Assembly: GCA_022510745.1 (NCBI GenBank)
Contig: JAFLSY010000011.1
Span: 62,001 to 126,000 of the forward strand
DNA length: 64,000 bases
Direction of reading: 5' to 3'
DNA from: Lachnospiraceae bacterium
GTDB lineage: Bacteria; Bacillota; Clostridia; Lachnospirales; Lachnospiraceae
Part shown: in pieces, positions 1-64,000 of the stretch
Numbering within the stretch: position 1 is the stretch's first letter
How the letters are laid out: each line of letters begins with the position of its first letter
Made by a program: the position numbers and the translations under genes
The notes under the pieces: model-generated
Databases searched by the model: none
Told to the model about the DNA's origin: nothing
What the model saw: the letters and a program-made list of their open reading frames with translations, nothing else

Positions 1-1
1 G

Positions 2-58
2 GGTGGACAGTGCCGCGTGGATGGTATGAGTGCGGTGTTTATAGAGGATGAGGAGTAA
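2..58 (+). CDS. C-terminal end of an upstream gene (partial)
   Basis: An open frame entering from the left edge ends at a TAA at 56-58 and would encode about 18 residues ending in an acidic tail (IEDEE). It is too short to assign to a family. It is called only because the frame is open to the edge and the next gene follows with its own ribosome site. It could equally be non-coding. Confidence 0.3.
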   Translation, partial: GGQCRVDGMSAVFIEDEE

Positions 59-115
59 AAGATAAGGAAAATTTTTCTTAATTACAATTTTTAAATTTAC
101 AAGGAGTGACACGGT

Positions 116-721
116 ATGATGACCAAGAAACGTCTGGACAGGGACAGTAAATGGGGGTTTCAAGGATTTCCATATTATCACATGAGAATGGATACGGATG
201 ATTTTCACGGACTTGTTAGTATTGTAGAACTAGTAGACGGAGAGTACTTCTTTTGGGAAATGCCGCAGGCAGGAAAAACTCCGGTATGCGGGAAAGGGAT
301 GCTGTGGTTGCAATTAATTCCCGATAATCAGCATCGGGCCATTACGGCAAAGTTTCTTCCTAAATCTCGGACTATTCAAGGCATAACGTATTCAAAATCG
401 GTTTCTGTATGGTATGTTGATGTGATTGATAGTTGGGGATATGATGAAGATCAAGTTGCATATTTCATGGATAAATATTTGGATGTGAAATTTGATATAG
501 AAGGCGATGTGCTCATTGATGACCGTGATGAATTAGACGCGGCATACAAGTCTGGTGAACTGACTAAGGAGCAATATGAAACAGCTATTGCAGAAGGCGA
601 TGCCATCGTCTCGGAGTTATGTTCGGATATAGAAAAAACTCAGCGATGGTGCGAAAACATACTGGAACTTGCAATGAAAAGAATTGAAAATAATGATAAT
701 ATTTTTAAGAAGAACGTATGA
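116..721 (+). CDS. DUF402 (FomD-like) domain protein
   Basis: A 201-residue cytoplasmic protein. Residues about 95-150 match my memory of the DUF402 fold: an aromatic WYVDVID segment, then a D/E-rich stretch in which a beta hairpin is followed by DDRDELDAAYKSGELTKEQYE. In this family these acidic residues bind divalent metal, and characterised members are nucleoside diphosphate/phosphonate hydrolases (FomD) or RNA-pyrophosphate-related enzymes. The substrate here is unknown. Two ATGs in tandem (116, 119) follow an AAGGAG at 101-106. No clear operon partner is visible; the next gene is on the other strand. The family call is from recognition, not from a search. Confidence 0.7.
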   Translation: MMTKKRLDRDSKWGFQGFPYYHMRMDTDDFHGLVSIVELVDGEYFFWEMPQAGKTPVCGKGMLWLQLIPDNQHRAITAKFLPKSRTIQGITYSKSVSVWYVDVIDSWGYDEDQVAYFMDKYLDVKFDIEGDVLIDDRDELDAAYKSGELTKEQYETAIAEGDAIVSELCSDIEKTQRWCENILELAMKRIENNDNIFKKNV

Positions 722-882
722 CGGGAGAAGTGCATGAAAATTATTTTTATAGATAAAACAGGCGGAAGCCCTGCCATAATGAAATAATATTAACTGGGTT
801 TTTTAATAGACTGCAGACCGAAACAGGCCTGCAATAGATATTATACATTTATGATTGGGTATGATGTGAAATTAGAGCGTGT

Positions 883-1710
883 CTAGAAGGTATCTGAGTG
901 AATCTGATATTTTTTGCACATTTCCTGAAAGAAGTCGGAATCGGCAAGCTGTGCAAGTTTATCGCTTTCTCCGGCATCTACCATTTTTCGCAGCAAAAGG
1001 CCAAAGAGGGCCTGGCCTTCGGCAAAGCCTTCTTTACGACTTGCTTTTTCAGCATCTTTAATCAGCTCGTCCAATGTCATATAACGTCGCTCCCATTCCC
1101 GGCTCTTTTTAAGAGCCGTTATTTTTTCGTGCAGCAGCCCTACTTTTCCGTCCGGATCTTCTTTGGCACATTCTCCTGTGCTGTTTTCTACATAATGTAG
1201 GAAATGCCGCAATTCTTTGGATATGTTCTCATCGTTGCGGCCCCGGGTGTTGAAAAAGATTTTCCGGGTACCGTCCCCCAAAGGGAGGTCTGTCTCCAGA
1301 CACCGATTTTCAAAGGTATAGCGATAGAGTCCTTGCCCGAAAGGGTCGAAGCAGCAGAGAAAGATAACACAGGAGGGGCCCAGTTCACTGAAATCCTCTC
1401 CCGGTTTTAGGGAAGTCACGTCCGTCTCCGCTTGGTGATAACGGCTGCGTTTGGGCAGGTTTCCTTTATCCTCCCCCTGCATTTCCACATTGTAGCAGCG
1501 CCTTGCCTCATCCTGTGCATAGATGTCAAGTCGGATGCTGCGGCTGTCGGAGTTAAAGAGCAGTGCATGCTCCGCATGAACCCGTACCTGCTCCACCTTT
1601 TCCCCCAGCATGACCTCTAAAAGCATCCGGCAGGTTTCCTCATCGGAAAGTGCTGCTGCAAAAAGAAATGCATCTTTTAGATGTAAATCTTGAAACTGTT
1701 TCCTTGCCAT
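883..1710 (-). CDS. Rpn-family PD-(D/E)XK nuclease/transposase-like protein
   Basis: A 275-residue protein of the Rpn/PDDEXK transposase-associated family, whose members are DNA endonucleases that promote RecA-independent recombination. The sequence opens with the usual KDAFLFAAAL...ETCRMLLEVML segment. The catalytic core is visible as D62 in RLDIYAQD and E76-x-Q78 in YNVEMQ, followed by LPKRSRYHQAETD. The tail (about 210-275) is charged and helical, as in other members. These genes are scattered and multicopy in Lachnospiraceae and often behave as selfish or recombination-linked elements. The gene stands alone between two plus-strand units. The catalytic residues look intact, so activity is plausible but not shown. 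Confidence 0.8.
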   Translation of the reverse strand: MARKQFQDLHLKDAFLFAAALSDEETCRMLLEVMLGEKVEQVRVHAEHALLFNSDSRSIRLDIYAQDEARRCYNVEMQGEDKGNLPKRSRYHQAETDVTSLKPGEDFSELGPSCVIFLCCFDPFGQGLYRYTFENRCLETDLPLGDGTRKIFFNTRGRNDENISKELRHFLHYVENSTGECAKEDPDGKVGLLHEKITALKKSREWERRYMTLDELIKDAEKASRKEGFAEGQALFGLLLRKMVDAGESDKLAQLADSDFFQEMCKKYQIHSDTF

Positions 1711-1809
1711 AATGTTCTCCTTGTTCCATGGCAGGAAGCGTTCCGCCTGTATAGGTATTATACAGGAAGATAGTTATAAGTGCAATCAGTATCGTTATTC
1801 CGTTTTTTC

Positions 1810-1838
1810 TTGACAAGTAAGAGCCGATGACCTACAAT
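1810..1838 (+). promoter_or_regulatory. Sigma-A promoter of the T-box/proS unit
   Basis: A consensus TTGACA (1810-1815) is followed by a 17-nt spacer and TACAAT (1833-1838). Transcription would start near 1845, just before the T-box leader. Confidence 0.75.
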
Positions 1839-1844
1839 CACTAC

Positions 1845-2133
1845 ATACCGTATTTTCGGTGAGATAAGAGATTATGGCAATGACGAGGGTTAGTAAGGCC
1901 GTGGAAGATAACAGAGAGAGAGCCGTTTGGTGGAAGGCTCTTATGGGAAGCGCCCGAACCTGCCTCCGAGTCCTGTGCGAGCCGGTGAAAACCGGAAAAG
2001 CACGGCGCAATACCGGCGTTACCGGTAAAAGAGCAGAATGCAGCGGCTGTTTTAAAATAGGACGTGGGCATTAATCAGGGTGGTACCGCCGGTTTTCCGG
2101 TCCCTTTGGGGACGGAAAACCGGCGTTTTTTTG
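1845..2133 (+). promoter_or_regulatory. T-box riboswitch, probably proline-specific
   Basis: The T-box sequence AGGGTGGTACCGCC lies at 2077-2090. Its TGGT bulge would pair with an ACCA tRNA end. It overlaps a strong terminator: the stem is built from GCCGGTTTTCCG and its complement (about 2088-2124), followed by a T-run to 2132. A purine-rich AGAGAG bulge typical of Stem I is near 1911-1920. A GAA-CCT at 1956-1961 is a reasonable specifier and would read a proline codon. The next real gene is proS, which fits. Uncharged tRNA(Pro) would stabilise the antiterminator and allow readthrough. An IS200/IS605 element lies between the leader and the gene. Confidence 0.92.
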
Positions 2134-2136
2134 TGT

Positions 2137-2909
2137 GGGTCATGACCCTGTTGAGCACGCAAGCGTGCGAAATATCAACCACCCGCTATGCGGGTGCGCG
2201 GTGTTTGTTATACAAAAAAATCACCTTTCCGTTATAATGAGGTTGTTCAAGCCAATTTATAACGAAAGGAAAGGTGATTTTAATGGCCAAAAAGGCAAAT
2301 AGTTTAGCACACACCAAGTGGATGTGTAAATACCACATAGTGTTCACTCCTAAGTATAGGCGAAAAATTGTATATAATCAATACAAAGAAAGCATAAGGG
2401 ACATCATAAAACAGTTGTGCGGATACAAAGGAGTGGAGATCATAGAAGGGCATCTGATGCCGGACCATATTCATATGCTGGTAAGCATACCGCCCAAGAT
2501 AAGTGTATCCAGCTTTATGGGATATCTGAAGGGAAAGAAGTGCAAAGAGGGGTGTTTACAACACCCTCTTGATGATATTCGATAAACATGCAAATCTGAA
2601 GTACAAATTCGGTAACCGACATTTCTGGGCAGAGGGCTATTATGTGAGTACGGTGGGATTGAACGAGGAAACCATCCGAAAGTATATCCAGGAACAAGAA
2701 AGTTCTGATATAGCCCTCGACAAGTTGAGCGTGAAGGAATATGAGGACCCCTTTAGGGGTAGCAAGTAGTAACTGACCCCTTCCAGGGGTGGCGAAGGCG
2801 GCAAAGGCGAATGGCTTGAACGAAGTGAAAGCCAGCGTCTTTAGGCGCTGGCCGGTAACAAAGGCTTATAGCCGCAGAGCAAACCACCCGTTAGACGGGT
2901 GGTGCTGAT
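2137..2909 (+). mobile_element. IS200/IS605-family element, defective
   Basis: The element carries a tnpA remnant flanked by the imperfect subterminal hairpins expected of the family. On the left, CCACCCGCTATGCGGGTG lies near 2180-2200, preceded by GCACGCAAGCGTGC. On the right, CCACCCGTTAGACGGGTGG lies just before 2903. Several more hairpins sit between the tnpA stop and the right end (CCCCTTTAGGGG, CCCCTTCCAGGGG, GCCAGCG/CGCTGGC). No tnpB is present. Exact ends cannot be fixed without an empty site, because this family makes no target duplication. It is inserted between the T-box terminator and proS, in the same orientation. Confidence 0.82.
2283..2769 (+). pseudogene. tnpA: IS200/IS605 transposase TnpA, disrupted
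   Basis: The 5' part encodes the start of a Y1 transposase with the HUH motif visible as MPDHIHMLV. The 3' part, in another frame, continues from MIFDKHANLKYKFG through the segment with the catalytic tyrosine (GYYVSTVG) to EYEDPFRGSK. Between them, at about 2545-2568, is an extra near-palindromic segment AAGAGGGGTGTT-TAC-AACACCCTC(TT). With one further base it shifts the frame by +1. HUH and tyrosine are thus in different frames and no active enzyme is expected. Confidence 0.85.
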
Positions 2910-2934
2910 TTTAGAAGAAAGCGAGGAGAAGAAA

Positions 2935-4368
2935 ATGGCAGAGAAAAAATTAGTGGAAGCAATCACCTCCATGGACGAGGACTTCGCCCAGTGGTACACG
3001 GATGTAGTAAAGAAGGCTGAACTGATTGACTACACCAGTGTTAAGGGATGTATGGTGATCAAGCCTGCGGGCTATGCCATCTGGGAGTTATTGCAGAGGC
3101 AGTTGGATGATAGGTTCAAGGCGACAGGCGTACAGAATGTATACCTGCCCATGTTTATTCCCGAAAGCCTGTTGGAGAAGGAGAAGGACCATGTGGAGGG
3201 CTTTGCGCCTGAGGTAGCCTGGGTTACCCATGGCGGTCTGCAGCCCCTGCAGGAGAGGCTCTGTGTCAGACCTACTTCTGAAACCCTGTTCTGCGATTTT
3301 TATAAAAATGACGTACAGTCCTACAGGGATCTGCCTAAGGTATATAATCAGTGGTGTTCCGTGGTGCGCTGGGAAAAGGAAACCAGACCTTTCCTGCGCT
3401 CCAGAGAGTTTTTATGGCAGGAGGGACATACGGTCCACGCCACCGCGGAGGAGGCTGAAGAAAGAACCATACAAATGCTGAATGTTTATGCTGACTTCTG
3501 TGAAGAGGTGCTGGCGATTCCTGTTATCAAGGGGCGCAAGACCGATAAGGAGAAGTTTGCCGGTGCAGTTGCAACCTATACCATTGAGTCGCTGATGCAC
3601 GATGGAAAGGCACTGCAGTCCGGTACCAGTCACAATTTCGGGGACGGCTTTGCCAAGGCTTTCGGCATTCAATTTACCAACAAGGACAACACATTAAAAT
3701 ATGTGCACCAGACCTCCTGGGGCATGACGACCCGTATGATCGGCGCTATTATTATGGTTCACGGGGACAATTCCGGACTGGTACTGCCTCCCAAAGTGGC
3801 TCCCATTCAGATTGCCATCATTCCCATCCAGCAGAAGAAGGAAGGGGTACTGGATAAAGCGTATGAGCTCAAACAGCGTCTGGAGAAGAACTTCCGTGTT
3901 AAAGTGGACGATACGGACAAGAGTCCCGGCTTTAAGTTTGCAGAGGCCGAAATGAGGGGTTTCCCTCTTCGATTGGAAATCGGTCCCAAGGATATCGAGG
4001 CCGGAAAATGTGTGCTGTGCAGAAGGGACAATGGCGAAAAGCTGGAAGTGGCCCTTGATAAGGTAGAAGAAAAAGCAGCTGAGCTTCTTGAAACTATTCA
4101 TCATGATATGCTGGAAAGAGCAAGAGCCCACAGGGACGAGCACACCTATGTCGCCCGCAATTACGAGGAATTTGAGAAACTCTTTACAGAAAAGACCGGT
4201 TTTGTAAAGGCTATGTGGTGCGGCGAACAGACTTGCGAAGATGCTATCAAAGAAAAACTGAGCGTTACCAGCAGGTGTATGCCTTTTGAGCAGGAACAGC
4301 TTACGGACACCTGTATATGCTGCGGAAAGCCTGCTAAAAAGATGGTTTACTGGGGCAGGGCATACTAA
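2935..4368 (+). CDS. proS: Prolyl-tRNA synthetase (short, archaeal/eukaryal type)
   Basis: A class II synthetase of 477 residues that charges tRNA(Pro). It has the short architecture without the bacterial editing insertion. Motif 2 is visible as [23 protein letters not shown], and motif 3 lies in the [14 protein letters not shown] region. The anticodon-binding domain follows, then a C-terminal zinc-binding-like module with cysteines ([18 protein letters not shown]). The ATG at 2935 is preferred: it has AGGAG just upstream, and the earlier in-frame GTG at 2899 lies inside the IS right-end hairpin. Expression should depend on the T-box about 800 nt upstream, through the IS. Confidence 0.95.
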
Positions 4369-4420
4369 TAGATTTTCAATGTAAATTAATGTTGCGGATA
4401 TTTTTTGGACCGATAAGCAG

Positions 4421-4475
4421 CATCATAACCAACAAGGGCGAATGCTACCGCATCTGAGCCCGGTTGGTTATGATG
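4421..4475 (+). repeat. Long intergenic inverted repeat
   Basis: CATCATAACCAAC (4421-4433) pairs perfectly with GTTGGTTATGATG (4463-4475). Inside it, GGGC (4436-4439) pairs with GCCC, and ATGC-TACC-GCAT forms the tip. There is no T-run, so it is not a standard terminator. It lies between proS and the esterase gene. Confidence 0.7.
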
Positions 4476-4521
4476 TGTAATTACTAAAATGCCTATATAA
4501 AATGAAGGAAGGAGACAAGGT

Positions 4522-5328
4522 ATGTTCTATCAAGAAATCCCCCTGCATCTGGAGGGCTCCCTTCCGGAGGCAAAGCTGGTGGTGTATATACAGGAATATT
4601 CAGAGGGGCTTTATGTAAAGGAAAGACCGCTTGTGCTGCTGTGTCCCGGAGGCGGATACACCTATACCTCAGACAGGGAGGCCGAAAGTATCGCCCTGCA
4701 GTTTCTGGCTATGGGCTGTCATGCTGCAGTACTGCGGTATTCTCCGGCACCGGCTGTATATCCCATACAACTGAAGGAATTGGCCTATTCTATGAAATAT
4801 ATCCGGGCCCATGCGGCAGAATGGCATATAAATCAGGATAAAATCGTCGTGCAGGGCTGCTCTGCGGGCGGACATTTGGCGGCTTCTCTGGGCGTGTTCT
4901 GGAAAGAGGAGTGGCTGGGAGACGCAGTGGATGCTTCCCCGGAAGAAATAAAACCTAATGGTTTGATCCTCTGCTATCCCGTGATCACTTCCGGAGAATT
5001 TGCCCACAGAGGCTCCTTTGATAATCTGACGGGAGGAGATGATTCTCTGCTTGAGAAACTTTCCTTGGAGAAGCAGGTGAATGCCCATACGCCTAAGACA
5101 TTTCTCTGGCATACTTTTACAGACGGTTCGGTACCGATGGAGAATTCTCTGCTGTTTGTAAGCGCTCTGCGGAAATACAATATTCCCACGGAGTTCCATC
5201 TTTATCCTGAGGGACGGCATGGACTGGCGCTGGCAAACGAACTGACCGCAGGAGAGGATGGCGGGCATATACAGAAAGAATGTACTTCCTGGGTGGAACT
5301 GGCACATACCTGGCTGAAAAATATCTGA
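4522..5328 (+). CDS. Alpha/beta-hydrolase, probable acetyl/carbohydrate esterase
   Basis: A 268-residue cytoplasmic serine esterase of the acetyl-xylan-esterase/lipase-like group. The oxyanion segment is CPGGGYTYTS (about 41-50). The nucleophile is S114 in QGCSAGGHLA. The acid is probably the Asp in TFTDGSVP and the base the His in EGRHGLALA. No signal peptide is present. It lies upstream of a GH31 alpha-xylosidase and in the same direction as the glycan locus, so deacetylation of imported oligosaccharides is a reasonable inference. The substrate is not proven. Confidence 0.82.
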   Translation: MFYQEIPLHLEGSLPEAKLVVYIQEYSEGLYVKERPLVLLCPGGGYTYTSDREAESIALQFLAMGCHAAVLRYSPAPAVYPIQLKELAYSMKYIRAHAAEWHINQDKIVVQGCSAGGHLAASLGVFWKEEWLGDAVDASPEEIKPNGLILCYPVITSGEFAHRGSFDNLTGGDDSLLEKLSLEKQVNAHTPKTFLWHTFTDGSVPMENSLLFVSALRKYNIPTEFHLYPEGRHGLALANELTAGEDGGHIQKECTSWVELAHTWLKNI

Positions 5329-5451
5329 GAAATTGAACTCACTTATTATAAAAAATATTCAGTAATTGAAGTAGAAAAAAAGCGGTATATTTTTTAACAC
5401 CCTTTTTTTATAATTATGGCAAAATGAAAAACGATTCCGGAGGAGAAAATT

Positions 5452-7797
5452 ATGTTATTTGGAAACGGCTGTTGGCTGCAAAAAGAAGGTTGCGGATGCT
5501 TTAGCCCGCAGGAGGTTTATTTTGAAAAGGTAGAAGAAAATAAAGTAACATTGTGTCTGCCTACATCTAGGATCACCACAAGGGGCGCCACTCTTGGCGG
5601 CATTAATCTGACCATGATCATTACTTCTCCGGCACCGGAGGTGCTGCGGGTACAGACTTATCATCATATGGGCGCGTTAAAGAAAAGTCCGGAATTTGAA
5701 CTGTATCAGAACGAGGAACTGCCTCTTAGCGTAACCAGCGATGAAGACAGGCTGACCATAGCAAGCGGCAGTCTGACTTTGGAGATTGAGAAGAAATACT
5801 GGTCCATGACTTATAAGAGAAACGGCGAGACGATTACCCGTTCCGCAGCCAAGGATCTGGCCTGCATGAAGACGAATTGGAAGGGCGACTATTACGATAA
5901 GGGAGACGTTACAGAAACCTATATGCGTCAGCAGCTTTCCATGGGTGTGGGTGAGCTCATCTACGGTATGGGCGAGCGATTTACTGCTTTTGTAAAGAAC
6001 GGTCAGAGTGTGGCTATCTGGAACGAGGACGGCGGTACCAGCACTTATCAGTCCTATAAGAATATTCCTTTCTATATTAGTAATAAAGGCTACGGTGTAT
6101 TTGTAAACCACCCTGAGAGAGTGGAATTTGAAGTGGCAACCGAGCAGGTTACCAAGACGGCGTTCTCTGTAGAGGGCGGCTATCTGGACTACTATCTGTT
6201 CAACGGCCCCACCATGAAAGAAGTGTTGGGAAGATATACGGATCTGACGGGTAAGCCCGCCCTGCCGGCACCTTGGACTTTTGGACTGTGGCTTTCCACT
6301 TCCTTTACCACCAACTATGATGAAGAAACGGTCATGAGTTTCGTAAACGGCATGCTGGATAGAGGAATTCCTTTAAGAACCTTCCATTTTGACTGCTTCT
6401 GGATGAAGGAGTTCCATTGGACAGATTTTACATGGGATTCCAGAGTCTTCCCCGATCCTGAGGGTATGTTGAAGCGCATTAAGGACAAAGGCCTGAATAT
6501 CTGCGTCTGGATCAACTCCTACATTGGTCAGGAGAGCAGCGCCTTTAAAGAGGGTATGGAGAAGGGGTACTTTGTAAAGCGCACCAATGGCGATGTATGG
6601 CAGTGGGATATGTGGCAGCCGGGTATGGCGCTGGTGGACTTTACCAATCCTGCAGCCTGCGAATGGTATCAGGGTAAACTGGCAGAGCTTTTGGATATGG
6701 GTGTGGACTGCTTCAAGACCGACTTCGGCGAGAGAATTCCTACTGAGGATGTAGTATATTTTGACGGTTCCGACCCTAAGAAGATGCACAATTACTATAC
6801 ATACTTGTACAATAAGGTAGTATACGAGATATTGGAGAAGAAACGCGGTAAGGGAGAGGCAGTGCTGTTTGCCCGCTCCGCAACCGCCGGCGGGCAGAAA
6901 TTCCCTGTACACTGGGGCGGCGACTGCTGGTCCGACTATGAATCCATGGAAGAGAGCTTGAGAGGCGGTCTGTCCCTGCTCATGTCCGGTTTCGGCTTCT
7001 GGGCTCACGATATCGGCGGCTTTGAGAGCACTTCCACACCGGATGTCTATAAGAGATGGGTGGCTTTCGGACTTCTTTCCTCTCACAGCCGTCTGCACGG
7101 CAGCACCTCTTACAGAGTACCCTGGGCTTATGATGAAGAGGCTGTGGATGTAGTCAGATTCTTCACCAGACTGAAGGCAAAGCTGATGCCCTATCTGTAT
7201 AAAACCGCTATCCAGGCCAACCGCACCGGTGTGCCCACCATGCGGAGTATGGTACTTGAGTTTACCAATGACAGAACCTGTCACTATGTAGACCGCCAGT
7301 ATATGCTGGGCGATAATTTGCTGGTGGCGCCCATCTTCAACGAAGAAGGCATGGCTGACTATTATCTGCCGGCCGGTCGATGGACTGATTTCTTTACCGG
7401 CGAGGTAAAGGAAGGCGGCTGCTGGGTACAGGAGAAGCACGGTTACTTAAGCGTTCCCATGATGGTGAGACCGGGCTCCATCGTGGCGGTGGGTTCCCAT
7501 GACGACAAGCCGGATTACGATTACGGCGACGGTGTGGAACTGCGTATCTATGAATTGCCGGAGAATGAGGCTGTGTCCACCGTAGTATACGGTATGGATC
7601 AGTCCGAGGAAGTAAAAGTGACCGCTATTAGACAAGGTAAGACCATTACGGTAGATGTGGATACCAAGAAACCTTTCAGTGTCCGGCTGGTAAATACTGC
7701 GGCGAAGGGATTGGAAGGTACGGAGGCTGTATCCGAAGAGAAAGATACGGTTCTGACCGGCGCTTCGGGACATCTGAAGGCAGAATGTGAAGCATAG
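5452..7797 (+). CDS. yicI: GH31 alpha-xylosidase (YicI-like)
   Basis: A 781-residue intracellular retaining alpha-glycosidase. The YicI subgroup is indicated by KTDFGERIP with nucleophile D424 and by HWGGDCWSDY with acid/base D491. The spacing between them is close to that of E. coli YicI. The N-terminal beta-sandwich, the (beta/alpha)8 barrel from about 265, and the C-terminal beta domains are all present. No signal peptide is seen. The expected reaction is removal of alpha-1,6-xylose from the non-reducing end of xyloglucan oligosaccharides or isoprimeverose. The neighbouring surface GH5 and ABC transporter support this. AGGAG precedes the ATG. Confidence 0.93.
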   Translation: MLFGNGCWLQKEGCGCFSPQEVYFEKVEENKVTLCLPTSRITTRGATLGGINLTMIITSPAPEVLRVQTYHHMGALKKSPEFELYQNEELPLSVTSDEDRLTIASGSLTLEIEKKYWSMTYKRNGETITRSAAKDLACMKTNWKGDYYDKGDVTETYMRQQLSMGVGELIYGMGERFTAFVKNGQSVAIWNEDGGTSTYQSYKNIPFYISNKGYGVFVNHPERVEFEVATEQVTKTAFSVEGGYLDYYLFNGPTMKEVLGRYTDLTGKPALPAPWTFGLWLSTSFTTNYDEETVMSFVNGMLDRGIPLRTFHFDCFWMKEFHWTDFTWDSRVFPDPEGMLKRIKDKGLNICVWINSYIGQESSAFKEGMEKGYFVKRTNGDVWQWDMWQPGMALVDFTNPAACEWYQGKLAELLDMGVDCFKTDFGERIPTEDVVYFDGSDPKKMHNYYTYLYNKVVYEILEKKRGKGEAVLFARSATAGGQKFPVHWGGDCWSDYESMEESLRGGLSLLMSGFGFWAHDIGGFESTSTPDVYKRWVAFGLLSSHSRLHGSTSYRVPWAYDEEAVDVVRFFTRLKAKLMPYLYKTAIQANRTGVPTMRSMVLEFTNDRTCHYVDRQYMLGDNLLVAPIFNEEGMADYYLPAGRWTDFFTGEVKEGGCWVQEKHGYLSVPMMVRPGSIVAVGSHDDKPDYDYGDGVELRIYELPENEAVSTVVYGMDQSEEVKVTAIRQGKTITVDVDTKKPFSVRLVNTAAKGLEGTEAVSEEKDTVLTGASGHLKAECEA

Positions 7798-7840
7798 TCT
7801 CATTTTGGATTAAGCTATTTTAAAATATGATAAGTTATAA

Positions 7841-7875
7841 GGGACCGATTACAAGGCTGTGATCGGTTCCTTTTC
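7841..7875 (+). terminator. Rho-independent terminator after the GH31 gene
   Basis: GGGACCGATTACA and TGTGATCGGTTCC form a stem around AGGC, followed by TTTTC. Confidence 0.75.
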
Positions 7876-8061
7876 TGTTGTTCTATACTTGCAGTTATGC
7901 ACCAGATACAACAAGGTATAATTTTGCTTGTATAACATGTAAAAAAGAGAAGGTTTTTTTCTGGCAACGCATTCGTTAAACTTTACTATGTAAAATAGGC
8001 GGGGTGTCTTTATGCCCAAATAAGGACGCTCTGGTCTAAATTAATTTAGGAGGAAAAAACA

Positions 8062-9849
8062 ATGAAAAAGTTCAAAAAGTTGTTGGCTGCTGTTTCTGCC
8101 TGCACGCTTCTGTTCTCTTCGCTGACAGTATCTGCTGCACAGCCTACGGACGGTTTGGCAGACGGCACCGCTTACCTCAACATCAACAATGCCGATTGGG
8201 GCGATTTTGATGCTGAGTGGACAAATGTAGAGATTACCGGCGATGGTTCCTACACTGTTGCAATGAAAGCGGCAGAGCCTCAGAATCTGGCACAGTTCAA
8301 TGCGCTGGAGGTAGTTAACGGTGAAGCTGTTCTCGGTACAGGTTGTGTCCTGACTGTAGACAGCATCAAGATCAACGGTGAAGATGTAGCACTTCAGGGC
8401 GCAAGCTTTACCTGTTCTGCAGACGGCGGCGGTGTTACCACTCGTGTAAATATTTACAATGAGTGGAATGCTCCCGATGATACTGCAACCGCAGGCAATG
8501 ATGGTCATTTGGATCACCGTGTAGCAGAAGGCAATCTGATGGATGCAACGGCAATGCTGTTCTCTTCCGATTACTTGACTTTAGGCATTACGGATATCGA
8601 GGTTGCTTTCACTGTATCCGGTTTCGGTACAGCCGCACCTATTGGTGAAGCAGCTGAGGTGACCGCAGAAGGTCCTGCAATCGCACACCTGAACATCAAC
8701 AAGGGCGATTGGAGCGAGTTTGATGCAGAATACGGCGATGTTGAAATCACCGGTGACGGCAGCTATACCGTAACCATGACTGCAACAGAGCCTGTAGATA
8801 TGGGCGCATTCAATGCACTGGAAGTAGAGAACGGTGAGCTATTAATGGGTAACGGCTCTGTTATTACTATTGACAGCATTGTGATCAATGGCGAAGAGAT
8901 TACGCTCGAGGGCCCCAGCTACACCTGTTCTGCAGATGGCGCAGGCATTACCACCCGTGTAAACCTTTACAATGAATATAATGATCCCGATGATACTGCA
9001 ACCGATCAGCGTGTAGCAGATGGCAATCTGATGGATGCAACGGCTAGAGTGATTCCTGCAGATCTTTTGGTAGGCGTTACCAGCCTGGAAGTAAACTTTA
9101 CAGTTTCCAACTATGGCGTTTTCAACGATGCAGAAGGCGGAGATAGCGGCAGCGCAGCAGCTGTTGATTTAAACGGCACCTATCATGGATATCTGGGTAT
9201 CCAGACTCCGAAGTTCTCCTTCCGTAACGCATTTGACGATGCGACCTACGGCCGCGATACCGAGTACTTCAATCAGGTTACTGGTTGGGATGAGTCAAAC
9301 AATGCACTTGTACTTCCCGGTACTTTCCATGATGTTGAAATCAAAGGAAATGGTACTTACACCGTGTCTGTAGACGGTCTGGAGTTCCCTAACGGTGAAT
9401 TTGACAGCCAGGATTACATGAACTTGATCTTCCTGTCTACCGATATTCCAAACAGCGGTGAGATCACTATCTCCGATGTAAAATTAACTGTTGACGGCAG
9501 GGATGTAGCGCTTGCAGCAGCCGGCGCTGTGCTGGGCGAAGACAAGGCTTACATGGAAGTAGGTATTCAGAACATCTGGAGCGATGATATCAAGGAAATC
9601 GGTTTCTACACCACTCCGATGAGCAGCATGAGCATTACCTTTACTGTAAGCGGCTTTGCATATGATGCAGCTCCTGCTGAGGAAGCACCTTCCACTGATA
9701 CAGCTCCCGTAGAGAGTGCAGCTCCTGCAGAAACTACCGAATCCGGCAGCAATACCGGTTTGATCGTTGGTATTGTAGCAGCAGTAGTTGTTGTAGCAGG
9801 CGGCGCAGCAGGCGTTGTGGTAGCAAAGAAGAAGAAAGGCAATAAGTAA
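8062..9849 (+). CDS. Membrane-anchored surface protein with three glycan-binding-like modules
   Basis: A 595-residue protein with a Sec signal peptide (cleavage near VSAAQ, about residue 26). It has two closely similar modules (about 32-195 and 205-360; both start with a LNIN-x2-DW motif and contain EITGDGSYTV and FTCSADG/YTCSADG). A third, more diverged module (about 375-545) contains GNGTYTVSVDG. A Pro/Ala/Glu linker, one transmembrane helix and a KKKKGNK tail follow, so it is held by the membrane and not by sortase. No catalytic residues are evident. A similar module occurs in the GH5 enzyme at 15047. I infer a surface glycan-capture role; the module is not one I can name. A terminator follows directly, which suggests high separate expression. 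Confidence 0.7.
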   Translation: MKKFKKLLAAVSACTLLFSSLTVSAAQPTDGLADGTAYLNINNADWGDFDAEWTNVEITGDGSYTVAMKAAEPQNLAQFNALEVVNGEAVLGTGCVLTVDSIKINGEDVALQGASFTCSADGGGVTTRVNIYNEWNAPDDTATAGNDGHLDHRVAEGNLMDATAMLFSSDYLTLGITDIEVAFTVSGFGTAAPIGEAAEVTAEGPAIAHLNINKGDWSEFDAEYGDVEITGDGSYTVTMTATEPVDMGAFNALEVENGELLMGNGSVITIDSIVINGEEITLEGPSYTCSADGAGITTRVNLYNEYNDPDDTATDQRVADGNLMDATARVIPADLLVGVTSLEVNFTVSNYGVFNDAEGGDSGSAAAVDLNGTYHGYLGIQTPKFSFRNAFDDATYGRDTEYFNQVTGWDESNNALVLPGTFHDVEIKGNGTYTVSVDGLEFPNGEFDSQDYMNLIFLSTDIPNSGEITISDVKLTVDGRDVALAAAGAVLGEDKAYMEVGIQNIWSDDIKEIGFYTTPMSSMSITFTVSGFAYDAAPAEEAPSTDTAPVESAAPAETTESGSNTGLIVGIVAAVVVVAGGAAGVVVAKKKKGNK

Positions 9850-9873
9850 TTTATAATCGACTTTCTTAAGATA

Positions 9874-9915
9874 AAGAGAGGATGCTTGACTTTGGTCGGA
9901 CATCCTCTTTTTTTT
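9874..9915 (+). terminator. Terminator between surface protein and permease genes
   Basis: GAGGATG (9878-9884) pairs with CATCCTC (9901-9907), followed by an eight-T run. It would reduce transcription of the permeases relative to the surface protein. Confidence 0.85.
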
Positions 9916-10129
9916 AATGTATTTATAGCGAAAAAATTACTGTATTTTCTATCAAGTATTTGCGGTATCTTTCACCCTGTTTTCTCTTGTATAATCTATG
10001 ATAGGGGTCAAAAGTGGGAAATCTTTCCCTCTCATGGGTTTTACGCTACGCAAAACCTGTCGGTCTGTGTCATGCTACAATAGCAAAAGACTGAATAATT
10101 CCAAAACAGCCGTAGCGATGGAGGTTATA

Positions 10130-11584
10130 ATGAAAGAGAATATAACGGGAAAGGAAAAGACTGCCGGTTATCTCTATTATGTGGCAAGAATAGCAGCACT
10201 GGTTTCAGTGTTTCTGATATTCTTCCCTGCTTTTAATCCGGCGAAGATCTGCGGTTACATAAGTAAGAATATGTCGTTGTTTACTGCGGGCATTTCTTAT
10301 TCCGGACTGGTGGAACAGTGTACCCGTGCCTTTGCACAGAACTGGATACAGAAGTCCTCTTTTGTGATTCTGTTCATTTCCAGCATGGTCATTTGTCTTG
10401 GTATTGCCGGAGTTGCGGCTATGGGCTGTATGTCTTTGGGCAATCTTAAGCTGAAGAGATTGGGCAACTGGTTCGGCATTGGCGGTTCTGTGGCACAGCT
10501 TCTGGGCCTGTTAGGCATTTATTTAGCTTACAGTCAGGTGGCGCAGACCACAAGAGCTGAAAAAGTGGAGCCCAGCTACCCTTTAACAAACAACTTGCTC
10601 TTTATCATTGTGGCGGTTGTGGTGCTGATCACGGTTCTTGCGGCGCAGCTTCTGTTACCGAAGGCTGAAAAAGAGGACAAATATGAGATGCAGTCTCAGT
10701 ATAAACTGTTCTTAATGTTTTTGCCCTTTGCGTTGTTGATATTCTTATTTTCCTATTTACCGCTCTACGGTTGGAGATATGCTTTTTATGATTATACATC
10801 GGGCGGAACTCTCTCCAGTGAGAATTTTGTCGGGTTCAGATGGTTTGCATCCGTATTTCGGAATGCCGCTACCAGAAGTGACATAGTCAGAGTGCTGCGG
10901 AATACCCTTGCCATGAGCGGGCTGGGTATTGCCACAAGCTGGTGTGCCATGGCCTTTGCGATTTTCCTCTCCGAGGTCAAGACTCCTTGGGTGAGACGGT
11001 TCGTACAGACCTTTACCACCATCCCTAACTTTATAAGCTGGGTTTTGGTGTATGCGATTGCTTTTGCAATCTTTGCGTCCGACGGTTTTGTCAGCAGTAT
11101 ATTTGTGAATGCCGGTATCTGGGACCAAGGGGTGAATATGCTGCAGGATAGTTCCCATATATGGCTGAAGATGCTCGGCTGGGGTATGTGGAAGGGCATC
11201 GGCTGGAGCGCTATTATTTACATTGCGGGTATATCCGGTATCGATCAGCAGCTCTATGAAGCGGCTACCGTGGACGGCGCAGGCAGATTCCAGAAGATGT
11301 GGCATATCACAGTGCCCGGTCTGATCTCTACCTATATGGTACTGCTGCTCATGTCCATAGCGGGTATTTTGAGTAACGGTATGGATCAGTATCTGGCATT
11401 CTACAATTCAGCCAATATCAATACGATCGAAGTACTGGATCTCTATGTATATCGAGCAGGTCTGGTCAATGGTTCCATATCCTTCTCCACCATGGTCGGC
11501 ATGGTAAAATCCGTGATCAGCGTAATCCTGCTCTTTGCTGCTAATGGTATTTCCAAGCTGGTCCGCGGTGAGAGTATCGTATAG
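10130..11584 (+). CDS. ABC sugar permease, LplB/UgpA type, with N-terminal extension
   Basis: A 484-residue inner component of a carbohydrate ABC importer. The C-terminal 290 residues are a standard MalF/LplB-like permease with the EAA loop EAATVDGAGRFQKMW. The first 190 residues are extra for this group and hold about four predicted helices with an extracytoplasmic loop. ATG 10130 follows GGAGG. Its partner permease and a binding lipoprotein follow. No ATPase gene is present, as is usual when a shared MsmK-type ATPase serves several importers. The likely cargo is an oligosaccharide released by the surface GH5 enzyme. Confidence 0.9.
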   Translation: MKENITGKEKTAGYLYYVARIAALVSVFLIFFPAFNPAKICGYISKNMSLFTAGISYSGLVEQCTRAFAQNWIQKSSFVILFISSMVICLGIAGVAAMGCMSLGNLKLKRLGNWFGIGGSVAQLLGLLGIYLAYSQVAQTTRAEKVEPSYPLTNNLLFIIVAVVVLITVLAAQLLLPKAEKEDKYEMQSQYKLFLMFLPFALLIFLFSYLPLYGWRYAFYDYTSGGTLSSENFVGFRWFASVFRNAATRSDIVRVLRNTLAMSGLGIATSWCAMAFAIFLSEVKTPWVRRFVQTFTTIPNFISWVLVYAIAFAIFASDGFVSSIFVNAGIWDQGVNMLQDSSHIWLKMLGWGMWKGIGWSAIIYIAGISGIDQQLYEAATVDGAGRFQKMWHITVPGLISTYMVLLLMSIAGILSNGMDQYLAFYNSANINTIEVLDLYVYRAGLVNGSISFSTMVGMVKSVISVILLFAANGISKLVRGESIV

Positions 11585-11595
11585 GAGGTGTGAAA

Positions 11596-12564
11596 ATGGC
11601 TAAGACAGCACAGGAAAAATTAGACGCGAAAGCGGAAAAGAGATATGCAAAACTCCATAAAAGGCAGTTTAAACTGACCACTGGGGACATTGTTTTCAAT
11701 ATACTGAACTATACATTTTTTATTGTGTTTACAATATCATGTGTATTCCCTTTTTATTATCTGTTTATCAATACCATTTCTGAAAACAGCTTGGTAAGCA
11801 GGGGTGCGATCAACTTTATTCCTCGGGGAATTCACCTTACGAACTATACGAATCTGATAAAATCCAGCGAGATACTGCAGGCATTCGCAGTTTCCATCGG
11901 CAGAACGCTCTTAGGAACGGCACTGATGGTATTGGCTTCCGCATTTATCGGCTATGTTGTGACCAAGCAGCAGATGTGGCACAGAAAGTTCTGGTACCGT
12001 TTCCTGATCATTACCATGTATTTCAACGCAGGTACCATTCCCTGGTATTTGAATATGTCCATGTTGGGACTGACCAATAACTTCATGGCATACATTATTC
12101 CGGGTATTGTGGCTCCCTACAATATTATTCTGGTAAAGACCTATATCGAGTCCATCCCGGCAGAATTGGAAGAGAGCGCATTTATGGATGGCGCGGGCTA
12201 TTTTACTATTTTCCGGAGTATTATATGGCCGCTGTGTAAACCCATATTGGCAACCATTGCGATTTTCGGCGCCGTAGGCCATTGGAATTCCTTTACGGAT
12301 TCCATGATCCTGATGCAGAATGCACCGCAGTTTTACACGCTGCAGCACCGTCTGTACTTGTATTTGAATACGACTACCAACATAGGCGCGCTGATGAATG
12401 GTGGAAGTTCTGCCGGAATGGATACGATTATGCAGAGTGCGCTGAATGCCAAGACGATCAAATATACCATTTCCATGATATCTATTATTCCCATACTGCT
12501 GGTATACCCTTTCATGCAGCGGTATTTTGAAAAAGGTATTATGCTGGGTGCCGTTAAGGGTTAA
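11596..12564 (+). CDS. ABC sugar permease, LplC/YtcP type
   Basis: The second transmembrane subunit of the importer, 322 residues with six predicted helices. The ATPase-contact loop reads EESAFMDGAGYFTIFRSIIWP, and the C-terminus MLGAVKG is typical of the LplC/YtcP group. The ATG at 11596 has AGGAGG seven bases upstream, so it is preferred over the GTG at 11590. It begins 11 bases after the first permease, which fits coupled expression. Confidence 0.93.
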   Translation: MAKTAQEKLDAKAEKRYAKLHKRQFKLTTGDIVFNILNYTFFIVFTISCVFPFYYLFINTISENSLVSRGAINFIPRGIHLTNYTNLIKSSEILQAFAVSIGRTLLGTALMVLASAFIGYVVTKQQMWHRKFWYRFLIITMYFNAGTIPWYLNMSMLGLTNNFMAYIIPGIVAPYNIILVKTYIESIPAELEESAFMDGAGYFTIFRSIIWPLCKPILATIAIFGAVGHWNSFTDSMILMQNAPQFYTLQHRLYLYLNTTTNIGALMNGGSSAGMDTIMQSALNAKTIKYTISMISIIPILLVYPFMQRYFEKGIMLGAVKG

Positions 12565-12596
12565 TGGCAGACCACTAATATAAAGGAGGATAAAAA

Positions 12597-14276
12597 ATGA
12601 AAAGGATGAAAAAGGCAGTAGCAATGCTGTTGGTATTTATCATGACCGGCAGCCTGCTCTCAGGCTGTGGAAACAGTAAGGGCAAATTGATTACCCTGAC
12701 GATCTACAGCCAATTGGCAAACTACTCCGGCGAAATGCAGGGTTGGTTTGCAAAGATTTTTGAGCAAAGATGGGGCGTAAAGGTGAATTTGGTTCCTGAG
12801 ACCGGCGGCGTTTACGATACCCGTATGGAGGCCGGTGACTTGGGAGACATTGTGATCTTAGGCAGCGACGGGGCCGATTTTGTGCAGGCTATAGAAGCCG
12901 GACTGCTGTTAGATTGGGAAGAAGACAATCTGCTGCAGGAGTACGGTCCCTATATTTGGGAGAATATGCAGCCGGCATTGAATAAGAACAGAGAAGTATC
13001 CGGAGATGGTAAAATCCATGGTTTCGGATACAATGTAGCCGCAAGCTCAGACAGCCATGACGCATTTATGTATACCTGGGATATTCGCTGGGATCTGTAT
13101 GAGCAGTTAGGGCATCCCGAGGTAAACGATATGGACGATTTGCTGGAGGTTCTGGCGGATATGCAGGAGCTCTCTCCTACCGGTGATGACGGTAAGAAGA
13201 CATATGCTATGTCCCTCTGGCCTGACTGGGACGGTACTCTGGTAATGTATCCGAAGTCTTTGGCTACCGCGTTCTACGGACCGGACGGTGATTTTGGCAT
13301 GGGACACTATAATCCGCAGACCGGTGAGTTCCAAGGTGCGCTGGATGAGGGAAGTATCTATCTGGAGATGGTAGAATGGTTTAACAAATTGTACAGAAGA
13401 GGACTCTTGGACCCGGATTCCATGACCCAGAAATACGATCAATATATTGAAAAAGCGCAGAACGGAAACGTATTGTTCTCCATTTTTGACTATGCGGGTT
13501 CCCAGGCTTTCAATAATGACGCACATTTTTCACAGAATCAGATCATGCTTCCTTTAGTACCCACCGAGGCAACACCTATCGTAGGTGGATTAAGCCCTCT
13601 GGGCGGTTCTCGCGTATGGTGTATCGGCGCCAACACCCAGTATCCGGAGATTTGCATGGAGATTATCAACTGGCTGTGTACGCCCGAAGGTGTTATCACA
13701 ATGGAATACGGTCCTAAAGGTCTGACTTGGGACTATGACGAAAACGGCAAAACATATTTTACTGATTTCGGTAAGACTTGTGTGGAGGACAGAACCACGC
13801 TCATGCCTGATGAATGGGGCGGCGCTACCTTCAATGACGGCGCTTTCCAGCCGAATAACAGGACATGGACAATCGCTGATATTAACCCTGAATCTGGAGA
13901 GCCCTACGACAAGCAATACTGGGCAAGCAATCAGGTACCCGAGGGACGATGTGACGCGGAGAGAGATTGGAGAGCTTTCACCGGTGCTGAAACCGTACAG
14001 GGATATATGGATTCCAGAGATAAGTTTCTGGTAGATCAGCCCACCACTTACTCATCAAGCAAGAAGGATGCTGAGTTGGACAGCATTTATTCGCAGGTGG
14101 CTACCTGTATCAAGGACTATAGCTGGAGAGCCATCTATGCAAATTCGGAAGAAGAATTTGATCAGATCATCAGCGAAATGATAGAGAAAGCAAATGCCTA
14201 CGGATATGCTCAGTGTATAGAATGGGATAAAAAGGAAGCTGAAATCAAGAACGCTCTGCAAGAGCCTTTGAGATAA
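12597..14276 (+). CDS. Extracellular sugar-binding lipoprotein of the ABC importer
   Basis: A 559-residue lipoprotein with signal peptide and lipobox (LLSGC, Cys about 25). It is an LplA/family 1 solute-binding protein: TLTIYSQLANYSG at the start of the fold, MEAGDLGDIVILG, and many aromatic residues suited to stacking on sugars. The length matches the large oligosaccharide binders that go with LplBC permeases. An AGGAGG precedes the ATG. It should deliver oligosaccharides to the two upstream permeases. Confidence 0.92.
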   Translation: MKRMKKAVAMLLVFIMTGSLLSGCGNSKGKLITLTIYSQLANYSGEMQGWFAKIFEQRWGVKVNLVPETGGVYDTRMEAGDLGDIVILGSDGADFVQAIEAGLLLDWEEDNLLQEYGPYIWENMQPALNKNREVSGDGKIHGFGYNVAASSDSHDAFMYTWDIRWDLYEQLGHPEVNDMDDLLEVLADMQELSPTGDDGKKTYAMSLWPDWDGTLVMYPKSLATAFYGPDGDFGMGHYNPQTGEFQGALDEGSIYLEMVEWFNKLYRRGLLDPDSMTQKYDQYIEKAQNGNVLFSIFDYAGSQAFNNDAHFSQNQIMLPLVPTEATPIVGGLSPLGGSRVWCIGANTQYPEICMEIINWLCTPEGVITMEYGPKGLTWDYDENGKTYFTDFGKTCVEDRTTLMPDEWGGATFNDGAFQPNNRTWTIADINPESGEPYDKQYWASNQVPEGRCDAERDWRAFTGAETVQGYMDSRDKFLVDQPTTYSSSKKDAELDSIYSQVATCIKDYSWRAIYANSEEEFDQIISEMIEKANAYGYAQCIEWDKKEAEIKNALQEPLR

Positions 14277-14308
14277 GCGTAAGTAAAATAGCAGATATTT
14301 ATTATTTG

Positions 14309-14337
14309 AAAGGGCTGCCGGGCAGGCAGCCCTTTCT
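14309..14337 (+). terminator. GC-rich hairpin after the binding-protein gene
   Basis: GAAAGGGCTGCC and GGCAGCCCTTTC form a 12-bp stem. No T-run follows, so it may stabilise the mRNA 3' end or act as a weak terminator before yesL. Confidence 0.55.
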
Positions 14338-14354
14338 GAATACAGAGGTAATAT

Positions 14355-15050
14355 GTGAAAAAGTATTTTTTTACATGTTACAGAAAGGCATATTTTAACA
14401 TGAAATTTTTTAGTGTGGACGGCCCGTTATACAGATTTATATCCAGACTTTGGGATATGATTAAGTTAAATTTTCTGTGGTTGCTCTTTTCCCTGCCTAT
14501 CGTGACGATAGGGGCGGCTACGGTAGCAGCATACAGTGTAACTTTAAAGATGGTGGACGAATCGGAAGGGTATGTGGGAAGACAGTTTGTAAAGGCATTT
14601 AAGGAGAACTGGAAGCAAGGGATTCCGCTGGGGCTGCTGGGATTGTTAGCCGCATATGTCATTTATCTGGATTTTGAACTCTTCAATAAGCTGGAGAACA
14701 ATCCCATGATTTTTCTGATTGCGGGTATTGTTGCCGTTTTTGTGTTCGGTGTGGCGTTCATCTATGCCTTTCCTTTGAGTGCGCGCTATGAAAATACACT
14801 GTTAGAAACACTGAAAAATTCAGCCAGAATTGCAACCCGTTACTTTGTAAGAACGCTGTTTTTGGCAGCGGTATTGGCAGTGGAGGTTGTGATAGGGATT
14901 TTCAATACCACCACGCTTTTCTTTGCTATTTTAATCGGACCGGCCTGTTTGATGCTGACGATCAGCGGCTTTGCCATCTATTTTTTCAGGGAGATAGAGC
15001 GGGAACCCGGTTCCGTACGAGAAAAAGAGGAGGAGAAGGAGGAAGAATGA
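14355..15050 (+). CDS. YesL-type DUF624 membrane protein
   Basis: A membrane protein of up to 231 residues with about five helices, of the DUF624/YesL family found next to LplABC and YesMN in Firmicutes. The diagnostic N-terminal stretch is VDGPLYRFISRLWDMIKLN, followed by LPIVTIGAAT. The GTG at 14355 has AGAGG six bases upstream. The ATG at 14400 gives the usual family start, so the first 15 residues are uncertain. The acidic C-terminus overlaps the next gene by four bases (ATGA), implying translational coupling to the GH5 gene. Its biochemical role is unknown. Confidence 0.85.
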   Translation: MKKYFFTCYRKAYFNMKFFSVDGPLYRFISRLWDMIKLNFLWLLFSLPIVTIGAATVAAYSVTLKMVDESEGYVGRQFVKAFKENWKQGIPLGLLGLLAAYVIYLDFELFNKLENNPMIFLIAGIVAVFVFGVAFIYAFPLSARYENTLLETLKNSARIATRYFVRTLFLAAVLAVEVVIGIFNTTTLFFAILIGPACLMLTISGFAIYFFREIEREPGSVREKEEEKEEE

Positions 15051-17788
15051 AAAGAAAGAATCAATTAAAGCAGCTCTTTGCAGGGCTGTGTGCAGGCGTT
15101 CTGCTGTTTACGGATCTGCCTGCATTAAGCCTATCTGCAGCGGAAAATACGCAGACGGTGAGCAGTCAGATGCCTTTTAGAGAGTTAAGGGCAGACGAAA
15201 TGGTAAGGGAGATGGGGAACGGCTGGAATCTGGGAAATACCATGGACGGACATACCGGTTTCACTCCTTCGGAAACCCTTTGGCAGAATGTAGAAACCAC
15301 ACAGGGACTGATGAAGGCACTGCACGATCTCGGATTCAATACAGTACGTGTGCCCGTCACCTGGGGTACCATGATTGACGACGAGAATAACTATCAGATT
15401 GACGAAGCATGGATGAGCCGTGTACAGGACATTGTGGATTATTGCGTCAATATGAATATGTACGTCATTATCAATGTGCATCATGACGGTGCGGAACAGG
15501 CCGGTTGGCTGCATATTGCAGCTGAAGATCTGGATCCGATCAAGGAGAAATATGCGGCAGTCTGGAAGCAGATTGCAGAGCGTTTCAAAGATTATGACGA
15601 ACATGTCATATTTGAATCCATGAACGAGGTTACAGGACCCGGAAACAATGTTGCGCAGGATACCGCAATCATCTGCGAGTTTAACCAGATATTTGTAGAT
15701 ACCGTGCGGGCTACAGGCTCCAACAATGCTTACAGATGGTTGTCGGTGCCGGGCAGGTATACCAATATTGAGAATACCACTAATCCGAAAAACGGTTTTA
15801 AACTGCCTGAGGATACGGTAGAAAACAGATTGTTTGTAGCGGTACATTATTATGACTGGAGTTTTGGACTGAACGAGAATGACTTAAAGACTACCGATTT
15901 TACGGATCAGAATGTAGCCCAGCTGGGGTTAGACTTTCAAAAGCTGATAGATACTTTTACTTCCAAGGGCATTCCTGTTATTCTGGGTGAGTACGGTGCC
16001 ATCAATAAAAACAATACGGAGAACCGGGCATACCATATGGAGGTTGTGACCAGAATGTGCCAGCAGGCCGGTGTGGTGCCCTGCTATTGGGATCAAGGCT
16101 GGTATGACCTCAGTCTGGAACCGGATCTTAGTTTCACGCTAATTGACAGGGAAACTTATGAGCAGGTTTACCCGGAAATCATATCCGCTATGATGCGGGG
16201 ACTCTTCCTTTCCGGCCCGGGGGACTATAGCGATATTGAACGCAGTCCCGTAATCAAGGAAATCACGGATTTAGGAAGCTATAAAGGAACTTTTTTACTG
16301 CATATGGGTGAGGTAGAGCGCATTGATCTGAGTGACAGAGTGGATAAGCTTGCCTTTAATGATGTAATACTGTGGAAAAGTGCGGACGAAACCGTAGCTA
16401 CGGTTAATCCGGATGTAGCAACGGATGTCTGGGCGGCCTATGTCCATGCGGCAGGCATCGGCAATACGGTGATCACGGCCTATTCCCAGAGCGGTAAGGC
16501 AGTGCTGGAGATTCCGGTAGAGGTGCGGGCAGCCGTAACGGAAAATTCCTGCACCGGCATTACTGTAGAGCAGAATGCCTATACCATGACTGCGGGAGAA
16601 TCCCTGTATCTGAATGCGGCTATGGAGCCGGCGGATACGGATACATTCCTGACCTATCGCTCCTCCGACCCTTCGGTGGTAACGGTTTCCAAGATAGGTA
16701 AACTGGTAGCAAAGGGTAAGGGCAGTGCCTATATCATCATCACTTCATCCGACGGTATGACCTGTGTTGTGCCGGTAACGGTGGAAGAGAGCGAAATAAG
16801 CAAAGAGATTTCGTTGGCCTTGAATGTATATTTCAATGATAGTGCCCACAACTATTATAGTAACGAGTACGGCAGTGCCATTAGTATCAGCGAAGACGGC
16901 CAGTACACCCTTTCCTTCGATTGTACGCAGGACCTTTCTTCCGCGGCAGGTGAGGCCGGTGTAACGGGACTGAACGATCTGACGGCCATCTATATCAAAG
17001 ATCATAGCGTCACCTTGGGCAGAGCGCAGAAATCACCTCTGGTATCCTGCGATATTTACTATGATTCTATTAAGGTAGACGGTGTGGAATTGGAAGTACA
17101 TATGGACGGTCCCAAGTCAGCCATTAAAGCATCCGGTATTCTGGATACTAACGACCCCATTAACTCATGGGATGGTTCTGTGATTGAAGAGGTATCAGTA
17201 AGTAACCATGTACTGAATTTTACCAGCGTAACAGATCCCCAGAAGGTGGAAGTCACCTTTACTATCAGTAACCTAGTGTTTGACGAAGGTGCTGAAATGC
17301 CGGAAGCTGCGGAAGCTACGGCTATAGAGGCAGCGGAGAGCAGCGTGAGCGTAAGCAATGGGGCACCCGCCACGATCATGGCACAGATTGCTCCTGCGGA
17401 CGCCGGAAAAGTAGCGTTTGTTTCTTCCGATGCTTCCGTTGTGTCCGTATCCAATCAGGGTATAGAGGATGCAAACGGCTCCGTATCTGTAAAAGTCTAT
17501 GCCCATGGAACCGGAGAAGCGGTGATCACTGCCTATACCACTAACGGACTGACGGCAGAATTTACTGTCAGTGCAGAAGTTTTCGAAGAAGAGAGCATCC
17601 CGGAAGGGAATGATCCGGACACCTCAGAAGAGCAGCAGCCGGAAGATGTGACTGCGCCGGAGGAAACAGAAAGCACAAGTCAAAACAGCGGGATTGTAAG
17701 TACGATTCTTCTGATTTTAGGAGCTCTTGTATTGGGAGCTGGATCTTTCTTCGGTGCTCTAAAACTGGCAGGAGGGAAGAAAAAATAA
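15047..17788 (+). CDS. Surface-anchored GH5 endoglucanase with Ig-like and binding-like modules
   Basis: A 913-residue secreted enzyme. It has a signal peptide (to about 31), then a GH5 barrel (about 47-385) of the GWNLGNTMD type, with acid/base E194 in ESMNEVTGPG and nucleophile E315 in VILGEYGA. BIG2-like Ig domains follow at about 405-490 and 500-585. A module similar to those of the surface protein at 8062 lies at about 590-755. Another BIG2-like domain, an acidic linker, one transmembrane helix and a GGKKK tail complete it. This GH5 type includes endo-beta-1,4-glucanases and xyloglucanases. With the GH31 alpha-xylosidase nearby, xyloglucan is the likely substrate, but mixed-linkage glucan or cellulose is possible. 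Confidence 0.92.
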   Translation: MKRKNQLKQLFAGLCAGVLLFTDLPALSLSAAENTQTVSSQMPFRELRADEMVREMGNGWNLGNTMDGHTGFTPSETLWQNVETTQGLMKALHDLGFNTVRVPVTWGTMIDDENNYQIDEAWMSRVQDIVDYCVNMNMYVIINVHHDGAEQAGWLHIAAEDLDPIKEKYAAVWKQIAERFKDYDEHVIFESMNEVTGPGNNVAQDTAIICEFNQIFVDTVRATGSNNAYRWLSVPGRYTNIENTTNPKNGFKLPEDTVENRLFVAVHYYDWSFGLNENDLKTTDFTDQNVAQLGLDFQKLIDTFTSKGIPVILGEYGAINKNNTENRAYHMEVVTRMCQQAGVVPCYWDQGWYDLSLEPDLSFTLIDRETYEQVYPEIISAMMRGLFLSGPGDYSDIERSPVIKEITDLGSYKGTFLLHMGEVERIDLSDRVDKLAFNDVILWKSADETVATVNPDVATDVWAAYVHAAGIGNTVITAYSQSGKAVLEIPVEVRAAVTENSCTGITVEQNAYTMTAGESLYLNAAMEPADTDTFLTYRSSDPSVVTVSKIGKLVAKGKGSAYIIITSSDGMTCVVPVTVEESEISKEISLALNVYFNDSAHNYYSNEYGSAISISEDGQYTLSFDCTQDLSSAAGEAGVTGLNDLTAIYIKDHSVTLGRAQKSPLVSCDIYYDSIKVDGVELEVHMDGPKSAIKASGILDTNDPINSWDGSVIEEVSVSNHVLNFTSVTDPQKVEVTFTISNLVFDEGAEMPEAAEATAIEAAESSVSVSNGAPATIMAQIAPADAGKVAFVSSDASVVSVSNQGIEDANGSVSVKVYAHGTGEAVITAYTTNGLTAEFTVSAEVFEEESIPEGNDPDTSEEQQPEDVTAPEETESTSQNSGIVSTILLILGALVLGAGSFFGALKLAGGKKK

Positions 17789-17849
17789 ACCAGATGAAAC
17801 TCGCTTGGCGAGTTTCAACGGTTCACAGGCGGTGCCAAATTTGGTTTAT
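17785..17849 (+). repeat. Nested inverted repeat at the end of the GH5 gene
   Basis: ATAAACCAGAT (17785-17795) pairs with ATTTGGTTTAT (17839-17849, one G-T pair). Directly inside, GAAACTCGC-TTG-GCGAGTTTC (17796-17816) forms a perfect hairpin, and a weaker one follows. It starts in the last codons of the GH5 gene. Confidence 0.65.
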
Positions 17850-17863
17850 GCCTTGGCAAAAAA

Positions 17864-17903
17864 GCGGGGCAGAGGTTTATTCCTCTGTCCCGCCATTTTT
17901 TTT
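17864..17903 (+). terminator. Convergent terminator shared by GH5 and yesN genes
   Basis: GCGGGGCAGAGG and CCTCTGTCCCGC form the stem. T-runs lie on the right for the plus strand and, via AAAAAA at 17858-17863, for the minus strand. The right arm is also coding sequence for the last residues of the minus-strand regulator. Confidence 0.85.
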
Positions 17904-19448
17904 ACGGAATTCTACGGGGCTTTCCCCCACATATTTCCTAAATTTTTTATGAAAATAATCCACATTGCGGTAGCCCACCCGTTCCGCGATTTCATAGACC
18001 TTAAATTTCTTTTGTAAAAGAAGCTGTTTGGAATGTTCTATCCGTATATGATCCACATAGGAGTTGAAGCTTTCACCCACTGTCTTATTGAAAATTTTTC
18101 CTAAATAAGCACTGTTGTAACCAAACAGGGGAGCAATCGCTTCCAGCTTGATATTGTTCTGATAGTTGTGGTCTATATAGTAGAGGATGTCATCCAGTAC
18201 GCTGTTGCGGTTAGGGTTGCCGGTAGCGCTCATGATCATTTCAAACTGCTCCGACAAAAACTGTATAATTTGGTATAAATACTGTTTATAAGCGATAAAC
18301 TCAATGGCTTTAGAATTAGTGGGAAAAGGAATCGTCACCGTGCTGTAGACCAGATTGATTTTTTCCTTGATACGCAGATATAAATCCGTCAAAAACAGTT
18401 GTACTTCTACAATGCCGTTTTCGACATGATAGAGATAATTTTCCAGTCTGCTCAAAGTCTCAGATACGTTTTTGCGGTTAAAAGTCTGTAGATAACCCAC
18501 CAGATTATCAGTGTATTCGGAAAGGGCTTCCGGCGTGAGCCGCTGCATGCTCTGCCCTAAAGCAGAAAGCTCTTCATAGCCTATAGTGTGTTGTCCCTGT
18601 TCACAAAAAAAGCGACGGATAATGAGCTTGCGGGCATCCTCGTAGGAGAGAGGGATATCATATGGTGCTTGTACAGGGCGTCCGTACGCCAGAAAAAACG
18701 TGTCCATGGGGCTGCCCGCCTGCGGGGGGGTTGCTCCGTGATAATGAGATAAAAAATCATTGAAGCGATTGAGTGCATAGGTGCCCTTTAGAAGAATAAT
18801 ATGTTTTCCGTCCTCTTCAAAATTGCTGAAGGTATGCTCTTCTCTGTTGGTGACTTTTAATAAATCTGCAAAACTGTAGGCCGGACTTTCCGAAGTCCGG
18901 CTGAAATTTTCACATATTACTACTTGATAAGCGTCCGCACGCAGTTCCAGATCCTCCATGTCTTCGGGGGATAATATGACGGGCGTGTCATATTGCCCTG
19001 TGACCAATTCGCGCAGAATGACATTGCGGGCTTTGCGTTTTAATAGTTCCATGCTGTCAGTACGGCGGTTTTCACGGTCTAAGGACTGCTTTATTTTTTG
19101 AACGGTTTCGAAAAGCCCGTCCTTATCAATGGGTTTGGTAAAGTAGGATTCCACACCGTAACGAATGGCCTCTTGGGCGTATTTAAAACTCGAATAGCCG
19201 CTTACAACAATAAAGCGGCCCTTAAAATTCTGCTCTCTGGCAGCTTTTATGACCTGCAATCCCTGTAATTTGGGCATACGGATATCCATCAGAGTCAAGT
19301 CCGGCTGCAGGGAAAGAAGCATCCGGAGAGCCTCCTCTCCGTCAGAAGCCTCCCCGCAAATGGAAAATCCCATGGCATTCCAGTCCATTATGGATTTTAG
19401 CCCGTCTCGTATAAACACATCGTCATCTACGATTAAAACAGAATACAT
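17877..19448 (-). CDS. YesN-type response regulator with AraC DNA-binding domain
   Basis: A 523-residue cytoplasmic regulator. The receiver domain (about 1-120) starts MYSVLIVDDDVFIRDG, with phospho-acceptor Asp in LTLMDIRMPKLQG. A long helical middle follows. The C-terminal AraC/XylS double helix-turn-helix (about 420-520) has FGYNSAYLGKIFNKTVGESFNSY and VGYRNVDYFHKKFRKYVGESP. The ATG at 19448 has GGGAG upstream and starts the receiver correctly. Its partner would be a YesM-type sensor kinase, but no kinase gene is next to it. It faces the glycan locus convergently and probably activates it in response to oligosaccharides. Confidence 0.93.
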   Translation of the reverse strand: MYSVLIVDDDVFIRDGLKSIMDWNAMGFSICGEASDGEEALRMLLSLQPDLTLMDIRMPKLQGLQVIKAAREQNFKGRFIVVSGYSSFKYAQEAIRYGVESYFTKPIDKDGLFETVQKIKQSLDRENRRTDSMELLKRKARNVILRELVTGQYDTPVILSPEDMEDLELRADAYQVVICENFSRTSESPAYSFADLLKVTNREEHTFSNFEEDGKHIILLKGTYALNRFNDFLSHYHGATPPQAGSPMDTFFLAYGRPVQAPYDIPLSYEDARKLIIRRFFCEQGQHTIGYEELSALGQSMQRLTPEALSEYTDNLVGYLQTFNRKNVSETLSRLENYLYHVENGIVEVQLFLTDLYLRIKEKINLVYSTVTIPFPTNSKAIEFIAYKQYLYQIIQFLSEQFEMIMSATGNPNRNSVLDDILYYIDHNYQNNIKLEAIAPLFGYNSAYLGKIFNKTVGESFNSYVDHIRIEHSKQLLLQKKFKVYEIAERVGYRNVDYFHKKFRKYVGESPVEFRKKNGGTEE

Positions 19449-19584
19449 AAGTTCTCCCGCTTCCCAAATTGGCAAATTGCATCTTCTTTAGTGTAGAAGT
19501 GTTTGAAAACTTTGTCAAGAAGTGTAATGTAAAAACTATACGGCGGACGGAAAATGTGATAATATAAACAGAAAGAAGGAAGGT

Positions 19585-21159
19585 ATGTATATGCTACGGG
19601 CAGCGGCGGTATTCAGTGACAATATGGTACTACAGCGGGACAAAAAAATCCGGGTGTTCGGCACGGGGAAGAGTGGCAGCAGGATACGGGTCACACTCCT
19701 TAATAAGACGGCGGAGACAGTCTGCAGCGAGGGAAAGTGGATAGTTTACTTACCGGAGTTTGAGGCTGTGGAAAGTGCCGTTATGGAAATTACGGACGGA
19801 AGCACAACCCTGCGTTTTAGCAATATCGCAATCGGTGAGGTATGGCTGGCAGGCGGGCAGTCCAATATGGAGCTGGAGTTGCAGAATGCGGACGGTGGGC
19901 AGGAGATACTGCAGAATTTTAACAGCAGCCGAAAAGTTTTGAGAGATGGAGCGGAAATGTCGGAAGCGATAAGACGGGTTCGCTTTTATTATACCCCCAA
20001 GGTGGCTTATGAGTGCGAGGCTCTGTGGGAAGCGGAGAAAAACTCCCGCTGGGAACTGTTCGGGAAAGAGGAGGCGGCCAAGTGGTCGGCAGTGGGCTTT
20101 TTCTATGCGGTTCGACTTGCTGAGAAACTGGGTGTGACCGTGGGTATTATCGGCTGTAACTGGGGCGGCACCTCCGCCAGTGCATGGATGAGCAGGGAGG
20201 CTCTTTTAGAGCAGGAAGCTACCAAAAGTTATGTGGAGGAATACGAGAACTCCGAATGGGTAAAGAAGTCCAGAGTGGAACAAATAAAGGACTACGACGA
20301 ATACGTGGAATATCATGCGGACTGGGAAAGACGGGCCGGAAAAATCTATGAGGAGAATCCCAGAGAGTCTTTTGACAGAGTACAGGAACTGGTGGGGCCG
20401 TGCAGGTATCCGGGCCCCATGAACTGTGCGAATTTTACCAGACCGGCCGGGCTTTATGAGGTCATGCTCAGAAAAATAGCACCCTATACCTTGAGAGGCT
20501 TTTTGTACTATCAGGGAGAGAGTGACGAACATAAGCCTAAGAGCTATTACGCGCTTCTGACCCGTATGATGCAACAATGGCGGGAGGATTTTCTGGATCA
20601 CGAACTGTTCTTTTTGCTGGTACAGCTTCCCATGCATCAATATGAAGGGACAGAAGATAACAAGAGCTGGTGTATGATCAGAGAGGCGCAGCTTAAGGCC
20701 TATGAGAATATCAAAAATACGGGACTGGCAGTGATCATCGACTGCGGGCAGTTCCATGAAATCCATCCCCGTAATAAGCAGCCGGTAGGAGAGAGGCTGG
20801 CGCTGCAGGCGCTCTGTCAGGTTTATCACAGGATAGGAGCAGAGGAAGCCTTTGGCCCGCTCTATCGGGATTTCCTGTATCGGGACGGCGGAATGGAAAT
20901 CTTCTTCCGCTATGCTAAGGAGGGATTTATAATAAAGGGAGCAGTTCCGACGGGCTTTGAAATTGCCGGAGAGGACGGCGTATTCTATCCGGCCGGGGCA
21001 GGTTTTACGGAAAGAGGGGATTCTGTCTTTTTAAAGGCTGCGCAGGTAGAGAGGCCGCTCATGGCAAGGTATCTCTGGACAAATTATGCGGAAGTGAATG
21101 TCTTTGGAAAGAACGGTCTGCCGGCAGCACCCTTCAGAACGCATTTGTTTGATGAATAA
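19585..21159 (+). CDS. Sialate O-acetylesterase-like SGNH esterase
   Basis: A 524-residue protein of the sialate O-acetylesterase/SASA family. The family start FSDNMVLQRDK, the nucleophile block LAGGQSNMELEL, IGCNWGGTSASAWMS and LYYQGESDE are all visible. The catalytic His is probably in EIHPRNKQPVG. No signal peptide is present, so it acts on imported sugars. In plant-glycan loci of Firmicutes this family commonly removes acetyl groups from hemicellulose fragments, and I favour that over sialic acid because no sialic acid genes are present. AAGGAAGG precedes the ATG; an ATG at 19591 is an alternative. Confidence 0.88.
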   Translation: MYMLRAAAVFSDNMVLQRDKKIRVFGTGKSGSRIRVTLLNKTAETVCSEGKWIVYLPEFEAVESAVMEITDGSTTLRFSNIAIGEVWLAGGQSNMELELQNADGGQEILQNFNSSRKVLRDGAEMSEAIRRVRFYYTPKVAYECEALWEAEKNSRWELFGKEEAAKWSAVGFFYAVRLAEKLGVTVGIIGCNWGGTSASAWMSREALLEQEATKSYVEEYENSEWVKKSRVEQIKDYDEYVEYHADWERRAGKIYEENPRESFDRVQELVGPCRYPGPMNCANFTRPAGLYEVMLRKIAPYTLRGFLYYQGESDEHKPKSYYALLTRMMQQWREDFLDHELFFLLVQLPMHQYEGTEDNKSWCMIREAQLKAYENIKNTGLAVIIDCGQFHEIHPRNKQPVGERLALQALCQVYHRIGAEEAFGPLYRDFLYRDGGMEIFFRYAKEGFIIKGAVPTGFEIAGEDGVFYPAGAGFTERGDSVFLKAAQVERPLMARYLWTNYAEVNVFGKNGLPAAPFRTHLFDE

Positions 21160-21189
21160 AGGCAGGATTGCCGATGACAGAGGAGCAGC

Positions 21190-22134
21190 ATGAATTATAT
21201 CGTATTAGACTTGGAATGGAATCAAAGCAGCAGAAAAGAAGAAGCAGACAGCGGACTGCATTTTGAGATCATCGAAATCGGAGCAGTCTGCTTAAACGAC
21301 AGCAAGGTGATGGTCGGCGAATTCAGCCGGCTCGTCAAACCTCAGATTTATCATGAGCTGCATAAGATCACCAGCAGGATCATTCATCTGCAGATGCAGG
21401 AGTTAGAGCATGGGCAGCCATTTCCTGAGGTGTTTAAGGATTTCCTTACATGGTGCGGAGAGGATTATATATTCTGTACATGGGGACCCTTGGATTTGGC
21501 CGAACTGCAGGAAAATATGCGCTATTACGGGATGGAGTCTTTAGCCAAGGGGCCGATTCCCTTTTTGGATATCCAGAAGCTTTTCAGCATTGCATTTGAA
21601 GACGGGAAAAGCAGGCGGGCCTTAGAATATGCGGTGGACTTTTTGGAGCTGGAAAAGGATATCCCTTTTCATCGGGCGTTCAGTGATGCTTACTACGCCG
21701 GCAAGGTGTTGGCGGCTATTCCGGAGAAGGTCTGTTCCAATCTTTCCTACGACCTTTTTAATCCGCCTAAAAGCCGGAAGGAAGAAGTTAAGGTTGTTTT
21801 TGATACCTATGCAAAATATATTTCGCGGGTGTTTCCAGACAAGGCGGCACTTTTAGCAGATAAAGAGGTGATCAGCAGTAAGTGCTATATCTGCCATAAG
21901 AATTTAAAGAAAAGAATCCGCTGGTTTACTCCCAACGGCAAGCATTACTACTGTGTGGCCCATTGTGATGTGCACGGGCTGATGAAAGGTAAAATCCGAG
22001 TCCGCAAGGCTGTGGGAGAAGAAGTTTACGCGGTCAAGACCACCAAATTCATCGGAGAAGAGGAGTTTGAGAGCATCAAGGAACGCAGAGAGCATGCAAG
22101 AGAGCAGCGTAAAAAAAGAAAAAGAAGAAAATAG
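21190..22134 (+). CDS. DnaQ-like 3'-5' exonuclease with C-terminal Cys/His and basic tail
   Basis: A 314-residue protein. Residues 1-180 form a DEDDh exonuclease: D and E in IVLDLEWN, then FEIIEIGAV, a WGPLDLAEL segment with the second Asp, and H-x4-D in HRAFSDAYYAGK. After this is a Cys/His cluster (CYICH...YYCVAHCDVHG) that looks like a small zinc site, then a highly basic tail rich in K and R. The closest named relative I can offer is KapD-type. It follows the SGNH gene by about 30 bases and precedes the GH26-like gene by 12, so it is embedded in the glycan unit without an obvious functional link. Confidence 0.82.
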   Translation: MNYIVLDLEWNQSSRKEEADSGLHFEIIEIGAVCLNDSKVMVGEFSRLVKPQIYHELHKITSRIIHLQMQELEHGQPFPEVFKDFLTWCGEDYIFCTWGPLDLAELQENMRYYGMESLAKGPIPFLDIQKLFSIAFEDGKSRRALEYAVDFLELEKDIPFHRAFSDAYYAGKVLAAIPEKVCSNLSYDLFNPPKSRKEEVKVVFDTYAKYISRVFPDKAALLADKEVISSKCYICHKNLKKRIRWFTPNGKHYYCVAHCDVHGLMKGKIRVRKAVGEEVYAVKTTKFIGEEEFESIKERREHAREQRKKRKRRK

Positions 22135-22146
22135 GAGGAAGGAAAA

Positions 22147-23586
22147 GTGAACAAACTGACAGGAGTACGGCTGACGCCGGCAAAATGCGCGGTAGATTTA
22201 GGAGACGGCAGCGAAAGAGGGTTTTATGTAAACCAAGATTATATTCTTCAAAAAATGCACAGACCTCACCGAGGCGTCAATCTGATGTACTGCTATTATC
22301 CCTTGGATGAAACCTGGCCTGTGCGGGCGCAGGATGCCTATGCGGACAAGGAGGTTTCGTTTGCCTGGGATTATCCTTATGACAATTATTTTCCCTATCT
22401 GGGAGGCTTAGGCGGCAGCAGGGATGGCGAGCCCTTTACCTGTATGCGGGATGTGAGACGGCATGGGCAGGACGTGGTGCTGACCCTGACCTGTGATCCC
22501 CATGTGGACGATGAGAAGATTATTGCCATCGCCAAGGATCTGCGTACTTTCGGCAGAATGATGCTGCGTTTAAATCACGAGGCTACGGGCGATTGGTTCT
22601 CTTTTAATAAGAGAGCGTCCTACCAGGAAGTAGCGGATTTCTTTGTTAGATTTCACAAGATTGTGAAAGAATATGCACCCAATGTCAAGACCATTCTCTG
22701 CATTGGCGGCGTGGAGGATGTAAACTCGGAAAAGATTACCAAGGAGGAAGAATTTGCCGAGGCTGTAAGGACGACGGATATTTGGTCTGTGGATAAGTAT
22801 ATGGCACTGAACTGGGGCTGGCCTTATGAGGTGGCGGAAAAGGACAACAGCCAGCACAAAAAAGAAGATTCCGCCTATGTCTATGAAATGACAAAGCGCA
22901 GCTGCAAGCGCTATCAGGAGCTGTGCGGCGGAGAGAAGAAGCCCATGCTCATGTCTGAAATGAATGCGGACGGCGATGTGACCGGTCCATTCGATCAGGT
23001 GAAGATGGTACAGGAGTTCTGCCAATTGATAAAAGAAGATCCGGAAAGATGGTTCAGCGGATTCACCTTCTATCAGTTCAGGGACGATGGCAGACTGGGA
23101 CTGGAGATTACCGACCCCAACAATCCGGAAGTGGGTATTGAACAGCCTCTCTTAGCAGCATACAGGGATATTATCAATGACGATTTCTTTAAACCGGGCA
23201 TGGAGCCTGCAGGCGATAAGGAACTGCCCGTTACCCTGCGCTGGGGCGGTGCCGAGGATGCGGAAGGTCTATGCATGGAGCTTGTATTTGAGGGCAATCC
23301 GGTATTTGCGGAAGCGAACTTTAAGGGTGCGCTTGCTGAGGCCAATCTGATGTTGGAAATAAACGGCAGATGGTTTTACAAAGCCCCGGGGGTTACTTTT
23401 GTGGATTTCATGCCTGCATTCTTCGAGCAGAAGTTAAGCGCTCCCTGCAGCATGAAGCTGCATATCTTTGCACCTCCGGCAACCGGTGAGAACGACCCTT
23501 CCCAGGGCGAGGACTGGCAGGAGAACTACTACTATACCTTAACGGAACTGCCGGATATCCGCCTGCGTTTTGAGCCGATCATGTAA
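22147..23586 (+). CDS. TIM-barrel glycoside hydrolase-like protein (GH26-like)
   Basis: A 479-residue protein without a signal peptide. The segment MLRLNHEATGDWFSFN (E145) resembles the GH26 acid/base motif. E271 in LMSEMNADGD sits where a nucleophile would be, at the end of a later strand. WFSGFTFYQFRDDGRLGLE fits a barrel C-terminus, and about 100 residues of beta-rich sequence follow. The start is GTG at 22147 with AGGAGG upstream. The family assignment is by motif resemblance only. Its position at the end of the hemicellulose genes supports a carbohydrate role. Its final Met and stop lie in sequence shared with a duplicated downstream gene. Confidence 0.6.
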   Translation: MNKLTGVRLTPAKCAVDLGDGSERGFYVNQDYILQKMHRPHRGVNLMYCYYPLDETWPVRAQDAYADKEVSFAWDYPYDNYFPYLGGLGGSRDGEPFTCMRDVRRHGQDVVLTLTCDPHVDDEKIIAIAKDLRTFGRMMLRLNHEATGDWFSFNKRASYQEVADFFVRFHKIVKEYAPNVKTILCIGGVEDVNSEKITKEEEFAEAVRTTDIWSVDKYMALNWGWPYEVAEKDNSQHKKEDSAYVYEMTKRSCKRYQELCGGEKKPMLMSEMNADGDVTGPFDQVKMVQEFCQLIKEDPERWFSGFTFYQFRDDGRLGLEITDPNNPEVGIEQPLLAAYRDIINDDFFKPGMEPAGDKELPVTLRWGGAEDAEGLCMELVFEGNPVFAEANFKGALAEANLMLEINGRWFYKAPGVTFVDFMPAFFEQKLSAPCSMKLHIFAPPATGENDPSQGEDWQENYYYTLTELPDIRLRFEPIM

Positions 23587-24056
23587 GATGGTATCATTTG
23601 GTCATATATTATGTGTGGGTGACTTTCTTTACCGTGATGATACTGGTACCGTTTTGTGGCGGAATAGGTAGTCAAGTTGTTGCGTTTTATAAACTGCATA
23701 CGAGGTATAATTATGTGCATAATGATGGTAATCGAGATGAACTGAGCAAGGACCTGCCGGATGGGGAGTATATTTTTGGGTATGAGATCTTAAGGTCTAT
23801 AAAACCCGGAAAGTTGGTGAATGAGGTCATCCCCGAAATTATAGAATACCAGCGGGGGGTTCAACAGCGGATACCGCATTCATCTTTTGAGGGTTATAAT
23901 CTCGATGCGGATTTTAAACTGGAATATGACGTTGAAAATGATAAATTCCTGCTGCGGCTGGATAGAGAAATAGCCGGAGAAATTCTGGTAGAGAATACAT
24001 GGTTTTTCAAACAGCTTTATTTTCACTATTATCGTGATGTACTGGTAAAAGAATAA
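23579..24056 (+). pseudogene. 5'-truncated copy of the membrane protein gene at 24253
   Basis: From CATGTAAGATGGTATCAT (23580 on) the DNA matches 24367 onward of the intact paralogue and continues to the same C-terminus (ending YYRDVLVK). About 115 bases encoding the start and the first helix are missing, and the homologous sequence begins exactly at the stop codon of the GH26-like gene. The remaining reading frame could still give a 152-residue product from an internal start, but no good ribosome site is seen. Confidence 0.8.
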
Positions 24057-24089
24057 AAAGATATCATAAAGAATTAATTTTAGTTATGC

Positions 24090-24124
24090 AAAGGCGTCGC
24101 TTTAAAATGAAGCGACGCCTTTCT
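24090..24124 (+). terminator. Terminator after the truncated copy
   Basis: AAAGGCGTCGCTT and AAGCGACGCCTTT form a long stem around TAAAATG. The trailing T-run is short (TTTCT). Confidence 0.75.
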
Positions 24125-24252
24125 ATATAGTATATGTAACATCATAGTAGTAAGGAGCATAATAATGCTTTTAATGTAAGATTTGTGAAAGGTTTTTTGT
24201 GAAAACATATGATACAATAAAACAAAAAATTCATTAATATAGTGCAAAAGAT

Positions 24253-24837
24253 ATGGATAATTTGGCATTTATCCCGTTAGGCGTGTTATTATTTCTGTTT
24301 ATCAGAATGTCGGCAAAACGGGCGGTATTTTATAAACATCAATCAGGCAAAAAAGAGCTGATAGACCATGTAAGATGGTATCATTATGTCATATATTATG
24401 TGTGGGTGTCTGCTTTTACTTTAGTAATACTGATACCTTTTTTTCCCAGAATTAATGAGCAGATTGCTGCATTTTATGCCTTACATACAGGGCATAGGTT
24501 TGTGTACACGAGTGACAACGGAAAAATGGGCAAGGATTTGCCGGACGGGGAATTTCTTACAGGGTATGAGACCTTAAGAAATATAAATTCGGATGAGTTA
24601 ATAAATGAGATTATTCCCTCAATCATAGAATATCAGCGTGGATTTCAACAGCAAGTACCGCATTCTGCTTTTGAAGGATATAATCTCAGTAGGGATTTTA
24701 CGCTGGAATATGATACTGAAAATGATAAATTCCTACTGTGGCTGGATAGGGAAATAGCCGGAGAAATTCTGGTAGAGAACACATGGTTTTTTAAACGATT
24801 ATATTTTCACTATTATCGTGATGTGCTGGTAAAATAA
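24253..24837 (+). CDS. Small membrane protein of unknown function, intact paralogue
   Basis: A 194-residue protein with an N-terminal helix (about 4-20), a basic loop, a second helix (about 42-62, YYVWVSAFTLVILIPFF) and a soluble C-terminal domain rich in acidic and aromatic residues. I do not recognise it. The C-terminal domain is strongly conserved with the truncated upstream copy (LDREIAGEILVENTWFFK in both), so it is the constrained part. It is followed after 17 bases by a secreted protein gene and probably cotranscribed with it. Confidence 0.65.
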   Translation: MDNLAFIPLGVLLFLFIRMSAKRAVFYKHQSGKKELIDHVRWYHYVIYYVWVSAFTLVILIPFFPRINEQIAAFYALHTGHRFVYTSDNGKMGKDLPDGEFLTGYETLRNINSDELINEIIPSIIEYQRGFQQQVPHSAFEGYNLSRDFTLEYDTENDKFLLWLDREIAGEILVENTWFFKRLYFHYYRDVLVK

Positions 24838-24854
24838 TTAAAGGAGGAAAGAAA

Positions 24855-25940
24855 ATGAAAGGATTCAGTAAAAGATGTTTTAAAAAGGTACTTGCGGCAG
24901 CTATGGCAGTATGCCTGCTGACTGTAAATTCAATGGCGGCATATGCACAAACCAATACAGGTATTACGGATCAACAGCTTTCAGATATGCTGGCCGCTGT
25001 ACAGGAAATGACGGCTAATTTGGAGGAATTAGGATTTACCATGGAGGATGTGGTGGATTTGTTTTCTATATCAGGGAATGTAGCGGAACAAGATATACAA
25101 CTGATGTATGAAATGATAGAACTTCAAAACACGGTTCCCATGGCATTATATGATTATGATGGCAATCCGCCTGCAGACCAAGCAGAACAAAACAGGAGGT
25201 TATGCAATGTGTATTCCATAGCACGAAATAATCCGTCAAGATATTATGAAGGAACCATTAATGATGCTAATGAATTTGGTGATTATGTTGCATATCTCTA
25301 TATATCGCATTATATTGATGGGCCGGGAAGAGCACCCACTGCAAATGATCTGCCATACATAATATCATCCAGTGATATTGCTGCATATAGGACATTTTTA
25401 AATTCTGCCAATCTGATGACACTTTTTTCTGCGCTTACATCTTTTGGGTCTGCATGCTATGGTGATTTTGATTATGCAACAACAGTAGGAAATATCAGCA
25501 ATATAAATTCTGTGGTGTTGGATAGAATTGCACTACTTTATGCAGCCAGTAATGGACTATACGATATTGATACCACAATTGATGCGTTCGGAGTGATTTG
25601 CAAGAAAGTAATTTGGTATTATAATCAGTGTTACGCAGATGATGTAAATTCGGATACATTTCAGAAAGACATGGAGAACTATGTGAAAGCAGAATTGAGT
25701 GCATTGGATTTCTATAATGATTTTGATGAAGATTTTGTTTCAACGCTGGTGGGTATTGCCATATCCGTGACATGGAGTATCGTAACAAATTCTTTGTCAG
25801 TTTTAGGCGTTTTTATTGCAGCGCTACCTCTTTTTGTATATGCGTTTTCAAGTCTTATGGAAGTGGCAGTTTTAGTAAATCTGGGATATTCATTTAGCGG
25901 AAGATATGCTATACGAACAGGTATATATTTGGATTTTTAG
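24855..25940 (+). CDS. Secreted/membrane protein of unknown function
   Basis: A 361-residue protein with a clear Sec signal peptide (MKGFSKRCFKKVLAAAMAVCLL..., cleavage near AYAQ). A helical ectodomain follows, then two hydrophobic stretches near the C-terminus (about 288-345) that may be transmembrane. I recognise no family. AGGAGG lies upstream, and the gene follows the small membrane protein gene closely. A strong terminator follows. The AT-rich, compact two-gene arrangement suggests an accessory surface function, but nothing defines it. Confidence 0.65.
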   Translation: MKGFSKRCFKKVLAAAMAVCLLTVNSMAAYAQTNTGITDQQLSDMLAAVQEMTANLEELGFTMEDVVDLFSISGNVAEQDIQLMYEMIELQNTVPMALYDYDGNPPADQAEQNRRLCNVYSIARNNPSRYYEGTINDANEFGDYVAYLYISHYIDGPGRAPTANDLPYIISSSDIAAYRTFLNSANLMTLFSALTSFGSACYGDFDYATTVGNISNINSVVLDRIALLYAASNGLYDIDTTIDAFGVICKKVIWYYNQCYADDVNSDTFQKDMENYVKAELSALDFYNDFDEDFVSTLVGIAISVTWSIVTNSLSVLGVFIAALPLFVYAFSSLMEVAVLVNLGYSFSGRYAIRTGIYLDF

Positions 25941-25973
25941 AAGAGAATATGCATAATGAAATATGTTTATACT

Positions 25974-26015
25974 AAAAAGGCTGTCGCACTAAATTATTAG
26001 TGCGACAGCCTTTTT
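25974..26015 (+). terminator. Strong bidirectional terminator
   Basis: AAAAAGGCTGTCGCACTAA and TTAGTGCGACAGCCTTTTT form a near-perfect palindrome with A and T flanks, usable from both sides. Confidence 0.92.
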
Positions 26016-26120
26016 GCTTCTGTTCATAAGTTACTTTCTTATCAATATCCGTTTGAAATGATCTTTTACTCAATATATAAGTCCTCTCGAGTTTTTAGAT
26101 ACAGACTGTCTGTTTCTGTT

Positions 26121-26933
26121 TCACACTTTAAATTCGTTGTGCAGCCTACCCAATACATTATCTAATAACTCAGCAAAATTATTTGCAAACTCTCCATACT
26201 GCGTTTTCAAATAGTCTCTTGTTTGCTTCATTAGATCAGCAAACTGCACCGGCTGTCTATTGTTTTCCACTTTTTCTTTCAATTTTTCCATCTGCGCCTG
26301 ATGTTGTGCTTCTGCCGCATATGCGTCGCGCTTTTCTCTCGCCGTCTCCCACATATCCTGTGTTCTCTGAATTCCCGCATACATGGCATCCCTATCTTCA
26401 TTCACAAATCTCAAATATGCTTGCGTATATGATACATGGAAATCAAAGGCGGCATCTAATGCAGCGATTTCCTCTTCTTCGGTGGCCCGTCGATACCCAA
26501 ACTCCGCGTTCCCGTCAGCAATATATATTTCCCTCGTTCCATCCGCATAGCCTCTTTTAATCTCATCATACATATCAGCATATACAGAAAGAGCATTCTT
26601 TGCAAAACCTTCTGCCTTCATATCGCTGCTTTTGGTTTCCGAATTTAACCTTGTATATCGATGATGAAAATCTGTTTCTATGGAGCCCACAACATCAATC
26701 TGCGCCTTTGATAATATACTTCTATACTGCTCCGCTTTTTCCACTCCCATTGTATTTGATGGGGCATTTTGCTTTAGTTTTTCCAGACCCTCCCGCGAAA
26801 TAGTCACCGAGTATGCCTGCTCCTTACCTGCTTCCTTTTCCGAAAACTCATTATTTGCAGAGGTATTCCCAAACAAAAAATGATGGTTAAGTATGTTCAT
26901 CATGCTATTATTTGCAGAAATAGTTAAACCCAT
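26121..26933 (-). CDS. Hypothetical cytoplasmic helical protein
   Basis: About 270 residues, mostly charged and helical, with no signal peptide or membrane segment. The N-terminus is MGLTISANNSMMNILNHHFL. An SVTISREGLEKL segment resembles N-terminal parts of other Lachnospiraceae hypotheticals, and a coiled-coil-like stretch (EAQHQAQMEKLKEKVENN) lies near the C-terminus. The start at 26933 has AGGAGGG seven bases upstream, better than the earlier in-frame ATG. I do not assign a function. Confidence 0.6.
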   Translation of the reverse strand: MGLTISANNSMMNILNHHFLFGNTSANNEFSEKEAGKEQAYSVTISREGLEKLKQNAPSNTMGVEKAEQYRSILSKAQIDVVGSIETDFHHRYTRLNSETKSSDMKAEGFAKNALSVYADMYDEIKRGYADGTREIYIADGNAEFGYRRATEEEEIAALDAAFDFHVSYTQAYLRFVNEDRDAMYAGIQRTQDMWETAREKRDAYAAEAQHQAQMEKLKEKVENNRQPVQFADLMKQTRDYLKTQYGEFANNFAELLDNVLGRLHNEFKV

Positions 26934-26991
26934 ATCAATACCCTCCTGTTTCTTCCTATAGAATAAACAATACATTTTTCTAAGTCAATTC

Positions 26992-28482
26992 TTAATAGTC
27001 AAAATCCCGAAACCGATTGGGACGTCTGGGCCTTCTCCTGCGTTTTTTGCGGCGGCTCTTCAGCCAGCTGCGGCGGTTGTTGCGCTCCCTGGGTTCAAAA
27101 TGGTAGTTCACAAAAAAGGCCCGGATGAAGACAAGCACAATGCATACGCCTGCAATTCCCACAATCCACAGAATCACCTTGAATACATTGATAAAAATAA
27201 TCCGTGATTCGGAAGGTTTATGATCGGAACTTTGGGGTACAGGCTGCATAGTACCGCTTTCGAAAGAATAGCTTTCCGTTCCGCCTGCAAAGTCCACGGA
27301 CACGGAGCCCAAAAAACGGTCCCGGTAGGTATAGGTGATCAGTGCGGCCTCCTTTGCGTTTCCCGTATCATAGGTTATCGTGGATTCCACCTCTGAAAAG
27401 GAGATGGTCTTGGGTACGATGATGCAGTCCTGCGTATTCAGGGAAAGTATGGGTTTGGAACTGCCGAAGATATCGTTGTTGCTGTAGAAAAAGCCTGCAT
27501 TATCTATATTGTATTTTGTTTCCGTTTCCGCAATATTCACCCTGTCAAAATTATTGAAACCGTAGTTGAAAAGCGCTACGGTATCGGCAAACTGGGTGGG
27601 AGATTCCTCCACCATCACCACGGCAATCAGTTTCATGCCATCCTTTTGGGCGCAGGAAACCAGAATGTTTCTGGCGGCATTGGTATAGCCCGTCTTACTG
27701 CCCACCAGATATTCATAAGCATAGGTTTTGCCGGGAAAGAGTTGGTTTTTGGAATATGCCACAATATTGTCGGGCTGGGTGGCCGTAGCGGGAAGATTCA
27801 ACTTCTCTGTTGAAGAAATTTTGCACAGCAGTTCGTTAGCAAAAAAAGCCCGGCCGATCATGGCCAGATCGTAGGCGGAAGTATAATGGTCCTCATCCGG
27901 CAGGCCGTTGGGGTTCACAAAGTGGGAGTCCACGCAGCCCAATTCTTTCGCCCGTTCATTCATCATATCCGCAAAATCCCTCCAGCTCGTGCCGGTAACA
28001 TGCTCGGCCAAGCCAAAAGCCGCTTCGTTGGCGGAGGCGATCAGAACTGCATTCAAACATTGTTCTAAAGTGATGGATTCTCCTTCGTCTAATGCGATAT
28101 GGGAACTGTCTCTGGGAGTATCAAAAATAGCGTCGTGGGAAAAGGTGACGATTTCATCCAAAGAGCAGTTTTCCACTGCGATCAGACAGGTTAAAAGCTT
28201 GGTAGTGCTGGCGGGATAGAGATGCTCATGTACATTCTTCTCATACAGGATGGCACCGCTGTAAGCATCTATTAATATGGCGGACTGGGCACTGATCTGC
28301 GGGGCAGCCGGCCAGTTGGGAATCTGGGCAGTTTCTGCGGGAATCAGCAGCCGTTCCTCCACTTCCGTAACGACAGGCAGGGCGCGGATAGTAAGTGCGT
28401 CCTGCAGCCACAGGGCGGGGAGTAAAATAAGTATTGAAATTGTAAGAAATTTATGGCGAAAATGACAATACAATTTAAACAC
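26992..28482 (-). CDS. dacF: D-alanyl-D-alanine carboxypeptidase, peptidase S11 (DacF-like)
   Basis: A 496-residue low-molecular-weight penicillin-binding protein that trims the terminal D-Ala of peptidoglycan peptides. The signal segment is followed by the catalytic SxxK at S92-TTK95 (YPASTTKLL), SxN in IASANEAAFG, and KTG in VGSKTGYTN. A beta-rich C-terminal domain, a transmembrane helix (about 440-462) and a very basic cytoplasmic tail rich in Arg and Lys follow. The helix after the catalytic domain and the long basic tail anchor it in the membrane. The start appears to be GTG. Confidence 0.93.
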   Translation of the reverse strand: MFKLYCHFRHKFLTISILILLPALWLQDALTIRALPVVTEVEERLLIPAETAQIPNWPAAPQISAQSAILIDAYSGAILYEKNVHEHLYPASTTKLLTCLIAVENCSLDEIVTFSHDAIFDTPRDSSHIALDEGESITLEQCLNAVLIASANEAAFGLAEHVTGTSWRDFADMMNERAKELGCVDSHFVNPNGLPDEDHYTSAYDLAMIGRAFFANELLCKISSTEKLNLPATATQPDNIVAYSKNQLFPGKTYAYEYLVGSKTGYTNAARNILVSCAQKDGMKLIAVVMVEESPTQFADTVALFNYGFNNFDRVNIAETETKYNIDNAGFFYSNNDIFGSSKPILSLNTQDCIIVPKTISFSEVESTITYDTGNAKEAALITYTYRDRFLGSVSVDFAGGTESYSFESGTMQPVPQSSDHKPSESRIIFINVFKVILWIVGIAGVCIVLVFIRAFFVNYHFEPRERNNRRSWLKSRRKKRRRRPRRPNRFRDFDY

Positions 28483-28630
28483 CTATAACCGCAACCTTTC
28501 AGAAAATACTACTATATTATCATACACTATTTTAAGAAAAAACCAAAGTATTTCTTTTTCCATACTGTATTTTTTTTGAATTTGTGCTATACTGTTTTAA
28601 ATAAAAATATGGAAGAACATGGTATGAGAA

Positions 28631-29269
28631 ATGCGTCTGAGAAATATCACCGGTTCCAGGGAGAGAATCGCAGAAAGCTGCTTTGTTGTTAGGGAGCCCC
28701 ATGAGCGGCGGGGAAGATGGCGGGAATTGTTTGGAAACGAGAATCCCATACGGATTGAAATCGGTATGGGAAAAGGGAAATTCCTGTATACGCTTGCGGC
28801 AGAGAATCCGTATATCAACTATATCGGAATTGAAAAGTATTCCAGCGTACTGCTGCGGGCCATTCAGAAAATGGAAGAAGAGGAGCTGCCCAATCTGCGA
28901 TTTATCCGGATGGATGCGGAGGAGTTGACGGAGGTTTTCGGAGAGGGTGAAGTCGACAGAATTTATCTGAACTTCTCCGACCCCTGGCCCAAGGACAGGC
29001 ATGCCAAGCGCAGACTGCCTTCCAGTCAGTTTTTAATGCGCTATGACAAAGTATTAAAGCCGGAGGGAAGGCTGGAATTTAAAACGGACAATCGGGCGCT
29101 TTTCGATTTTGCCATGGAGGAGCTGCCCCGGGCCGGCTGGAAGACGGAGGCTGTTACCTATGATCTGCATCATGAAAAGGAACTGCTTTCGGGAAATATT
29201 ATGACGGAGTATGAGGAAAAGTTTTCCGCTTTAGGGAATCCTATTTACAAGTATATCATTTACAGATAG
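28631..29269 (+). CDS. trmB: tRNA (guanine-N7-)-methyltransferase
   Basis: A 212-residue class I SAM methyltransferase that makes m7G46 in tRNA. The SAM motif is IEIGMGKGKFL. The family signature is NFSDPWPKDRHAKRRL, and KPEGRLEFKTDN follows. Length and motif order match TrmB. It begins a plus-strand run with trxA and the antiporter operon. Confidence 0.95.
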   Translation: MRLRNITGSRERIAESCFVVREPHERRGRWRELFGNENPIRIEIGMGKGKFLYTLAAENPYINYIGIEKYSSVLLRAIQKMEEEELPNLRFIRMDAEELTEVFGEGEVDRIYLNFSDPWPKDRHAKRRLPSSQFLMRYDKVLKPEGRLEFKTDNRALFDFAMEELPRAGWKTEAVTYDLHHEKELLSGNIMTEYEEKFSALGNPIYKYIIYR

Positions 29270-29329
29270 TAGTATGGATGGCGCAAAACCGGGCATACTA
29301 CCGGAAAAAGAGAAAGAGAGGGTACGGCG

Positions 29330-29650
29330 ATGGAATTAAAACTCACAAAACAAAATTTTGAAGAGGAGGTATTGGCCTCAAAGCAGCCTGTTCTGATAGA
29401 CTTTTATGCAGATTGGTGCGGACCGTGTAAAATGATGGCGCCGGTAGTGGAGAAGCTGGCCGAGGAGTATGAAGGGAAAATAAAAGTGGGAAAAGTCAAT
29501 ATAGACGAGGAATTGGAACTGGCACAGAAGTACCGTGTAGCAAGCATACCCACCTTTATCATATTTAAGGACGGTGAGGCAAAGAGCACCTATATCGGTG
29601 CTATGAGCGCGGCGGAACTTACGGAAAAAATTGAGCAGATACTGGCCTAG
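29330..29650 (+). CDS. trxA: Thioredoxin
   Basis: A 106-residue thioredoxin with the active site DWCGPCK (C30, C33) and the cis-proline segment ASIPTFIIF. It is a small cytoplasmic dithiol reductant. It ends 50 bases before the antiporter operon and may be cotranscribed. Confidence 0.96.
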   Translation: MELKLTKQNFEEEVLASKQPVLIDFYADWCGPCKMMAPVVEKLAEEYEGKIKVGKVNIDEELELAQKYRVASIPTFIIFKDGEAKSTYIGAMSAAELTEKIEQILA

Positions 29651-29699
29651 GCCGTATCTGCTTTCTTGCGGGAAGAAACAGCGAAAGGATAGAGTATTT

Positions 29700-30170
29700 A
29701 TGTACATAATACTTTTTTTGATGTGGATTATTTTCAACGGGAATATTACTTTGGAAATCATTCTTTTTGGTCTGGTGATCGCGGCGTTCATGTATGCGTT
29801 TCTCTGTGCATTCATGGGATACAGCATTAAAAAGGATCTTTTTCTGTGTAAAAAGAGCCTGCGTATCCTGCAGTATGTATTGGTGCTGGTGTGGGAGATC
29901 GTGAAAGCGAACGCGGCGGTCATGCGCATGATTCTATCTCCGCGTTTTCATAATGAACCGGTATTGGTCAAATTTAAAACGGATTTAAAGTCCGGAATGG
30001 CGAAAGCGTTACTGGCAAATTCCATCACCCTGACACCGGGAACCATCACCGTATCTTTGGAGGGGGACGAATACACCGTGCACTGTCTGGACAAGCGGCT
30101 GGCTGAAGGCATTGACTCCTCCGTTTTTGTCAGACTGCTGCATAAGCTGGAGGAAGGAGGTCCGAGGTAG
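29700..30170 (+). CDS. mnhE: Mrp/Mbh-type antiporter subunit E (MbhA-like)
   Basis: A 156-residue protein with two N-terminal hydrophobic segments, then VWEIVKANAAVMRMIL and the family block LANSITLTPGTITVSLEGDEYTVHCLD. This is the first subunit of a multisubunit cation/proton antiporter. GAAAGGATAG precedes the ATG. It is followed by subunit F after three bases. Confidence 0.92.
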   Translation: MYIILFLMWIIFNGNITLEIILFGLVIAAFMYAFLCAFMGYSIKKDLFLCKKSLRILQYVLVLVWEIVKANAAVMRMILSPRFHNEPVLVKFKTDLKSGMAKALLANSITLTPGTITVSLEGDEYTVHCLDKRLAEGIDSSVFVRLLHKLEEGGPR

Positions 30171-30173
30171 CAT

Positions 30174-30509
30174 ATGGAACTGGCTAATTTATACCATGCG
30201 GAATATATCGGTATTTTAATATTTATGACCATTCTGCTGTTTGCGTGTCTGCTGCGCGCTGTTTTAGGCCCCAGAGTAGCCGACAGGGTAGTTGCAGTCA
30301 ATATGATGGGTACTATGGTTATGGTCATGATAGCAGTTTTTGCCCTGCTTTTAGGCGAGGGCTATCTGGCGGACATCTGCCTGATCTATGCCATGATCAG
30401 TTTCCTTTCGGTAGTGGTACTGACTAAGGTCTACACCGGCGTCTATCTGGCGAATAAGCAGAACCGCAAGGAGGACGGCAGCAGGAAGGAGGATGAGCAG
30501 GATGCTTGA
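30174..30509 (+). CDS. mnhF: Mrp/Mbh-type antiporter subunit F
   Basis: An 111-residue membrane protein with three helices. LLRAVLGPRVADRVVAVNMMGTM is the MrpF core, followed by ADICLIYAMISFLSVVVLTK. The charged C-terminus overlaps the start of the next gene. Confidence 0.92.
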   Translation: MELANLYHAEYIGILIFMTILLFACLLRAVLGPRVADRVVAVNMMGTMVMVMIAVFALLLGEGYLADICLIYAMISFLSVVVLTKVYTGVYLANKQNRKEDGSRKEDEQDA

Positions 30510-30888
30510 GTGGTTCCGCTTTGCCTTAGGCAGTCTGTTTCTGTTTGTGGGCATTGTGATTTTCTGTGTGCAGCTGTTTGGTATTTTTCGATATAAATAT
30601 GTGCTGAACCGTATGCATGCGGCGGCAATGGGGGATACGCTGGGAATCAGCTTTTCTCTGGTAGGCTTGATGATTTTTTCCGGTCTTAATTTTGTGACGT
30701 TAAAATTTGCGCTGGTAGTTCTGTTTTTGTGGTGCGCTTCTCCTGTTTCCTCCCATTTGATCGCCAGATTGGAGGTTACGACGAATGAAAAACTGGAGGA
30801 AAACTGCAGTGTGGAGACGGATTCTGAGCCCAAAATGCAAAAAGAGGGGAGCGATTTGGGGAAGGCCATAGAGGAGGAAAAAGCATGA
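30493..30888 (+). CDS. mnhG: Mrp/Mbh-type antiporter subunit G
   Basis: A 131-residue membrane protein with three helices. RMHAAAMGDTLGISFSLVGL is the MrpG signature. A hydrophilic tail of about 40 residues is longer than usual. It overlaps the preceding gene by 17 bases; a second ATG at 30502 has GGATGAGCAGG just upstream and is an alternative start. Confidence 0.9.
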   Translation: MSRMLEWFRFALGSLFLFVGIVIFCVQLFGIFRYKYVLNRMHAAAMGDTLGISFSLVGLMIFSGLNFVTLKFALVVLFLWCASPVSSHLIARLEVTTNEKLEENCSVETDSEPKMQKEGSDLGKAIEEEKA

Positions 30889-31142
30889 CGATCATAGAAT
30901 ATATCCTGCTGGGATTTCTGGTAATGTGTGCGGTTTCCGTAAGCTTGTCCAAAAATCTGCTCAATTCCATTTTAATCTATATGTCTTTTTCCCTTGTGAT
31001 GTCCATGGTCTGGATATGTCTGGAATCACCGGATCTGGCCATTACGGAAGCAGCGGTAGGTGCGGGCGTCACCAGTATTCTGTTTTTTGTAACGCTGAAG
31101 AAAATTCAGGCGATACGGCAGGAGGACAAAGAAGATGAGTAA
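30885..31142 (+). CDS. MbhD-like subunit (DUF4040; equals part of MrpA C-terminus)
   Basis: An 85-residue protein with three hydrophobic segments. ESPDLAITEAAVGAGVTSILFF is the motif found in the C-terminal part of MrpA and in the free-standing MbhD of membrane-bound hydrogenases. It overlaps both neighbours by four to eight bases, so translation is coupled. Confidence 0.87.
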   Translation: MTIIEYILLGFLVMCAVSVSLSKNLLNSILIYMSFSLVMSMVWICLESPDLAITEAAVGAGVTSILFFVTLKKIQAIRQEDKEDE

Positions 31143-32061
31143 TGAAAAAGAAAAAAGCCGCTTTATGAGATGGCTGGACGGAGAAAAAGATATTTATGAA
31201 GGCAATGTGGAATTAAAGCCTCAAAAAGAGTATGTGCTCACACCTCAGCGTTTAAGCGAACAGGAACAGGAACGCCGGCAGCTGACGGAGCGCACCAATG
31301 ATGTAGAGCGCAATCGGGTATATCTTTTTTTTAAGTCCGCATACGTTGTACTGGCTGTTGCTTTCTGTCTGACCTTCATATTTGTGTTATTATGGGCGGT
31401 GTCCTGGCTTCCGCCTGTGGGAAATGCCGCCAATCCCGACAACAATGAGGTTTCCGCCCGTTACATAGAAAGAGGTCTGCAGGAAACGGGCGCTGTCAAT
31501 ATTGTGACAGGTATGATTCTGGATTACCGCGCATTTGATACGCTGGGAGAGTCCCATGTCCTTTTCGTGGCTACGATCACGGTGTTAGTGCTGCTGCGTA
31601 AGGATAAGGGTAAAAAGGAGGATAACGACAGGGTATACGAGCCTAAGAACGATACCATTTTGCAAAAGGTGGCATTTATTCTTGTGCCCATGATCATGAT
31701 ATTTGGTATTTACATTATCTTAAATGGGCATCTTTCACCGGGCGGCGGGTTCTCCGGCGGCGCTATCATTGGCGCGGGACTGATCCTATATCTCAATGCC
31801 TTCGGTTTTGCCAAGACGGAGCGGTTTTTTACGGAGAAAACGTATAAAATTGTAAGTTTCTGCGCCCTGTCTTTTTATTGCCTGGCTAAGAGCTATTCTT
31901 TCTATACGGGCGCTAACGGCTTAGAGAGCGGCATTCCATTAGGAACGCCGGGAGCCATTTTAAGCAGCGGCCTGATACTGCCCCTAAACATCTGCGTAGG
32001 CCTGGTGGTGGCCTGTACCATGTACGCTTTTTATGCCATATTCAGAAAGGGGGGCTTTTAA
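31135..32061 (+). CDS. mnhB: MbhE-MnhB fusion subunit
   Basis: A 308-residue protein. A charged N-terminal region of about 60 residues precedes a helix and an MbhE-like segment (ETGAVNIVTGMILDYRAFDT). An MnhB domain follows, with LNGHLSPGGGFSGGAIIGAGL. In Mrp operons these parts are split between MrpA and MrpB; here the MbhE and MbhF/MrpB parts are joined. The charged N-terminal extension is not part of the standard family. Confidence 0.88.
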   Translation: MSNEKEKSRFMRWLDGEKDIYEGNVELKPQKEYVLTPQRLSEQEQERRQLTERTNDVERNRVYLFFKSAYVVLAVAFCLTFIFVLLWAVSWLPPVGNAANPDNNEVSARYIERGLQETGAVNIVTGMILDYRAFDTLGESHVLFVATITVLVLLRKDKGKKEDNDRVYEPKNDTILQKVAFILVPMIMIFGIYIILNGHLSPGGGFSGGAIIGAGLILYLNAFGFAKTERFFTEKTYKIVSFCALSFYCLAKSYSFYTGANGLESGIPLGTPGAILSSGLILPLNICVGLVVACTMYAFYAIFRKGGF

Positions 32062-32436
32062 ATGGGAGCCAATCTGTTTGCGAATTTTGGAGAGGCGGTA
32101 GCCATGGTCTTATTCGGAATCGGTTTCACGAACCTGCTGCTGCAGAAAAATCTGATCAAGAAAATTATCGGTCTGAATATTATGGACAGCGCTATCTATC
32201 TGTTTTTGGCGGAAAAGGGATACATCGAAGGAAGGACCGCCCCCATTGTGGTAGACGGAATACAGAGTGTGGAAGCTTATATCAATCCGGTACCCAGCGG
32301 CCTGGTGCTGACCGGTATCGTAGTTTCCGTTTCCGTTACAGCGCTGATGCTCTCTCTGACAATTCGACTCTACCGCCGATATCATACGCTGGATTTGGAT
32401 GAGATTTCCGCACTCCTGAAAAAGGAGGGAAAATAG
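32062..32436 (+). CDS. mnhC: MnhC/NuoK-like subunit
   Basis: A 124-residue protein with three helices of the NuoK/MrpC type: LLQKNLIKKIIGLNIMDSAIYLF and VPSGLVLTGIVVSVSVTALMLSL. It starts one base after the previous gene ends and is followed directly by the first large antiporter subunit. Confidence 0.92.
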   Translation: MGANLFANFGEAVAMVLFGIGFTNLLLQKNLIKKIIGLNIMDSAIYLFLAEKGYIEGRTAPIVVDGIQSVEAYINPVPSGLVLTGIVVSVSVTALMLSLTIRLYRRYHTLDLDEISALLKKEGK

Positions 32437-33927
32437 ATGGCTTTTATACAGAATTTCCCTTTTTTTTCCATAATCATATCGCTCTTTTCGGGTGCGATCA
32501 GTTCCATTTTAAACGGAAGAGCGGCCAGAGTGCTCAACCGTATCGTGATCATAGTGGTGGCGGTATTGTCTGCGGTGACCTTATTCTATACTTGGGGAAC
32601 GGGGACAAGCTATGTATTTTGGATGGGGCATTTTCCCGCCCCTTTTGGAAATGAAATCCGGGCCGGCGTGCTGGAGGCCGGTATGGCGGTGTTCTTCTGT
32701 CTGGTCATGCTGCTGTCCCTTTGGGGCGGCAGAGAGCATTTGGAGGAGGAGATAGAGGGTTCAAAGCAGAACTACTATTATATTTTGACAAACCTGCTGC
32801 TCTGTTCCCTGTTAGCACTTCTGTATACCAATGACCTTTTCACCGCCTATGTCTTTGTGGAGATCAACACCATATCCGCGTGCGGGCTTATTATGATAAG
32901 GCAGAACGGCCGTACTATTGAGGCTGCGGTACGTTATATGATCATGAGTCTCTTGGGGTCGGGTATGCTGCTAATGGGACTTTGCATGCTCTATGATCTT
33001 ACGGGACATTTGCTGATGAGCAATATACAGGAGGCGGTGGCGATTCTCCATGCCTCCGGCGAGTACAAAATTCCGCTGACCGTTACGATCGGCCTGATGA
33101 CGGTGGGGCTTGCCATTAAAAGTGCGCTATTCCCTTTCCATACCTGGGTGCCGGATGCTTACGGCTATTCCACAGCGTCCAGTGCTGCCATTTTATCATC
33201 CCTGGTGAGCAAGGGTTATATTTTCCTGCTGATCAAGATCATCTACCGCGTGATCGGGTTTGAGACTTTTCATGATACCAAAATCGTGAATGTGCTTTTT
33301 GTATTTGGATTGGCCGGTATGATTTTCGGTTCCCTGAGTGCGATCAAAGAAGACGATATCCGGAGGATGATCGCGTTTTCTTCCGTAGCGCAGATCGGGT
33401 ACATCTATATGGGCATTGGTATGGGAACCCGGGCCGGTATGGTGGCTGCCATTTTCCATATATTCTCCCATGCCGCAACCAAAGCCCTGCTTTTTATTGC
33501 GGGCGTGGGGCTGACAGACGCTTCCGGTGACAATGTACGGTTCATACCTTTGACGGGAGCGGCGTACCGTAATAAGATTGCGGGAGTGGCATTTGCCGCC
33601 GGATCTCTTTCCATGGTGGGTATGCCATTACTTTCCGGTTTTATCAGCAAGCTGCTCTTTGCTCAGGCCGCGGTACAGAATCAGGGTAAGCTGCTGCCGG
33701 CGCTGATCGTGTTGGCCCTCAGTACGATTTTGAATGCCATTTATTTTATAAAAACAGTTATCCGCATCTATACACCCGTGCAGTCTGACTTTGCGGGACG
33801 CAGAATAAAAACACAGGTGTTATTTGCGGTTTCTTCAGTGCTGTTGGTGGTTTTGAATTTATATCTGGGATGCATGTCCCAGTTTTTGGTAGATTTGATC
33901 GAGAAAGGATTGGGGATGTTTGCATGA
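32437..33927 (+). CDS. mnhD: NuoL/M/N-type antiporter subunit 1 (MnhD/MbhH-like)
   Basis: A 496-residue polytopic protein of the proton-antiporter family. The glutamate in TAYVFVEINTISA (helix 5) and the lysine in AIKSALFPFHTWVPDAY (helix 7) mark a complete ion path. The histidine-bearing segment IFHIFSHAATKALLFI follows. It directly follows mnhC as in Mrp and Mbh operons, so it is the best MnhD equivalent. Confidence 0.93.
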   Translation: MAFIQNFPFFSIIISLFSGAISSILNGRAARVLNRIVIIVVAVLSAVTLFYTWGTGTSYVFWMGHFPAPFGNEIRAGVLEAGMAVFFCLVMLLSLWGGREHLEEEIEGSKQNYYYILTNLLLCSLLALLYTNDLFTAYVFVEINTISACGLIMIRQNGRTIEAAVRYMIMSLLGSGMLLMGLCMLYDLTGHLLMSNIQEAVAILHASGEYKIPLTVTIGLMTVGLAIKSALFPFHTWVPDAYGYSTASSAAILSSLVSKGYIFLLIKIIYRVIGFETFHDTKIVNVLFVFGLAGMIFGSLSAIKEDDIRRMIAFSSVAQIGYIYMGIGMGTRAGMVAAIFHIFSHAATKALLFIAGVGLTDASGDNVRFIPLTGAAYRNKIAGVAFAAGSLSMVGMPLLSGFISKLLFAQAAVQNQGKLLPALIVLALSTILNAIYFIKTVIRIYTPVQSDFAGRRIKTQVLFAVSSVLLVVLNLYLGCMSQFLVDLIEKGLGMFA

Positions 33928-35411
33928 TATTCATATCGATTCTGATACCGGTGTTTACAGGCCTCATTCTGCTTCTTTCGCCGGAATGGAAAAACAGAAA
34001 ACTGCTCTGTGCATTTACGACAGCTGCCCTGCTTTTATCGGTGAGTGCGGTGGGAATCACACTGTCCGTTACGGGGGACAAGGAAGCGGTGACGCTCTTT
34101 AATCTCACGCAGAGTCTGCCCATACTGTTTAAGATAGACGGTGTGGGACGATTCTTTGCCGTGCTGACCGGTGCAGTATGGGTGCTGGCGGCTATATATT
34201 CTTTTGTTTATATGGGACATGAACAGAAGGAAAAGTGTTACTACGGTTTTTACTTGCTGAGTTATGCCGTATTGATCGGCTTGGATTTTTCGGGAAATTT
34301 AATTACCTTCTACCTTTTTTATGAACTGATGAGTCTGCTCACCCTGCCGTTGGTATTGCATAGCGAAACCAAAGAAGCGACCATGGCGGGATTAAAGTAT
34401 CTGTTTTTCTCGTTGGCGGGTGCATACATGGTGCTGTTCGGCCTGTTCATATTAAACAGATTTGGCAATACGCTCACCTTTACGGCAGGGGGCGTGCTGG
34501 ACTTGACCTTGATACAGGGAAAAGAAGGCCTGCTTTTGGCGGCCGCTTTTCTGATGCTCTTAGGCTTCGGTGTGAAAGCGGGCATGTTTCCTCTGCATGC
34601 ATGGCTGCCAACAGCCCATCCTGTGGCTCCGGCTCCGGCTTCCGGCGTATTATCGGGTATCATTGTAAAATGCGGCATTCTGGGTGTGGTCCGCACGGTG
34701 TACTATCTGTTCGGGGTCGGATTTTTAAGGGGAACCTGGGTGCAGCAGGTATGGCTTGTATTAATATTGCTGACGGTCCTTTTAGGTTCTATGATGGCCT
34801 ATCGGGAAAAGGTGTTAAAAAAGCGGCTGGCTTATTCCACTGTCAGCCAGGTGGCATATATTCTTTTTGGTCTGGCAATGATGCAGCCCGGGAGTTTTGT
34901 GGGAGCGTTTTTGCATATCGGTGCCCATGCATTTATGAAATGCGGTCTATTTTTAATAGCGGGCGTTATTATTTTTAAAACAGGAAGGACCAAGGTGGAT
35001 GAGCTGGCAGGAATCGGCAGAGAAATGCCCGTTACCATGGTTTGTTATACGCTTCTGTCCCTGTCCTTAATCGGGATTCCGCCGTTTGCCGGCTTTGTGA
35101 GTAAATGGTATTTGGGAATGGGAAGTGTGTTGGCTGAAGCGCCGGTATTTGATGTTTTAGGACCGGCGGTGCTTTTAGTTTCCGCTCTTTTGACAGCGGG
35201 ATATCTTCTGCCCTTGTCCATTCGGGGCTTCCTGCCGGGAGAGGAGACTGCGGGAATCAAAGTGGAAAAACAGGAGCCGTCCATGCTGATGCTGGTACCA
35301 ATCCTGATTTTGACGATCCTAATTACGATCGGAGGACTGTTTCCCGACCAGATAATAGAGTTTGTCAGCCGTATCGTGGGAACATTGTTTAAGGAGGTGC
35401 TTGGCGGATGA
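33924..35411 (+). CDS. NuoL/M/N-type antiporter subunit 2
   Basis: A 495-residue polytopic protein overlapping the previous gene by four bases (ATGA). Helix 5 Glu is in TFYLFYELMSLLTLP and helix 7 Lys is in GVKAGMFPLHAWLPTAHPVAPAPAS. LHIGAHAFMKCGLFLIAG is also present. All residues expected for ion transport are kept. It is an extra copy relative to standard Mrp, which has one MrpA and one MrpD. Confidence 0.9.
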   Translation: MIFISILIPVFTGLILLLSPEWKNRKLLCAFTTAALLLSVSAVGITLSVTGDKEAVTLFNLTQSLPILFKIDGVGRFFAVLTGAVWVLAAIYSFVYMGHEQKEKCYYGFYLLSYAVLIGLDFSGNLITFYLFYELMSLLTLPLVLHSETKEATMAGLKYLFFSLAGAYMVLFGLFILNRFGNTLTFTAGGVLDLTLIQGKEGLLLAAAFLMLLGFGVKAGMFPLHAWLPTAHPVAPAPASGVLSGIIVKCGILGVVRTVYYLFGVGFLRGTWVQQVWLVLILLTVLLGSMMAYREKVLKKRLAYSTVSQVAYILFGLAMMQPGSFVGAFLHIGAHAFMKCGLFLIAGVIIFKTGRTKVDELAGIGREMPVTMVCYTLLSLSLIGIPPFAGFVSKWYLGMGSVLAEAPVFDVLGPAVLLVSALLTAGYLLPLSIRGFLPGEETAGIKVEKQEPSMLMLVPILILTILITIGGLFPDQIIEFVSRIVGTLFKEVLGG

Positions 35412-36883
35412 GCAAAGTTTTGATGCTTGCAGCAATTCTGCTGCCCATTATAGGCAGTATTCCTCTATTTTTATTTAAATGGCAAAATCGGAGAGCAATG
35501 CGGGTATATTTGGAGATACTGGTCTGTATGACCTCCTTTTTGGTTTGGTACCTGTTATTAAAAGGATCGGCAGAACCCTTTACGGTGGTTTACTTTACGG
35601 GAAATCTGGCGATAGAACTTAAGATAGACGGTCTATCCACCATGTTTGCGGGGCTGGTTTCAGTGCTCTGGCCTTTTGCAACCCTGTATTCGTTTGAGTA
35701 TATGCAGCATGAGCCACGGGAAAGAAGTTTTTTCCTGTTCTACACCATGACCTATGGAGTAACGCTGGGAATTGCTTTGTCAGGCAATCTGCTGACCATG
35801 TATTTCTTCTATGAACTGTTGACGCTGGTAACGGTACCCCTTGTGATGCAGACACTGACAAGAGAGGCCATATTGGCCAGCAGAAAGTATATGTACTATT
35901 CCTTGGGAGGCGCCGCATTTGCCTTTATCGGCCTGATATTTGTCATCATCTACGGCAGTTCCATGGATTTTGTGTACGGCGGGGTGTTAGAACTGGAAAA
36001 AATCGGCAGCCGCACCAATCTTTTGCTGTTGATCTATGTATTTTCCTTCTGCGGCTTCGGTGTGAAGGCGACGCTCTGGCCGTTTGATTCCTGGCTGCCA
36101 CATGCAAGCGTGGCGCCCACGCCGGTAACGGCTCTGTTACATGCGGTAGCGGTAGTAAAGTCCGGTGCTTTTGCCGTTATACGGATGACCTACTATAGCT
36201 ACGGCACGGATTTCTTGCGGGGAACCTGGGCGCAGGATGTAGTGATGACGCTGACGATCATAACCATTGTATATGGCTGTTCCAGGGCAGTGAAGGAAAC
36301 TCATTTGAAGAGAAGGCTGGCTTATTCCACCGTCAGCAATCTTTCCTATATTCTTTTCGGAGCCAGCCTCATGACCCCGGCGGGATTGCTTGGTGCGCTG
36401 ACCCATATCCTGTTTCATGCCTTTATGAAAATCTGCTCTTTCTTCTGTGTGGGAGCGGTCATGAGCAAAACAGGAAAGAGCTATGTGCACGAAATAGATG
36501 GTTTTGGGAAAAAGATGCCGGCGGTTTTTGCCTGCTTCACGATTTCGGCGCTGGCTCTTATTGGGGTGCCGGGCATGGCAGGATTTATCAGTAAGTGGTA
36601 TCTGGCTTCCGCAGCGGTTTCTGCTGACAATCCACTGGCATATGCAGGAGTGGCGGCGCTTTTGCTCTCCGCGCTGTTGACGGCCATTTATATGCTGACC
36701 CTAGTTGTGCGGGCTTATTTTCCCGGAAAAGATTTTGACTATGCAGCGATCGAGCGGGTACAAGATCCCGGAGTCTGCATGTGGGTTCCTTTGGTATTCT
36801 TTGTAGTGGTGATCATGATATTCGGCCTGCGTTCGCAGACGGTTATCGGCTTTTTAAGTGAGATAGCCGCAGGCAGATATTAG
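35408..36883 (+). CDS. NuoL/M/N-type antiporter subunit 3
   Basis: A 491-residue polytopic protein, again with a four-base overlap. Helix 5 Glu is in TMYFFYELLTLVTVP and helix 7 Lys is in GVKATLWPFDSWLPHASVAPTPV. LTHILFHAFMKICSFF is also present. It is most like subunit 2, which suggests a duplication within the operon followed by divergence. Confidence 0.9.
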   Translation: MSKVLMLAAILLPIIGSIPLFLFKWQNRRAMRVYLEILVCMTSFLVWYLLLKGSAEPFTVVYFTGNLAIELKIDGLSTMFAGLVSVLWPFATLYSFEYMQHEPRERSFFLFYTMTYGVTLGIALSGNLLTMYFFYELLTLVTVPLVMQTLTREAILASRKYMYYSLGGAAFAFIGLIFVIIYGSSMDFVYGGVLELEKIGSRTNLLLLIYVFSFCGFGVKATLWPFDSWLPHASVAPTPVTALLHAVAVVKSGAFAVIRMTYYSYGTDFLRGTWAQDVVMTLTIITIVYGCSRAVKETHLKRRLAYSTVSNLSYILFGASLMTPAGLLGALTHILFHAFMKICSFFCVGAVMSKTGKSYVHEIDGFGKKMPAVFACFTISALALIGVPGMAGFISKWYLASAAVSADNPLAYAGVAALLLSALLTAIYMLTLVVRAYFPGKDFDYAAIERVQDPGVCMWVPLVFFVVVIMIFGLRSQTVIGFLSEIAAGRY

Positions 36884-36895
36884 GAGGTGGCTGTT

Positions 36896-39067
36896 TTGAA
36901 GGACTATATTACATTGGCGATGCTCTGGCCCTTTGGGGGTGCCGTACTCACATGGCTTTCCGGCAGAGAGTGGCAGGGAAATACAGTCACGCCGCAGGGA
37001 CAGAATGAAGCAGCGGTTAGAAGGGCAGATTTATGTAGAAACATGATGGCCGCCGTTACCGTGTTGGGAGAGTTACTCATTGTTTTGGGGCTCTGGTTCT
37101 CGAGCGGTCTGGCGGATCGGATGGGACTGAGCGGTTTGTCAAGCGTTGCAGGAATTTTTGGAGGCGGAGGACAAAAGACTGGAAATGCGGTTATTGTGTA
37201 TTTGCAGCATATCTGCGGTATGGAACTGAGTTTTGCCGTAGATGGATTCAGAGGCCTGTATGCATTGATTGCCGCCTTTATGTGGCTGGTCAGCACGTTG
37301 TTTTCTTTTGATTATATGGCGCATTATTCAAATAAAAACAGGTATTATTTTTTCCTGCTTTTTACTTTGGGGGCAACGGTGGGCGTCTTTTTATCTGCGG
37401 ATTTCTTCACTATGTTCCTATTCTTTGAGATCATGTCCATGGCATCCTATGTGTGGGTTGCCCAGGATGAGAAGAAAGAATCTCTGCGGGCGGCGGAAAC
37501 TTATCTGGGAATTGCCGTTATCGGCGGACTGTGTATTCTGATGGGAATGTTTTTGCTCTTTGGAGAGTTAGGCAATCTGTCCACAGCAGGAGAAATCGGT
37601 GGAAACGGAGGACTTCTTCTGCTGACGGAAGGGCAGTATTCTCAGATGGCTCTTTCCGGAATACGCCGAGGCAGGGTATTGGCGGCAGGGCTTTTGATGT
37701 TGACGGGCTTTGGGGCCAAGGCAGGTGCCGTACCCCTGCATATCTGGCTGCCTAAGGCGCATCCCGTGGCACCGGCACCGGCTTCCGCACTGTTATCCGG
37801 TATTTTGACCAAAACAGGTGTATTCGGCGCCATGCTCCTGACTCTGCAGGTATTCTTCGGTAATCAAAACTTTGGGCTTTTGATTTTTGGGCTGGGGATT
37901 CTGACTATGGTGACAGGCGCGGTGCTGGCGTTGTTTTCGGTAGATTTAAAGCGGACGTTAGCATGTTCTTCCGTATCCCAGATAGGATTTATTTTCACGG
38001 GTGTAGGCACTGCGGCTCTGTTTAGGGGCACTTCGGTTGTTTCGGGAGAAGGCTATACTATATCTTTAAACGGTGGCATCCTGCACATGGTAAATCATTC
38101 GTTGATCAAGCTGGTGCTGTTCTGTGCGGCAGGTGTGGTCTTTATGAATCTACATAAGCTGAATCTGAATGAAATTCGAGGCTTTGGCAGAAAGAAGCCC
38201 CTTCTCCATATGATTTTTCTGGCAGGAGCTCTGGGAATTGCAGGTGTACCGCTCTTTAACGGCTATGTGAGCAAGAGTCTGCTCCATGAAGGGATTTTGC
38301 TTTTGCAGGAGGAACAGGCGGCTCTTTGGCTGAAAGCATCGGAATGGATTTTTATGATCAGCGGCGGTTGTACCGCGGCCTATATGACCAAGCTGTATAT
38401 AGCGCTTTTTTGGGAGAAGAATAAGGAAGAGTCTAAACAGGCGGCATATGAGGAGAAAAAGCAATATATGAAGCCCTTAAGTGCGGTACTGCTCGGTACC
38501 GCGGCGTTATTGCTTCCGGTTCTCGGCATCACAGCCGGTATCGGAGAGGGGGTATTTAACGGGGAGAGCCTGTGGGGAGCCCTGCTTTCTATGCTGATCG
38601 GTGCGGCGGTCTACCTGTTGGTCGTACGGCGTATTTTGATGAAGGATGGCGTTTATGTGGAACTTTGGAAGCCGCAGTGGGATTTGGAAGAACGTTTCTA
38701 CAGGCCGATCCTGCATGGACTGGAGTTGGGACTGAGTGTAGTGTGCAGAGTGCTGGACAGGCTGCCGGATTATCTGGTGGTGGGGCTGCGAAAGAGTATT
38801 TATAAGGATTCCCCCCTGCCTCACGAGCTGGAGGAAGGCAATGCGCTTACTCATGCGGCGGGTGTTTTGATGGATGACGGGAAAAAGGTACTGAATCGTA
38901 CATTCTACAGGAAGCGTCCGATTCAGATTTCCTTTGAACACAAACTGGCAATGTTTTTAGAGGCAGTAAAGGAAAATCATACCATGATAGGAAGAAGTTT
39001 ATCGTTTGGTTTGCTGCTTGTCTGTATCGGATTGCTTATGACACTCATATATATGCTTCTGATATAA
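36896..39067 (+). CDS. NuoL/MnhA-like large antiporter subunit 4
   Basis: A protein of about 723 residues with up to 16 helices. The TTG at 36896, eight bases after AGGAGG, gives the start MKDYITLAMLWPFGG; an in-frame GTG at 36887 lies in the ribosome site. Helix 5 Glu is in TMFLFFEIMSMASYV and helix 7 Lys is in GAKAGAVPLHIWLPKAHPVAPAPAS. HMVNHSLIKLVLFCAAG is also present. The extended C-terminus with a final helix resembles NuoL/MrpA, but the MbhD/E parts are separate genes. It ends the operon. Confidence 0.9.
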   Translation: MKDYITLAMLWPFGGAVLTWLSGREWQGNTVTPQGQNEAAVRRADLCRNMMAAVTVLGELLIVLGLWFSSGLADRMGLSGLSSVAGIFGGGGQKTGNAVIVYLQHICGMELSFAVDGFRGLYALIAAFMWLVSTLFSFDYMAHYSNKNRYYFFLLFTLGATVGVFLSADFFTMFLFFEIMSMASYVWVAQDEKKESLRAAETYLGIAVIGGLCILMGMFLLFGELGNLSTAGEIGGNGGLLLLTEGQYSQMALSGIRRGRVLAAGLLMLTGFGAKAGAVPLHIWLPKAHPVAPAPASALLSGILTKTGVFGAMLLTLQVFFGNQNFGLLIFGLGILTMVTGAVLALFSVDLKRTLACSSVSQIGFIFTGVGTAALFRGTSVVSGEGYTISLNGGILHMVNHSLIKLVLFCAAGVVFMNLHKLNLNEIRGFGRKKPLLHMIFLAGALGIAGVPLFNGYVSKSLLHEGILLLQEEQAALWLKASEWIFMISGGCTAAYMTKLYIALFWEKNKEESKQAAYEEKKQYMKPLSAVLLGTAALLLPVLGITAGIGEGVFNGESLWGALLSMLIGAAVYLLVVRRILMKDGVYVELWKPQWDLEERFYRPILHGLELGLSVVCRVLDRLPDYLVVGLRKSIYKDSPLPHELEEGNALTHAAGVLMDDGKKVLNRTFYRKRPIQISFEHKLAMFLEAVKENHTMIGRSLSFGLLLVCIGLLMTLIYMLLI

Positions 39068-39154
39068 ATGTCAATTTTTGGGGGCATGAAGGATAACTTG
39101 CAAAATTTGTCACAATATGCAAGAATTTAAAAATAACTTGCAAAATAAAAAATT

Positions 39155-39188
39155 AGGCTTTCTGATTTTCATATCAGAAAGCCTTTTA
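39155..39188 (+). terminator. Terminator of the antiporter operon
   Basis: AGGCTTTCTGA and TCAGAAAGCCT form an 11-bp stem followed by TTTT. Just before it, ATAACTTGCAAAAT occurs twice (about 39092 and 39132) with an inverted TTGC/GCAA between. Confidence 0.85.
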
Positions 39189-39261
39189 AAATCCCTAAAA
39201 TACGAGAAAAGAAAATTAGATAACAGTAAAAATGAAATCATAATTTAAATAACAAACGAAA

Positions 39262-40578
39262 TTATTTAAAGTCTATTAAATTTTTCCCGGTATACTGCAA
39301 GGCAATACGGTCCTCAGGGCGGGGATCCGTCAGATAGAGGATGATCAAGAAGCTCCACTCTAAAGGTTTCATGAGATAATATATCATATCCGCAATATGG
39401 CGGGACTTGATCAGTCGGGCAACCGGAAAACCGTAGGTGTCATAGAATTTGCGGACGGCTCTGTGGAAGCGGGGTGTCCGCTCTTCCAGAATCTGCTCAA
39501 AAGCATTTGCCACGCAGAGCTGACGGTTCACAATGACTTCATGCCCATGGCGGACGCCCAGACGCAGGGGCTTTACGATTTTTCTATGTCCGCCTGCGGC
39601 TACGGTACACAGATAGTGTTCATCATGGTAGACGTTCTGTGGAGACACTTTCTGGGAAAGATTCCACTGGCTGGTTTCTGTAAAGGCTTTGATCAGGATG
39701 TCGGGAGACTGCCCGAATAACAAAAGTACTGCTAATAAAATACCCAGTAAGGGCCACATCAGAAGGAATGCCGCAAGGGGCCAGCGGCCGGAATTTTGCA
39801 GCAGGGAGTCAGCCCAGGCAAGTACGGGCACCCGGTTGATCTTGTGGGGAGGAAAAGTATGGGCGAAGAGCTTCCATTCTCTTATCTTTACAATTACGCT
39901 TCTGGCCGTGATCAGAATGCAGTTTAAGGGAAGGAGCAAAAGCAGGTAATCAAAAGGTGTGTCTATCACAAAAACCTGCACTCCCCATATCATACTTTCC
40001 AGTGTGCCCAGATACATGGCAGCAAAGCCCAGTACTAGTAACAGGGGCGGCATTTTATGCAAGGGAATAAAGGTTACGATCAAATAGCCCAGTGCGCCTA
40101 CCAGCATAATGAAGAGAAGGGCCGGAACGGCTTCGGTATAGATTGGCGTATGCCGGGCGGCATTGGCCAGCGTGACCGGCCAGTCCGCCGAAAATACCAC
40201 CTCTTTTCCTATTTCTAAGTACAAGAAGCTGTACCACACACCCAGCAAAACAGTGATCACATCAATAACATGCGTCTTTTTTTGGCGTTCCACTTGTGCC
40301 GGAATCCAGATAAGAAAGAGAATTTCACTGAGAGTAAGCACTGGGGGATATACAAAAAAGGCGGAGGAAAAAATAATCCCCAAAACCGAAGCGATCAGTT
40401 CTGCCAGCAGTTCCGTAATACTCTCTGCCCGAAAAGGATTCGACCACATTGTAAGATGTATCATGCCCAGAGCATACAGGCCAAGCATTAAAATAAAACC
40501 GCCGCCCAGAGAAAGCAGTATGCCGGATACAAAGGGATGGCGCAGAAAAAAGTCCTTGATTTTACTTAATTGATTCAT
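39262..40578 (-). CDS. Polytopic membrane protein, DUF6688-like
   Basis: About 438 residues with eight or more predicted helices and a hydrophilic C-terminal third that contains YLCTVAAGGHRKIVKPLRLGVRHG and IADMIYYLMKPLEWSFLIILYL. I associate this C-terminal block with the DUF6688 family, whose function is unknown. The ATG at 40578 (MNQLSKIKDFF) has GGAAAGG upstream; longer in-frame starts run through the pyrG terminator and are unlikely. It lies just downstream of pyrG on the same strand. Confidence 0.7.
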   Translation of the reverse strand: MNQLSKIKDFFLRHPFVSGILLSLGGGFILMLGLYALGMIHLTMWSNPFRAESITELLAELIASVLGIIFSSAFFVYPPVLTLSEILFLIWIPAQVERQKKTHVIDVITVLLGVWYSFLYLEIGKEVVFSADWPVTLANAARHTPIYTEAVPALLFIMLVGALGYLIVTFIPLHKMPPLLLVLGFAAMYLGTLESMIWGVQVFVIDTPFDYLLLLLPLNCILITARSVIVKIREWKLFAHTFPPHKINRVPVLAWADSLLQNSGRWPLAAFLLMWPLLGILLAVLLLFGQSPDILIKAFTETSQWNLSQKVSPQNVYHDEHYLCTVAAGGHRKIVKPLRLGVRHGHEVIVNRQLCVANAFEQILEERTPRFHRAVRKFYDTYGFPVARLIKSRHIADMIYYLMKPLEWSFLIILYLTDPRPEDRIALQYTGKNLIDFK

Positions 40579-40627
40579 TGCAATACCGATACCTTTCCGC
40601 CTGCGCAGAATACCCGTGGCACAGACT

Positions 40628-40670
40628 AAAAAATCTCCCCGCCCGGGAAGTGACCCTTGGGCGGGGAGAT
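40628..40670 (-). terminator. pyrG terminator
   Basis: On the minus strand CTCCCCGCCC and GGGCGGGGAG form a GC-rich stem followed by ATTTTTTAG. Confidence 0.92.
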
Positions 40671-40778
40671 CACTATGGACATTTACCATAATAAGGCATC
40701 AAAAAGTGAATGTCAATAAAAATTTATCGAATTGCAATAAATATTTATTGAAATGCGAAATTTGGTTAGGACATACCG

Positions 40779-42386
40779 TTACTCATTCTTAAACTGCAGA
40801 GCGGCTTCCACAAAACCTTTGAACAGAGGGTGCGGTCTGTTGGGGCGGGATTTTAATTCGGGATGTGCCTGAGTAGCAATATAAAAGGGATGCTCCGGCA
40901 GTTCGCACATTTCCACGATACGGTTGTCGGGAGAGGTGCCGGAAAGCAGCAGGCCCTTTTCTGCCAAAGCTGCCCGATAATCATTATTCACCTCATAACG
41001 GTGTCTGTGACGCTCGGAAATATGATCGGCGCCGTAGAGTTTATGGGCCAGAGAGTCCTTGGCAAGTACGCAGGGATATGCTCCCAGCCTTAAGGTGCCG
41101 CCGATATCTTCCACTCCGTTTTGATCCGGAAGCAGTGCAATGACAGGATGGGTGGTGTTCGGCTCCATCTCGATGCTATGGGCGTCCTGATAACCGACTA
41201 CATTGCGGGCATATTCCACAATGGTAAGCTGCATACCCAGACAAAGCCCCAGAAAAGGAACTCCGTGGGTTCGGGCATAACAGATGGCGGTGATCATACC
41301 CTCGATGCCCCGGGAGCCGAAGCCGCCGGGAACCAGAATACCTTGTACATCGGCAAACAGCTCGTCCGCATTCTCCGGAGTTACGGTTTCCGAATCGATC
41401 CATTTGATATCTACCGTGGCATGATTGGAAATGCCGCCATGTTTTAACGCTTCGACTACACTGATATACGCGTCGTGCAGCTGCACGTATTTACCCACAA
41501 GTGCAATGGTAATATTATCGGTGGGATTTTTCAAATCTTCCACCATTTTTTCCCAGTCCGTCAAGTCTGGTTCGGGACAGTCTAAATGCAGACATTCACA
41601 GGCTACCTGTGCCAGACGCTCCTTCTCCATGGCAAGGGGCGCTTCATACAAATACTCCACATCCAGATTCTGCAGTACATGGTTGTGCGGAACATTACAG
41701 AAAAGAGCAATCTTGTCTTTGATGCCCTGATCTAAGGGATGTTCGCTCCTGCAGACAATGATATCCGGCTGAATCCCCATACCCTGTAAATCTTTAACGC
41801 TGGCCTGCGTGGGTTTGGTCTTGAGCTCTTGGGAAGCGTTCAGATAAGGAATCAGAGTAACATGGATCAGAATCGCATTCTCGTGGCCCACCTCATGCTG
41901 GAACTGTCGGATGGATTCTAAAAAAGGCTGGCTTTCAATATCACCTACGGTGCCGCCCACCTCAATAATGGCGATGCAGGTATCCTCATCCGTAAAATTA
42001 CGATAAAAACGGCTCTTGATCTCATTGGTAATATGCGGAATTACCTGAACGGTGCCGCCACCATAATCGCCCCTCCGCTCCTTGTGCAGAACGCTCCAAT
42101 ATACCTTACCGGTGGTTACATTGGAGTTTTTATTCAGATTTTCGTCAATGAAGCGCTCATAATGTCCTAAGTCCAAATCAGTTTCCGTGCCGTCATCGGT
42201 GACGAAAACTTCACCGTGCTGAATGGGGTTCATGGTACCGGGATCAATATTGATGTAGGGATCAAATTTCTGCATGGTTACCTTGTAACCGCGGGCTTTT
42301 AACAGACGGCCCAAAGAGGCGGCAGTGATTCCCTTTCCAAGACCGGAAACGACTCCTCCCGTTACAAATACATACTTGACTGGCAT
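40779..42386 (-). CDS. pyrG: CTP synthase
   Basis: A 535-residue enzyme making CTP from UTP, ATP and glutamine. The amidoligase N-terminus is [23 protein letters not shown]. The glutaminase domain has the nucleophile in FLGLCLGMQ and its His/Glu near [18 protein letters not shown]. Length and motif order are standard. The leader contains a promoter and a terminator hairpin, so expression is probably controlled by attenuation. Confidence 0.97.
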
Positions 42387-42412
42387 AGCGACACCTCGAC
42401 TTTAATATTTTG

Positions 42413-42452
42413 GTAAAATAAAAAAGGCGCTATAAATACATCTATAGCGCCT
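42413..42452 (-). promoter_or_regulatory. Leader terminator (attenuator) of pyrG
   Basis: On the minus strand AAAGGCGCTATA...TATAGCGCCTTTTTT is a complete intrinsic terminator located between the promoter and the pyrG start codon. The known pyrG mechanism in Bacillus uses reiterated G at the 5' end of the transcript; the predicted start here is A/T-rich, so the control signal may differ. Confidence 0.75.
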
Positions 42453-42468
42453 TTGCTTTGATAATTGG

Positions 42469-42497
42469 ATTTTAGCACCCCGGGATTCTATTGTCAA
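42469..42497 (-). promoter_or_regulatory. Sigma-A promoter of pyrG
   Basis: On the minus strand, TTGACA (42497-42492), a 17-nt spacer and TAAAAT (42474-42469). Transcription would start near 42462, before the leader terminator. Confidence 0.8.
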
Positions 42498-42679
42498 TAT
42501 TTGAATGGTTTGGGGCAGGAGGGGCAAAAGTGTTATAGTGCGGTAATTTTATAAAAAATTGATATTTCTTCATGTCTTTTTTATAGCATATTTAAAAAGG
42601 TTGTGTTACAATAAAAGCCGAAATATGTATAGAAACAGGAAATCAGAAATTTGCAGAAGGAAAATGGTTAAAATACATT

Positions 42680-44152
42680 ATGAAAGCAGGATTTGACAAC
42701 GAAAAATATCTAAAACTTCAGTCGGAGCATATCAGGGAGCGTATCGGCAAATTCGGAGATAAGCTGTATCTGGAATTTGGAGGGAAGCTTTTTGATGATT
42801 ATCATGCTTCAAGGGTCCTGCCGGGTTTTGAACCGGACAGTAAGCTGCGCATGCTGATGAAGCTTTCCGACAGAGCGGAAATTATAATCGTAATAAATGC
42901 TGCACATATTGAAAAGAATAAAGTACGCGGAGACTTAGGTATCACTTACGATGAAGACGTGCAGAGACTGATGTATGAATTTACAAGCCGCGGTCTCTAT
43001 GTAGGCAGCGTCGTGCTGACCCATTACGCGGGGCAGCCCCGTGCAGTGGAATTCAAGGCTAAGCTGGAAAAAAAGCAGGTAAAGGTGTATCTGCATTATA
43101 CCATAGAGGGTTATCCTTCCAATATTCCCCTGATCGTCAGTGAGGATGGCTTTGGCAGAAATGAATATATTGAAACGCAGAGACCGTTAGTAGTAGTGAC
43201 GGCACCCGGTCCGGGAAGCGGCAAGATGGCAACCTGCTTGTCCCAGCTCTATCACGATAATAGAAGAGGCATCAAGGCAGGATATGCAAAATACGAGACT
43301 TTCCCTATCTGGAACGTGCCGCTTAAGCATCCCATCAATCTGGCCTACGAGGCGGCGACAGCCGATTTGAACGATATCAACATGATCGATCCTTTCCATT
43401 TGGAAGCTTATGGAGAGACGACAGTCAATTATAACAGAGATATAGAAATCTTCCCTGTACTCCATGCTATTTTTGAAGGGATATATGGGGAAAATCCCTA
43501 TAAGTCCCCTACGGATATGGGCGTGAATATGGCGGGGTTCTGTATTGTGGATGACGAAGTATGTAAAGAAGCGTCCCACATGGAGATTATCCGGCGCTAC
43601 TACACGACTTTGAATGATGTGCTCAAAGGCAAAGCCAAGGAAAATGAGGTTTACAAAATAGAGCTTCTGATGAAGCAGGCCAAGATATCTACTGACGACA
43701 GGAAGGTAACGGTCGCAGCAAAGAAACGGGCGCAGGAACTGCAGGTGCCCACCGCTGCCATAGAGCTTTTGGACGGAACGATCATAACATCCAAGACTAC
43801 GGACCTACTGGGAGCGTCCGCGGCATTATTGTTAAATGCCTTAAAATATCTGGGCGGCGTGGAAGACGATGTGCACCTGATCTCTCCGGAGGCCATTGAG
43901 CCGATTCAGGAATTGAAAACGAAGTATCTGGGAGGGAAAAATCCCAGACTGCATACGGATGAGGTGCTGATCGCACTCTCGGTTTCCGCTATGAATGATA
44001 AGAATGCCAGAAAAGCATTGGAACAGATTCCGAAACTGCGGGGATGTCAGGTGCATACCACCGTTATGCTTTCGGAAGTGGATATCAAAACATTTAAGAA
44101 GCTGGGTGTGGACCTGACCAGCGAACCAATCTTAAAAGGAAAGAGTAATTAA
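42680..44152 (+). CDS. DUF1846 family protein
   Basis: A 490-residue cytoplasmic protein of the DUF1846 family, known from structural genomics but without an established reaction. Typical blocks are the start GFDNEKYLKLQSEHIRERI, EFGGKLFDDYHASRVLPGF, and VVVTAPGPGSGKMATCLSQLYHD, which looks like a phosphate-binding loop. It ends immediately before ftsH, with no gap. Confidence 0.9.
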   Translation: MKAGFDNEKYLKLQSEHIRERIGKFGDKLYLEFGGKLFDDYHASRVLPGFEPDSKLRMLMKLSDRAEIIIVINAAHIEKNKVRGDLGITYDEDVQRLMYEFTSRGLYVGSVVLTHYAGQPRAVEFKAKLEKKQVKVYLHYTIEGYPSNIPLIVSEDGFGRNEYIETQRPLVVVTAPGPGSGKMATCLSQLYHDNRRGIKAGYAKYETFPIWNVPLKHPINLAYEAATADLNDINMIDPFHLEAYGETTVNYNRDIEIFPVLHAIFEGIYGENPYKSPTDMGVNMAGFCIVDDEVCKEASHMEIIRRYYTTLNDVLKGKAKENEVYKIELLMKQAKISTDDRKVTVAAKKRAQELQVPTAAIELLDGTIITSKTTDLLGASAALLLNALKYLGGVEDDVHLISPEAIEPIQELKTKYLGGKNPRLHTDEVLIALSVSAMNDKNARKALEQIPKLRGCQVHTTVMLSEVDIKTFKKLGVDLTSEPILKGKSN

Positions 44153-46405
44153 ATGAGCGACCATAACTTAAACGAATTTGATAACGGAAACGGTTATAAT
44201 AACGGAAACCGCGGAGGAAGCCAAGGCGGCGGGGGGAACGGAAGCAGCGGTGGCGGCTCCAATCCCAGACGTGTTAATTTTCTGCTGCTGTTGGTTGCAG
44301 CTCTGATTACTTTGGTACTGACCAGCGTTTTTATGCGCACCTTAAGTAACAGTAACACCGAGGAGATCAGTTACAGCCAGTTTATGCAGTGGGTGGATGA
44401 CGGACGGGTCGAAGGACAGCCCAATACCGTTGTGGAAAGCGTACATTACGGTTCTGACAGGATTTATATTGAAAAAGTAGCGGAGGAGGAGCGCCAGATA
44501 AATCCGCTGCTGGCTTACTATACCACGGCGGCTAAAACGACTTACTATACGGCCATGGTGGAGGACGATACTCTGCCTGAAAGGCTGCGAGAGGCCGGTG
44601 TTTTGGTATGGGGGTATATTCCTGACAACTCCGGAATTATTGTGGAAATTCTGCTGTACTATGTATTGCCTTTGGTATTGTTCTGGGTGTTGCTCAGTTT
44701 CTTATTCCGCAGGATGAACAAAGGCGGCGGTCCCATGGGCGTGGGTAAGAGCAATGCAAAGGTCTATGTGCAGAAAGAGACCGGCATTACCTTTAAAGAT
44801 GTAGCGGGTGAGGATGAAGCCAAGGAATCCCTGCAGGAAGTAGTGGATTTCTTACACAATCCCGGCAAGTATTCCAAGATCGGTGCAAAGCTTCCAAAAG
44901 GCGCGCTGTTAGTGGGACCTCCCGGGACGGGCAAGACCCTGCTGGCCAAGGCGGTAGCGGGAGAAGCCGGCGTGCCGTTCTTCTCTTTGGCAGGTTCCGA
45001 CTTTATCGAATTATATGTGGGCGTGGGCGCTTCCCGTGTGAGAGATCTGTTTAAGGAAGCTACCAAGAATGCTCCCTGCATTATTTTTATCGACGAAATT
45101 GATGCCATCGGCAGAAGCCGCGATTCCAAATACGGCGGTGGCAATGAGGAGAGAGAACAGACCCTAAATCAGCTGCTCTCCGAAATGGACGGTTTTGATA
45201 CTTCTAAGGGTATTTTGATTCTGGGCGCTACCAACCGCCCGGAGATTCTGGATAAGGCCCTCTTGCGTCCCGGTCGTTTCGACCGCCGGATCATTGTGGA
45301 TAAGCCGGACTTAAAAGGGCGTGTGGAAATTTTAAAAGTACATGCCAAGGACGTAAAGATGGATGAAACGGTGGATCTTGACGCCATTGCTCTGGCTACC
45401 AGCGGCGCGGTGGGTGCAGACCTTGCCAATATGATCAATGAAGCCGCCATCAATGCGGTCAAGGACAATAGGGAATATGTCTGCCAGAAAGATCTGTTCG
45501 ATGCTGTAGAGCAGGTACTGGTAGGCAAGGAGAAGAAGGACCGCATCATGAGCAAGGAGGAGCGGAAGATTGTTTCCTACCATGAAGTTGGTCATGCGCT
45601 GGTGAGCGCATTGCAGAAGAATTCGGAACCGGTGCAGAAGATTACCATTGTACCCCGTACTATGGGTGCATTAGGCTATGTTATGCATGTGCCGGAAGAA
45701 GAGAAATATTTAAATACCGAAGCGGAACTGCGGGATATGTTGGTGAGTCTGGTAGCAGGACGGGCCGCTGAGGAGATCGTATTCGAGACCGTTACCACGG
45801 GTGCAGCCAATGATATTGAAAAGGCGACGGGTATCGCCCGCTCTATGGTTACCCAGTACGGTATGAGCAAGCGCTTTGGATTGGTTGGACTGTCCACCGT
45901 GGAGAGTAAGTATCTTGAGGGGCGCGAAGTGATGAACTGCAGCGACAAGACCGCGGCGGAAGTGGATGCGGAAGTAGTGGCAATCTTGAAAGAAAGCTAT
46001 GAAAAGGCCAAAGAACTGCTTTCCGAGAACAGAGAGCTGATGGATAAGCTGGCTGCATTCCTAATAGAAAAAGAGACCATTACCGGTAAGGAGTTTATGG
46101 AAATCTTCCGCAGGGAAAAAGGCCTGCCGGATCCGGAAGAAACTTCTGAGGAAAAAGCAGAGGAGGAGAAGCCTGAAAAAGGCAGTTTCGTGGATGCGAC
46201 TATTAAAGACGAAATCTCCGCAGCGGAAAGTTCCGGCGAAGGAGCTTCCAAGGACGAAGTTTCCATGGAAGACATTTCCACAGAAGAGAATTCCGGCACA
46301 GAAGTTTCCAGAGAGGAAACTTTCCGGACTGACGCTTATACACAGCCGAAAAATTCCTCTGACATCGGGGTGTTCTCCAATCATCATTTGGGAGACGACA
46401 GATAA
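44153..46405 (+). CDS. ftsH: ATP-dependent zinc metalloprotease FtsH
   Basis: A 750-residue membrane AAA+ protease. It has a Gly/Asn-rich N-terminal leader of about 40 residues, then two helices around an extracytoplasmic domain. The Walker A motif GPPGTGKT is at 255-262, the Walker B is IIFIDEID, and the SRH region ends in RPGRFDRRI. The zinc site is H477-EVGH-481. The C-terminal 95 residues are unusual: acidic and Ser/Thr/Glu-rich, with short repeats around EVS and EDIS. Both the Gly/Asn leader and this tail extend beyond the usual family length. Confidence 0.95.
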   Translation: MSDHNLNEFDNGNGYNNGNRGGSQGGGGNGSSGGGSNPRRVNFLLLLVAALITLVLTSVFMRTLSNSNTEEISYSQFMQWVDDGRVEGQPNTVVESVHYGSDRIYIEKVAEEERQINPLLAYYTTAAKTTYYTAMVEDDTLPERLREAGVLVWGYIPDNSGIIVEILLYYVLPLVLFWVLLSFLFRRMNKGGGPMGVGKSNAKVYVQKETGITFKDVAGEDEAKESLQEVVDFLHNPGKYSKIGAKLPKGALLVGPPGTGKTLLAKAVAGEAGVPFFSLAGSDFIELYVGVGASRVRDLFKEATKNAPCIIFIDEIDAIGRSRDSKYGGGNEEREQTLNQLLSEMDGFDTSKGILILGATNRPEILDKALLRPGRFDRRIIVDKPDLKGRVEILKVHAKDVKMDETVDLDAIALATSGAVGADLANMINEAAINAVKDNREYVCQKDLFDAVEQVLVGKEKKDRIMSKEERKIVSYHEVGHALVSALQKNSEPVQKITIVPRTMGALGYVMHVPEEEKYLNTEAELRDMLVSLVAGRAAEEIVFETVTTGAANDIEKATGIARSMVTQYGMSKRFGLVGLSTVESKYLEGREVMNCSDKTAAEVDAEVVAILKESYEKAKELLSENRELMDKLAAFLIEKETITGKEFMEIFRREKGLPDPEETSEEKAEEEKPEKGSFVDATIKDEISAAESSGEGASKDEVSMEDISTEENSGTEVSREETFRTDAYTQPKNSSDIGVFSNHHLGDDR

Positions 46406-46422
46406 AACAGGCACAGGGATAG

Positions 46423-46451
46423 AAGCCGTATCAGTTTTGGTACGGCTTTTT
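46423..46451 (+). terminator. Terminator after ftsH
   Basis: AAGCCGTA and TACGGCTT form the stem around TCAGTTTTGG, followed by TTT. Confidence 0.85.
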
Positions 46452-46468
46452 GCAGGTGGGAGAGCGAT

Positions 46469-48334
46469 ATGCGCTTTGATTTTGAAGAAGAATTAAAAAA
46501 ACTCCCCAATAAACCGGGAGTCTATATCATGCACGATGCGCAGGATGCCATTCTCTATGTAGGAAAGGCGGTAAATCTAAAAAACCGCGTCCGCTCCTAT
46601 TTCAGAGAAAATATAGGCAGGGGACCGCAGATTGACAAAATGGTATCCCTGATTGCCCGATTTGAGTACATTGTGACGGATTCAGAGTTAGAAGCGCTGG
46701 TGCTGGAAAACAATCTGATCAAGGAACATCTGCCAAAGTACAATACGCTCTTAAAAGATGATAAAACCTATCCCTATATCAAGGTGACCGTGGGGGAAGA
46801 ATATCCCAGAATCCTTTTTTCCAGAGAGATGAAAAAGGATAGGTCCCGTTATTTTGGACCCTATACCAGCGCGGCGGCCGTGAAAGATACGATAGAGCTT
46901 CTGAATAAACTTTACAGACTGCGGACTTGCAACAGAAGCCTGCCGAAGGATATCGGTCAGGACAGACCTTGCTTAAACTATCATATCAAGCAGTGTATGG
47001 CACCCTGTCAGGGCTATATCAGCAAAGAAGAGTACAGACAGCAGGTGGAACAGGCGCTGGATTTTTTAAATGGCAATTACACGGCGATCTTAAAGGAACT
47101 GGAGAGTAAAATGCAGGAGGCCGCGGCCAATATGGAGTTTGAAGAGGCCGCACGTTATCGGGATCTTTTAAACAGCGTGAAATCGGTTTCCCAAAAGCAA
47201 AAGATCACCGACAGTGTGGGTGAGGACAGAGATATCATTGCGCTTGCCAGAGAGGATAAGGATACGGTGGTGCAGGTCTTTTTCGTCAGGGACGGAAGAC
47301 TCATAGGCAGGGAGCATTTTTATATGATGCGGGGTGAAGGCTGCGGCAAAGGTGAGCTTTTAGGGGATTTTGTGAAGCAGTTTTATGCGGGTACCCCCTT
47401 TATTCCAAGGGAGCTGATGCTCCAGTATGAAATCCCCGATGCAGAACTGATAGAGGACTGGCTGGGGAAGCGGAAAGGCGGACGGGTCAGACTGTTGGTA
47501 CCTAAAAAGGGCACGAAAGAGAAGCTGGTGGAGTTAGCGGCACAGAATGCGGCGTTAGTCTTAAGTCAGGACAAGGAAAGACTGAAACGCGAAGAAGGCA
47601 GGACCATTGGTGCGGTGAAGGAAATAGCGGCACTTTTAGGACTGCAGAATGCCAGCCGGATGGAGGCCTTCGATATCTCCAATATCAGCGGATTTGAGAA
47701 TGTGGGTTCCATGGTGGTCTTTGAAAAAGGAAAACCCAAGCGCAGCGATTACCGTAAATTTAAAATTCGTACCGTAGCAGGACCGGACGACTATGCCTGT
47801 ATGCGTGAGGTGCTCACCCGTCGCTTCATGCACGGTATGGATGAGCAGCGAAAACTTCAGGAGAAGGAAATAGACAACGAGTTCGGCAGCTTTACCAAGT
47901 TTCCGGATCTGCTTTTAATGGACGGCGGCAGGGGGCAGGTAAATATTGCATTGGCAGTGCTTCATGAACTGAAGATCCATATTCCGGTCTGCGGTATGGT
48001 AAAGGACGACAACCACAGGACCAGAGGACTGTATTATAACAATGTAGAAATAGATATTGACACCCGTTCGGAGGGTTTTAAACTGATTACCCGTATTCAG
48101 GACGAGGCCCACCGCTTTGCGATAGAATACCATCGGTCCCTGCGCAGCAAAGCTCAGGTCAAATCGGTGTTGGACGATATCCCGGGGGTAGGACCTGCCA
48201 GAAGAAAAGCCCTGATGCGGCATTTTAAGTCTATGGAGGAGATAAAAAGCGCAACGGTGCAGGAACTGACGGAAGTTCCCGAGATCCCGGAGCATATTGC
48301 GGAAGTGGTTTATGCCTTTTTCAGAAAGGAATAA
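46469..48334 (+). CDS. uvrC: Excinuclease ABC subunit C
   Basis: A 621-residue nuclease of nucleotide excision repair. The GIY-YIG domain is at the N-terminus ([22 protein letters not shown]). The UVR motif lies at about 205-240 ([13 protein letters not shown]). The RNase H-like second nuclease domain contains FDISNISG and [13 protein letters not shown]. Tandem HhH motifs lie at the end ([17 protein letters not shown]). Complete and standard. Confidence 0.97.
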
Positions 48335-48419
48335 AAGCGTACTTCACATAAAAAAAGGAGTGTGCTACAATTAAAAAATGTAAAAGCAGTATCATTTTAA
48401 TGATAAGAGAGGTGTGGGT

Positions 48420-49361
48420 ATGGCAAGTATTACACTGGGAGAAATAGTGGAAAAATTTAAACTGAAAAATCTGACGCCGGATATCGATATAAAGAGTATT
48501 CGGGTTACGCTGCCGGATATCAACAGACCGGCGCTGCAAATGGCGGGATTTTTTGAGCATTTTGACTGTTTGCGCGTGCAAGTCATCGGGTTTGTGGAAT
48601 ATACTTATATGGAGGGACTGGACGAGGCGCGCAAGAGGGAAATTTATGAGGAATTGATGGCCTATGATATCCCCTGTGTAGTATTCAGCAGAGAACTTCA
48701 GCCGGATGAAATTTTCATGGAAATGGCACATAAATATAACAGACCCATTTTTTCCACTAACCAGAATACTTCCGCATTCATGGCGGAAGCTACCCGTTGG
48801 CTTAATGTCATGCTGGCACCCTGCATTTCCGTACATGGCGTACTGGTGGATGTCTACGGCGAAGGCGTGCTGATCACCGGTGAGAGCGGTATCGGTAAAT
48901 CCGAGGCGGCGTTAGAGCTGATCAGAAGAGGGCATCGTCTGGTGACGGATGATGTGGTGGAGCTGCGCAAGGTCAGCGATGAAACACTGGTTGGTTCGGC
49001 TCCTGACATCACCAAGCATTTTATTGAGCTAAGGGGCATCGGCATCATAGACGTAAAAGCGCTGTTCGGTGCATCCAGTGTAAAGGATACGCAGTCCGTG
49101 GATTTTGTGATCAAGCTGGAAGACTGGGATAAGGACAAAGAATACGACAGACTGGGGCTGACTGAAGAATATACGGAATATCTGGGCAACAAGCTGGTAT
49201 GTTATACCCTGCCCATCCGTCCGGGACGAAATCTGGCGGTGATCTGTGAATCGGCAGCAGTCAACCACAGACAGAAAAAAATGGGTTATAATGCGGCGCA
49301 GGAGCTTTATACCAGAGTACAGAATTCCCTTGCCAGAAAGCGGGATGATGAGGAGGACTAA
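48420..49361 (+). CDS. hprK: HPr kinase/phosphorylase
   Basis: A 313-residue bifunctional enzyme that phosphorylates HPr/Crh on the regulatory serine in carbon catabolite repression. The P-loop is GESGIGKS (154-161), followed by RGHRLVTDDVVEL and the family signature in the ELRGIGIIDV segment. The ATG at 48420 fits the ribosome site GAGAGG. Its likely substrate, a Crh-like protein, is encoded about 4 kb downstream in the same cluster. Confidence 0.96.
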   Translation: MASITLGEIVEKFKLKNLTPDIDIKSIRVTLPDINRPALQMAGFFEHFDCLRVQVIGFVEYTYMEGLDEARKREIYEELMAYDIPCVVFSRELQPDEIFMEMAHKYNRPIFSTNQNTSAFMAEATRWLNVMLAPCISVHGVLVDVYGEGVLITGESGIGKSEAALELIRRGHRLVTDDVVELRKVSDETLVGSAPDITKHFIELRGIGIIDVKALFGASSVKDTQSVDFVIKLEDWDKDKEYDRLGLTEEYTEYLGNKLVCYTLPIRPGRNLAVICESAAVNHRQKKMGYNAAQELYTRVQNSLARKRDDEED

Positions 49362-49362
49362 G

Positions 49363-50310
49363 ATGAAAAAGTACGTATTTGGGGTGGATGTAGGCGGTAC
49401 TACTATTAAAATGGGGCTTTTTGATATGAATGCCAATGTGCTGGAAAAGTGGGAGATTCCCAGTGTGACCGCCAATGGCGGTGAGCGCATCCTGCCGGAT
49501 ATAGCGGACAGCATAGAAAAAAAGCTGACTGAAATGGATATTGCGCAGGACGAAGTGGCCGGCGTAGGTATCGGCGTACCGGGGCCGGTGGGCGCTGACG
49601 GTACGGTATATAAAACCGCCAACTTAGGCTGGGATACCGTGTTCAGTATTCCGGAAGCTTTTCAGAAATACTTGGATCTGCCCGTTATGGCAGGCAACGA
49701 TGCCAATGTGGCTGCTTTAGGAGAAATGTGGCAGGGCGGAGGCAAGGGCTATAAGGATTTGGTAGTGGTGACCCTAGGAACCGGCGTGGGCGGCGGCATT
49801 ATCTGCAATGGGCAGATGGTGACGGGTGCAGGCGGCGCAGGCGGAGAAATCGGCCATATTCATGTGGAGGACAATGAAACGGAAGAGTGCGGCTGTCACA
49901 ATATCGGCTGTCTGGAGCAGTATGCTTCTGCAACGGGCATTGTGCGGCTGGCGGCAAAACGGCTTCAAAAGGACGATATGTCCAGCGTGCTGCGGGAGCA
50001 GAAGCTTTCTGCCAAAGCGGTTTTTGATGCGGTTAAATATGGAGATAAGCTGGCGGTTGAGGTGGCTGAACAGTTTGGGGAATATCTGGGCAAGGGGCTT
50101 GCCGCCGTTGCCGCGGTAGTCAATCCGCAGGCTTTTGTGATTGGCGGAGGCGTGTCTAAAGCCGGTGAAGTGTTATTTGAATATATTAGGCCTTATTATA
50201 TGCAATACGCATTTAGGGGCTGCAGGGACGCAGAGTTTGCACTTGCAACTCTGGGCAATGACGCCGGTATTTTCGGCGCGGCAAAACTGATTTTGGACAA
50301 TTGTCGGTAA
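49363..50310 (+). CDS. glcK: ROK-family glucokinase
   Basis: A 315-residue sugar kinase. The N-terminal phosphate motif is VFGVDVGGTTIKMGLFD. The sugar site includes GNDANVAALGE. The ROK zinc motif CGCHNIGCLEQY is intact. AGGAGG precedes the ATG, two bases after hprK. It would phosphorylate intracellular glucose released from oligosaccharides. Confidence 0.94.
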   Translation: MKKYVFGVDVGGTTIKMGLFDMNANVLEKWEIPSVTANGGERILPDIADSIEKKLTEMDIAQDEVAGVGIGVPGPVGADGTVYKTANLGWDTVFSIPEAFQKYLDLPVMAGNDANVAALGEMWQGGGKGYKDLVVVTLGTGVGGGIICNGQMVTGAGGAGGEIGHIHVEDNETEECGCHNIGCLEQYASATGIVRLAAKRLQKDDMSSVLREQKLSAKAVFDAVKYGDKLAVEVAEQFGEYLGKGLAAVAAVVNPQAFVIGGGVSKAGEVLFEYIRPYYMQYAFRGCRDAEFALATLGNDAGIFGAAKLILDNCR

Positions 50311-50382
50311 AAGGGACGGATTGAGATAACTAGAGGCAACAAAGCGGTGGCAGACGTTGGATGCGTCAGTGTGAAGGGGTAT

Positions 50383-51300
50383 ATGATGATAAGTCAGGCA
50401 GTGAAAGAAGCATTACAGAAATTTGTACCTGCGGGAAACATATCTTACAAAGAACCTTTGAGTAAGCATACTACTTTTCGGGTAGGCGGAGAAGCGGATT
50501 GTTTTATAAAAATAGGAACCGAGAGACAATTGTCGGCGCTGCTCGCCTACTTAAAACAGGTAGAAATCCCCTATTTTGTCATGGGAAACGGCAGTAATCT
50601 GCTGGTGGGTGACAGCGGCTATCAGGGAATCATTCTGCAGATAGGGGATCGCTGTAACAGAATCGTAGTGCAGGGAAATAAGATTTATGCGCAGGCTGGA
50701 GCCTATTTATCCCAGGTAGCCAGAGTGGCCTGTGAACATGGTTTAAGCGGTTTGGAATTTGCGGCCGGTATTCCGGGAACCGTAGGAGGAGGCGTGGTGA
50801 TGAACGCCGGAGCCTATGACGGAGAAATGAAGCAGGTGGTGGAAGGGGTTACCGTACTGGATAAGGAAGGGAATAGTCTGGAATTGGACAATGCGACCAT
50901 GGAATTCGGGTACCGCACCAGTGCGATCAAATCCCAGCCCTTTATTGTGTCCGAATGCTGTTTTAAACTTGTGAGCGGAGACAAAGAAGCCATTGCCGCA
51001 AAGATGGAGGAACTGCAGCGTAAGAGAAAGGAAAAACAACCCTTGGAGTACCCCAGCGCGGGCAGTACCTTTAAACGTCCCGAGGGACATTTTGCGGGAA
51101 AACTGATCATGGATGCGGGACTTGCAGGCGCGAGCATCGGTGGGGCACAGGTTTCAAAAAAGCACTGTGGCTTCATTATCAATACCGGCTCGGCCACGGC
51201 CGCAGATATCCGTCAGTTGATCCTATATGTTCAGAATGAGGTGAACAAACATTTTCATGTAAAGTTGGAGCCGGAGGTTATTTTCTTAGGTGAATTTTAG
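50383..51300 (+). CDS. murB: UDP-N-acetylenolpyruvoylglucosamine reductase
   Basis: A 305-residue FAD enzyme of peptidoglycan precursor synthesis. The FAD-binding part has KHTTFRVGGEADCF and MGNGSNLLVGDSGYQGIIL, then GIPGTVGGGVVMNAGAYDGEM. The substrate domain has YPSAGSTFKRPEGHFAGKLI. Two tandem ATGs (50383, 50386) follow GAAGGGG. Confidence 0.96.
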   Translation: MMISQAVKEALQKFVPAGNISYKEPLSKHTTFRVGGEADCFIKIGTERQLSALLAYLKQVEIPYFVMGNGSNLLVGDSGYQGIILQIGDRCNRIVVQGNKIYAQAGAYLSQVARVACEHGLSGLEFAAGIPGTVGGGVVMNAGAYDGEMKQVVEGVTVLDKEGNSLELDNATMEFGYRTSAIKSQPFIVSECCFKLVSGDKEAIAAKMEELQRKRKEKQPLEYPSAGSTFKRPEGHFAGKLIMDAGLAGASIGGAQVSKKHCGFIINTGSATAADIRQLILYVQNEVNKHFHVKLEPEVIFLGEF

Positions 51301-51321
51301 CGGATAGATTCCAAAATGCGA

Positions 51322-51410
51322 TATAATGAGCGTAAGTGAGCCGGAGGGAGCTTGCTCACTCTTGGCGAACGGCGAATGCCGATCACAAGCTATGCTTGTG
51401 ATATATAATG
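51322..51410 (+). repeat. Hairpin cluster in the rapZ leader
   Basis: TATAATG (51322-51328) is followed by AGTGAGC/GCTCACT (51335-51360), then by two directly adjacent perfect hairpins: CGGC-GAAT-GCCG (51370-51381) and ATCACAAGC-TAT-GCTTGTGAT (51382-51402). A second TATAATG follows at 51404-51410. Both TATAATG could be -10 elements. Confidence 0.65.
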
Positions 51411-51428
51411 TAGAAAGGAAAAGGGAAG

Positions 51429-52286
51429 ATGCGTTTTGTTGTGGTAACGGGCATGAGCGGCGGAGGAAAAAGTACCGCCCTGAAGATGCTGGAAGATATG
51501 GGATTCTATTGTGTTGACAATCTTCCCGTTTCTCTGATTGATAAATTTGTGGAATTGATTGCCACACCGGGGAGTGAGATTACCCGGGTAGCGCTGGGAT
51601 TGGATGTAAGAGCGGGGCATTCCTTTATGGAGGCCTCGGAAATTTTTAAGAGTCAGAAGGAAAAAGGATATCAGTTTGAAATCCTCTATATGGATGCCTC
51701 CGATGCGGCGTTAGTAAAGCGTTATAAGGAAACCAGACGGGTGCATCCTCTGGCGGCGGAGGGCCGTGTGGAAAACGGTATTCAAAAGGAAAGAGAATTA
51801 CTGGCGTGCTTAAAGCGGGATGCTGATTATGTAATCGACACATCCAATCTGCTGACCAGGGAATTAAAGGAAGAATTGGACAGAATTTTTATAAAGAATG
51901 AAGAATACAACAGCCTTATGATCACGCTTCTTTCCTTCGGTTTTAAGTATGGAATACCGACGGATGCGGACTTGGTATTTGACGTGCGGTTTCTGCCGAA
52001 TCCCTTTTATCTGGACGAGCTCAAGAGCAAGACTGGCAACGACAAAGAGGTTCGGGACTACGTCATGCAGTTTCCCGAGGCAGGTATGTTTTTGGACAAG
52101 CTGACGGAGTTTTTGGACTTTTTGATTCCGGGCTATGTGAAAGAAGGAAAGTACCAGCTGGTCATCGCCATAGGCTGTACCGGCGGCCAGCACAGAAGCG
52201 TAACGCTTGCCAACGAGTTGTATGCCCGAATGAAGAATCGGGGGAGCTATGGAATAAAGCTGTTCCACAGGGAGCAGAATAAATAG
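51429..52286 (+). CDS. rapZ: RapZ/YvcJ nucleotide-binding protein
   Basis: A 285-residue P-loop protein (GMSGGGKST at 8-16) of the RapZ/YvcJ family, which in E. coli guides RNase E to GlmZ and in Bacillus affects competence. The C-terminal domain with IAIGCTGGQHRSVTLANEL is intact. It lies between murB and whiA, as in many Firmicutes. AGAAAGGAAAAGGG precedes the ATG. Confidence 0.95.
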   Translation: MRFVVVTGMSGGGKSTALKMLEDMGFYCVDNLPVSLIDKFVELIATPGSEITRVALGLDVRAGHSFMEASEIFKSQKEKGYQFEILYMDASDAALVKRYKETRRVHPLAAEGRVENGIQKERELLACLKRDADYVIDTSNLLTRELKEELDRIFIKNEEYNSLMITLLSFGFKYGIPTDADLVFDVRFLPNPFYLDELKSKTGNDKEVRDYVMQFPEAGMFLDKLTEFLDFLIPGYVKEGKYQLVIAIGCTGGQHRSVTLANELYARMKNRGSYGIKLFHREQNK

Positions 52287-52296
52287 TGTTGTTTTA

Positions 52297-52380
52297 CAGA
52301 TCCCATATAACGGATGATATATAACATGTGCTATGCAATAGATGGTGTGTAACGGATGCTGTATCACAGATGCTGTATAA
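52297..52380 (+). repeat. Six degenerate 14-bp tandem repeats
   Basis: Units run at 52297, 52311, 52325, 52339, 52353 and 52367. Consensus is close to CRGATGCTGTATAA; for example CGGATGATATATAA, CGGATGCTGTATCA and CAGATGCTGTATAA. They fill the rapZ-whiA gap and end 20 bases before the whiA start. Confidence 0.8.
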
Positions 52381-52399
52381 CAGCAAGAAAAGAGGAATC

Positions 52400-53266
52400 A
52401 TGTCTTTTTCGGCCGAAGTCAAGGAAGAATTGTCCAGACAATGCAGTTCGGCAAGGCACTGTCAGATAGCCGAACTGGCCGCTCTTTTGCATTTCAGTGG
52501 GCAGTATGGACAGGATAAAGAAGGGAATCTGACAATCGGACTTCAGACAGAAAATGAAGCCGTTATCAGAAAATGCTTTACATTATTGAAAAAAACATTT
52601 AATATAGATACGGATACGGTCCTAAACGGGGGGAATAAGGAAAAGCTGATTGCCAAATTCGGTGATTTATCAGCCCCGGTTGATTCTCTGCTGTTAAAAA
52701 ACACCTGTTGCAGAAGAGCCTTTTTAAGAGGTGCGTTTCTTTGCTGCGGGTCCATAAGCGATCCGGAGAAGGGATATCATCTGGAGTTTGTATGCACAAA
52801 TCGCGGGCAGGCAGCTCAGTTGGTTGAGGTCATGAAAAGCTTTTCCATAGAAGGAAAGACCGTATTACGAAAAAAATATAATGTGGTGTACCTGAAGGAA
52901 GGCGCGGGTATCGTAGACCTTCTGAATGTCATGGAAGCCCATGTTTCTCTTATGAATTTAGAAAATCTACGCATTTTAAAAGAAATGCGCAATTCGATCA
53001 ACCGCAGGGTAAACTGTGAAGCGGCCAATATTACCAAGACCGTGCAGGCCTCTGCCAGACAGATAGAGGATATCTTGTTCATAAAAGAACACTATGGATT
53101 TTCCAGACTTCCGGACAATTTGCGTGAAATGGCTGAGGTTAGACTGGAGTATCCGGACGCGGCATTAAAAGAGTTGGGTGAACATCTAAATCCGACGGTA
53201 GGAAAGTCGGGAGTCAATCACAGACTGCGAAAGCTCAGCGAGCTGGCAGAAAAGATTAGGCTGTAA
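52400..53266 (+). CDS. whiA: WhiA DNA-binding protein
   Basis: A 288-residue member of the WhiA family (LAGLIDADG-like N-terminus plus C-terminal helix-turn-helix), linked to sporulation and cell division. FSAEVKEELSRQ at the start, CCRRAFLRGAFLCCGSISDPEKGYHLEF in the middle and LGEHLNPTVGKSGVNHRLRKLSELA at the end are diagnostic. It is shorter than the usual 310-325 residues, and the shortfall appears to lie around residues 75-100. The ATG at 52400 follows AGAGGAA. Confidence 0.94.
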   Translation: MSFSAEVKEELSRQCSSARHCQIAELAALLHFSGQYGQDKEGNLTIGLQTENEAVIRKCFTLLKKTFNIDTDTVLNGGNKEKLIAKFGDLSAPVDSLLLKNTCCRRAFLRGAFLCCGSISDPEKGYHLEFVCTNRGQAAQLVEVMKSFSIEGKTVLRKKYNVVYLKEGAGIVDLLNVMEAHVSLMNLENLRILKEMRNSINRRVNCEAANITKTVQASARQIEDILFIKEHYGFSRLPDNLREMAEVRLEYPDAALKELGEHLNPTVGKSGVNHRLRKLSELAEKIRL

Positions 53267-53278
53267 AAGGAGGAGAAT

Positions 53279-53548
53279 ATGACAAAGGAAACAATCACAA
53301 TCAATCTGGAAAACGGATTGGAAGCGACACCGGCAGCCATGCTGGTGCAAGTAGCCAGCAGATATGACAGCAAAATTTACATTCAGTCCTCTGACGGTGC
53401 TGTAAGAGTCAATGCCAAGAGCATTATGGGAATGATGAGTCTGGGCTTAAGCGCCGGGGAAAATGTAGTTGTGGAAGCAGACGGTACGGATGAGCAGGAA
53501 GCATTACATGGCATAGAGGATTACTTAAGCGGCAAGATTGCAGGTTAA
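53279..53548 (+). CDS. crh: Crh-like HPr paralogue lacking the catalytic histidine
   Basis: An 89-residue HPr-fold protein. At the site of HPr His15 it reads GLEATPAAM, so the phosphotransfer His is replaced by Glu15 and the following Arg by Thr17. The regulatory serine is kept (S48 in NAKSIMGMMSLG). It therefore cannot carry PTS phosphate but could be phosphorylated by HprK, encoded in the same cluster. This is the Crh arrangement (whiA-crh), but Bacillus Crh has Gln at this position and keeps the Arg. Confidence 0.9.
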   Translation: MTKETITINLENGLEATPAAMLVQVASRYDSKIYIQSSDGAVRVNAKSIMGMMSLGLSAGENVVVEADGTDEQEALHGIEDYLSGKIAG

Positions 53549-53571
53549 GAAGGTCAATTTGGAAAATTAAG

Positions 53572-53616
53572 CGGAATCAATAAAGAATTCATAATTTCTT
53601 TATTGATTCCGTTTTT
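53572..53616 (+). terminator. Terminator after crh
   Basis: CGGAATCAATAAAGAA pairs with TTCTTTATTGATTCCG over 16 bp, followed by TTTTT. Confidence 0.93.
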
Positions 53617-53665
53617 GATTTGGAGTATGTTTAGGGAAAGGAACGGAGAAACGCGAGGAAATGCC

Positions 53666-54562
53666 ATGATAAGAAAGAAACTCCTGTTTATAATAAATCC
53701 TAAGGCCGGAAAGGCGCAGATCAAAAACCATCTGTTAGAGATAATTGATATTTTTATAAAAGCGGGCTACGAGGTTACGGTCTGCATTACCCAGGAGAAA
53801 GGGGATGCCATACGGCTTGTGGAAAAAAGAGAGGATGGCTACGAGCTTTTGGTCTGCAGCGGCGGTGACGGCACGTTAGACGAGGTGGTGACCGGCATGG
53901 TAAAAAGCCGCAGATCCCTGCCCATTGGGTATATTCCGGCAGGCAGCACCAATGATTTTGCAAACAGCTTAAGGATTCCCAAGAATATGAAAAAAGCAGC
54001 CTCCGCTATTGTAGAAGGCAGCCCTTTTGCCTGTGATATCGCTTCCTTCAATCGGGATATCTTTGTCTACGTGGCCGCCTTTGGCATGTTTACTGATGTG
54101 TCCTACGGTACGGATCAGGAGATGAAGAACGTGCTGGGACATATGGCGTATATTTTGGAGGGAATGAAAAGCCTGACGGCCGTGAAGGCTTATTCCATGA
54201 GGTTTTCCTATGACGATACGGTGATAGAGGGCAGTTTCCTTTTCGGAATGATCACAAATTCCGTTTCTGTAGGCGGTTTTAAGCGGATAACCGGCAAGAA
54301 TGTGGAACTCAATGACGGTGAATTGGAAGTGACGTTAGTACGCATGCCCGCCAGTCTGGCGGAATTGAACCAACTGATCGGCGCACTGATGGAGAACAAT
54401 CATGAGAATGCCCTTATTTCCTGGTTTAAAACCTCCCGCCTGCAGATAGAATCCGAAGAGGAGATCGCATGGACCCTGGACGGAGAATATGGCGGCAGCC
54501 ACAGAGAGGTTTTGATCGAAGACTATAAGGAAGCCATGCAGATCATGGTACCCCAAAAGTAG
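53666..54562 (+). CDS. YegS/DgkB-type lipid kinase
   Basis: A 298-residue diacylglycerol kinase catalytic-domain protein. FIINPKAGKAQ starts the fold, CSGGDGTLDEVVTG is the nucleotide motif, and GYIPAGSTNDFANSL follows. It would phosphorylate diacylglycerol or a related lipid and feed phospholipid turnover. The ATG at 53666 fits the family start better than upstream in-frame codons that lie in the crh terminator. Confidence 0.93.
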   Translation: MIRKKLLFIINPKAGKAQIKNHLLEIIDIFIKAGYEVTVCITQEKGDAIRLVEKREDGYELLVCSGGDGTLDEVVTGMVKSRRSLPIGYIPAGSTNDFANSLRIPKNMKKAASAIVEGSPFACDIASFNRDIFVYVAAFGMFTDVSYGTDQEMKNVLGHMAYILEGMKSLTAVKAYSMRFSYDDTVIEGSFLFGMITNSVSVGGFKRITGKNVELNDGELEVTLVRMPASLAELNQLIGALMENNHENALISWFKTSRLQIESEEEIAWTLDGEYGGSHREVLIEDYKEAMQIMVPQK

Positions 54563-54688
54563 GCCATGCTTGGAATGCGCCATATTTTCCAGAATATGCT
54601 TGCGCAAGGCCATGCTTTGGATTATAATAAAAATCGTAGTGAATATCCAGTCTGACAGCAGGTCAGAATAATATTAGGAAAGGTGGTA

Positions 54689-55663
54689 ATGACAATGCCA
54701 TTAGTTACAACAAAAGAAATGTTTGAGAAGGCATACAATGGCGGTTATGCGGTTGGTGCGTTCAATGTCAACAACATGGAAATCGTTCAGGGCATCACGG
54801 AAGCAGCCGGCGAGCTGAACAGCCCTGTGATTCTTCAGGTGTCCAAGGGTGCGAGAGCTTATGCAAATCATACTTATCTGGTTAAGCTGGTAGAGGCGGC
54901 AGTCGCAGAGAATCCCCAGATTCCCATTGCTTTGCATCTGGATCATGGCGATACTTTTGAACTTTGTAAATCCTGTATCGACGGCGGTTTTACTTCCGTT
55001 ATGATTGATGCATCTTCTAAGTCCTTTGAGGAAAACATTGCCCTGACCAAGCAGGTTGTAGAATATGCTCATGACAAGGGTGTTGTAGTAGAAGCCGAGC
55101 TGGGCACACTGGCCGGTGTTGAGGATGAAGTCGTAGTTGAGTCGGGCCATGAGTCTTATACCCGTCCGGAGGAAGTAGAGGAGTTCGTTTCCAGAACCGG
55201 ATGTGACTCTCTTGCGATCGCGATCGGTACTTCTCACGGTGCTTATAAGTTTACTGCTGCTCAGTGTACGAGAAATGCTGACGGCATACTTGTCCCCCCT
55301 CCGCTTCGCTTTGACGTGCTGGAAGAGTGCATTAAGCGTCTTCCCGGTTTCCCGATCGTTCTTCACGGTTCCTCTTCCGTTCCGCAGGAGTTCGTTAAGA
55401 TGGTTAACCAGTATGGCGGCAATATGCCCGATGCGGTTGGTATTCCGGAGGAACAGCTTCGTAAAGCAGCTGAGCTTGCCGTATGTAAGATCAATATCGA
55501 CTCCGATATTCGTCTTGCCATGACAGGTAATATCCGCAAATACTTTGCAGAGCATCCGGATCACTTTGATCCCCGCCAGTATTTAAAACCCGCTCGTCAG
55601 GCAGTCAAGGACATGGTCGCTCACAAGATCGTAAATGTTCTTGGTTCTAACGGAAAAGCATAA
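54689..55663 (+). CDS. fba: Class II fructose-bisphosphate aldolase
   Basis: A 324-residue zinc aldolase of glycolysis. The catalytic Asp and zinc ligands are in LHLDHGDTFELCKSCIDGGFTSVMIDASS. EAELGTLAGVEDEV and IAIGTSHGAYKFT follow, then LHGSSSVP and NIDSDIRLA. AGGAAAGG precedes the start. The codon usage is strongly biased, as in highly expressed genes. Confidence 0.97.
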   Translation: MTMPLVTTKEMFEKAYNGGYAVGAFNVNNMEIVQGITEAAGELNSPVILQVSKGARAYANHTYLVKLVEAAVAENPQIPIALHLDHGDTFELCKSCIDGGFTSVMIDASSKSFEENIALTKQVVEYAHDKGVVVEAELGTLAGVEDEVVVESGHESYTRPEEVEEFVSRTGCDSLAIAIGTSHGAYKFTAAQCTRNADGILVPPPLRFDVLEECIKRLPGFPIVLHGSSSVPQEFVKMVNQYGGNMPDAVGIPEEQLRKAAELAVCKINIDSDIRLAMTGNIRKYFAEHPDHFDPRQYLKPARQAVKDMVAHKIVNVLGSNGKA

Positions 55664-55678
55664 AGATTGAACATAGAG

Positions 55679-55707
55679 CGCCGGCAGGTAACTGCCGGCG
55701 TTTTTTT
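55679..55707 (+). terminator. fba terminator
   Basis: CGCCGGCAG and CTGCCGGCG form the stem around GTAA, followed by seven Ts. Confidence 0.95.
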
Positions 55708-55796
55708 GTCCGAAGTCAGATTTTATGCAAAAAATCAAATAGGGATTTCCGCCAGATGATATAATGGGATTACAATATTGTAAAGGGGAGCGCTGC

Positions 55797-56606
55797 ATGG
55801 AAAGCATAAAACTGCTGGTGGACAGTCTGAATTATATTGAATTGCATCTCAAAGATAATATTAAGACGGCGGATATAGCGAAGGCCTGCTACTGCTCAAA
55901 GTCCACTCTTGAAAAGCTGTTCGGGCATGTTTATTCCATTTCCATACATGAGTACATTGTCCGTAGAAGAATCACACTGGCAGCAAGATTGCTTTCGGAA
56001 AGACCGGAAACCTCCATTCTGGAGGCTGCGGTGGAGTATGGCTATAACTCTCATGAAGCGTTCACCAGAGCCTTTCGAAAGGTGTTCAACTGTAACCCTT
56101 CGGAATTTCGGAAAAGAAAACATATGGAGTTGTTTCCGAGATACCGGGAACCTATCAGGAAAGGAGATTCTTATATGATGGAAAGAAGAAATGTGGATAT
56201 CAGCGAACTTTATGATCTGTTCTGCGGACGGAAAAACTGCTGTTTTGTATGCTGTGATATTAAGGGATTAGTCCCCATCAATGACATTTCCCGCAAGGCC
56301 GGCGACCTTGCCATTTTAGAAACTATGCGGCGCATGGAAGAAGCTGTCGGAGAGGAAGATATTGTTTTCCGCATCGGGGGAGATGAATTCTGTATTCTGA
56401 CAAACAGTGAGGATGAGGGTTATGCGGAAGAAATCGTACAGCGTATCAAGAGTCATAACGAGGAAACCTTCCGCTATGATGATGAAGAAATACCGTTGAG
56501 TCTTTGGGTGGTCTCGGCAAAACTGACGGGAGGACAGGTTAAGTACAATGATCTGTTTACCGGACTGCATGTGGCTATAAAAGGCGGAAAAGATCATGCG
56601 GAATAA
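55797..56606 (+). CDS. AraC-type HTH fused to a GGDEF domain
   Basis: A 269-residue protein. Residues 1-110 form an AraC/XylS double helix-turn-helix (NIKTADIAKACYCSKSTLEKLF and EAAVEYGYNSHEAFTRAFRKVFNCNPSEFRKR). After a short linker, about 130-265 is a GGDEF-like domain: CCDIKGLVPINDISRKAGDLAI, then RIGGDEFCIL with the signature at 194-198. The signature and the upstream Asp are kept, so cyclase activity or GTP/c-di-GMP binding is possible. The domain is somewhat short. The gene is monocistronic downstream of fba. Confidence 0.85.
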   Translation: MESIKLLVDSLNYIELHLKDNIKTADIAKACYCSKSTLEKLFGHVYSISIHEYIVRRRITLAARLLSERPETSILEAAVEYGYNSHEAFTRAFRKVFNCNPSEFRKRKHMELFPRYREPIRKGDSYMMERRNVDISELYDLFCGRKNCCFVCCDIKGLVPINDISRKAGDLAILETMRRMEEAVGEEDIVFRIGGDEFCILTNSEDEGYAEEIVQRIKSHNEETFRYDDEEIPLSLWVVSAKLTGGQVKYNDLFTGLHVAIKGGKDHAE

Positions 56607-56661
56607 AAGAACAGCCATCGTATAGAGGCTGAGAAGAGAAAATACCCTGTAAAAAGGGAGG

Positions 56662-56693
56662 ATGCCAGGCAAACTGCTTTGCCTGGCATTTAT
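56662..56693 (+). terminator. Hairpin after the AraC-GGDEF gene
   Basis: ATGCCAGGC and GCCTGGCAT form a 9-bp stem followed by TTATT. Confidence 0.7.
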
Positions 56694-56840
56694 TATGAAA
56701 AAGTTATTTAATAAATTAAATACTGATATTGGCTAAATTGGGATGATATTTATCTTATGGTTATAGTATAGGGAAAGAAAGTGTCTAAAGAATGAGTAGC
56801 AAATGAAAAATAATTTAATTAATTGTAAACAAAATATGAA

Positions 56841-56865
56841 CGGGACGCCTTTAGATGGCGTCCCG
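56841..56865 (-). terminator. Hairpin downstream of the cyclophilin gene
   Basis: CGGGACGCC and GGCGTCCCG form a perfect 9-bp stem, with T-poor flanks (TTCATATTTT on the minus strand). Confidence 0.6.
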
Positions 56866-56888
56866 TCTATATTTGATCGTTAATTTAT

Positions 56889-57410
56889 TTAGTAATGCTC
56901 CGGTTCGGGATATTCCTCGCCGAAGGTGTCCACGGTAACGGATTTCATGACCTGGTTCTCCAAAGGCCTGTCATTGTAATCGGTGGCCGTTTCCGCAATT
57001 TTGTTTACAACATCCATGCCCTGTATAATCTTACCGAAAGCCGCATAACTGCCATCCAAATGAGGCGCATCCTTGTGCATGATAAAGAACTGGGAGCCTG
57101 CGGAATTAGGGTTCATGCTGCGAGCCATGGATAAAACGCCTGCCGTATGCTTTAAATCATTCTCCACCCCGTTGGAAGAAAATTCTCCCTTGATGCTGTA
57201 GCCGGGACCGCCCATTCCCGTGCCTTCTGGATCACCGCCCTGCAGCATAAAGCCTTTGATCACACGGTGAAAAATAAGGCCGTCATAAAATTGTTTCTGA
57301 ATGAGACTGATAAAATTATTGACGGAAATGGGTGCGATATCCGGATAAAGTTCCAGTTTCATCACATCGCCGCTTTCCATGGTTATCGTCACAATAGGAT
57401 TCTGTGCCAT
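56889..57410 (-). CDS. Cyclophilin-type peptidyl-prolyl isomerase
   Basis: A 173-residue cytoplasmic cyclophilin with IFHRVIKGFMLQGGDPEGTG, the GVLSMARSMNPNSAGSQFFIMH block and YAAFGKIIQGMDVVNKI. The residues of the active site (the Arg in HRVI, and the Phe/Met/Gln in the SQFFI region) are present. It assists protein folding. There is no signal peptide. Confidence 0.96.
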   Translation of the reverse strand: MAQNPIVTITMESGDVMKLELYPDIAPISVNNFISLIQKQFYDGLIFHRVIKGFMLQGGDPEGTGMGGPGYSIKGEFSSNGVENDLKHTAGVLSMARSMNPNSAGSQFFIMHKDAPHLDGSYAAFGKIIQGMDVVNKIAETATDYNDRPLENQVMKSVTVDTFGEEYPEPEHY

Positions 57411-57482
57411 CTTGTTCTTCCTTTCTTTTTGAAATTGATTTACAATACAGATATACTACATCATTTTAAAGGAAAAAACAAG

Positions 57483-58352
57483 ATGGAGAGAATACTGAAG
57501 AAAGTTGTTGTTTATATAGAGGAGCCGGATGAAACGCTCAAGCGGCAGACTGGGGAGATGGCGGAAGGTCTGAGGAGAGAAGGCCTTTGTGTGGAACTGC
57601 CGGAGGTTTTAGGGAATGCATCGGGACAGAAAGCAGAAATGTCAGAAGAAAGGGCAGGAGTTGTTTTATATCTGACGGACAAGGCGGATTTTGCAATTTC
57701 TCTGGCAGAGAATGGGCTGCCTGTGCTGGGGCTTTTACATGACAGAAACAGACAGGAATCTTTCGGAGGGGTACAGTTTTTGATAGAGGGTGCGGAGGAT
57801 ATTACAGCGGACTATCTGGAGAGAGTGTATAGACGGTGCGTAGGTCTGCCCTGGGAAATCATGGAGACAAAAAGTTGTATCCTGCGGGAGACCACGGAAG
57901 AAGATTTGGATGCCTTTTACCGAATTTATGCAGAACCTTCTATTACCAGATACATGGAAAATCTCTTTGAGGATAGGGAAAAAGAACGGGCCTATATCGC
58001 ACAATACCGGGAAAAGATCTACGGATTTTACGGTTTCGGTATCTGGACTGTTCTGTTAAAAGAAACGGAAGAAATCATAGGTCGGGCAGGTCTTGATATG
58101 CGGGCGGGCTTTGAGGAACCGGAGTTAGGTTTTTTGATCGGTGTGCCCTGGCAGGGCAGAGGTTTTGCACAAGAGATCTGTGAGGCCATCTTGTTCTACG
58201 CCAAGGCGGCATTGGAATTTACGCAGGTGCAGGCTATGGTGGAGCCTGAGAATGATGTTTCCCTTATGCTGCTTGACAAGCTGGGTTTTACACCGGTGGG
58301 AGAGTATGTGCAAAGGGATATTACCTATCTTCGGTTGTTAAGGGAGTTGTAG
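57483..58352 (+). CDS. GNAT acetyltransferase with an N-terminal extra domain
   Basis: A 289-residue protein. Residues about 135-289 are a RimJ/RimL-like GNAT: LRETTEEDLDAFYRIY, ELGFLIGVPWQGRGFAQEICEAIL (acetyl-CoA loop) and ENDVSLMLLDKLGFTPVGEY. The first 120 residues are an alpha/beta region of unknown family with VVLYLTDKADFAISLAENGLPVLGLL, which resembles a Rossmann-like or HAD-like fold. The ATG at 57483 is chosen because it starts where the protein-like sequence begins and a purine-rich stretch precedes it. The substrate is unknown. Confidence 0.78.
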   Translation: MERILKKVVVYIEEPDETLKRQTGEMAEGLRREGLCVELPEVLGNASGQKAEMSEERAGVVLYLTDKADFAISLAENGLPVLGLLHDRNRQESFGGVQFLIEGAEDITADYLERVYRRCVGLPWEIMETKSCILRETTEEDLDAFYRIYAEPSITRYMENLFEDREKERAYIAQYREKIYGFYGFGIWTVLLKETEEIIGRAGLDMRAGFEEPELGFLIGVPWQGRGFAQEICEAILFYAKAALEFTQVQAMVEPENDVSLMLLDKLGFTPVGEYVQRDITYLRLLREL

Positions 58353-58396
58353 GTGGGGCGGAAGAACAGAATACATTGAAAACCGTTTGAGTCTCG

Positions 58397-58473
58397 TGGT
58401 ATAATGATTCTGCTAACGCAGAATACATGCTGGTTTCACCGGCATGTCACCGCTTAAGCGGTGCATTATACCA
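58397..58473 (+). repeat. 77-bp cruciform-type inverted repeat (three hairpins in one outer stem)
   Basis: TGGTATAATG (58397-58406) pairs with CATTATACCA (58464-58473). Three hairpins fill the interior with no unpaired base between helices: ATTCTGC-TAAC-GCAGAAT (58407-58424), ACATGCTGG-TTTCA-CCGGCATGT (58425-58447, one G-T) and CACCGC-TTAA-GCGGTG (58448-58463). The outer arms are also extended -10 elements facing each other. It lies between the GNAT and the ExbB-like gene. Confidence 0.85.
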
Positions 58474-58530
58474 GCAGGCCGCCGCTTGAAAAGTAAATGC
58501 CGCTGTGCGGCGCTTCCTTTTCTGCGCTTG

Positions 58531-58539
58531 TGGTATAAT
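58531..58539 (+). promoter_or_regulatory. Extended -10 promoter of the ExbB/ExbD-like cassette
   Basis: TGGTATAAT repeats the sequence of the cruciform outer arm and lies about 30 bases before the first gene. No good -35 is seen, as is usual for extended -10 promoters. A hairpin GCCGC-TGT-GCGGC (58499-58511) lies just upstream. Confidence 0.55.
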
Positions 58540-58570
58540 CTATGATATAGTGAATGACTAAGGAGAAAAG

Positions 58571-59080
58571 ATGGATATCATTAAAACTTTCTGTGACAAT
58601 TTGTTTGGATATGATGGGCTTATCGTTTTAATGGCGATAGGGAATTTTTTAATATACTTAAAGGTTCGGGATGAAGCAAACAAAGTATACAGCCATTTTA
58701 ACAGTGCAGACCGAATTGCCAATCTGAATGATGAAGCCAAAAAGGTGTTGCAGGAGAATACAAAAAAGGAAAAGAAAAAACTGACTGCGGCTGAACTTTT
58801 GGATTATCGGGAAAAAACGAATAAGCATTATTCATTTTACTCAAATTTTACTACGATATTTCCGCTTTTGGGAATGCTGGGAACGGTTATATCCTTGATT
58901 TTTATGACTGATTCCATCGGCACGGCAGCAACAGAGTCTTTTTTTGCAGCATTGACGTCGACTTTTTGGGGAATTGTAGGAGCATTGATCTTCAAAGTAT
59001 TAGATGCTTCTATTTCATATAAAATTGAAGATAATGAAAAGCATATGGAGTATATGTTTAATCCAAACAGAAAGAATTAG
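58571..59080 (+). CDS. MotA/TolQ/ExbB-like proton-channel protein
   Basis: A 169-residue membrane protein with three predicted helices: about 14-30, 93-111 and 125-145. A charged cytoplasmic loop lies between the first and second. The paired helices FPLLGMLGTVISLIFM and FFAALTSTFWGIVGALIFKV are the channel-forming core of the MotA/TolQ/ExbB family, with the small-residue and Thr pattern of that core. It lacks the long extensions of MotA and ZorA. An AAGGAGAAAAG site precedes the ATG. The next gene encodes a matching ExbD-like partner 11 bases later. Confidence 0.8.
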   Translation: MDIIKTFCDNLFGYDGLIVLMAIGNFLIYLKVRDEANKVYSHFNSADRIANLNDEAKKVLQENTKKEKKKLTAAELLDYREKTNKHYSFYSNFTTIFPLLGMLGTVISLIFMTDSIGTAATESFFAALTSTFWGIVGALIFKVLDASISYKIEDNEKHMEYMFNPNRKN

Positions 59081-59091
59081 GAGAGACAATA

Positions 59092-59751
59092 ATGAAAAAG
59101 AAAGAACTGATTCTTGATTTCACTTCTTTATTGGATGTCATAATGATTCTTTTGTTTGTGGTGATCAGTAATATGAATCAAGCTTCTTTAGCGATTAATG
59201 AAGAGGCAGAAATGGCGGTGTCGGAAGCACGATCACAGTATGCAGACATCAGTTCTCAACTGGAAGAGTTAAAAAATGAATATGATATACTTCAAAATGA
59301 ATACGACTACCTGAAAATAACGACTGACTATGATGCGGATGATGTGTCCGTATATGAAGCAACAATTGAAAGAATGGCAAAAGTTGTTCTCATTTGCAAT
59401 ACGGACGAGAATGATCTGACCGGAAACTATGAAGTGAAAATAAATATTTATTTAGACGAGAACATAAATGGTGAATCATCCTTTCTTGAATCGGTGATAA
59501 TAGAACATGATCTGAACTTATCAAGAGAAGAACGAGAGAAGGTTAACGCGGAACAAGTACTGAACGTGACAAGAGTATTATCCGGCGCATTGAGAGATGT
59601 AGACGAAGAGATGATATGGGTTTCTGTTCAATACGCATACGATGATGAAAATTTTTCTAATTCTGACCTAAGGATTATTAAAGAATCAATCAACAATTTG
59701 GAACGAAGTTTTTCAAAAACCTGCTACATAGATGAAATTAAATTATATTAA
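59092..59751 (+). CDS. ExbD/MotB-like plug protein with extracytoplasmic coiled coil
   Basis: A 219-residue protein. The N-terminal helix reads LDFTSLLDVIMILLFVVIS; the Asp in LLDVIMILLF is where ExbD/TolR/MotB carry the proton-conducting aspartate, and a second Asp is at position 9. A coiled coil follows (about 45-80, QLEELKNEYDILQNEYDYLK), then a soluble alpha/beta domain I do not recognise. There is no OmpA-like peptidoglycan-binding domain. AGGAGA precedes the start. It is the likely inner rotor or plug of the channel formed by the upstream protein. Confidence 0.8.
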   Translation: MKKKELILDFTSLLDVIMILLFVVISNMNQASLAINEEAEMAVSEARSQYADISSQLEELKNEYDILQNEYDYLKITTDYDADDVSVYEATIERMAKVVLICNTDENDLTGNYEVKINIYLDENINGESSFLESVIIEHDLNLSREEREKVNAEQVLNVTRVLSGALRDVDEEMIWVSVQYAYDDENFSNSDLRIIKESINNLERSFSKTCYIDEIKLY

Positions 59752-59765
59752 AGGAGACAATTATT

Positions 59766-60170
59766 ATGGGTAAGGTATTAGGAGTTATCGGTACAATTTT
59801 AGTTGCTTTTGCTATCTTTTGCTATCTTTTCTTCGGAAAAGGATTTGGACTTGGTAACGGTAAAGGTGATGGCGACGGTAATGCTAATGCAGTAAGCAAT
59901 GAACAAGATGTAAAAGAATCAGAGCCTCAAAATGAAATTAGTGAAGGTACAGGAGCGGATAATGAAATTACGGTAGTAATCGAAGTGAAGCAGAGTCAAT
60001 ATCTGGTAGATGGGAAGGAAATGACTCTTTCCGAGATAGAATCGCTGATCCAGGGTTATGATCTTGAGAATACGTCATTTATTATTGAAGATAATTATGC
60101 TGCTGCTAAAGCATGGGATGAGATCAAAGATTTGTTTTTGAGTTATGAGGTTAGTGTGGTGGAGCAGTGA
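59766..60170 (+). CDS. Membrane-anchored ExbD-periplasmic-domain-like protein
   Basis: A 134-residue protein. It has an N-terminal helix (about 4-24) without an acidic residue, a Gly/Asn/Glu-rich linker, then a domain from about 68: ITVVIEVKQSQYLVDGKEMTL...FIIEDNYAAAKAWDEIKDLF...VSVVEQ. This alternation (short strand, LSEIESLI helix, strand with Asp, helix, strand) is the ExbD/TolR periplasmic fold as I know it. So the fold appears separated from the Asp-bearing helix of the previous gene. AAGGAGAC precedes it. It follows after 14 bases and completes a three-gene unit. Confidence 0.65.
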   Translation: MGKVLGVIGTILVAFAIFCYLFFGKGFGLGNGKGDGDGNANAVSNEQDVKESEPQNEISEGTGADNEITVVIEVKQSQYLVDGKEMTLSEIESLIQGYDLENTSFIIEDNYAAAKAWDEIKDLFLSYEVSVVEQ

Positions 60171-60276
60171 GATTTTATCAAATGAGAGGAGTTATGGGGA
60201 TTTCTATGAAATCATGAAAATGTAGGAACTTAGATTTAGCCGCTGATTTTTTGTGGGATAATTTAAAGCAAATTCA

Positions 60277-61144
60277 ATGTTTAAGAGTAGTAAAATTTGT
60301 CGATTTTTAGGTGATATGCTAGAAAAATTTGTTTCCATAGCTGACGACACGAAACTAGAGAAAATTGATGTTGCAAACCTCACAGAGTCAATGTCCCCGC
60401 TAAATTGCATGGGTGCCCGACTATTGAAAAGGATGAAGCCCCTTCCTTTACCTCATGACAAGAGGTTCTACTCTTGGAAACAATTCTTTAGGAATGCGAG
60501 AAGTGATAGTCGAACTTGTCATGATGCAAATGCTCCAGCAGTTATAACATACACAGGTGGAACAACGGATGGTTCTAAAGGCGCAATACTTAGTAGTAAA
60601 GCAGTGAATGCACTTGCTCAACAATATCTTGTGAGTGAGCGTAATTTGCATCGTGAGAGTACTTGGATGCAGGTATTGCCACTCTTCATCGCCTACGGTG
60701 TAACTAGCTCTATGATGATTGCCTTGGCCGTTGGCATGACACAGATAATAAGGATTCCCATGGTTGAATCAATAGCAGAATTTTGCAAAAAATTTAAGCC
60801 AAATCATGTTTTATACGGACCGGCATACGGGGAAAATTTGCTGATGATAACGAAGATTTGGACTTATCAAATTTCATTGCCCCAACTTCCGGCGGTGATG
60901 CTTTACGCCCTGCTGTTGAGGAAAAAATCAATCTATATCTTCAGTCTCATGGATGTTCCTGCCCTATTGTGAACGGCTACGGCACGACAGAAGTCGGAGC
61001 AGGTGTGGCCATTAATTTTCCTCATGCATATAAAAGCGGTAGTGTGGACAAGCGGTTCCAGATGTGGATAAAATTATTCGCAAGAGTGAGTTGTTTCAGG
61101 TTTCCACTGACACCATATTACTGCGAAACTCAGACGAAGAGGCC
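60277..61144 (+). pseudogene. Decayed AMP-forming ligase/acyl-CoA synthetase
   Basis: The adenylate-forming P-loop VITYTGGTTDGSKGA is in one frame. After a shift near 60840, IAPTSGGDALRP and VNGYGTTEVGAG follow in a second frame. A third frame carries DKIIRKSELFQ-like C-terminal sequence. At least two frameshifts and a lost start make it non-functional. The order of motifs matches acyl-CoA synthetases. Confidence 0.85.
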
Positions 61145-61549
61145 GTGAACCGGAATCCGCTGCATTTGGGCAGTATCTATCTTGTAGTAAAGGATTTTGA
61201 AAAATCCGTTGTATTTTATGAAAAGTTTTTGGGTATCAGTGTTTCTAACCGTTGCCGCAGCGGAAATAAGTTTGTTGAATTCCATATCGACAACAAATGT
61301 CTCTCCTTGATGAATGAAGAAAATATCATAGGTCATTGCACTTCTCCGGAAGGGGATTACAAATTTGTGCAGAATTATTGGGTGGAAGATTTACGGGCAG
61401 AACATGAACGGGTAAAGGCTCTGCAGATCGGAGAAGTGACAGAAATTTTGGAAGCGTACCCCACCTATCACTATTTTCATATGCGTGACCCGGACAATAA
61501 TGTAATTGAGGTAACAGGCGGTTATACACCACAAGATGGAGCAGAATGA
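61145..61549 (+). CDS. VOC/glyoxalase-family protein, start uncertain
   Basis: About 134 residues of a vicinal-oxygen-chelate protein: LHLGSIYLVVKDFEKSVVFYEKFLG at the start of the fold, KFVEFHIDNKCLSLM in the middle and YHYFHMRDPDNNVIEVTGGY at the end. A GTG at 61145 gives a normal-length protein, but GAAGAGG is only two bases away. The frame is open upstream into the decayed ligase, so a longer fusion product is possible. The original start may have been lost. It overlaps the AlkD-like gene by four bases. Confidence 0.7.
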   Translation: MNRNPLHLGSIYLVVKDFEKSVVFYEKFLGISVSNRCRSGNKFVEFHIDNKCLSLMNEENIIGHCTSPEGDYKFVQNYWVEDLRAEHERVKALQIGEVTEILEAYPTYHYFHMRDPDNNVIEVTGGYTPQDGAE

Positions 61550-62223
61550 TGAACAGTATTATTTTGAAAGCTCGGAATGAGATTAATCTGTTAGCAAAAA
61601 ATGTGCCTCAGGGAAAGCACATAGTTACAACCGATATTAGAAAACTGTCGGGCAAACTGTATAGAACTTTAGACAATCATAATAAAGAAGTCGTTTTTGC
61701 TTTGTGTGAAGAATTACTGGAACAGCGTAATTGGGAATCCGGCGTTATCGCATTTGATTGGGCTTACAGAGTAAGAGACCAATATAATGAAGATACATAT
61801 TTCGTGTTTTATAAATGGCTTAAAAAGTATGTGCGCGGTTGGGGCGATTGCGATGATTTTTGTACACATGCTTTTGGCGCACTGATAAAAAGCCGCAAAT
61901 ATCTTTTTGGGGAAGTTCTCAAGTGGACTGGGGATGATGATTTTTGGGTTCGCCGTGCGTCAGCTGTCGTTCTGATACCAGCCATTCTTCACAATGATTA
62001 TGAAGGTATTCGCCCCTTTCTAATTTCTGATGCCCTTATGTTTGATCAGCATGATCTGGTTCAAAAAGGATATGGATGGATGCTGAAAAGCCTGTCTACG
62101 GTGGATTATGAAAATGTAAGGAATTATTTGGTTGATAAACATTCTCTTATGCCAAGAACTGCCTTTCGCTACGCACTGGAAAAATTTGATGAAAAGACGA
62201 GAAAAAGGCTTATGGAATTATAA
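61546..62223 (+). CDS. AlkD/AlkC-type DNA alkylation repair protein-like
   Basis: A 225-residue all-helical protein made of HEAT-like repeats. YFVFYKWLKKYVRGWGDCDDFCTHAFGALI, DDDFWVRRASAVVLI and DLVQKGYGWMLKSLSTVD match the AlkD fold, in which aromatic and Asp residues hold alkylated bases. It overlaps the VOC gene stop (ATGA), so translation is coupled. The family includes members without glycosylase activity, so the enzymatic role is not certain. Confidence 0.82.
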   Translation: MMNSIILKARNEINLLAKNVPQGKHIVTTDIRKLSGKLYRTLDNHNKEVVFALCEELLEQRNWESGVIAFDWAYRVRDQYNEDTYFVFYKWLKKYVRGWGDCDDFCTHAFGALIKSRKYLFGEVLKWTGDDDFWVRRASAVVLIPAILHNDYEGIRPFLISDALMFDQHDLVQKGYGWMLKSLSTVDYENVRNYLVDKHSLMPRTAFRYALEKFDEKTRKRLMEL

Positions 62224-62331
62224 TACTCATTTTGAAAAAGGCGCTGTAGATGGAAGATGAATGGATATGGTATGAATAAAATAGTTTTGGATATACTTGA
62301 AATTGCTTATTGCATATGATATAGTATGCGT

Positions 62332-62405
62332 AGGCAAAACGATAGTAATTGACACGTAGGCAAAGTGAAACCCCAAAGAGTGGCAGCTCTTTGGGGTTTC
62401 TTTTC
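62332..62405 (+). ncRNA. Candidate antitoxin RNA opposite a small toxin gene
   Basis: A promoter TTGAAA (62297-62302), 17-nt spacer, TATAGT (62320-62325) would start an RNA near 62332. It carries a repeat of CGTAGGCAAA (62329-62338 and 62355-62364). It ends in a 14-bp terminator stem GAAACCCCAAAGAG/CTCTTTGGGGTTTC (62367-62400) plus TTTT. It converges on the small peptide gene on the other strand and would share this terminator region. Confidence 0.55.
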
Positions 62406-62443
62406 CGTTAACGGTGGAGTAAACCGTTTAGGCTAGTTACCGA

Positions 62444-62530
62444 CTAATCATCTCCATCTAGCCATTTGCATTTGTAGTAGGCAACTACACCTGCTCCGAC
62501 AGAGATTACAAACGATAGTAAAAGGCTCAC
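62444..62530 (-). CDS. Small hydrophobic peptide, candidate type I toxin
   Basis: A 28-residue peptide starting at GTG 62530 and ending at TAG 62446-62444. On the minus strand GGAAGGGGG lies seven bases before the start. The peptide has one hydrophobic helix (SLLLSFVISVGAGVVAYY) and a charged end (KCKWLDGDD). The shape, the conserved-looking CKWLDG end and the convergent small RNA with repeats match type I toxin-antitoxin loci of the Fst/holin-like kind. I recognise the pattern from memory only. Confidence 0.62.
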   Translation of the reverse strand: MSLLLSFVISVGAGVVAYYKCKWLDGDD

Positions 62531-62597
62531 GCAAGCACCCCCTTCCTGTTGCCAGTATTGGGGCGGTAACGAATCTATGATAAACAAGAATTTGTAG

Positions 62598-63098
62598 CTA
62601 AAAACGCTTTTCCATCAAAAAGAATTTTCCTTTTCGCCAGTCAGCGTAACCAACTTCCGAATAACCTAAAGAATTATATAGCCTTAATGCAAATGGATTA
62701 TTAGAGAATGCATCTAATCGAATCACATGAATCCCCATTTCTGTTAATTGCCTTTCAATATATAATAGTGTAGATTTAGCAATTCCCTTATTTTGAAAAG
62801 CCGGATTCACGCATAGCCTATGTACGATGTAAAATGGCTCATCTTTATATTTCCATTTGCCGTTTTCATATTCATTTTCACACTTTTGATTTAAGGTATA
62901 CATAACCGCTATTTGACCATCCACTAACCCAACATAGAGTTGACTTTCGTCAATATCTTCCCAAAAATCTTCTTTAGCTGGATACAAATCATCCCATTGA
63001 AAAATACTATTTTGCTCCATAACCTCTATAGCAGTACGAACTATACTGCATATTTTTTCAATATCATTTGGCGTCGCTTTTCTATATTTTAGTATCAT
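62598..63098 (-). CDS. GNAT acetyltransferase
   Basis: A 166-residue GNAT protein. YRKATPNDIEKICSIV starts the fold. The acetyl-CoA site is RLCVNPAFQNKGIAKSTLLYIE, and LDAFSNNPFALRLYNSLGYSEVG follows. The ATG at 63098 has GAGGAAG upstream. The substrate is unknown. Confidence 0.88.
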   Translation of the reverse strand: MILKYRKATPNDIEKICSIVRTAIEVMEQNSIFQWDDLYPAKEDFWEDIDESQLYVGLVDGQIAVMYTLNQKCENEYENGKWKYKDEPFYIVHRLCVNPAFQNKGIAKSTLLYIERQLTEMGIHVIRLDAFSNNPFALRLYNSLGYSEVGYADWRKGKFFLMEKRF

Positions 63099-63181
63099 TA
63101 CTTCTTCCTCACAAATACCAATATATCTTACGAACAATACAAATGTAAAAAAGAATAATATGTAAAAGAATCTCAGACATG

Positions 63182-63601
63182 TTATACTTCTCCTGCCAAC
63201 TCCGTCAAGGTTTCATATAATGCGGGGAATTCCTTACTCAATCGCATTGGCATTCCCCGCTGATTTAAAAAGCAGTGCTCTGACTTTGCTTCACAGACAA
63301 CTTTACTTTCTGCGTTTGTCATCAAATAGCCAAGTTTTAGTTTCACACCTTTAAATTCCTCAACTGATACGGAAATACGGATGATATCAGAGAAAGTGGA
63401 TGTAGTTTTATATTTACATTCTACTGAAACCACAGGGGATACGATACCCATGGACTCCAGCTTGGCATAGTCCCAGCCAATTTGAGACAAAAAATCCACC
63501 CGGGCTTCCTCCATCCACCTAATATAGTTGGAGTGGTGGGTAATGCCCATTTTATCGGTTTCATAGTATTGCACTTTGTGCTCATAAATTGGATTTAACA
63601 T
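63182..63601 (-). CDS. YbgC/FadM-type acyl-CoA thioesterase
   Basis: A 139-residue hotdog-fold protein. YYETDKMGITHHSNYIRWMEEARVDFL contains the catalytic Asp of the 4-hydroxybenzoyl-CoA thioesterase group and the usual HHSNYIRW block. It would hydrolyse acyl-CoA thioesters. It precedes the GNAT gene on the same strand. Confidence 0.9.
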   Translation of the reverse strand: MLNPIYEHKVQYYETDKMGITHHSNYIRWMEEARVDFLSQIGWDYAKLESMGIVSPVVSVECKYKTTSTFSDIIRISVSVEEFKGVKLKLGYLMTNAESKVVCEAKSEHCFLNQRGMPMRLSKEFPALYETLTELAGEV

Positions 63602-63641
63602 TTTTTTGCTCCTTATATTTGAAAGCTTTCATTAACTGCGT

Positions 63642-64000
63642 CTAAGATTCTGCGATGAGGCTCTTAGTGAACAAATATAATTCCTCGATCTCTGCCTGGT
63701 GCTTGCTCTTTAAATCTTCCAGTGAATCGGTTTCGCAGATAGATACTCTTTTTATAGTATCAATCCCCAAATGCCCATAATAGTGGGCAATGGAATTTAG
63801 AATAAGTTCATTTTCCTCTTTCCGAACTCCTGCACGAACTGCAATAGCAATTCCTTTTATGGCTTTTTGGGGTTCCATAATTCGATTTGGATTCGTGTCG
63901 CCGTAAGGCGTATTTCTATCAAAAAATGTTTTTAACTGTCCCGGTATGTCGGCCCAGTAGGAAGGTGCGGCAATGACAACATAGTCTGAAGTTAGAATAT
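63642..64000 (-). CDS. NAD(P)H-dependent FMN reductase, partial
   Basis: The frame is open to the right edge of the window. Reading from the edge: SDYVVIAAPSYWADIPGQLK, then FFDRNTPYGDTNPNRI, then the C-terminal part EPQKAIKGIAIAVRAGVRKEE. This is the flavodoxin-like NADPH-dependent FMN reductase family (APSYW...P..LK.F.DR). The N-terminal FMN-binding loop lies outside the window. Confidence 0.85.
   Translation of the reverse strand, partial: ILTSDYVVIAAPSYWADIPGQLKTFFDRNTPYGDTNPNRIMEPQKAIKGIAIAVRAGVRKEENELILNSIAHYYGHLGIDTIKRVSICETDSLEDLKSKHQAEIEELYLFTKSLIAES

Follow-up and report, generated by a model that had tools for sequence, protein, structure and literature searches.

A membrane-anchored multi-module protein as a probable xyloglucan-capture component of an apparent Lachnospiraceae import operon, and its apparently undescribed module family

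Six genes at positions 8062 to 17788 of the Lachnospiraceae DNA analysed here (a stretch of 64,000 nucleotides, called the window below) form an apparent operon encoding a binding protein, an ABC importer, a DUF624 protein and a GH5_4-like enzyme. We read this as an operon for surface capture and import within a Gram-positive xyloglucan utilisation locus, and its first product, P0001, as a non-enzymatic, anchored glycan-binding protein, and we put the probability of this reading at roughly 60%. Its starting points can be seen directly: the architecture of the proteins, their homology, the gene order and the xyloglucan-type enzyme content. From this context we infer that P0001 binds glycan and probably captures xyloglucan at the cell surface; the function class of the protein is well supported and xyloglucan is the probable ligand. 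The modules of P0001 belong to a conserved and apparently undescribed family.

Surface glycan capture has been well worked out in Bacteroides. Gram-positive fibre degraders that have no cellulosomes must also keep a soluble polysaccharide at the membrane before it is cut and imported, and the means by which they do so is less clear. The P0001 family is a conserved candidate for this, for which both the ligand and the binding residues can be predicted, and since it is present in cultured species the question of capture is directly testable. The modules also offer a probable new family of carbohydrate-binding modules (CBM) for xyloglucan.

P0001 (595 amino acids, 8062-9849, forward strand) begins with a signal peptide read from the sequence (about residues 1-26, 8062-8139). 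Sequence comparison then defines modules A1 (about residues 36-192, 8167-8637) and A2 (about 208-355, 8683-9126), both of the subtype that we call M12, followed by the membrane-proximal module A3 (about 372-540, 9175-9681), which is of subtype M3. A linker of about 25 residues, made of Pro, Thr and Glu, leads to a transmembrane helix (566-588) and the tail KKKKGNK, with no LPXTG (9757-9846). A1 and A2 are 64% identical and both contain the CSADG stretch, which is not in A3. The first-pass annotation had described three copies of one module, two of them with CSADG. There are indeed three related modules and CSADG is confined to A1 and A2, but as A3 is a separate subtype without this stretch, 'three copies' becomes two close copies plus a divergent one. 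The absence of an enzyme, also claimed there, agrees with a Pfam scan of the whole protein, which gave no enzyme domain. P0001 shows features of the surface glycan-binding class: it is secreted, surface-anchored and non-catalytic, and it is encoded together with an importer and a glycanase of one glycan pathway.

The C-terminal helix with a Lys-rich tail is common to P0001 and the GH5 enzyme P0002, neither of which has an LPXTG, as had been noticed in the first pass. A helix with a basic tail ends 58 of 62 complete binding-only relatives (a set whose enzyme-free status was checked with Pfam for P0001 and ten others), and an LPXTG-like motif, as expected of a sortase-type anchor, occurs in none of the 62.

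The other genes of the apparent operon, all on the forward strand, encode ABC importer permeases of the LplB type (9998-11584) and the YtcP type (11590-12564), both assigned by homology, a lipoprotein substrate-binding protein (SBP, 12597-14276), a DUF624 membrane protein (14355-15050; PF04854, E 8e-18) and P0002 (15047-17788). The largest gap between the six genes is about 150 bases. The sole PDB relative of the SBP at E <= 0.001 is 9PMY (Athe_2052; E 2e-11). P0002 is an anchored enzyme with the catalytic-Glu motifs NEV and GEYG; its closest PDB relatives are endoglucanases, one of them annotated as GH5-4, and a xyloglucanase, and we take the closest matches other than the annotated one to be GH5_4 as well. 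Upstream lies a GH31 alpha-xylosidase gene of the YicI type whose product has no signal peptide (5452-7797, forward; NF007940, 1227 bits against a cutoff of 606; YicI, E 1e-277). A terminator-like hairpin (7839-7872, forward strand) separates it from P0001. A second, strong hairpin, with 12 pairs and a T run (17864-17893, forward), follows the GH5 gene, and an AraC/YesN-type response regulator gene, identified by homology and part of the recurring neighbourhood, lies downstream on the opposite strand (17877-19475). Such hairpins are not proof of termination; 13 terminator-like sites were found where 8.9 are expected by chance. The Athe_2052-related SBP, the two permeases and the nearby GH31 gene are what is expected of a Gram-positive xyloglucan ABC importer. 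The host genome measures 3.16 Mb.

P0002 also carries a module, G (about residues 586-747, about 16787-17335, forward strand; sequence and profile comparison), which was compared with those of P0001. Between single sequences, the local score of A1 and A3 is 87 (maximum of 60 among 1000 shuffles) and that of A2 and A3 is 73 (shuffle maximum 71, again with 1000 shuffles). G scores 82 with A2 (shuffle maximum 65), 68 with A1, equalled by 1 shuffle in 1000, and a non-significant 44 with A3, where 45 of 1000 shuffles were as high. Profile comparison of the subtypes gave a probability of 97.9% (E 4e-13) for M12 and M3, 97.5% (E 5e-12) for G and M12 and 94.7% (E 6e-8) for G and M3, against a best control value of 4.2% (E 0.01), the controls for each pair being 60 column-shuffled alignments and a reversed one. 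The three profiles align so far above the controls that, on this sequence evidence, the module common to P0001 and P0002 is real, with G a distant relative. The similarity that the first-pass annotation saw between the two proteins is borne out in this way at the level of family profiles. Its placing of the module between Ig-like domains stands in part: a Big_2 domain above the cutoff precedes G (503-570), but the domain that follows is Ig-like by sequence and only weakly supported in Pfam. We group M12, M3 and G as subtypes within a single candidate new CBM superfamily.

A check with domain models and structure prediction had been proposed in the first pass. In Pfam, CBM families included, no subtype rose above a curated cutoff when P0001 and P0002 were scanned whole together with the M12 and G members and a 16-row M3 alignment. 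NCBIfam, searched with P0001, P0002 and 64 M12 members, likewise gave no match above cutoff. An ordinary known domain was considered and rejected: CBM_6 on P0001 is sub-threshold (17.9 bits against a cutoff of 28.9, E 0.0039), and this and the other sub-threshold matches, Glucodextran_B (4 of 64 M12 members) and Shr-like_HID, are short or inconsistent. Searches of the PDB by sequence, using phmmer and profiles of the modules, gave nothing convincing. The M12 profile matches the repeats of an iota-carbonic anhydrase (7c5x_A) weakly, over 48 positions in the NGE...YTCSADG...TRVN stretch (E 0.0011), which is probably chance.

AlphaFold2 produced confident and nearly all-beta models of A2 (64-row alignment, mean pLDDT 94.5) and A3 (24 rows, mean pLDDT 93.9). 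Foldseek against the PDB found no significant match (best E 0.29 for M12 and 0.042 for M3), and neither did VIA-align 2 (best Z 4.7 and 4.8, respectively); CBM29, CBM22 and CBM28 appear among the insignificant structure matches only. The lack of a significant match does not show a new fold, and the description of both models as beta-sandwiches is a reading of their secondary structure and of the kind of weak matches obtained. In the literature searched, which mostly lies outside subscription journals, we recognised no paper describing P0001 or its module, and the module is not described in the available parts of PMC10318527, PMC8810776, PMC10076258, PMC5320581 and PMC8990778. The two first-pass suggestions, a Gram-positive counterpart to the surface glycan-binding proteins of Bacteroidetes and an undescribed carbohydrate-binding family, both agree with these results, given the GH5_4-like partners, the importer operon, the xyloglucan enzymes and the lack of a Pfam match above cutoff or a significant PDB relative.

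Conservation points to a putative binding site. In 64 M12 sequences, Arg95, Asn97, Asn100, Tyr31 and Phe46 are invariant (A2 numbering), position 102 is occupied by Trp in 59 sequences and by Tyr in the other five, and Trp13 is kept in 56 of 59. An Asn-x-Trp-like motif occurs at the aligned place in most M3 and in all 16 G sequences, and the strand and loop that carry it are the predicted site.

A relative of P0001 is present in 21 of 299 genomes of the Lachnospiraceae, M3 (E <= 1e-6) in 16 and G in 14. The one genome listed from the same genus has no P0001 relative, M3 or G, and the locus is therefore patchy. Scanning contigs for the module gave 77 named loci, mostly from Lachnospiraceae metagenome-assembled genomes (MAGs) of rumen and gut but including Eubacterium ruminantium FB3002 (L088), Lachnospiraceae bacterium C6A11 (L081), some Ruminococcus and Oscillospiraceae, and two Treponema MAGs. 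Of the binding-only proteins in them, 37 are multi-module, usually M12-M12-M3, and 27 have a single module; the loci also hold 36 GH5 enzymes with one C-terminal M12 (two in L129). Every module-bearing enzyme in these loci is a GH5, of a type that resembles GH5_4 endoglucanases and xyloglucanases. Because ORFs were called by length, five of the 77 loci (L084, L086, L094, L115, L132) show no module ORF, and in two more (L082, L097) only the GH5 is seen, a longer antisense ORF having presumably been kept in its place. G is found in three placements in the family sample: after the catalytic domain, as in P0002; before a GH5 that also bears a C-terminal M12 (five cases: L141-L144, L151); and in proteins without a GH domain, of which two are lipoprotein-like and one is helix-anchored.

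Of the multi-module proteins, 36 are followed by 1.5 kb or more of sequence, and in 35 of these LplB lies directly downstream, on the same strand and within 900 bases; in the exception (L120) a module-bearing GH5 stands between the two. The flanks of the 37 multi-module loci contain GH5 with M12 (17 loci), GH29 (15), GH31 (14), GH42 (5), GH74 (5) and a sensor kinase (18), enzyme types being assigned by phmmer with one or two queries each; these counts are lower bounds, as 13 of the loci are shorter than 17 kb. Among the 24 loci of at least 17 kb, 19 have one or more of GH29, GH31, GH42, GH74 and module-bearing GH5, 14 have at least two of these, and five have none within 10 kb. GH5 with M12, GH29, GH31 and GH42 occur beside binding protein and importer in L045/L080, L081 and L088. 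Pfam confirmed the fucosidase, GH31, GH42 beta-galactosidase and histidine kinase of L045 and the fucosidase and GH42 of L043, and the GH74-like protein of L060 has xyloglucanases as PDB relatives. In the family sample, 8 of 16 M3 proteins with readable flanks, that of the window included, precede LplB (read by eye). In L180 the order is M3-anchor, LplB, YtcP, SBP, DUF624, G-only anchored protein, AraC; this is the gene order of the window with the GH5 enzyme swapped for a bare G module.

The pointers to xyloglucan within the window are the YicI-type alpha-xylosidase, the SBP and the GH5, whose closest matches are endoglucanases and xyloglucanases. Athe_2052 binds XXXG with a Kd of 14 nM, according to the available part of PMC12710961. 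An alpha-xylosidase of the YicI type above cutoff is present in 11 of the 21 genomes with a P0001 relative and in 63 of the 278 others (p 0.006; counted by eye, the 21 including some with only a GH5-borne module match). The link at genome level is real but moderate, and with the enzyme in only 11 of 21 genomes, half use something else or another glucan. The plant glucans first suggested as ligand can be narrowed to xyloglucan for the multi-module form, by context. The 15 loci whose anchored proteins are all single-module have neither an importer nor xyloglucan enzymes (a GH94 is present in one); with such relatives outside these loci, the superfamily as a whole cannot be called a xyloglucan binder, and ligands probably vary across it.

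We infer binding, its residues and hand-over to the SBP along the following lines. The outer modules A1 and A2 would bind xyloglucan by its beta-1,4-glucan backbone, at a conserved site including Trp13, Tyr31, Arg95, Asn97, Asn100 and Trp/Tyr102 (A2 numbering), and A3 would position them just outside the membrane. As the linker is short, the modules probably act inside or just within the cell wall, close to the SBP. The held chain would be cut by the anchored GH5_4-like enzyme, which has a related module in G; the oligosaccharides would enter through the SBP and the LplB/YtcP permeases, driven by an ATPase whose gene lies elsewhere; and the cytoplasmic GH31 would strip alpha-xylose, other enzymes finishing the breakdown. 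A more ambitious version, which we regard as less likely than not, is a clostridial analogue of SusD and the surface glycan-binding proteins (SGBP). It would be a modular platform whose gene directly precedes that of a CUT1-type ABC importer: the membrane-anchored M3 would be its constant part and cooperate with the importer, and the ligand would be set by outer modules that vary (M12 pairs or triplets, or other unnamed repeats). M12, M3 and G would then be the first known members of a new CBM clan, one with which GH5 enzymes are equipped as well.

The same capture role could serve a beta-1,4-glucan other than xyloglucan, or a wider range of them (mixed-linkage glucan, glucomannan or amorphous cellulose), as with broad CBMs such as CBM72. 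GH5_4-type enzymes act on other beta-glucans too, the relatives of P0002 include a beta-1,3-1,4-glucanase, and module-bearing GH5 enzymes also occur away from importer genes (L112, L113, L119, L123); the incomplete association with the alpha-xylosidase points the same way. We nevertheless find this rather unlikely, in view of the GH29, GH31, GH42 and GH74 genes that recur beside multi-module proteins and of the kinship of the SBP with Athe_2052.

It is improbable that M3 and its anchor serve as an importer accessory, docking the SBP or shuttling oligosaccharides with no capture of polysaccharide. The near-constant place before the permease gene would suit such a role, as would the minimal proteins of one M3 plus anchor found there (L056, L058, L180), but M3 proteins occur without an importer (in 8 of 16, and in split genes), and M12 also occurs in secreted GH5 enzymes, which fits glycan binding. 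Least probable is that the modules are inert beta-sandwich spacers or general adhesins. Pilins and MSCRAMM domains are among the weak best structural matches (Z <= 4.8) and single-module anchored relatives lie outside glycan loci; against this stand the invariant Arg/Asn/Trp pattern, the enzyme partners in the 77 loci, which are all GH5, and the co-occurrence of the modules with xyloglucan genes.

The proposed capture of xyloglucan by P0001 has parallels in known systems. CBM72-bearing endoglucanases belong to GH5, and the source enzyme of CBM65 is Eubacterium cellulosolvens Cel5A. CBM72 resembles our modules as a beta-rich C-terminal GH module of rumen bacteria with key aromatics (available part of PMC4725902), but its six conserved aromatics, sought as a spacing pattern (C5614-1 spacing, relaxed), were matched in none of 294 module sequences; residue spacing thus lends CBM72 no support as the identity of the module, without being decisive. 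CBM65 is a xyloglucan-binding module of GH5 enzymes in rumen Clostridia (available part of PMC4954948); it was rejected as the identity of the module, since Pfam CBM65_1, a model that works in the same genome, matches none of the M12 and G members. Separately, a 646-amino-acid frame of that genome (C1:339572-340669) has three CBM65_1 domains and is another xyloglucan-type binding protein.

SGBP-A/B of Bacteroides ovatus are, like P0001, non-enzymatic surface proteins in a xyloglucan locus beside an importer and a GH5 endo-xyloglucanase (PMC12710961, in part). P0001 differs in its C-terminal helix anchor, its Gram-positive host and an ABC importer rather than SusC. The SGBP modules are presumably unrelated to M12, M3 and G. 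The xyloglucan loci of Ruminiclostridium cellulolyticum (with GH31, GH42 and a two-component system; PMC4780118) and Anaerocellum bescii (with a GH31 alpha-xylosidase; PMC12710961) both have an ABC importer without its own ATPase gene and share the import and debranching half of the window. Their xyloglucanases, however, are cellulosomal or secreted, and the available parts of these papers name no anchored binding-only protein, a Fig. 12 legend mentioning one gene of unknown function. Sas20 of Ruminococcus bromii, a Gram-positive bacterium of the gut, binds glycan at the cell surface and is not an enzyme, but its ligand is starch, it is associated with the amylosome and it has other modules (PMC9112005, in part).

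Several further observations were made. The outer repeats of some M3 proteins (L015, L017, L018, L019, L021-L023; for example, of the GDIEENGNxRIEIYNEYG and AGGYNEWG types) have no convincing Pfam match; by their look they are either additional branches of the superfamily or capture modules unrelated to it. Ruminococcus and other Clostridia (L075, L076, L085, L090, L103, L109, L114, L117, L118) encode M3 and M12 in two neighbouring genes, each for an anchored protein, and beside these there is neither an importer nor a xyloglucan enzyme; the neighbours in L117 are DHHW/AlgX-like and FkbH-like. Both Treponema MAGs (L107, L131) have a GH5 with a C-terminal M12 beside LplB, YtcP, SBP and DUF624 homologues, which suggests transfer between phyla or a binning error. 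In the window itself, positions 22147-23586 encode a 479-amino-acid protein that is TIM-barrel hydrolase-like by sequence, with no Pfam or NCBIfam match, and 23598-24056 and 24253-24837 encode adjoining, similar small membrane proteins that apparently arose by duplication.

Follow-up and report, generated by a model that had tools for sequence, protein, structure and literature searches.

A small structured repeat of Lachnospiraceae that probably behaves as a promoter-targeting mobile unit

Introduction

Integron gene cassettes carry folded attC sites and line up in same-orientation arrays joined at a short core, and putative mobile promoters are promoter-bearing sequences that spread within genomes. 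We know of no small non-coding repeats that choose working promoters as their landing site. According to the cited accounts, Correia elements, BrickBuilt and other MITEs carry promoters (PMC10969869), the internal guide sequences of IS608 pair with cleavage and target sites and so choose targets (PMC5934647), and REPs may be moved as folded single strands by TnpAREP (PMC8266576).

In the window analysed here, a 64-kb stretch of Lachnospiraceae DNA, one copy is found of a small repeat whose structure is conserved. With a probability of about 0.72, we judge this repeat to be non-autonomous and to act as a mobile unit that targets promoters. Like the MITEs and promoter-bearing small repeats described in PMC10969869, the unit is small, non-coding, multi-copy, located upstream of genes, associated with sigma-70-like promoters and non-autonomous. 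Unlike MITEs as described there, its terminal repeats are direct copies of TGGTATAAT and not inverted, the 10-bp inverted arms being limited to one half of the unit (M1); it sits in existing -10 boxes and would regenerate them; and its fold is branched and maintained by covarying changes, with no parent transposon seen among the Y1 and IS110 families. With the IS200/IS605 and REP/TnpAREP systems, as far as their descriptions go, it shares a folded single-strand logic, an internal sequence that may pair with the target and a target beside the left end; however, most copy-bearing genomes are without a Y1 transposase, the box has nine bases instead of a tetranucleotide, and 49-50 pairs stand against simple hairpins. 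As in integron cassettes, the units of an array share one orientation and meet at a short core, and the candidate recombination site folds, but they carry no gene, come without an integron integrase over cut-off (0/13 genomes) and are scattered over many promoters. They differ from putative mobile promoters in that the promoter box is target and end alike. None of the IS608, REP and MITE accounts cited describes an element that sits in a -10 box and rebuilds it with a covarying inner strand, and a search of open PMC papers yielded no description of this repeat.

A repeat bounded by two extended -10 boxes

The original prediction concerned a perfect four-way junction at 58397-58473, whose 10-bp outer stem (TGGTATAATG/CATTATACCA) encloses three hairpins without any spacer or unpaired junction base, a fold on which RNA and DNA parameters agree. 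Three hairpins of 7, 9 and 6 bp had been announced; the outer two are as stated, while the middle one has 10 pairs, including one G.U, and not 9. That such a fold is very unlikely to form by chance was borne out, the 77 bases reaching -42.2 kcal/mol as RNA against -16.7 +/- 3.0 for shuffled versions (z -8.5, 0/200 shuffles as good) and a z of -9.9 with DNA parameters. These z-scores, together with the compensatory changes reported below, rule out a chance fold.

The unit is larger than these 77 bases. It occupies 58397-58539 on the + strand and consists of module M1, the four-way junction made of the outer stem and hairpins H1-H3 (58397-58473), a short linker, and module M2, a long hairpin with the core AAATG-stem-loop-stem-CGCTT (58479-58533), which carries a conserved A.C mismatch and a T.G wobble. 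At both ends it is bounded by the extended -10 box TGGTATAAT. The left box (58397-58405), present as a single copy in empty sites, also forms the 5' arm of the outer stem; the right box (58531-58539, P2), whose TGG terminates the 3' arm of M2, lies 31 bases ahead of a start codon. Between the outer arms lie H1 (ATTCTGC-TAAC-GCAGAAT, 58407-58424), H2 (10 pairs, 58425-58447) and H3 (6 pairs, 58448-58463), and the junction is closed by a third strand, CATTATACCA (58464-58473), complementary to the -10 box. Folded as a whole, the unit reaches a z of -6.6 as RNA (+ strand) and -8.0 as DNA (- strand).

The host promoter P1 (58376-58405, +), found by promoter scan, consists of TTGAAA, an 18-base spacer and TATAAT, matches the consensus at 11/12 positions and has TG before the -10; its own -10 box is incorporated in the outer stem. 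The predicted inverted pair of TGGTATAAT with a third copy at 58531 is indeed present (58397, +; 58473-58465, -; 58531, +), and TGGTATAATG with at most one mismatch is otherwise near chance in the window (8 against 4.8 expected). These boxes had been taken for two opposing extended -10 promoters; the inversion stands, but the inward-facing copy is best read as the strand pairing with the -10 and not simply as a promoter. Behind the unit, the first gene of the supposed ExbB/ExbD-like cassette (58571-59080, +) belongs to the MotA/TolQ/ExbB family (Pfam PF01618, E 1.5e-11), Pfam confirmation being limited to that gene, and anti-phage families were not found in the downstream cassette. Further on (60277-61148, +), ORFs overlap in different frames; by inspection they resemble fragments of a single, perhaps frameshifted gene for an AMP-binding (adenylating) enzyme.

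A second copy in the same genome, upstream of a phosphofructokinase gene (assigned by inspection), is 90% identical across 58396-58539, from which it follows that the repeat runs from box to box. Two partial copies lie elsewhere in that genome, one from the right-hand part of the unit and the other, 34 bases long, from its left-hand part. Across copies, full units begin right after one extended -10 box (RTGGTATAAT) and end with another, and unit length is about 134-148 bases.

Distribution in the genus and beyond

Sequence queries returned matches in 13 of 61 relatives, with up to 17 in one genome. A covariance model, R1, built on 44 distinct full copies from 10 genomes, matched 84/138 Acetatifactor genomes at E<=1e-3 and 36/138 at E<1e-20, the weaker matches belonging in part to another family (family B, see below). 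Of 200 genomes sampled across the whole bacterial family, two from outside the genus (G286 and G305) had strong matches, and another two had weak ones. When named genomes were scanned for an exact pattern, 102 stretches emerged, and the records listed are assigned to Acetatifactor, Lachnoclostridium, Roseburia, Lachnospiraceae or Bacillota, with Acetatifactor muris DSM 23669 among them. Another unit follows directly in 33 of 125 cases, head-to-tail arrays reaching five units (G064:C61:121355-122041). Dispersed copies, tandem arrays and related species with and without the unit support the initial idea of a miniature mobile element, and the repeated copies and compensated homologues that the prediction had called for exist, the relatives showing many compensatory changes.

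Several identities could be discarded. The phage and plasmid collections searched contained no match and viral contigs gave 0 exact pattern matches, which rules out a phage or plasmid passenger. Rfam had no match at the window locus, and 20 unit loci gave three tRNAs and nothing else, so the unit is not a known structured RNA family. A tRNA or tmRNA is ruled out as well, none being found in the 64-kb window. Elsewhere in the window (62356-62570, -), and thus within Lachnospiraceae DNA, a match to RF02442 (SpF66, a Streptococcus sRNA family) scored 48.9 bits, the cut-off being 42.

A fold kept by compensatory change

Standard pairs fill 93.6% of the pair cells in the 44 copies of the model, and 26/50 pairs have changed on both sides, in 185 cells, against a shuffled mean of 58 and 15-44 for slid versions. 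A second alignment (A3, 83 rows from 24 genomes) was assembled from copies fetched later and not used in model building; 95.4% of its cells are paired and 34/49 pairs changed on both sides (355 cells, against 97.4 shuffled and 14-96 slid), values that lean towards the model, to which this alignment was fitted. In A3 both-sided change extends to 8/8 modelled pairs of H2 and 6/6 of H3. Paired variants of H1 include GTTCTGC/GCAGAAC, ATTTTGC/GCAAAAT and TTTCTGC/GCAGAAA; in M2 we encountered GAAAAG/CTTTTC, CCGG/CCGG and GAAAATC/GATTTTC, with CCAC/GTGG or CCAT/ATGG at its base. Compensatory change keeps the fold of the unit, including both the M1 junction and the M2 hairpin. Within M2, the near-invariance of the A.C mismatch (retained in 123/125 copies) and of the T.G pair (121/125) suggests a putative recognition feature.

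Promoter and gene context

Among 86 units with enough flanking sequence, 66 have a Shine-Dalgarno motif and an ORF downstream, no more than 250 bases from the right box (the median distance being 47), as judged by a crude ORF rule with a few spurious calls; by the same crude rule, 27/86 have such an ORF reading away from the left end, and most units have one orientation relative to downstream genes. A -35-like hexamer at the right spacing precedes the left box in 47/107 flanks that are not themselves units, against 293/2140 shuffled flanks (13.7%), and it precedes the right box, inside the unit, in 0/107. Host-side -35 elements with none inside the unit imply that units occupy existing promoters, and the right box, if functional, must therefore act as an extended -10 promoter. 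Its position relative to the genes is consistent with delivery of a predicted promoter by the repeat.

By inspection, the genes behind the copies are diverse and include pfkA, recA, cardiolipin synthase, a polymerase and response regulators. The proposal of a cruciform switch for the ExbB/ExbD-like cassette finds no support as such, Pfam confirming only the first of those genes, and an ExbB-specific switch is ruled out, the same unit preceding dozens of other genes. The structured RNA leader that had also been proposed is conceivable because the upstream promoter would transcribe most of the unit, but not as a gene-specific switch, since the genes concerned are unrelated. A broader version, in which a conserved cis-acting RNA leader between tandem promoters regulates the downstream gene by its fold and has spread by duplication and gene conversion, would account for the strong covariation, for a P1 transcript that would include H1-H3 and M2, and for units lying mostly upstream of genes in one orientation. 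It would also fit the excess of G.U over A.C on the gene strand (153 against 60), an excess that falls to 44 against 30 in the per-pair counts when three columns are removed; the folded molecule may be RNA or one DNA strand, and these counts fit either. We consider this leader improbable: the outer stem, conserved and covarying, uses the -10 box of the very promoter that would make the RNA, downstream genes are unrelated, close species differ in the presence of the unit, and Rfam offers no match.

Sites with and without the unit

At the pfkA locus, G083 reads ..ggaggaaatGTGGTAAAATAATaaaag..; in G000 the flanks are the same, but a single unit separates GTGGTATAAT from GTGGTAGAAT. Two close species, G116 and G067, differ by whole units at four loci. 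L358 has one unit in G116 and a lone TGGTATAAT in G067, and L359, ahead of a gene that looks polymerase-like by inspection, has one unit in G116 and TGGTATAATGATTTTGCTATCAC once in G067. L364 has two units in G116 and none in G067, which has at this place a 42-base leader similar to the beginning of the unit; L367 has two in G067 and none in G116. Upstream of an MBL-fold gene, three units in G015 correspond to one ATGGTACAAT or TATGATACAAT in G000 and G083, and relatives carry one TGATATAAT at the cardiolipin synthase gene. The recA locus fits more poorly, the relatives having TATGRTACATTT, in a terminator-like stretch, instead of a clean -10, and at the cob locus relatives are too diverged for an empty-site comparison. 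The window's own copy has a matching flank in G083 with no ExbB gene behind it, and hence no comparable empty site.

Empty sites usually carry a single -10 box at the junction. Empty sites have the box once and filled sites have it twice, a pattern that looks alike whether the box was duplicated or brought by the element. The empty and filled pairs would fit gain or loss, as deletion between the 9-base repeats would also yield an empty site.

Slippage and local recombination clearly also act on the units. In L442 the copy is shortened and its middle lost with respect to a full copy in another species. Among other reduced forms, L443 and L444 (G116) consist of M1 only, the L443 joint falling at a repeated ACAGATATC, where the sister species G067 has M1 plus M2 (L365 and L369); L026, L062 and L066 also look like M1 only. 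One could ask whether such processes suffice, with slippage and unequal crossing-over between boxes and copies, no special mover and an old origin of the present spread. The shortened copies joined at small repeats (L442, L443, L444) and the near-identity of array neighbours speak for this, as do the unit-like resident leaders at L359, L364 and L367, where similarity to the unit's first 18-42 bases already exists in the empty site and homologous spread from resident remnants is therefore possible. This account leaves unexplained the dozens of separate loci with different flanks and the differences at pfkA and L358, whose empty sites are unit-like only in and around the box, and we regard it as unlikely.

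Agreement of the box, the unit end and the inner strand

The box has one variable base, the third of the TATAAT hexamer and base six of TGGTATAAT. At this base, the inner strand complements the left box in 117/125 copies, the third strand of M1 thus tracking changes of the box. A variant left box occurs in 18 copies; the inner base matches it in 16 of them, and the right box is the same in 14. Fisher tests over the 125 copies, which ignore relatedness, gave 1.6e-13 for left against centre and 5.3e-13 for left against right. The left-right agreement survives within-genome shuffling of the right ends (69/79 isolated units, p 0.003). It is absent at positions -3, -2 and +9, and an apparent agreement at -1 (p=0.003) was rejected as a genome effect (p=0.33 within genomes), implying that the base there belongs to the host on the left and to the unit on the right. 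The block shared by both ends is confined to the nine bases TGGTATAAT.

A third strand that complements the box, with 16/18 variant boxes matched, would be compatible with pairing of an internal guide with its target, and the agreement among target box, end of the unit and inner strand suggests that pairing may govern the choice of target. On the boldest reading, the unit would belong to a new class of mobile DNA whose members home in on promoter -10 boxes by pairing: while the box is single-stranded, for example on the lagging strand or in the open complex of RNA polymerase, the inner strand ATTATACC would recognise it, and the unit would then insert there and rebuild it. We hold this to be rather unlikely; if true, promoters would be both the target and the ends of the unit.

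Guide-like pairing also calls to mind a non-autonomous single-stranded hairpin element of the IS200/IS605 or REP type, moved by a Y1 HUH enzyme and carrying an internal guide that would pair with the target box. Its subterminal hairpins, a target kept 5' of the element with the same box at the 3' end, and an internal strand that is complementary to the box and covaries with it, like the guides described for IS608 (PMC5934647), would all agree with such an element. We nevertheless find it hard to credit: the Y1 HUH transposase (PF01797) had no match in 10/13 copy-bearing genomes, including the copy-rich G015, G032, G034, G035, G013 and G009, and the fold is far bigger than that of REPs. In the window itself (2316-2697, +), two adjoining fragments of a Y1 (HUH) transposase are found, apparently broken.

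Candidate movers and a model of insertion

Other candidate movers fared no better in the 13 copy-bearing genomes. The DEDD transposase of IS110 bridge-RNA elements (PF01548) passed the cut-off in 4/13 and had no match in 7/13, including G116 and G067; reverse transcriptase (PF00078), the enzyme expected of a group II intron or other retroelement, occurs in 6/13, with none in G000, G015, G116, G067, G023, G145 and G062; and the integron integrase (TIGR02249) was over cut-off in 0/13. Neither these three nor the Y1 HUH transposase fits the occurrence of the copies, and all four were rejected as movers. Weaker tyrosine-recombinase matches occur in 13/13 copy-bearing genomes and in all 14 controls, and this co-occurrence is meaningless because every control genome gives the same signal.

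The box-to-box anatomy, the whole-unit differences between relatives, the promoter context and the three-way agreement of the box lead us to read the unit as a non-autonomous, promoter-targeting structured repeat. In the mechanism that we propose, a recombinase or transposase acting in trans on a folded strand would insert the unit at a target that must match the unit's own end. Insertion would never leave a gene without a promoter box, as the target is a -10 box and the unit brings a new one. Afterwards, transcription from the old P1, which retains its -35, should yield a leader rich in structure, whereas the new box P2, an extended -10 only, would fall about 30-60 bases before the start codon. 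Against mobilisation in trans, no mobile intermediate, autonomous relative or mobiliser was found.

The concrete form of this promoter-targeting reading that we favour, tentatively, is cassette-type recombination, in which a tyrosine or serine recombinase would integrate a circular unit at a TGGTATAAT core, much as happens with an integron cassette. We prefer it because arrays share one box per junction. Head-to-tail arrays with one core per junction, the single orientation, the restriction of left-right identity to the core, a folded site with a conserved mismatch and the presence of some kind of tyrosine recombinase in all genomes tested would be in keeping with it. It remains doubtful in view of the missing integron integrase, the absence of a cassette gene and of a platform, and a tyrosine-recombinase signal that is equally present in every control genome.

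Related repeats and significance

Other repeats were encountered alongside the unit. One of them, M3, is likewise dispersed and measures about 70 bases. It follows a -10 box, with its start at TGGTATAATgaCCTTATTCAAGG, has a terminal hairpin that ends as the ATGG of the next box TATGGTATAAT, and forms chains with the unit of the window in which the two have a box in common; it was seen at L075, L045, L048, L258, L263, L286 and L296. Family B, a distant repeat in genomes of the genus with weak R1 matches only, yielded 11 units (L378-L405, e.g. L383:1495-1621, L396 and L404). Its plan comprises a box, a reversed hairpin of the AAATG/CGCTT type and a second branched domain, closed by CAAGC/GCTTG and lying between ACGAG and CGAGTTT, and it also occurs in tandem. 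Short forms made of the box and H1 alone (about 25-40 bases) stand before a Shine-Dalgarno motif and start codon at L019, L020, L028, L064, L065, L067-L069, L072 and L073, several of them in G009.

M3 and family B are leads that share the plan of the unit and, should the homing reading be true, would be further families of that class. The unit itself gives the impression of a mobile element of a new, promoter-seeking variety. By landing in a -10 box, keeping it and adding another, such a unit would rewire gene expression directly and without gene breakage, in a genus of the mammalian gut.

Follow-up and report, generated by a model that had tools for sequence, protein, structure and literature searches.

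Within the window, a 64,000-nucleotide stretch of one contig from a Lachnospiraceae bacterium, we find three genes lying head to tail on the same strand, here called P1, P2 and P3. The intergenic gaps are 11 and 14 nucleotides, and a purine-rich Shine-Dalgarno site stands 5-9 nucleotides before each of the three starts. An earlier note, made from the letters alone, had described one tight three-gene unit resembling an ExbB/ExbD proton channel at this position, and the three-gene observation is confirmed. The features of the locus are as follows.

58376..58405, + strand: candidate promoter-like site, TTGAAA-N18-TATAAT, the second hexamer preceded by TG, 11/12 matches
58560-58565, + strand: Shine-Dalgarno site of P1, AAGGAG
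58571-59080, + strand: P1 gene, 169 codons, a minimal MotA/TolQ/ExbB-type protein
58883..58885, + strand: Thr105 codon of P1, equivalent by alignment to the GTV threonine of ExbB/TolQ (TolQ Thr145)
58961..58963, + strand: Thr131 codon of P1, equivalent by alignment to TolQ Thr178
59079-59084, + strand: Shine-Dalgarno site of P2, AGGAGA
59092-59751, + strand: P2 gene, 219 codons, a putative TolR/ExbD-type axle
59134..59136, + strand: Asp15 codon of P2, predicted proton-carrying aspartate, aligned with TolR Asp23 (PLLDV)
59751-59756, + strand: Shine-Dalgarno site of P3, AAGGAG
59766-60170, + strand: P3 gene, 134 codons, with a transmembrane (TM) helix, a Gly-rich linker and a predicted C-terminal ExbD-fold domain

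The promoter-like site is tentative, since such sites in the region are no more numerous than expected by chance. GC content is 33-38% across the triple, compared to 39-51% in the 4.5 kb upstream.

Predicted properties of the three proteins

P1 matches the Pfam family PF01618 (MotA_ExbB) at 44.5 bits, well above the curated cut-off of 22.9, and a 60-member P1 profile retrieves PDB chains of both MotA and ExbB, in agreement with the ExbB/TolQ core that had been proposed for the first gene. The protein is small (169 aa) with little cytoplasmic part, and has three TM helices at approximately residues 11-29, 93-111 and 123-141; hydropathy gives three such segments in 88 of 91 P1 sequences. Its FPLLGxLGTV and ALTSTFWG motifs align to the GLFGTV and ALIATAIG segments of E. 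coli TolQ/ExbB. The pore threonines are kept on the last two TM helices, Thr105 being invariant among 60 sequences and Thr131 conserved in at least 90%. In TolQ, Thr145 and Thr178 form a polar ring round the TolR aspartates (PMC12215075).

P2 has a single TM helix, N-in in the window protein, and one TM segment is found in all 85 P2 sequences. The helix carries the motif TSLLDV; across 60 sequences T11, L13, L14, D15 and I19 do not vary, and LLD is present in 76/76 usable sequences. The earlier placement of the aspartate helix in the second gene is thus upheld by an invariant Asp15 lying in the TolR frame. In an AlphaFold2 model (mean pLDDT 90.6), one continuous helix spanning residues 11-94 forms both the TM segment and a stalk, and is followed by a C-terminal domain of about 125 residues (96-218) with the predicted order beta-beta-beta-alpha-beta-alpha-beta, mostly at pLDDT above 90.

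The relationship of P2 to ExbD differs with the method of comparison. Pfam ExbD (PF02472) is the commonest family among P2 relatives (31/60 at E up to 0.05, best E 1.1e-5), and in one relative, L066, the match exceeds the curated cut-off (26.0 vs 25.4 bits) and covers profile positions 2-99, extending past the TM helix. The P2 of the window itself has no Pfam ExbD match. When the model is compared with the PDB, the top ranks go to RNase H-like and uS11/RuvC folds, with ExbD absent among the matches listed, so the agreement of the P2 domain with ExbD is one of element order only. By sequence, the P2 profile retrieves nearly all coiled-coil matches from the PDB, with MotB at E 1. No OmpA-like peptidoglycan-binding domain (PF00691) is found in P2.

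P3 consists of a TM helix (residues ~4-23), a Gly-rich linker and a folded domain of 67 residues (68-134), and a single TM segment is seen in 86 of 88 P3 sequences. The N-terminus is rich in Lys and Arg in most relatives, with a median of 10 such residues before the TM helix and fewer in the window protein. The linker is rich in Gly, Ser, Thr and Glu and has a median length of 46 residues (range 22-99). In one relative (L111 6283-6879) it is a (PTQA)n repeat, which recalls the Pro-rich region of TonB or wall-spanning linkers.

For the P3 domain the model reaches pLDDT 95-98, shows the order beta-beta-beta-alpha-beta-alpha-beta and has the ExbD/TolR periplasmic fold. Its best Foldseek matches are structures of ExbD with D-box, TolR, and ExbD with TonB, and in a VIA comparison with the PDB the top seven matches are all ExbD or TolR (Z 9.3 to 6.5), the first unrelated structure following at Z 5.9. 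The closest is E. coli ExbD 8p9r (Z 9.3, rmsd 2.1 over 68 residues); others matched are ExbD 8vgd and 8pek and TolR 5by4 and 2jwk. An ExbD fold in the third gene, as the earlier note had anticipated, is therefore supported by structure prediction. The Pfam ExbD sequence match for P3 is marginal, and the P3 profile finds no ExbD in the PDB by sequence, its best match being TatA through the TM segment. Although P3 holds the operon position of TonB or TolA, the S-x3-H part of their SHLS motif occurs in 0/88 P3 sequences, and so P3 fails this test for a TonB/TolA protein, consistent with the earlier statement that no TonB is present.

The note had further proposed that ExbD is split in two, with P2 providing only the aspartate helix and stalk and P3 providing the soluble domain in trans, the sum being one ExbD. 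The two locations stand, but P2 itself bears a folded extracytoplasmic domain, confidently predicted and with the same element order as the P3 domain. P3 does lie closer to the ExbD fold, P2 is not near ExbD in the PDB ranking, and in one P3 relative (L037) the Pfam ExbD match is confined to the soluble part, all of which would suit a split protein. Against this, matches such as that of L066 reach beyond the TM helix of P2, and P3 possesses a TM helix of its own. We consider a split ExbD unlikely. As P2 has its own domain, P3 more likely represents, on the predicted structures, an additional ExbD-fold partner rather than a missing half.

Conservation, selection and host

To survey the window's family we took one genome per genus, 299 in all, and searched for P2 and P3 independently. 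P2 was found in 12 genomes and P3 in 13, as adjacent genes in the genomes that they share; since independent searches reached neighbouring genes in the same genomes, the triple is not a chance arrangement. A P1 profile scan of 84,980 species genomes gave 326 relatives, of which 80 were kept. Together with the family loci these make 93 loci (a few are one contig reached twice), spanning Lachnospiraceae, Ruminococcus, Defluviitaleaceae and other Clostridia.

Among these loci P1 is present in 93, P2 in 91 and P3 in 90, and 90/93 have all three in the order P1-P2-P3. The genes do stay together across neighbourhoods; the earlier note had named the contrary as one of the outcomes that would refute its reading. 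In two of the exceptions (L061, L065) the contig end leaves no room. At L051 (4980-5519) a lone P1 without P2 or P3 lies about 770 nucleotides from the end of a contig that is labelled Bacteroides and is possibly mis-binned. Flanking genes vary between lineages, which identifies the triple itself as the conserved unit, and no functional partner recurs beside it across lineages in the loci surveyed. Within Ruminococcus only, patatin-like, metallophosphoesterase and M20 peptidase genes, as named from reading their sequences, follow the triple. Two hits of the P2 profile at the phylum level (G685, G378) have no adjacent P1 or P3 and were set aside, as they look like coiled-coil false positives.

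All three genes are under purifying selection, with median dN/dS values of 0.091, 0.130 and 0.165 for P1, P2 and P3, respectively, and all pairs below 0.37. P1 is rare class-wide, with 3 clear members in 391 genomes. In one Ruminococcus genus, the one that includes R. bicirculans, 27 of the 29 genomes have it. Four Ruminococcus genomes, those of R. bicirculans, R. albus, R. flavefaciens and Ruminococcus sp. FC2018, encode no PF01618 protein besides P1.

No Omp85 was found in the window's genome, where control genomes were positive, and no recognised ExbD is present. MotA and MotB adjoin on another contig (C16), which holds the sole OmpA-like domain of the genome. With MotAB elsewhere and neither a recognised ExbD nor Omp85, the genome is that of a monoderm without Ton or Tol, as had been surmised. 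The accompanying statement that flagellar genes are missing needs qualifying, as a flagellar-type MotAB pair does occur in the genome, albeit away from the triple.

A proposed motor and its alternatives

We propose that the triple is probably a motor of the MotA/TolQ/ExbB superfamily, driven by the proton motive force (PMF) and adapted to a monoderm envelope. By the mechanism established for the superfamily (PMC9389320, PMC12215075), the conserved residues of P1 and P2 would be what a 5:2 proton-driven motor requires; we infer from this comparison the stoichiometry, the proton flow and the rotation, and the contact of P3 with P1 or P2 is likewise part of the model. Five P1 subunits would form a membrane wheel round two P2 helices. 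As protons enter, Asp15 of P2 would be protonated and deprotonated against the threonine ring of P1 (Thr105 and Thr131), and this cycling would cause the P2 axle to turn or swing, its helical stalk extending the soluble domains outwards. P3 would be anchored in the same membrane by a TM helix of its own and, through its flexible Gly-rich linker, would bring a second ExbD-like domain next to those of P2, where it may either pair with them or pass motion to a partner in the wall or on the surface. Either way, P3 would occupy the place taken in diderms by TonB or TolA. The proposal draws on the PF01618 match and retained threonines of P1, the invariant Asp15 of P2, the Pfam ExbD matches among P2 relatives, the predicted fold of P3, the conserved gene order amid changing flanks, the low dN/dS values, the distribution in Ruminococcus and the lack of Omp85 and of a recognised ExbD in the window's genome. 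Several results weigh against it. The window's own P2 gives no Pfam ExbD match, and its domain ranks nearer to RNase H-like folds. The profiles of the P2 and P3 domains align in register over 23 columns, but with a probability of only 10%. P2 stalk length, compared with P3 linker length as a possible sign of contact, shows no clear covariation (rho 0.26, p 0.08), and no functional partner is a constant neighbour across lineages.

Comparison with known systems places the triple as a variant within the superfamily, since it belongs there and yet fails the tests for Ton, Tol, MotAB and Zorya. Tol-Pal shares the three-gene Q-R-A order, a third protein anchored by a single TM helix, an alignable threonine ring and TM aspartate, and, in the TolR soluble domain (5by4, 2jwk), the predicted fold of P3. 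Unlike Tol-Pal, the triple is found in a host without an outer membrane and with no Pal/OmpA partner beyond MotB; its P3 has an ExbD-like domain and no SHLS, and its P2 has a long helical stalk. Resemblance to ExbB-ExbD(-TonB) extends to the P1 profile, the fold of the P3 domain (8p9r, 8vgd, 8pek) and the Pfam ExbD matches in half of the P2 relatives (31/60), whereas the host is a monoderm, the ExbD fold resides in a separate third protein and this protein, judged by its lack of SHLS, is not TonB.

The MotA-MotB stator belongs to the same superfamily and has the same wheel-and-axle plan and a TM aspartate (PMC9389320). P2, however, has no OmpA-like peptidoglycan-binding domain, the window's genome has its MotAB genes on a different contig, and P1 is the sole MotA/ExbB-type protein of four Ruminococcus genomes. 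GldL-GldM, of gliding and type 9 secretion, is also powered by the PMF and has a long shaft protein outside the cytoplasm, but it is described as exclusive to Bacteroidetes (PMC9389320). Zorya ZorA-ZorB is likewise a MotA-like and MotB-like pair outside the flagellum; here, P1 lacks the ZorA tail, P2 lacks the OmpA domain, no Zorya effector-like neighbour recurs and PADLOC gives no match.

For the load of such a motor, the cell wall or its growth and division machinery is the likeliest candidate, although this is a guess from anatomy. The soluble domains of ExbD and TolR bind peptidoglycan in diderms (PMC10771500, PMC4646322), and a wall load would therefore require no outer membrane. More speculatively, and at somewhat less than even odds, the triple could represent a distinct class of PMF-driven envelope motor built to act on the wall of monoderms. 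This class would be near-core in Ruminococcus, several species having no other such motor, and the roles of ExbD plus TonB/TolA would be taken over by a pair, an axle protein bearing the Asp helix and an ExbD-fold protein outside the pore.

The same anatomy would also serve a non-mechanical purpose: P1 and P2 could form a gated proton channel or a PMF-dependent wall sensor, which P3 senses or plugs, with no load being worked. The minimal size of P1 and its small cytoplasmic domain would fit, as would the lack of a load protein recurring nearby. However, characterised members of the superfamily put the Asp/Thr arrangement to mechanical work (PMC9389320), and neither a regulator nor a kinase is a recurrent neighbour of the triple, such that we regard this reading as improbable.

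The literature regards ExbBD-type motors as belonging to Gram-negatives (PMC9389320), and where Ton systems occasionally occur in monoderm Clostridia they have been judged probably non-functional (PMC12204202). A vestigial or inactive Ton-like system derived from diderms would account for the patchy occurrence in the window's family (12/299 genomes) and the AT-richness in this genome, but is very hard to reconcile with purifying selection on all three genes and near-universal presence in one Ruminococcus genus, and the missing SHLS motif argues that the triple is not simply a decaying Ton system. A Zorya-like defence role, which the earlier note had entertained, or a motor carried as prophage or plasmid cargo is just as remote: Zorya does use MotA-like and MotB-like proteins and 2 of 60 P1 sequences match ZorA models, but PADLOC finds no match for P1, P2 or P3 of the window, P1 is without the long ZorA tail, no neighbour recurs, neither a plasmid match (P1) nor a phage match (P2) was obtained, and the genes are near-core in one genus.

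In the open-access literature searched we found no description of the triple, including its extra anchored partner. A three-gene motor that is under selection and near-universal in a genus of fibre-degrading gut bacteria would contradict the view that such motors are restricted to Gram-negatives or non-functional in monoderms. It would also raise the question of which mechanical work uses an engine of this kind in a cell without an outer membrane. Further, P3 may offer a natural case of the ExbD fold in a protein outside the pore, with a bearing on the origin of TonB- and TolA-like transducers.

Genomic setting and variant loci

In three lineages (L035/L036, L038 and L039) the genes form part of a five-gene cassette, in which P1 and P2 are accompanied by a pair of P3-type proteins and one secreted protein (L035 5392-8752; L038 6783-9820; L039 6696-9845). 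A tRNA_anti-like (OB-fold-type) domain is present in the secreted protein of L035 and in that of L039. L035 (1-9688) and L036 (4069-13756) share a block of at least 9.7 kb that includes the cassette and is 99.9% identical between two contigs of one genome, being either a real duplication or an assembly artefact.

In the window, the triple is directly followed by a pseudogene at 60277-61148, a broken acyl-CoA ligase (AMP-binding, profile positions 151-272 of 384) that runs on in another frame, as the earlier note had perceived. The toxin-antitoxin locus that it placed nearby was not seen among the ORFs of the 46-64 kb region, a few of which were scanned with Pfam, so that a small pair may still be present. 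A genome of the same genus that lacks P1 retains the PPIase-GNAT flank, with an ammonium-transporter-like gene in place of the triple (L138 2617-4386), and the absence of P1 from the same site marks the triple as accessory in the window's genome. The suggestion of accessory DNA thus holds for this genome, where the genes are AT-rich and absent from a close relative, but not for the family of genes as a whole, given its 27/29 occurrence in Ruminococcus. Further downstream, on the minus strand at 62356-62570, lies a match to the Rfam family SpF66_sRNA, a Streptococcus sRNA family, which scores 48.9 bits against a gathering score of 42 in a genome that is not Streptococcus.
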